From: Desulfobacterales bacterium
GTDB lineage: Bacteria; Desulfobacterota; DSM-4660; Desulfatiglandales; Desulfatiglandaceae
Direction of reading: 5' to 3'
Assembly (NCBI GenBank): GCA_022013615.1
Contig: JAKLQB010000730.1
Span: 1-16,510 of the forward strand
DNA: 16,510 bases
Position numbers and translations under genes: made by a program. A model generated the notes under the pieces. It worked only from the letters and a program-made list of their open reading frames with translations. It had not been told where the DNA came from and made no database searches. Shown here piece after piece: positions 1 through 16,510 of the stretch (positions are counted from its first letter, which is position 1; each line of letters begins with the position of its first letter).

Positions 1-104
1 ATCAGAGAGTCTTGGAGTTCCTTCAGCTTATAGATGATTTCATTAAGACCCACTTTACCGGTTGCAAGATTGAATCGAAGTGTTATATGTATTTCTTGTT
101 CCAT
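1..104 (-). CDS. 5' end of an unidentified protein gene, cut by the window edge
   Basis: An ATG at 104 on the minus strand opens 34 codons that stay open to the window edge. The peptide starts MEQEIHITLRF and ends KLKELQDSL, a beta-strand-like start followed by an amphipathic helix. A purine-rich stretch (AAAGAGA) 5 bases upstream could serve as a weak ribosome binding site. The opening resembles, from memory, the N-termini of some bacterial transposases, which would fit the repeat-rich surroundings. The fragment is too short to assign a family. Confidence 0.4.
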   Translation of the reverse strand, partial: MEQEIHITLRFNLATGKVGLNEIIYKLKELQDSL

Positions 105-843
105 CACGGTCTCTTTCTCTTGGTTTTGGTTGGGAAACTCTAACCATAGAAAGAGATCGTAATTTAATCAATCCTTAGCCCATGCGAACACTTTTGAACG
201 TTACCAACATTTTAAGGCGTAAAGGGATATCAGGTTTTCTGTCCGGTGAAAAGTACTGGTATGTAAAGCCCAAAAATAAATGAAGGCATTTTCGCCCAGG
301 TGGTATCAAGCTAACATTGCACACTGTGCCGCTGCGGAAGTTCAAAAAACAAGCCCTTTTGTGATGGCACCCACTGGGAAATTGGTTTCAAAGACGATAA
401 GAACTGAAAGATTTAGATTAGAACGCAAAACATCGGCAATTGAGTAGTGGGCAGTATTGTGTGTACAATAGACAGCAATTTCAAATACTTTGTTGAATGT
501 TGACATCCAACACATTAACTTCATTTATTAGACAATACCTAATTTCGCTAAGTATTTTAACAGTACTAATTCAGCATTGACTTTTCCTTATTTTCTGCCA
601 TTCTACCCCTATCCATCTTAATGCCTTAATTTTCTACACAACCTGTCACTCCACCTGACAAAAAACGCTGGAGCGTTTGCATGAGGTGAGTTCTTTGTTA
701 GCACCACACCATCAGGCATCATGGGGTAAGACTGGAAGATATTCCCGGCCAAGCTTTGTCTACCAAGTCTCTTCCGTTTTGTTGGATGAGAACTAATCGC
801 CGTGATTTTTCAGTTACGAACCCTGTGTACAGGAGGGAAAACC
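105..843. other. Gene-poor intergenic region
   Basis: No convincing gene lies here. Two short ORFs can be read: a 33-codon plus-strand ORF (181-282) with basic and aromatic residues near its end (KYWYVKPKNK), and a 60-codon minus-strand ORF (342-524). Neither has a ribosome binding site or a recognisable family, so either could be a decayed gene remnant. A small perfect hairpin, AAACGC-TGGA-GCGTTT, sits at 664-679. It has no T-tract, so it is not a typical terminator. No clear promoter for the gene at 844 was found. Confidence 0.5.
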
Positions 844-1941
844 ATGCTAAGAAAAGGTTTGTTTGCGCTTCTTATCATTTTGCTTTTGATCGTTCTTTAT
901 TTCCTTGCATGGCCGGTTCCTATAGAGCCGGTGGCATGGAAGGCTCCGCCAAACCCTGGATATACCGGCCCATTTGCCCGGAACGATCTGCTCAAGGCCA
1001 TCGAGTTTCTGAAAATCGGAACTAATCATGGTCCCGAAGATGTGGCCGTTGATGATCAGGGCCGCATCTATCTGTCTACTCACGAAGGCTTTATCGTGCG
1101 TCTTCAACCTGATGGGGCGAAAGCCGAAAACTTGGTGAACACAAACGGCAGACCACTCGGTATTGACTTTGATAATGCAGGAAATTTGATCGTGGCGGAC
1201 GCCTTTAGAGGTCTTCTGTCCATTTCTCCGGAAGGTAAGATTATCGAACTGGCGACAGATGCCGATGGCATCCCTATCCGCTATGCCGACGATGTCGATT
1301 GCGCGGCTGATGGAAAGATCTATTTCTCGGATGCATCCATGAAATTTGGAGCTAAGGAGTCTGGGGGTACCATGGAGGGCAGCTTGCTGGACATCAACGA
1401 ACATGGAGGCCACGGGAGATTGCTCGTATATGATCCAGCCACTCGTCAGACAAAGACGCTGCTGAGTGGGTTGAATTTTGCCAACGGCGTAGCTGTGAGT
1501 CATGACCAGACCTATGTGCTGATAAGTGAGACAGGAAGCTACAGGATCATACGATACTGGATAGCCGGACCAAATATAGGAAAGTCCGGACCAATTATCG
1601 AGAACCTGCCCGGTTTTCCCGACAACATTTCTACCGGCTTTGAAGGTAGATTCTGGGTGGCGTTGATATCACCTCGTAACAAATTGGTCGACAATCTTTC
1701 AGAAAAGCCCTTCCTACGTAAAGTGATCCAGCGTATGCCTAAGTTCATTCGGCCCAAGGCAACAGCCTATGGTCACATCATTGCAATCGATGGGAACGGT
1801 AGGGTTCTGAAAGATCTGCAGGACCCAAAGACAGGCTATCCTCAAAACACAAGTGTAACAGAAACCAAAGAGTTCTTATACATTGGCAGCCTCGTTTCGC
1901 CAGTTATGGCCTATTTAGTGAAGTCCAAGGTGGGATTATAG
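844..1941 (+). CDS. Membrane-anchored SMP-30/strictosidine synthase-like beta-propeller protein
   Basis: The 365-residue product starts with a hydrophobic segment (about residues 5-22), most likely an uncleaved N-terminal anchor with the rest in the periplasm. Propeller-blade motifs then follow in order: GPEDVAVDDQGRIY, RPLGIDFDNAGNLIVADA, YADDVDCAADGKIYFSD, FANGVAVSHDQ with ISETGSYRIIRYWI, and GFPDNIS. The last two are typical of the strictosidine synthase/APMAP branch of the SMP-30 superfamily, whose bacterial members are mostly metal-dependent lactonases or esterases. The substrate cannot be read from sequence. The start at 844 is preferred because AGGAGG (831-836) lies 7 bases upstream. 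An in-frame ATG at 802 has no such site and would put 14 extra residues before the membrane segment. The gene stands alone. Confidence 0.85.
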   Translation: MLRKGLFALLIILLLIVLYFLAWPVPIEPVAWKAPPNPGYTGPFARNDLLKAIEFLKIGTNHGPEDVAVDDQGRIYLSTHEGFIVRLQPDGAKAENLVNTNGRPLGIDFDNAGNLIVADAFRGLLSISPEGKIIELATDADGIPIRYADDVDCAADGKIYFSDASMKFGAKESGGTMEGSLLDINEHGGHGRLLVYDPATRQTKTLLSGLNFANGVAVSHDQTYVLISETGSYRIIRYWIAGPNIGKSGPIIENLPGFPDNISTGFEGRFWVALISPRNKLVDNLSEKPFLRKVIQRMPKFIRPKATAYGHIIAIDGNGRVLKDLQDPKTGYPQNTSVTETKEFLYIGSLVSPVMAYLVKSKVGL

Positions 1942-1947
1942 GAACTT

Positions 1948-1974
1948 TTTTACTTCTGGCAATGAAAAGTAAAA
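1948..1974 (+). terminator. Weak AT-rich stem-loop after the propeller gene
   Basis: TTTTACTT (1948-1955) can pair with AAGTAAAA (1967-1974) seven bases after the stop codon. The stem is AT-rich and has no clean T-run after it, so terminator function is only a guess from position. Confidence 0.25.
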
Positions 1975-2075
1975 TATGGGTTCATAAAATATGAATAAAC
2001 AAAGTTGCCGGACATAGACTTCATTATTGAATTTCAAAAGAAAGAGACGGGGTGCTAACAAGACACTCTAAACTA

Positions 2076-2115
2076 GGAGGTCCACAAAGAGGAATTCCAC
2101 AGGGCAGGCATTTAA
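2076..2115 (+). repeat. Degenerate third copy of the local 167-bp repeat (core only)
   Basis: The stretch GAGGTCCACAAAG, GGAATTC, then GGCAGGCATTTAA matches the core of the two 167-bp copies (around 6456-6496 and 8644-8684) with scattered differences and a 1-base indel. The flanks no longer align by eye. It is an older, decayed member of the same family. Confidence 0.6.
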
Positions 2116-2248
2116 TCCCATTTAAGACGCGTAACAGCACAGAATAGTTCTTATGAACATCGGGAGCCTGCAGCACCTTGCGGGGGCGTTTTTGGGGTCA
2201 AAAAGGGCGATATAGGGCCTAAAAATACCTATTTTTGGGACATTAAGC

Positions 2249-2254
2249 TATAAT
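2249..2254 (+). promoter_or_regulatory. Possible -10 box for the exonuclease-SIR2-HerA operon
   Basis: A perfect TATAAT lies 62 bases before the exonuclease start and just after the 2218-2239 palindrome. No good -35 hexamer sits 16-18 bases upstream (the sequence there is close to TACCTA). The promoter may therefore be weak, activator-dependent or not real. Confidence 0.35.
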
Positions 2255-2315
2255 ATTCAATAAGTTAACGTGGCCCGACCTCAGCCCCTCAGCCCCTGTG
2301 TTAATAGGAGAAGGC

Positions 2316-3032
2316 ATGAAGTTACTGAGCTTTGACATAGAGATCTCGGATGTCTTCGAGCTCGGGAAGCACGAGGACATGGAGAAGTATGCGCCGTTTC
2401 ATATTTCGGTGGGGGCAACGGCGATACACAACGGTGAGGAGCGGGTGTGGTATTCGGACGATGAGGAGGGTCGTCCCGCGTTGAACCTGACGCGGGAACG
2501 TGCTCATGATTTGCTTGAGTATCTCGATGAGATGCAACAAAAAGGGTTCGTGGTGTGCGCGTGGAATGGCTTGGGCTTCGACCTGAAATGGATCGGCCAT
2601 CAAGCCGATGACATGGCCCTCGCCGCACGTATCGCTTTGAAGATCTACGACCCCATGTTCCAGTTCTTCAACCAGGCCGGCTTCCCCGTCGGGCTGGGAA
2701 AGGTGGCCGAAGGAATGGGCATCCCGCAAGAGAAACTCATGGACGGCGCGGACGCACCAAAGCAATGGCGTGCAGGAAATCATCAGGAGGTAATGGACTA
2801 CTGCCTCAGTGATTGCCAGATGACCAACCTCATCGTCCGCGCCATACAGGAGGCGCGGCAAGTTCGATGGGTGACGGGCAAAGGACACATCAGTTCAAAG
2901 CCTATGCCACGACTCAAATCCGTCGAAGAAGTCATCCAAGATCCCGAACCCGACCAGTCTTGGATGGATAACCCGCTTCTGAAGACAAAGTTCTACGAAT
3001 GGGTTCAGGAAGCCATAGGGACGAAAACATGA
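2316..3032 (+). CDS. DEDDy-family 3'-5' exonuclease, first gene of the SIR2-HerA operon
   Basis: The 238-residue protein is an RNase H-fold (DnaQ/PolB-exo-like) 3'-5' exonuclease. All three exo motifs are visible: Exo I LLSFDIE (D7, E9), Exo II AWNGLGFD (N84, D89) and Exo III YCLSD (Y162, D166). The tyrosine in Exo III marks the DEDDy subclass, and the acidic residues should bind two metal ions. It is a stand-alone exonuclease domain with no polymerase or helicase part. The start at 2316 is chosen because AGGAG lies 6 bases upstream; an in-frame GTG at 2298 lacks a site. Its stop overlaps the SIR2 start (ATGA at 3029-3032), so the two are translationally coupled. By context it may degrade invading DNA or RNA, or process an end for the ATPase, but that role is inference. 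Confidence 0.85.
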   Translation: MKLLSFDIEISDVFELGKHEDMEKYAPFHISVGATAIHNGEERVWYSDDEEGRPALNLTRERAHDLLEYLDEMQQKGFVVCAWNGLGFDLKWIGHQADDMALAARIALKIYDPMFQFFNQAGFPVGLGKVAEGMGIPQEKLMDGADAPKQWRAGNHQEVMDYCLSDCQMTNLIVRAIQEARQVRWVTGKGHISSKPMPRLKSVEEVIQDPEPDQSWMDNPLLKTKFYEWVQEAIGTKT

Positions 3033-4165
3033 GTGACGATCTAACATTATTCTCCTCGCCCGAACTCAAGGACACCGTTCAAGACATGCGAGATTTGCTA
3101 TCGCAAAATCGTCTTGCGTTCCTGCTCGGAGCCGGGTGCAGCCGGAAAGCAGGACTTCCGCTGATGCCAAAACTCACGGAAGAAGTCTTAGGGCACGACA
3201 AGCTCGGCGAGAAAACGAAAGAACTCCTCAACGAAGTCCGCGAGCTGTTCTCCGGCGCAAAGTGCGCCACAATCGAAGACTATATGAGCGAAATCGTTGA
3301 TCTTCTCTCGATTGCTGAGAGACGAACACAGCGTGGGGCCACGAAATCCAAGATTTCCGTGGGCAATCAGGAGACAAACTCCGCTGAACTCCAGGCTGCG
3401 CTTGACGAAATAAAGCAAGCCATCTCTTCAGCCATTGGCGACAAGGAAGTCGATGTCACGACCCACCAGCAATTCGTCAGAGCAATCCACGGTTCGCTGC
3501 AGGCAGGCAAGGCTGGTAGGGGTGTCGATTACTTCGTCCTCAACTACGACACGCTGATTGAAGATGCGCTGGGGCTTGGGCGAGTTGCCTATTTTGATGG
3601 CTTCACCGGTGCTGCAACCGGTTGGTGGGAACCGAGCACGTTTAGAACTAATGGAGAGGCTGCCAGAGTCTTCAAGATTCATGGCTCAATTGACTGGTGC
3701 CTGCTTGAGGGCGACTCCCTGCCAAGACGAATTCGCTCGGGAATCAAGACAGAGTCCCCCAAGAGCCACGTTCTAATCTACCCCGCCGCAACGAAATACC
3801 AGGAAACACAGCGTGATCCGTTCGCTCAGCTGATTCACCATATGCGCCTAAGCCTCTGCCCCAGCGAGAGAAAGGAAATGGTTCTGGCGATTTGTGGATA
3901 CAATTTCGGCGACTCACATATTGATCTGGAAATCGAGAATGCCTTGTACCAATCGAATGGCCGTCTGACCATAGCGGCGTTTACTGGGACTGACAAGCCG
4001 GAAGGAAAATTGAAGGACTGGTTGGCCGATCCAACGATTTCGGAACAGATTCGGGTATACGCCAAAAAAGGCTTCTTTCATGGCGACAAGGAAGTCAAAT
4101 TGGATGATGAAATACCATGGTGGAAGTTCGAGATTCTCGCAAGGCTCTTAGGAGGGGAACGATGA
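3029..4165 (+). CDS. SIR2-family NAD-processing protein (SIR2-HerA defence type)
   Basis: This 378-residue protein has the full set of SIR2 NAD-binding motifs: GAGCSRKAGLP (residues 34-44), the N-Y-D ribose-contacting motif (N172, D174) in VLNYDTL, and the catalytic histidine H218 in KIHGSIDW. Near the C-terminus GYNFGDSHI (from residue 290) is the signature of the prokaryotic SIR2-like defence branch rather than of protein deacylases. There is no zinc-binding cysteine set of classical sirtuins. In known defence systems such proteins hydrolyse NAD+ on phage infection and halt the cell. The gene begins in an ATGA overlap with the exonuclease and ends in another with herA. An in-frame ATG at 2999 lies inside the exonuclease gene and is less likely. 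Confidence 0.9.
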   Translation: MSDDLTLFSSPELKDTVQDMRDLLSQNRLAFLLGAGCSRKAGLPLMPKLTEEVLGHDKLGEKTKELLNEVRELFSGAKCATIEDYMSEIVDLLSIAERRTQRGATKSKISVGNQETNSAELQAALDEIKQAISSAIGDKEVDVTTHQQFVRAIHGSLQAGKAGRGVDYFVLNYDTLIEDALGLGRVAYFDGFTGAATGWWEPSTFRTNGEAARVFKIHGSIDWCLLEGDSLPRRIRSGIKTESPKSHVLIYPAATKYQETQRDPFAQLIHHMRLSLCPSERKEMVLAICGYNFGDSHIDLEIENALYQSNGRLTIAAFTGTDKPEGKLKDWLADPTISEQIRVYAKKGFFHGDKEVKLDDEIPWWKFEILARLLGGER

Positions 4166-5868
4166 AAGCGAAAAGAAATCCGAACGAGCCAATCTCGAAT
4201 CTGGAAATTGGCGCAGTGATTGAGGTCGATGGGACGCATATCATTGCCGAACTTGATCCAAAAATTACAGAACTCTCGCGCGTTTACGGTGGAATCATCT
4301 ATCCGATTGGTCAATTCGGCTCGATCATCAAGATACACTATGGCGCAAGTCTGATATTCGGCTACGTGGGGCGTCTCCGCATGAAGTCCGAGTATGAACG
4401 CGAAAAGGGGCTTACCCCGGAATCAAGTGGAAGTGCGCGGATTATTGAGGCTGACCTGTTCGGTGAGGGCGAATGGGTTTTTGACAAAGAAGAGTGGAGG
4501 CTGGACTTTGAGCGTGGCGTCACCACCTTTCCTTTGCCGCAGCAAAAGGTTTATCTAACACCACGTGCTGAGCTCGGCTTCATCTATGGTGAAGGAACGG
4601 GGCCTGTAATTCTCCTTGGTGAACACGTTGGGTCCGGCGGAACCCCTTGCTACGCTGAAATGAATGAACTTCTCGGTAAGCACACGGCGATATTGGGGTC
4701 TACTGGGGCCGGAAAGTCGGGAACAGTCGCTGCGATCCTTCATGCAATTCTTGACAGGGGAAGCGATGCAGGACATCAGAACTGGCATCCTCAAATCGTC
4801 GTTCTCGATCCGCATAATGAATACGGTGCGGCCTTTCCTGATCATGTCAGGTTATGTACTGACGAAAACTCGCTTAGCCTTCCTTACTGGCTTCTGAACC
4901 TCCAAGAGACAGTCAATCTTCTTATTGGAAAGACTGAGTTCGTTGCAACATCACAAGCCAATATCGTTAAGACTGCCATCTTGCTCGCACGGCACGATGC
5001 CGCTCAGACGGTGCGTCTCAATGAAGCGGAGATCAACGTTGATTCACCTGTTCCGTATAAATTGGACAGATTCGTCCACCATGTCGAGAACAGCACCAAT
5101 AAGCCTCCGCAGCCGAGCAAACAGGAGCCATGGAACTCGATACTCCACAAGATTGAGGTGTTGAAGAATGACTCCCGACTCGCATTTATGATGCAGGAAT
5201 GGGATGGCGATGCCGATCCTTTGCCGGAGATCGTGAAACAATTCCTCGGAGATAGCGATCCCATCCGAATCGTCGACTTATCCGGCGTCCCAAACGAAGT
5301 GGCAGGTGCTGCAAGTTCCGCGATTGCTCGAACGCTCTTCTCTGTAAAGCTCTGGCAGACGCGCGAGGAACGTGAAAGCAACCCGGTTCTACTTGTCTGC
5401 GAGGAAGCGCATCGCTATGTGCCGAATCGTGGTGAAGCGCAATACGAAGCCGCCCAGGATGCAATCCGACGTCTTGCTAAAGAAGGTCGCAAGTACGGCA
5501 TCGGTCTGATGCTCGTCTCGCAGCGACCGAGTGAGGTGGAGGCGACCGTGCTTTCCCAGTGCAATTCATGGATCGTCTTGCGTATCACCAACGACTCGGA
5601 TCGTAGCCATGTCCAAGGGATATTGCCGGATTCCCTGGCAGGGTTGACTAAGGTGCTTTCTGGGCTTCGTCGCCGGGAAGCAATCTTTGTAGGACAGGCC
5701 GCCGTCCTGCCGTCACGCATATTGATTCGCGATCTCGTCAAGGACGGCAAACCGCTGCCCCGCTCTCAGGACATAGATTTCGATACGGGATGGCAAGGCA
5801 GCCAGATAACCGACGAGCACCTGGCGGAGGTGGGCAAGAGGTGGCGTCTGCAGAGGAGGGATGTATGA
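4162..5868 (+). CDS. herA: HerA/FtsK-type hexameric P-loop ATPase, partner of SIR2
   Basis: The 568-residue product has an N-terminal HAS-barrel-like domain (about residues 12-75, with VIEVDGTHIIAEL and GGIIYPIGQFGSIIKI). The ATPase core follows: Walker A GSTGAGKS (179-186), Walker B-like LLVCEEAH ending near 417, and the SQRPSEV motif (from 453). These are HerA-type DNA-translocase features, and such proteins form hexameric rings. The acidic pair after Walker B is EE rather than the more common DE. In SIR2-HerA anti-phage systems this ring assembles with the SIR2 subunit and is needed for NAD+ depletion. Translation is coupled to sir2 by an ATGA overlap, helped by AGGAGGGG (4150-4157). No NurA gene is present; the DEDDy exonuclease takes the nuclease place in this operon. 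Confidence 0.92.
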   Translation: MKAKRNPNEPISNLEIGAVIEVDGTHIIAELDPKITELSRVYGGIIYPIGQFGSIIKIHYGASLIFGYVGRLRMKSEYEREKGLTPESSGSARIIEADLFGEGEWVFDKEEWRLDFERGVTTFPLPQQKVYLTPRAELGFIYGEGTGPVILLGEHVGSGGTPCYAEMNELLGKHTAILGSTGAGKSGTVAAILHAILDRGSDAGHQNWHPQIVVLDPHNEYGAAFPDHVRLCTDENSLSLPYWLLNLQETVNLLIGKTEFVATSQANIVKTAILLARHDAAQTVRLNEAEINVDSPVPYKLDRFVHHVENSTNKPPQPSKQEPWNSILHKIEVLKNDSRLAFMMQEWDGDADPLPEIVKQFLGDSDPIRIVDLSGVPNEVAGAASSAIARTLFSVKLWQTREERESNPVLLVCEEAHRYVPNRGEAQYEAAQDAIRRLAKEGRKYGIGLMLVSQRPSEVEATVLSQCNSWIVLRITNDSDRSHVQGILPDSLAGLTKVLSGLRRREAIFVGQAAVLPSRILIRDLVKDGKPLPRSQDIDFDTGWQGSQITDEHLAEVGKRWRLQRRDV

Positions 5869-5945
5869 TGCCCTCACGCAATGTGTTGTTTCAAACAGTT
5901 TGTAGGGTGCGGGTTGCCGTACCGGAAACCGAATACACATTCTGA
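5865..5945 (+). CDS. 26-codon ORF overlapping the herA stop; possible stub of a fourth gene
   Basis: ATG at 5865 overlaps the herA TGA (ATGA), like the two earlier junctions, and GAGGAGGG lies 4-5 bases upstream. The peptide (MMPSRNVLFQTVCRVRVAVP, then six more residues) matches nothing I recognise. The reading frame closes just as the sequence changes to gene-poor, repeat-bearing DNA. It could be the truncated start of a fourth operon gene, a tiny real peptide, or chance. Confidence 0.3.
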   Translation: MMPSRNVLFQTVCRVRVAVPETEYTF

Positions 5946-6117
5946 TCGTACGGAAACCAAATAAGACGCCGCGCCAGGATACAATGCGCCAGCCCCCATT
6001 GAAAACGCATGGATTACGCGAACAGAGAAGCAGCGTGTTATCTGGAAGTAAGACCCGAATGTGGGTCTATCTGGAAACCATATTAACAGAAATTAGGCAT
6101 CTCTCAGGAGGCAGACC

Positions 6118-6294
6118 ATGAACAGCCCTGGGCTTGGTACGAGGGACAGGCAGTACGCGTACAGGGGCCTGGTGATTTTCGCGCGAAGAAGAAAGTGGGG
6201 GTCAGCCCTTGACACAGGACATTTTCCTCTGTTCGTCTGTTCGTCTTCGTCTGGGTCGGACCAAGCTAAGCGTTTGATAGAACAAGATAAATGA
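6118..6294 (+). CDS. Doubtful small ORF with a strong ribosome binding site
   Basis: ATG at 6118 has AGGAGG (6106-6111) six bases upstream and opens 58 codons (starting MNSPGLGTRDRQYAYRG). The product is basic, then serine-rich, and matches no family I know. Its second half runs through the GGGGTCAG palindrome tip and the TTCGTC-rich patch, so it is probably a fortuitous ORF or a gene overrun by a repeat. Confidence 0.15.
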   Translation: MNSPGLGTRDRQYAYRGLVIFARRRKWGSALDTGHFPLFVCSSSSGSDQAKRLIEQDK

Positions 6295-6613
6295 GAAAAA
6301 TGATGGTCTTTTTGGGCCTTAGAATGCCCATTTCGGGGCTGAAACCATACCTTTAAGAGAAGAGTTGTAAGATACCAAGGGCGAACAGGCATTACATACC
6401 GGGTTGTGTGTGGCACACCCCAGTTAAATATGCATGCCCTGTTCAATCCTCCATAAGAGGTCCGCAAAGCAGGAATTCTAAAAGGCAGGCATTTAACAGA
6501 GGTTGAGAGTAAAGGATTTGTTAAGAGTGTAAGGCCTTCATTCAGAGCTCTTGCCAAAGGAGGAAAGCCCAGGGAGGGAGGAGGCTATCAATAAGATGAC
6601 TTGGCCTGACCCC
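6198..6613. mobile_element. Candidate REP/MITE-like element bounded by GGGGTCAG inverted tips
   Basis: GGGGTCAG at 6198-6205 and its exact complement CTGACCCC at 6606-6613 face each other across 416 bp. The interior holds a GGGCCT...GCCC hairpin region (about 6314-6345) and the 167-bp repeat, and no transposase. Tips of the GGGGTCAGGCC type are common at REP-like palindromes mobilised by RAYT (Y1-type) transposases. The tips are short (8 bp) and no target duplication was found, so the boundaries are tentative. Confidence 0.35.
6412..6578 (+). repeat. 167-bp direct repeat, copy 1
   Basis: This segment matches 8600-8766 at all but two positions (6415 A versus T, and 6498 A versus C) in the same orientation, at an exact 2188-base offset. 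It contains no gene. The near identity implies a recent duplication or active spread. The pair brackets the flavoprotein gene. Confidence 0.9.
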
Positions 6614-6736
6614 ATTTTAAATTTTAACATTTTACATATTCGGTGAGAAGCTGAGTGACTGTCGCATCGAGTTGAGAGCACGTTATTATTTTGACGCGGC
6701 AAACTTGCTTGATTAGATTCACCGTAAAGGTTTGTT

Positions 6737-8209
6737 TCAAATTTTTTCGGTTTGAAGACTGTTGACTAATGAATATCGCTCAAACAGCTCCACAAGCTCT
6801 ACTTTTAAGAGGTTGGCCTTATCCACCGCCTTCAAGTATCCCTCTTTGAGAGAACTGATCCGATCCACGGCCTTTACATACTCTTCGCGTAATATTGTGG
6901 TCCTCTTCTCAATATCCCTCCCATATTCATCTCTCAGGGAACTAAGTCCACCTCTTAGCGCCATTACATACTCTTCTTTAAGGGAAGCAAGCTTCTTAAG
7001 AGTCTTTTCATATTCAATCCAAAGGCTGCCCGCCATACTCTCTTCAGCGCACAGGTATTGCTCTTTCAATTCCTGCAGCAATTCCTTTACTGAAATTATT
7101 TTATCAACCCTAAAGGCATTGCTTCCGGCAAAGGCAAAACCCTTCTCCAGATCCCCTTTTCTGGCATTATCAAGCGCCAGGGAGATACAATAGGGCGCGG
7201 TTTTGATTTCACAGTTTTTGAGGCATCTCCAGGCACACCTGTGGCCCATCTTTTTCCCTGCTGAAATATCCCTCAAGAATTTGTTCCGGATAGCCCGGCC
7301 CGGCATGCCGACAGGGCTTTTGATAATTTGTATATCGCCTTCCTTGCAGGAGACATAGGCCTCCTTGAACCTGATGTCGGCGTCACATTCACGTGTGGCC
7401 ACGAACCGTGTCCCCATCTGGACACCGCTCGCTCCAAGCTTGAAAAGTTTGTAGATATCAGCGCCGGTAAAAACGCCGCCTGCGGCGATTACAGGGATGG
7501 TCCTGCGAAGTTTATCCTCATAGGTCTTTATCTCGGCAACTACGTCGGGCAAAATACATTCAAGCGCATATCCGGGATCATCGATTTGATCCTCTTTAAA
7601 TCCCAGGTGCCCCCCTGCCTTCGGCCCTTCCACAACAACACCATCGGGGATATCATCATACCTTTTCAACCAGGATCTGAAGATAAGCCCTGCCGCCCTT
7701 GCTGAGCTTACAATAGGAACCACTTTGACTCCGGCTGACCTGAGCTTTTCAACAGGAATTCCCTTAATCGGGAGTCCGGCTCCAAGAAAGACCATATCGA
7801 CCTTTTCTTCGATTGCGACCATAAGGAGGGCATGGAAATCCTGCACGGCCACCATAATATTGACCCCGATGATGCCCGAGGTCTTCTCTCGCGCCTTTCT
7901 TATCTCTTTTCTTAAGGCAATAGCATTGGCATCTTTGTGTTTGGCATAATAATCAGGGTCAAGCATTCCTATTGAGTTTGCAGCTATTACGCCTATGCCT
8001 CCTTCATTCGCCACTGCGGAAGCCAACCCTGACAGTGATATTCCAACACCCATTCCTCCCTGAACAATGGGGAGTTCCGAAACAGAATCACCGATTCTTA
8101 ATTTAGGGATTTTGGACCATTGAATTCGGGAAATATCGAACTTTGGCCACTCTATTTTTCCGAGGTCGAACTTCGGCATCTGCAACTTTGATATCATATT
8201 GAAATCCAC
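6737..8209 (-). CDS. Nitronate monooxygenase-like FMN oxidoreductase with a C-terminal coiled-coil repeat
   Basis: About 490 residues. The core is a TIM-barrel NPD/nitronate-monooxygenase-type flavoprotein: PIVQGGMGVGISLSGLA, GVIGVNIMVAV, EGPKAGGHLGF (with the conserved His) and the phosphate-binding IPVIAAGGVFTGADIYKLF. A cysteine-bearing segment (CAWRCLKNCEIKTAPYC) and FAFAGSNAFRVDKI are typical of one anaerobe-type subgroup. Substrate is uncertain (nitronate, or an enoyl-reductase-like role). Two parts are unusual. A decapeptide repeat such as WPKFDISRIQ sits at the N-terminus. From about residue 381 there are seven units of L-[KR]-x-E-Y (14-15 residues), a probable coiled coil beyond the usual family length. 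GTG at 8209 is preferred as start (AAGGAG 9 bases upstream); ATG at 8197 is the alternative. The upstream ATG at 8269 would lie before the promoter. Confidence 0.82.
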   Translation of the reverse strand: MDFNMISKLQMPKFDLGKIEWPKFDISRIQWSKIPKLRIGDSVSELPIVQGGMGVGISLSGLASAVANEGGIGVIAANSIGMLDPDYYAKHKDANAIALRKEIRKAREKTSGIIGVNIMVAVQDFHALLMVAIEEKVDMVFLGAGLPIKGIPVEKLRSAGVKVVPIVSSARAAGLIFRSWLKRYDDIPDGVVVEGPKAGGHLGFKEDQIDDPGYALECILPDVVAEIKTYEDKLRRTIPVIAAGGVFTGADIYKLFKLGASGVQMGTRFVATRECDADIRFKEAYVSCKEGDIQIIKSPVGMPGRAIRNKFLRDISAGKKMGHRCAWRCLKNCEIKTAPYCISLALDNARKGDLEKGFAFAGSNAFRVDKIISVKELLQELKEQYLCAEESMAGSLWIEYEKTLKKLASLKEEYVMALRGGLSSLRDEYGRDIEKRTTILREEYVKAVDRISSLKEGYLKAVDKANLLKVELVELFERYSLVNSLQTEKI

Positions 8210-8230
8210 CAGCAAATTCTCCTTCTTCGA

Positions 8231-8259
8231 AATACAGGATGATTGGGCCTGTGTGTCAA
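8231..8259 (-). promoter_or_regulatory. Sigma70-type promoter of the flavoprotein gene
   Basis: On the minus strand TTGACA (8259-8254) is separated by exactly 17 bases from TGTATT (8236-8231). Transcription would begin near 8224, giving a very short leader before GTG 8209 with AAGGAG at its 5' end. This argues against the longer reading frame from 8269. Confidence 0.6.
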
Positions 8260-8317
8260 GTTTACACAAAGGACCGGAGCCGACGGTCAGGCCGAATCAT
8301 TAAAGCGATAAGATTAA

Positions 8318-8360
8318 ATCCGTTCAGAGAAAAAGACAAGGCCTTTTTCTCCGAACGGAT
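8318..8360. repeat. 18-bp-arm hairpin flanked by TCAGGCCGA direct repeats
   Basis: ATCCGTTC A GAGAAAAAG (8318-8335) pairs with CTTTTTCTC C GAACGGAT (8343-8360) at 17 of 18 positions around a 7-base loop. The same 9-mer, TCAGGCCGA, occurs at 8287-8295 and 8360-8368 on either side. The long arms suggest a palindromic repeat element, or possibly a bidirectional terminator. Confidence 0.7.
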
Positions 8361-8599
8361 CAGGCCGAGCAGGCGGTAGTGCGAGACGCGTGGTGATCTA
8401 TCGGCTCCCATCGAGTAAGGGCAGCAACTGTTCGGATTGCGGATTGGGGTCGGGCCGCGCTAAGCAGTTGATATTAAATGAAATGATGCCGAAAACCGTG
8501 CGGATATTGGGCCTATATTGGCCTTTTTAAAGGCGAAAAGAGAGATATAGACAGCAGGTAATGGTCAGAACCAAAAGACACTACATCCAGGACAAATTT

Positions 8600-8766
8600 G
8601 GCTCACCCCAGTTAAATATGCATGCCCTGTTCAATCCTCCATAAGAGGTCCGCAAAGCAGGAATTCTAAAAGGCAGGCATTTAACCGAGGTTGAGAGTAA
8701 AGGATTTGTTAAGAGTGTAAGGCCTTCATTCAGAGCTCTTGCCAAAGGAGGAAAGCCCAGGGAGGG
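8600..8766 (+). repeat. 167-bp direct repeat, copy 2
   Basis: Same sequence and orientation as 6412-6578 with two differences. Here the right side runs straight into the brnT promoter region, and the GGCCTGACCCC tip that follows copy 1 is absent. Confidence 0.9.
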
Positions 8767-8790
8767 GGTTATCCATTTTGTGTAAAAGTC

Positions 8791-8819
8791 TTGACACGTA
8801 TATTCTTGTCATATACAAT
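8791..8819 (+). promoter_or_regulatory. brnTA promoter with overlapping palindromic operator
   Basis: TTGACA (8791-8796), 17 bases, TACAAT (8814-8819) is a near-consensus sigma70 promoter. Two inverted repeats overlap it: GTATAT (8798-8803) with ATATAC (8811-8816), and TGACA (8792-8796) with TGTCA (8807-8811). They are good candidates for the BrnA operator, since BrnTA modules are autorepressed by their antitoxin. The predicted transcription start falls within 1-3 bases of the brnT ATG, so the mRNA may be leaderless. Confidence 0.75.
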
Positions 8820-8827
8820 TCTCCATA

Positions 8828-9127
8828 ATGGAAAATGATTTTGACAATTTTGTGGGGTTCCAATGGGACCAAGGTAATATCGACAAGAACCTCATCAAGC
8901 ACGATGTCGAAAACTGGGAGTGTGAACAAATATTCTTCAACAAACCGCTACTTATTTTAGACGATCCAAAACACTCTATCGCAGAAAAGCGATGGGCTGC
9001 ATTTGGCATGACAGACGCAGATCGTCCCCTTGTCGTATTGTTTACGAAAAGAGGAAATTTGCTAAGAATCATTTCCACAAGAGACATGAGTAGGAAAGAG
9101 AGGAAGTTCTATGAAGAAAAAGGATAA
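8828..9127 (+). CDS. brnT: BrnT-family ribonuclease toxin
   Basis: The 99-residue protein has the BrnT (RelE-fold RNase) pattern: FQWDQGNIDKNLIKHDV at the N-terminus, then KRWAAFGMTDADRPLVVLFT, and the closing signature LLRIISTRDMSRKERKFYEE with the basic and acidic residues of the active region. BrnT toxins cleave mRNA and arrest growth until bound by BrnA. The gene is intact and overlaps brnA by 17 bases. No Shine-Dalgarno site precedes the ATG, which fits leaderless initiation from the adjacent promoter. Confidence 0.88.
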   Translation: MENDFDNFVGFQWDQGNIDKNLIKHDVENWECEQIFFNKPLLILDDPKHSIAEKRWAAFGMTDADRPLVVLFTKRGNLLRIISTRDMSRKERKFYEEKG

Positions 9128-9440
9128 AACCATTCCAAAATTCAAGAATGAAGATGAGGAACGAGAATTCTGGGCCACGCATTCCCCTCTTGATTATTTT
9201 GATACGAAGGATTTCAAGAGAGCCCCGTTTCCTAATCTGAAGCCATCACTCAAATCCATCTCTATTCGTCTCCCAGAGGACATGCTAGCTGAACTCAAAA
9301 CCCTCGCAAACAAGAAAGATGTGCCTTACCAGAGTCTGGCGAAAATCTATCTTGCCAGACAAATTTCATTAGAGCGTGGATCTTTCCGCACTGCTCCGAA
9401 AATGAGAAGACGGAAACCTGATGCCCAACAAGTCACTTGA
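9111..9440 (+). CDS. brnA: BrnA-type (CopG/ribbon-helix-helix) antitoxin
   Basis: The 109-residue product carries the antitoxin segment KFKNEDEEREFWATHSPLDY that typically precedes the DNA-binding part, then a ribbon-helix-helix domain with SISIRLPEDMLAELKTLA and PYQSLAKIYLARQ. It should wrap the BrnT toxin and bind the operator at 8792-8816. It starts inside brnT, with AGAGGAAG just before the ATG. The basic tail (KMRRRKPD) is slightly longer than usual. The last codons overlap a GCCCAAC motif described with the attC-like site. Confidence 0.85.
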   Translation: MKKKDKTIPKFKNEDEEREFWATHSPLDYFDTKDFKRAPFPNLKPSLKSISIRLPEDMLAELKTLANKKDVPYQSLAKIYLARQISLERGSFRTAPKMRRRKPDAQQVT

Positions 9441-9462
9441 GCTTCGCTCACCCCCGTTAGGC
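9423..9462 (+). other. Short attC-like site at the 3' end of brnA
   Basis: GCCCAAC (9423-9429) fits the integron R'' consensus and GTTAGGC (9456-9462) fits R'. Between them TGAGC and GCTCA form an inner stem around TTC, as L boxes would. Overlap with the end of a toxin-antitoxin cassette is typical of chromosomal integrons. The 40-bp length is shorter than classical attC sites, no integrase is in the window, and no second site was found, so this may be a decayed site or coincidence. Confidence 0.3.
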
Positions 9463-9962
9463 AAAAAAAGCATAAAGGGAAAGAATAATGGGGTGGATGC
9501 CGGGTCATCTATTACTGGGACAAAAATCAGGAGGCTTTTTAGTAACCGTTCACGGGTTCAAAGGTTCAGCGCCTCCTCTGACCGCCGAAGCGGCCAGTTT
9601 GATCGAAAAAGAGACTCCAGCGTTGCGGAGTCACATACGAGGGGTTCAAGGTTAAATTCTCGTCCACGGAGTGCATTTGGGTTACGTATTTATGAGAAAA
9701 GCGTCAGCATCGTCAGGCCTAATCCAAAATTTGGAGCTAAGTTGCCAATTACTTTGGAAAATGAGCATTTTTAACGACGATTTCTTGGCTTCAATCCCTT
9801 CTTTGTCCTTAACCCTAAATCCCGCTTTCAGCGGGAAACCCTGAACCTGTGAACGGTTACGCTTTTTATATGCTACTTGTGTACCCCAAGAGCAAGCAGA
9901 ATGACCTTACTCCTGCGCAAATAAAAGTGTTGAGCAAGTTGGTCCAGGAGGAGTTCAAATGA
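9463..9962 (+). pseudogene. HigB/RelE-type toxin remnant, frameshifted and split by a MITE
   Basis: Removing the inserted element and one copy of its 8-bp duplication joins RVIYYWDKNQEAF (left) in frame to YMLLVYPKSKQNDLTPAQ (right), the unmistakable C-terminal half of a HigB-type mRNA interferase. Further left, IKGKNNG is read in another frame, so an extra 2 bases near 9493 already broke the gene, and the N-terminal half is missing. The right part ends with TGA overlapping the antitoxin ATG (9959-9962), the usual toxin-antitoxin junction. No functional toxin can be made. Confidence 0.8.
9542..9860. mobile_element. 319-bp MITE-like element inserted in the toxin gene
   Basis: The ends are perfect 12-bp inverted repeats, GTAACCGTTCAC at 9542-9553 and GTGAACGGTTAC at 9849-9860. 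After one mismatch they continue for six more matching bases (GGTTCA). An exact 8-bp target duplication, GCTTTTTA, flanks it (9534-9541 and 9861-9868). The interior has hairpins at 9613-9632 (GACTCC/GGAGTC) and 9821-9835 (CCCGCT/AGCGGG) and no transposase, so a partner enzyme elsewhere must have moved it. A reading frame through the left part (to 9774) is not a gene. Confidence 0.88.
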
Positions 9963-10249
9963 AAAAACAAGATTTCGATAACCTTGTAGAAAGTATCAAG
10001 CAGGCTGGAAAAATCAGACGTGGAGAAATGAAGGCTGGTAGAACTTTTCAATTCGGCCCTGCTGACATTAAAGGCATTCGCCTTCGATTGAAAAAGTCAC
10101 AGTCAGAATTTGCCATGATGATTGGCGTAAGTGTCTCAACTCTTCAGAATTGGGAACAGGGTCGGCGAAGACCTGAAGGCCCTGCTCGTGCCTTGCTCAA
10201 GATAGCGGACGAAAAACCTGAGGCGGTTATTGAGGCATTAAGCGCATAA
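9959..10249 (+). CDS. higA: HigA-type XRE-family antitoxin (toxin partner lost)
   Basis: The 96-residue protein has a helix-turn-helix of the XRE type at residues 47-69 (SQSEFAMMIGVSVSTLQNWE), followed by QGRRRPEGPARALL, typical of HigA antitoxins encoded downstream of their toxin. The N-terminal 35 residues would contact the toxin. AGGAGG (9946-9951) precedes the start, and the ATGA overlap with the broken toxin is intact. The gene shows no damage. With the toxin destroyed it is an orphan repressor, kept perhaps by chance, by regulating other promoters or by neutralising a related toxin. Confidence 0.85.
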   Translation: MKKQDFDNLVESIKQAGKIRRGEMKAGRTFQFGPADIKGIRLRLKKSQSEFAMMIGVSVSTLQNWEQGRRRPEGPARALLKIADEKPEAVIEALSA

Positions 10250-10528
10250 TTATACTTTACTCCACTGGCTAACATTACGGCTGCGGCTGGGATCGAACCA
10301 GGCTACCATTTTGATATTAAGTAGATAAGAGGAATATTTAACCCTTCTTTTTTGGATTTGGGTGGAAATTTTAACCCTGAAAAGGGCCTTTTAAGGCTTG
10401 AAAACGCCTATTTTTGAGATAAAATGCATTAAAGATCAGGCAGATAGCTTGGCCTGACCCCAACTGATAACTGACCAACTGGCGGAGCTAACTTGTACCC
10501 ATAAGGCTATTCTATCGAGGAGAATTGA
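10250..10528. other. Intergenic region with a repeat tip
   Basis: No gene. A GGGCCTTTTAAGGC...GCCT hairpin-like stretch (about 10385-10411) is followed by GGCCTGACCCC (10451-10461), the same tip as at 6603-6613. A segment at about 10281-10308 resembles a tRNA T-arm in reverse but has no matching acceptor strand. Confidence 0.5.
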
Positions 10529-13165
10529 ATGAAATTCCATCAGCTTACATCTGACAAGGTCCTGAAACATTTTTCGTCAGGAATAAGGGGCCTAAGTGAA
10601 GAGCAAGCACAGGAGAGACTTGCTCAGTATGGTCCCAACGAAATAGGGCGCGAGCGTGAGATCTCTCTGATCAGGAAGTTTCTGTCTCAGTTCAACAGCT
10701 TCATCGTCTACATACTCATCGCTGCTGTTTTTATATCATTCATACTCCACGAATACATCGACAGTGCTGTAATCATCGCCATCCTTATTGTGAACGCGGT
10801 TCTCGGGTTCTTTCAGGAATACAGGGCCGAGAAGGCCATCGAGTCGCTTAAGAAAATGGCCGCTCTTCAGGCCACGGTCATAAGGGATGGCCTAAAGAGG
10901 AGGATCAATAGCAATAAACTGGTGCCCGGCGATGTGATCGCTTTCGAGTCCGGGGATCGGATACCCGCCGATGCCCGCGTCATCGAACAATACCTGCTGG
11001 AGGTCATGGAGTCATCACTGACAGGCGAGAGTCACTCGGTAAAAAAGGATTCGACGCCCATAGATGATACGAGCACACTTGGTGATATGCATAACATGAT
11101 TTTCGGCGGTACGAATGTCACCAGTGGCTCCGGTAAGGCGGTCGTAGTGAAAACGGGCATGGACACCGAGATGGGGAATATTGCTGAATCGATTGAGTCT
11201 GTTGAGGACGATGAAACGCCGCTTCAGAAAAGACTGGATATGCTGGGGCGGAGGCTCGGGATCTTAACGCTTATCATCTGCGGAATCATCATCGCCTTCG
11301 GCATCTTTAAGGGAGGGAATCTCCTTGAGATGATAATGGTGGGCGTAAGTCTCGCAGTGGCTGCTGTGCCAGAGGGTCTTCCAATTGTAGTGACCATCGC
11401 GCTGGCACTCGGAGTCAAGAGGATGGTGGGACAGAATGCCCTTGTAAAGCGCCTGCACAGCGTGGAGACACTGGGATGCACCACGGTCATCTGCACGGAC
11501 AAGACAGGGACCCTTACACGGAACGAGATGACGGTAACGAAATTGTTCGTCAACGATACCATCATCGATATCACGGGCTCGGGATACGATATTTCGGGAA
11601 AGTTCCTTTCTTCGGGTGAGGAAATTGATCCTTCATCTGCTGAACTTCTCCTGAGGATAGGCGCACTGAACAACGATGCCGCGTTATCAGAAAAGAAGAG
11701 TATCATCGGTGATCCAACCGAAGGATGCCTTATTGTGAGCGCCGCGAAGGCGGGACTGAAAAGGTCGATTTTGAACGATAAGTTTCCACGGGTTCATGAG
11801 ATACCCTTCGATTCCGAGCGCAAAAGGAAATCCACGGTGCATCGCACGAACGAAGGGCCTTTTATGTACACCAAGGGAGCGCCGGACGTGGTGCTGACGC
11901 TCTGTTCGAGAATAGATGCCGGGGGGACGGTGTCACCCCTTACCGATGAAGCGAAAAGAATGATTAGTGAAACAAACCGAAGGTTCGCATCGCAGGCTTT
12001 AAGGGTGCTTGCTTTTGCGTATAAGCCGCTGGCTTCCGGTAAGGACGTTGATGTATCCGATGAGAAGGACCTTATCTTTGTGGGTCTGCAAGGCAGGATC
12101 GACCCTCCCCGGGACGGGGTTCGGAGTGCCATCGAAAGGTGCAGGAGTGCAGGGATTCGATCCATTATGATAACTGGCGACTATGCGCTCACGGCACAGG
12201 CCATAGCCCACCAGTTGGGCATTAAGGGTGATGCAGTGACCGGAGAAGAGCTTCAAAAGATGGATGATGAAGCCCTTAAAAAAACAGTGAAGGAAATCTC
12301 TATTTTCTCGAGGGTAAACCCGGAGCATAAGATTCGGATCGTGCGGGCCCTGAGAGAAACCGGAGAAGTGGTCGCCATGTCTGGCGACGGTATAAACGAC
12401 GCGCCAGCGCTCAAGGAGGCTGATATTGGTATCGCCATGGGCATTACGGGCACGGACGTGACCAAAGAGACGGCGGATATGGTGCTGCTTGATGATAAGT
12501 ATACCTCGATTGTAAAGGCGGTGGAACAGGGACGGGGGATCTACGAAAACATTAAGAAATTTGTCAATTACCTGCTGTCGAGCAATCTTGGTGAGGTCCT
12601 GATACTCTTCATGGCCATGATCATTGGCTTCAGAGATTCCTCCGGAGCCATAGTTATGCCGCTTCTGGCCACGCAGATCCTGTGGTTGAACCTGATTACG
12701 GATGGCCTTCCCGCGGTTGCCCTGGGTGTCGATCCCATACGAAAAGGAATCATGGATGTATCGCCACGCAATCCTAATGAACCGATCATAACGAAAAGCA
12801 TGGCCACAAACATTGTCATTATATCAATACTCATGGCAGCGGGAGTGCTCTTTCTCTTTAACCGGTTTCTTTCCGAAGGGGAGGCAATCGCGCGGACGAT
12901 TGCCTTCACCACCATCGTGATGCTCGAGATGGTGAGGGTCACCATGGTCCGTTCCCAGTATAAGCTTCCATTCTTCTCAAACCTGTATCTTATCGGGGCT
13001 ATAATTCTTTCTGTGTTGCTTCAGGTAGCGGTCGTCTATGTGCCAATGATGAACATCGTCTTTAAGACCACGGCACTCTCCCCTTACCACTGGGGCTATA
13101 TGTGTGCGGTTATGGCGGCGATGTTCGTTATAGGGACGGCTATCACCAGGCTGATAAATCGATAA
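10529..13165 (+). CDS. P-type Ca2+-transporting ATPase (SERCA-like, P2A)
   Basis: This complete 878-residue ion pump has an N-terminal cation-ATPase domain (FHQLTSDKVLKHF, then RLAQYGPNEI). It has the actuator motif TGES (165-168), the phosphorylated aspartate D324 in DKTGTLT, MITGDYALTA and the hinge motif GDGINDAP (619-626). The SERCA Ca2+ ligands are conserved at matching spacing: E282 in PEGLP (M4), N686 and E689 in SSNLGEV (M5), and N721, T724 and D725 in NLITD (M6). These favour Ca2+ export from the cytoplasm over other cations. About ten membrane helices are expected. GAGGAG lies 6 bases before the ATG. The gene is alone; no regulator or clear promoter is adjacent. Confidence 0.95.
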   Translation: MKFHQLTSDKVLKHFSSGIRGLSEEQAQERLAQYGPNEIGREREISLIRKFLSQFNSFIVYILIAAVFISFILHEYIDSAVIIAILIVNAVLGFFQEYRAEKAIESLKKMAALQATVIRDGLKRRINSNKLVPGDVIAFESGDRIPADARVIEQYLLEVMESSLTGESHSVKKDSTPIDDTSTLGDMHNMIFGGTNVTSGSGKAVVVKTGMDTEMGNIAESIESVEDDETPLQKRLDMLGRRLGILTLIICGIIIAFGIFKGGNLLEMIMVGVSLAVAAVPEGLPIVVTIALALGVKRMVGQNALVKRLHSVETLGCTTVICTDKTGTLTRNEMTVTKLFVNDTIIDITGSGYDISGKFLSSGEEIDPSSAELLLRIGALNNDAALSEKKSIIGDPTEGCLIVSAAKAGLKRSILNDKFPRVHEIPFDSERKRKSTVHRTNEGPFMYTKGAPDVVLTLCSRIDAGGTVSPLTDEAKRMISETNRRFASQALRVLAFAYKPLASGKDVDVSDEKDLIFVGLQGRIDPPRDGVRSAIERCRSAGIRSIMITGDYALTAQAIAHQLGIKGDAVTGEELQKMDDEALKKTVKEISIFSRVNPEHKIRIVRALRETGEVVAMSGDGINDAPALKEADIGIAMGITGTDVTKETADMVLLDDKYTSIVKAVEQGRGIYENIKKFVNYLLSSNLGEVLILFMAMIIGFRDSSGAIVMPLLATQILWLNLITDGLPAVALGVDPIRKGIMDVSPRNPNEPIITKSMATNIVIISILMAAGVLFLFNRFLSEGEAIARTIAFTTIVMLEMVRVTMVRSQYKLPFFSNLYLIGAIILSVLLQVAVVYVPMMNIVFKTTALSPYHWGYMCAVMAAMFVIGTAITRLINR

Positions 13166-13398
13166 GTGCTCAGGGGAGAGAAATACTGGATCTTTCATTA
13201 AGAGAAAGGCTTTGATATCATTTGTAATTCCATATCTTAAGTGCTTAGCAATTTCAAGATGGTGAGTTTGGTGCAAGTTGTACGAACCTGAGAGTATGGA
13301 GCTGAGCACAAAGGGAAGGTTTCAATAGTGGAGCTTACTCTACGAAACCTGGTATTTCTTGATATTTAAGGTTCTTTGGGTTATGTCTTAACGCGCCA

Positions 13399-13429
13399 TT
13401 TTTAAGGTTACTAAATAAAACCTTAAAAA
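13399..13429. repeat. Perfect 11-bp AT-rich hairpin
   Basis: TTTTTAAGGTT (13399-13409) and AACCTTAAAAA (13419-13429) pair perfectly around a 9-base loop. With A- and T-runs at its outer ends it could act as a weak bidirectional terminator, or bind a regulator. Confidence 0.55.
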
Positions 13430-13693
13430 ACCTTGACACTTATCACCAACGCTTTGGCAAGCTACATTGACCGACGAATTGGATTGGACAGAAGTGGGGA
13501 AATACCATATATTGGGGTAGGCTAAAAATTCAGATTCATCTGGATACCTTCATCCCAGTTGCATGTATGTAACACATATCGCAACATATTGATAACACTG
13601 ATTATGTCAGATACTGGCAAGATATATGGACTTTAGGCCGGTCATATGAAGGCAGCATATGTATTGTTTTTACGCAATCCCGGCTGCGAATCC

Positions 13694-13779
13694 CCCAGGC
13701 AGAAATGTCTCAAGGGAGCTTTTCTTAAAGACTTTTAGAGAATGAAAATGCCTGATTGCGCCGACTTCTTCTGCCTGGG
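13694..13779. repeat. 11-bp inverted repeat next to the small RHH gene
   Basis: CCCAGGCAGAA (13694-13704) and TTCTGCCTGGG (13769-13779) are exact complements 64 bases apart, ending 5 bases from the stop of the ribbon-helix-helix gene. They could form a large stem-loop at the end of its mRNA or mark a recombination or binding site. Confidence 0.6.
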
Positions 13780-13784
13780 TTATT

Positions 13785-13955
13785 TTACTCGTCGGGCTCG
13801 GGCGGTGGCCATGTCGTGTCGTAATGGTGCTCCAAGCAGGTAATCACGCAAAGCCTTACAAAGTTCGCAAGTGACCGGTGTTCTTTCTTCGCCATTTCGT
13901 CAAGGACTTTCTTTTCTTCCGTAGTCACACGAAATCCAACCATGTGTTGCCGCAT
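13785..13955 (-). CDS. Small ribbon-helix-helix DNA-binding protein
   Basis: A 56-residue protein with the fold pattern of Arc/CopG/MobC-like regulators: beta strand VGFRV (6-10), helix TTEEKKVLDEMAKKE (11-25), turn HRS, and helix LANFVRLCVITCLEHHY (29-45), followed by an acidic proline-rich tail (WPPPEPDE). AAGGAG lies 11 bases before the ATG. RHH proteins bind operators as dimers of dimers and often act as antitoxins, mobilisation accessory factors or repressors. No toxin or relaxase gene is adjacent, so the target is unknown; the flanking 11-bp inverted repeat is a possible site. Confidence 0.72.
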   Translation of the reverse strand: MRQHMVGFRVTTEEKKVLDEMAKKEHRSLANFVRLCVITCLEHHYDTTWPPPEPDE

Positions 13956-14233
13956 TTTTTTTGATTCTCCTTAGAAATCTGATTTTCCCTCTTTATACTA
14001 CATTATCCCCTTGACAGCATTGATTTCTTTTGTAAAAAAGGATATCAGAGCATACAAATCTAAGACATTTTATATGTAATTGAAGGACATTCTCTCCACC
14101 TTTAACCTCTAATAAGGGGGTCACACCATGGAGACATATCTCAAATTCTGCCAGTTCTGCTCCTGATAGGGCGTCTGTTCTGTTGGGAGGTTAGTTTCTT
14201 AATATTCGAAAAACCAAAATTTGATGTCGTATT
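13956..14233. other. Short intergenic region
   Basis: Divergent upstream regions of the RHH gene and the lipoprotein genes. A TTGACA on the plus strand (14012-14017) lacks a good -10 partner. A 12-codon ORF at 14128 (METYLKFCQFCS) with a G-rich stretch before it is probably chance. Confidence 0.4.
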
Positions 14234-14521
14234 ATGCAAAAATTCAGTCCAAAAACTACCTTAAAGTATATTAAGCTTACTCTAGTTGCTCTTACAATAC
14301 TCTTTACATCAGGATGCAACCCCTTTGAACCTGACCATTATGATGTCTTTATCTATCCTAATAGAAATGATTTAACAAACGACCTATATGTGGAAAGGTA
14401 CGACTCTGTAGCTGAGGCACGCGATGTTGCTCAAAGCTACATGAAAAAGTACCCAAATGGCGATTATGAGATCGGAAAAAATTGCACCTTGGATGGGATC
14501 TGTGAAGAAACGTTTAATTAG
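14234..14521 (+). CDS. Small predicted lipoprotein of unknown function
   Basis: The 95-residue product begins with a basic region and a hydrophobic stretch (LTLVALTILF) ending in TSGC at residues 25-28, a passable lipobox, so the mature 68-residue part is likely lipidated and outside the inner membrane. The mature part has YDVFIYPNRNDL, an alanine-rich helix (SVAEARDVAQSYMKK) and a closing pair of cysteines (CTLDGIC) that could form a disulfide. I do not recognise a family. No ribosome binding site precedes the ATG, which makes the exact start uncertain. It lies 79 bases before another lipoprotein gene in the same direction. Confidence 0.6.
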   Translation: MQKFSPKTTLKYIKLTLVALTILFTSGCNPFEPDHYDVFIYPNRNDLTNDLYVERYDSVAEARDVAQSYMKKYPNGDYEIGKNCTLDGICEETFN

Positions 14522-14600
14522 AATGACATCTACCATGGACAGAATCAAGACCGCGTTTCTCAGATAGAGAGGTGGGGTTTTGTTTTTTGGAGGTGATCGT

Positions 14601-16510
14601 ATGGCTAGTAGAAAATCATTTCTTATATGCTTTTTAATGATGGTCTTCATTCCAGGTTGTGCCAGTACAATCAATGAGAGTAAACCTGTATGGAAAATTA
14701 AACAAACTGTTACCTCTGAACCACTTGGGGCTGATATTTATTGGGGAAAAACTCAATCCAATTTAAAGAAAACAGAATATAAAACACCCCATTCAAAATC
14801 AGTCTCTGGAAAAACCTGGGAATCTTGGTGTTACCAAGTTAAGAAGGAGGGGTGCTACGATTCAGAAGTGATTTGCAGGGATGTAACACCTGGCAACCGA
14901 TATGTTTACTTTAAACTGAAACCCGTAGAAAGAGAAGTATCGCTCATAATTGAGAAGGCATCCGAATCTAACAAGTTCTTTGACTGTCTGCGCTATTATT
15001 GGCAGTTGAGAGATTATGAGCCATTCCACGCAGATGTAGCTGAATTGAAGGAACGATTAGACAGAATGCTATCGCAAATTCGAGAAGAAACATCTTCTCT
15101 CATTACAAAAAACGAAATTGATGACGCCATTATTTTAAACTGTCTAGCGGGTAGACTATGGGCCAACCATCCGGCTGTTAGGGATAGCCTTCACGATGTA
15201 TTCAAAAGGAAAAGCTCTCACCTGATGTCTATCTCCAAAGAATATGAAAATGTGGCAGGAGAAAAAAGAGCCGCGATGGCCCTATTATATGCCCTATCGG
15301 CATGGCGGGTTTCGCCTAATAACAAAGCTGCCGAAAAAAGAGTTGAGGCTCTATTCTCAAAGGTCAATAATTTCTATTCACCCAAAATTGCGATTCAGTA
15401 CTCACCTTCCTTTTCTGAATTACTAAGAAAAAAATATGACGACCAATTCAAGCTCCTTGCGATTGAAAAGGACATTCGCCTATCCATAGATTCTTCATCG
15501 AGTTCCGCGTCACCATTTGATATCATAATAGAATTGGATCTCAAGGATCTGGGAATAACACATGAACGCCAAAGGAACACCGAGTATTCCACGTATCGAG
15601 CGGGTTATCAAAATGTTCCCAATCCAGCGTGGGTTGATACCCATGCGCGCTATCAACAGGCTTTGGCAATGTTACAATCTTACCGCAGTTCGGGGCCACT
15701 TGATTTCGGTCAACTCATAATCATGGATGCAATTAATAAACGCCGGCAGGAATTGTCCCGTATACCCCAATATCACCAAGAACCAATTTATCAGAGCTAT
15801 CAAATTGCCAAAGAGACACACGTTTTTCAGCCTTTTATGTCAATTAATTATAGTGTTGTCGACATGAAACACAAAATGGTTTTGAAAGAGGCCACATTTG
15901 ACGAAAAAACTATAGTTACGAAAATGGCAATAGATGGAGCCCATCCCGAAGATGTGAAAGGCTTTACCAATTGCAGAGTGACGGACAAAGATAAAGAGAA
16001 TACATTTTATAACTTCCTGGACCCGAAAATAAATGCAATTTGTGACGAGTTACTCCAGACCGCCTCAATCGCACTTCTTTATAGAGCTAAGGACAGTTTT
16101 GTTAATGATAACTCGGAAGCTGCTCGCGATTATTTTGTTGCTCATAATCTATTAAGCAGGGAATACATCAACGACCGAATAAATAGCGACACGGCCAATG
16201 GGACTATCAACAGGGAGTTGGCAGCCCTGAAACGCATGCTGAAGCTGGGAGCAGAAGAAACGCCACCAAAGGTTGACCTGGCTCCTCATACCACCATGCT
16301 GCTGGACTTGCTGCCAATTCGTTCCAAAATCGATAAATCGCTAAATGAAATGCACAAAATAGATTTTCCCAAGCTATATGGAATGCTTGATACGTCCTCT
16401 ATTTGCATAGAAACCGCTTTTCATGGAGCACCACTTCCGGGTGAATTTGACATATTATCGAGCGCTTTCGAGTACTGGGATGCTAACTCAGTCGAATACA
16501 TATCCAGACA
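14601..16510 (+). CDS. Large predicted lipoprotein of unknown function, 3' end outside the window
   Basis: ATG at 14601 opens 636 codons with no stop before the window end. The start is fixed by GGAGGTGAT (14589-14597), a full match to the 16S rRNA tail. The signal peptide (MASRKSFLICFLMMVFIPGC) ends in a lipobox with Cys20, and Ala at +2 suits outer-membrane sorting in Gram-negatives. The mature part is largely helical and soluble, with several cysteines near its start (WCYQVKKEGCY and EVICRDV), a charged helical stretch (ELKERLDRMLSQIREE) and a region rich in tyrosine and glutamine in the middle. I do not recognise a domain. Together with the small lipoprotein upstream it may form a surface-protein operon. 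Confidence 0.75.
   Translation, partial: MASRKSFLICFLMMVFIPGCASTINESKPVWKIKQTVTSEPLGADIYWGKTQSNLKKTEYKTPHSKSVSGKTWESWCYQVKKEGCYDSEVICRDVTPGNRYVYFKLKPVEREVSLIIEKASESNKFFDCLRYYWQLRDYEPFHADVAELKERLDRMLSQIREETSSLITKNEIDDAIILNCLAGRLWANHPAVRDSLHDVFKRKSSHLMSISKEYENVAGEKRAAMALLYALSAWRVSPNNKAAEKRVEALFSKVNNFYSPKIAIQYSPSFSELLRKKYDDQFKLLAIEKDIRLSIDSSSSSASPFDIIIELDLKDLGITHERQRNTEYSTYRAGYQNVPNPAWVDTHARYQQALAMLQSYRSSGPLDFGQLIIMDAINKRRQELSRIPQYHQEPIYQSYQIAKETHVFQPFMSINYSVVDMKHKMVLKEATFDEKTIVTKMAIDGAHPEDVKGFTNCRVTDKDKENTFYNFLDPKINAICDELLQTASIALLYRAKDSFVNDNSEAARDYFVAHNLLSREYINDRINSDTANGTINRELAALKRMLKLGAEETPPKVDLAPHTTMLLDLLPIRSKIDKSLNEMHKIDFPKLYGMLDTSSICIETAFHGAPLPGEFDILSSAFEYWDANSVEYISR

Follow-up and report, generated by a model that had tools for sequence, protein, structure and literature searches.

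A DEDDy exonuclease-like gene coupled to a Nezha-type SIR2-HerA pair looks like a mobile accessory that often survives alone

Nezha (GAO_19) defense is characterized by adjacent genes for a SIR2 NADase and a HerA ATPase and also by a 12:6 complex, NAD+ depletion, and phage protection. CBASS defense operons can include Cap18, an ancillary exonuclease. HerA-NurA and HerA-DUF4297 operons combine a HerA ATPase with a nuclease partner. According to PMC11559045, the V. cholerae SIR2 protein requires N168 and H227, and a combination of nuclease with NADase has already been reported for E. coli SIR2-HerA. Therefore, a system with both arms, as an earlier note had proposed for the DNA described here, is not new in principle. 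However, we did not find an exonuclease-SIR2-HerA operon in the SIR2-HerA defense literature that we searched, including passages of PMC11559045, PMC9503650, PMC11514479, PMC12977600, and PMC12345164.

The window, by which we mean the whole 16,510-nucleotide stretch of DNA that was analyzed, contains this gene order (Table 1). The ORF calls confirmed the claim of the earlier note that two ATGA overlaps join the three genes. The residues that it had named (D7, H218, and K185) and the intact active-site motifs are at the correct positions in the translations. An alternative GTG start at 2298 would give an exonuclease of 244 aa. The ATGA of the first junction, together with the start of SIR2, is also present at L002, L006, L007, L008, and L010, which indicates that this junction is not chance. 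Promoter and terminator signals near the operon were at chance level only, and Rfam and tRNA searches of the window returned no match.

Table 1. Positions of the operon features in the window
Feature	Position	Strand	Product or character	Remark
Exonuclease gene	2316-3032	+	238 aa from ATG	ORF call
SIR2 family NADase-like gene	3029-4165	+	378 aa	N172 and H218, NADase site
HerA family ATPase gene	4162-5868	+	568 aa	Walker A K185
ATGA overlap, exonuclease stop/SIR2 start	3029-3032	+		
ATGA overlap, SIR2 stop/HerA start	4162-4165	+		
Left edge of block common to exonuclease loci elsewhere	2303-2315	+	Purine-rich, candidate ribosome-binding stretch	

The second and third genes are predicted to encode a Nezha-type NADase defense pair; the earlier note had recognized them as SIR2 and HerA, known as a two-gene defense. 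SIR2 matched Pfam SIR2_2 (PF13289, E 8.7e-9) and PADLOC PDLC04088 (E 2.1e-73), and HerA matched Pfam DUF87 (E 1.8e-30) and PADLOC PDLC04105 (E 1.9e-130). The SIR2 motifs are G34AG, N172YDT, and H218GS, and HerA has a Walker B-like LVCEEAH at 411 in addition to its Walker A lysine. N172 and H218 were invariant in an alignment of 21 SIR2 sequences and align with the NYD and HGS of the solved chains 8w9l and 8yhx. The best solved match to HerA, 8wiv (E 9e-69), has entries in common with the best solved match to SIR2, 8w9l. Gene adjacency and the matched NADase Asn and His are shared with Nezha, whereas the coupled exonuclease cistron upstream is an addition. The SIR2 protein scores 52 bits against an NCBIfam SIR2_antiphage cut-off of 500, which places it in a divergent subfamily.

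The product of the first gene is predicted to be a DEDDy-type 3'-5' exonuclease-like protein. It matched Pfam DNA_pol_B_exo2 (PF10108, E 1.9e-7) and RNase_H_2 (E 2.8e-6), both above cut-off, whereas the PADLOC scan gave no model for it. It carries D7/E9, N84..D89, and Y162..D166, which we take to be the DEDDy motif (DxE, D, YxxxD). D7, E9, D89, Y162, and D166 were invariant among 38 aligned exonucleases (the window protein and 37 relatives at 51-91% identity). No sequence relative was found among solved structures below E 1. The family match and the DEDDy residues liken the protein to DNA_pol_B_exo2 and the exonuclease subunit of phage DNA polymerase (phrog_403). However, it has no adjacent polymerase in the window, and in cellular genomes it is found alone or in an operon with SIR2-HerA. 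A 54% relative is on a viral contig (L090), whereas GenBank phages and PLSDB plasmids contained no relative at E 1e-5. Both phrog_403 and the viral-contig relative are also compatible with a role in replication or repair.

As in HerA-NurA and HerA-DUF4297 operons, HerA has a nuclease partner here, but it is a DEDDy exonuclease, SIR2 lies between the nuclease and HerA, and the nuclease gene is mostly found without HerA. The likeness to Cap18 is that a 3'-5' exonuclease gene optionally extends a defense operon. However, Cap18 is a DEDDh enzyme and a member of CBASS, and we found no sequence relation. (PMC12345164 mentions Cap18 as a DEDDh protein structurally related to another protein.)

If the exonuclease were an obligate third component, binding SIR2-HerA and needed for sensing or as a second effector arm, it would be present in most SIR2-HerA relatives, and that is not what we found. 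It was beside none of the 17 pair loci in 395 genomes of one phylum (that of G001). It was also absent from all eight pair loci at 43-54% SIR2 identity, namely L068 and L069 (which are alike), L072 (also one of the 17), L089 (its HerA is cut short), L091, L092, L112, and L113; relatives in this range include plasmid, viral, and planctomycete loci. Six more loci, from the G018 phylum, did not have it either, although the upstream DNA of L117 is too short for a judgment, and at L114 SIR2 is broken and no HerA was seen. Viewed from the exonuclease, an intact SIR2-HerA pair followed it at 1 of 67 reference-genome loci (L032, with a pair from a distant branch). Where the exonuclease is complete and the sequence continues for 1.2 kb or more beyond it, 47 of 48 loci had no intact pair, and the pair was also absent from all 25 loci that have this much downstream DNA and at least 63% exonuclease identity. 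Of 20 genomes that carry the exonuclease, 18 had no SIR2 relative (E 1e-10).

Among the SIR2 proteins nearest to that of the window, co-occurrence was judged by a proxy, identical source-contig size in separate protein lists (the best 120 of 860, 1321, and 7757 matches). On long contigs by this proxy, SIR2 proteins with at least 78% identity co-occurred with the exonuclease in 2 of 19 cases and with HerA in 6 of 19. At 82% identity or more, the exonuclease was present in 2/5, so coupling may be tighter in the closest SIR2 clade than we conclude overall. This value speaks for an obligate component, as do the two overlaps, the first junction kept in several genomes, and the further triple at L032, whose SIR2-HerA is distant. 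Even so, the counts from pair loci and from exonuclease loci led us to drop the obligate three-gene system as the leading reading, and an obligate version of the third subunit proposed in the earlier note is unlikely.

The gene order itself recurs. Five exact source-contig sizes, including 130346 (with HerA too), 298823, and 4550, are common to the exonuclease and SIR2 clusters among the best 120 matches of each. Both size-4550 clusters are from a Candidatus Methanospirareceae archaeon MAG. L032 is a triple of the same PADLOC SIR2 and HerA groups as the window, L062 has a decayed or broken exonuclease followed by HerA (best PADLOC models PDLC04101 and PDLC04105), and other loci retain SIR2 remnants. 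The check proposed in the earlier note, counting the exonuclease before SIR2-HerA pairs in unrelated genomes, thus came out divided: the order recurs, but seldom as an intact arrangement.

The remnants indicate that the three-gene form existed repeatedly and then lost SIR2-HerA. Of 30 loci scanned behind the exonuclease, six (L002, L006, L007, L008, L010, and L012) have a SIR2 start that scored higher than every one of 200 shuffles. At L016, the alignment to the window jumps to an internal SIR2 stretch. A past triple is supported for the loci with a remnant, and 21 of the 30 scanned loci had no convincing one. In an exonuclease tree, triple and solitary rows were interspersed, with 7 changes for 7 triple rows; 5 of its 30 inner branches are well supported, and its triple label relies on shared contig size, in one row (P0021) via HerA only.

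Solitary exonucleases look functional and conserved under purifying selection. The 14 genes and that of the window have no stop in 233 codons, and their median dN/dS is 0.084 (range 0.037-0.181, 98 of 105 pairs), although dS exceeds 1 in many pairs and part of the low value may predate the loss of SIR2-HerA. Ten proteins downstream of the exonuclease at nine loci gave no sign of a conserved alternative partner, as they have no family in common, although an RNase_T/BRCT exonuclease lies behind it at L035 and HerA at L062.

Retention of exactly this gene, along with its coupling as first cistron, resembles antitoxin retention. The exonuclease might thus remove or damp a nucleic-acid trigger of SIR2-HerA and, after loss of the pair, stay as protection against addiction. 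We consider this very improbable: outside relatives of the pair manage without the exonuclease, such a trigger is without evidence here, and an independent function explains retention equally well.

The exonuclease also appears to move as a unit. In L001 through L023, DNA similarity to the window begins between 2295 and 2322, and exonuclease homology sets in no more than about 20 bases from the start codon. Decay of the flank could mimic such an edge, but L001 is similar from 2303 at a synonymous divergence from the window of only 0.19, at which a common upstream flank should still align; this argues for a true left edge at L001, and the argument applies to that locus and not to distant ones. 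An integron cassette is bounded by an attC site. Among 38 loci scanned, direct repeats lie just before the exonuclease at L008 (155 nt, 91%), L016 (67 nt, 90%), L010, and L064, and the window exonuclease has none. A palindrome test gave p <0.05 in 4 of 28 rows (L001, L008, L015, and L066), with L016 and L010 unflagged. Integron integrases above cut-off were found in 7 of 20 exonuclease genomes versus 8 of 60 others in the G005 phylum (p 0.039, with phyla mixed), and none was found on the exonuclease's own contig in G005 and G006, the two examined. Two or three of the loci have the appearance of integron cassettes. Because so few palindromes were flagged and the integrase enrichment is weak, we kept the cassette only as a partial explanation and not as the general vehicle. 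In an empty-site comparison for L007 (four family genomes), the full flank was found only in L007's own genome.

A fixed 5' edge, varied contexts, and frequent occurrence without the pair would all suit a passenger, an unrelated and widely moving gene that landed by chance before SIR2-HerA and spread with it. That explanation seems doubtful to us. The coupled overlap is conserved, and identities to the window run parallel in the five shared contigs (82-85% for the exonuclease and 81-86% for SIR2). Furthermore, the two couplings, in the window and at L032, are to the same SIR2 and HerA groups.

We favor, with a probability of roughly 60%, an optional exonuclease that is translationally coupled to a known NADase defense as an accessory and is under selection of its own. 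It looks like a mobile add-on, absent from many relatives and often surviving alone after deletion of the pair. An autonomous DEDDy 3'-5' exonuclease gene would have joined a Nezha-type SIR2-HerA abortive-infection pair as its first cistron. Upon infection, by analogy with relatives, HerA-dependent SIR2 would hydrolyze NAD+ and the cell would stop. The exonuclease, judging by its family and position only, may trim or degrade invading nucleic acid that is single-stranded or has free ends, or else the ends handled by HerA. It would then be an optional first-line helper comparable to the ancillary nucleases of other defense operons. Because it would work without its partners, it could outlast a deletion of the costly suicide arm. 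It would pass from one phylum to another as a small unit with its left end just before its own start codon, apparently an integron cassette in some hosts. A bolder version, which we offer tentatively, is that an autonomous defense or safeguard gene, traveling as a cassette between phyla and reaching archaea, has repeatedly recruited SIR2-HerA as a detachable suicide arm; hosts would delete the arm and keep the nuclease, leaving a natural series of "disarmed" loci.

Few defense systems leave a visible record of an accessory gene joining and of the lethal part being lost. Across many phyla, the same exonuclease occurs in three forms: solitary, followed by a SIR2 stump, and followed by an intact pair. 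Therefore, natural sequences allow a direct test of what an accessory nuclease contributes and what the NADase arm costs.

ORF, Pfam, and motif checks upheld the three genes, the overlaps, and the motifs that the earlier note had read in the window. PADLOC placed SIR2 in group PDLC04088 and HerA in PDLC04105. Their nearest solved chains (8w9l and 8wiv, respectively) share some of their entries; in SIR2, the NADase Asn and His align with solved chains. The exonuclease matched Pfam DNA_pol_B_exo2 and RNase_H_2 but had no PADLOC or NCBIfam match and no solved relative by sequence below E 1.

Coordinates of features in the window and in loci from other genomes (L numbers)
Sequence	Feature	Position	Strand
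Window	Exonuclease	2316-3032	plus
Window	SIR2	3029-4165	plus
Window	HerA	4162-5868	plus
Window	168-nt direct repeat	6411-6578, 8599-8766	
Window	Diverged short pieces of the 168-nt repeat	2090-2115, 2256-2283	
Window	Nitronate monooxygenase-like gene	6737-8269	minus
Window	BrnT-type toxin and CopG antitoxin genes	8828-9440	
Window	attC-like string	9423-9462	
L008	AbiP2-like reverse transcriptase gene	1402-2907	
L010	Repeat of ~190 nt, four copies	245-434, 1127-1315, 2846-3031, 9092-9281	
L035	RNase_T exonuclease plus BRCT protein	5305-6639	
L090	Exonuclease relative in viral contig	7992-8714	

The three-gene form is not unique to the window. As a proxy, protein clusters whose longest contigs match exactly in nucleotides were read as sharing one contig. 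Among the best 120 hits listed per protein, the exonuclease and SIR2 shared 5 contigs by this proxy, SIR2 and HerA 35, and the exonuclease and HerA 2. Among the matches listed, contig 130346 was common to all three proteins, and contig 4550 had an identical archaeal MAG name for the exonuclease and SIR2. Again among listed matches, 19 SIR2 clusters had a contig of 20 kb or more; 2 of them shared it with an exonuclease cluster and 6 with HerA, and of the 5 at SIR2 identity of at least 82%, 2 shared one with an exonuclease cluster. Among these closest SIR2 relatives, the exonuclease coupling may be tighter. By this proxy, the exonuclease-SIR2-HerA gene order of the earlier note does recur, but the exonuclease occurs mostly without the pair, and outside relatives of the pair lack the exonuclease.

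A SIR2 search (E 1e-10) of 395 genomes in the phylum of the Desulfobacteraceae MAG bearing L001 found relatives in 16 of them, at 17 loci (L072 to L088). HerA adjoined in all 17, and the exonuclease was in none within the 1.0 to 1.5 kb examined. The phylum of the Sedimentisphaerales MAG bearing L032 had SIR2 at E 1e-15 in 7 of 392 genomes. Besides L032, the exonuclease was in 0 of 6 loci there, the upstream DNA of L117 being too short to judge; L114 was broken, without HerA. The closest outside relatives (43 to 54% in SIR2; L068/L069, L072, L089, L091, L092, L112, and L113) were likewise without the exonuclease. L068/L069 stop directly after SIR2, and the HerA match in L089 is limited to the first part, followed by a Tn3 transposase gene. 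Restriction-modification genes precede some pairs: L089 lies behind an annotated type I specificity subunit, and L118 and L119, which cover the L112 and L113 loci at greater length, have the pair behind restriction-modification genes, from ORF reading only. SIR2 was found in 0 of 53 genomes in the order of genome G012, in a search without a positive control.

A profile search of a reference-genome collection gave 67 exonuclease loci (58 with a full-length gene), assigned by record titles and tree labels to Thermodesulfobacteriota, Nitrospirota, Nitrospinota, Deferribacterota, Planctomycetota, Pseudomonadota, and others. An intact pair was present at one of the 67 (L032). At 63% identity or more, no intact SIR2 or HerA was found in 25 loci with at least 1.2 kb downstream, nor in 19 with at least 3.2 kb; SIR2 pieces were present in L006 and L008, among the 25. 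Below 63%, L032 was the 1 of 23 loci with both genes. In L062, the exonuclease is frame-broken and the HerA after it, which best matched PADLOC models PDLC04101 and PDLC04105, is broken too; no SIR2 was seen there. In L008, the exonuclease is followed by a decayed 5' part of SIR2.

Several loci had other features. The exonuclease copies in L064 and L065 are apparently truncated: similarity covers 87 and 63 residues, respectively, and stops short of the contig end. The L035 RNase_T/BRCT gene begins 27 bases after a 55% exonuclease relative, and L037 has an equal-sized ORF at equal distance. The L090 relative (54%) has neighbors that read like phage genes and weakly matches phrog_403, a DNA polymerase exonuclease subunit (E 0.059).

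We scanned the DNA after the exonuclease in 30 loci for a SIR2 start, scored against 200 shuffles. A start of 18 to 74 bases outscored all 200 in six loci (L002, L006, L007, L008, L010, and L012). Matches were weaker in L016, L005, and L003, where 2, 6, and 7 of the 200 shuffles, respectively, did as well, and the other 21 had nothing convincing. In L016, the match is followed by a 52-base internal SIR2 stretch. Remnant endpoints vary between loci, with one common to L002 and L007. In the exonuclease tree, three-gene rows are intermixed with others (7 changes for 7 such rows). Only 5 of its 30 inner branches have good support; the three-gene rows were picked among hits with 79% identity or more, and their label is the shared-contig proxy (P0021 via HerA only). 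One possible history is a single old coupling with many later losses. However, rows without the exonuclease separate the window from L032 in the SIR2 and HerA trees. L032 is 46% identical to the window in HerA and 59% in the exonuclease, and contig 130346 is 95% identical in HerA, against 85% and 82% for the other two genes. Because HerA shows the highest conservation in 130346, yet falls below the exonuclease in L032, simple co-divergence of the L032 exonuclease with its pair is unlikely. We take the window and L032 to be two separate couplings.

Fifteen exonuclease genes (that of the window and 14 without an intact pair) had no stop in 233 codons and a median dN/dS of 0.084 (range, 0.037 to 0.181; 98 usable pairs of 105). 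Furthermore, 18 of 20 exonuclease-bearing genomes had no SIR2 relative at E 1e-10, and the matches in the other 2 were the L008 and L032 loci themselves. Therefore, the exonuclease is kept without its partner, and part of the constraint may predate loss of the pair.

DNA similarity to the window begins between 2295 and 2322 in L001 to L023, with unrelated DNA upstream. In L008 (Candidatus Anammoxibacter), the exonuclease and SIR2 stump lie between 155-nt direct repeats (91% identity), with the reverse transcriptase gene (PADLOC E 7.5e-190) behind them and further attC-like sites nearby, an apparent integron array. In L016, the exonuclease start codon lies 14 bases beyond the end of a 67-nt repeat. 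By their motifs, L008 and L016 look like integron cassettes. Counts of a short attC-like core were 6 in the exonuclease loci plus window (287 kb; window, 2; L008, 3; L010, 1) and 2 in other loci (829 kb). However, a palindrome test flagged 4 of 28 rows, L016 not among them, and no attC was found at the window's own operon. An integrase model exceeded its cutoff in 7 of 20 exonuclease genomes. Within the phylum of Bacterium BMS3Bbin08 (bearing L007), which we take to be Nitrospirota, it did so in 8 of 60 other genomes; this enrichment is weak because phyla are mixed.

Elsewhere in the window, the BrnT and CopG genes overlap, and the attC-like string after them resembles those of integron cassettes. 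The copies of the 168-nt repeat (99% identical) flank the nitronate monooxygenase-like gene, and its diverged pieces lie upstream of the exonuclease. The L010 repeat surrounds the exonuclease; its ends read as palindromic, and an 18-base piece recurs near the same genome's integron integrase.

According to PMC11559045, protection by V. cholerae SIR2-HerA requires both the NADase residues and HerA, and that of E. coli combines NADase activity with helicase and nuclease activities. PMC9503650 describes variants with an endonuclease in place of the sirtuin as HerA partner, and PMC11514479 describes SIR2/HerA as GAO_19, adjoining restriction-modification genes. Accordingly, the pair is filed, by sequence, as a putative Nezha-type system. 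The exonuclease is probably an optional accessory of independent function (probability, about 0.6), which may act on phage nucleic acid.
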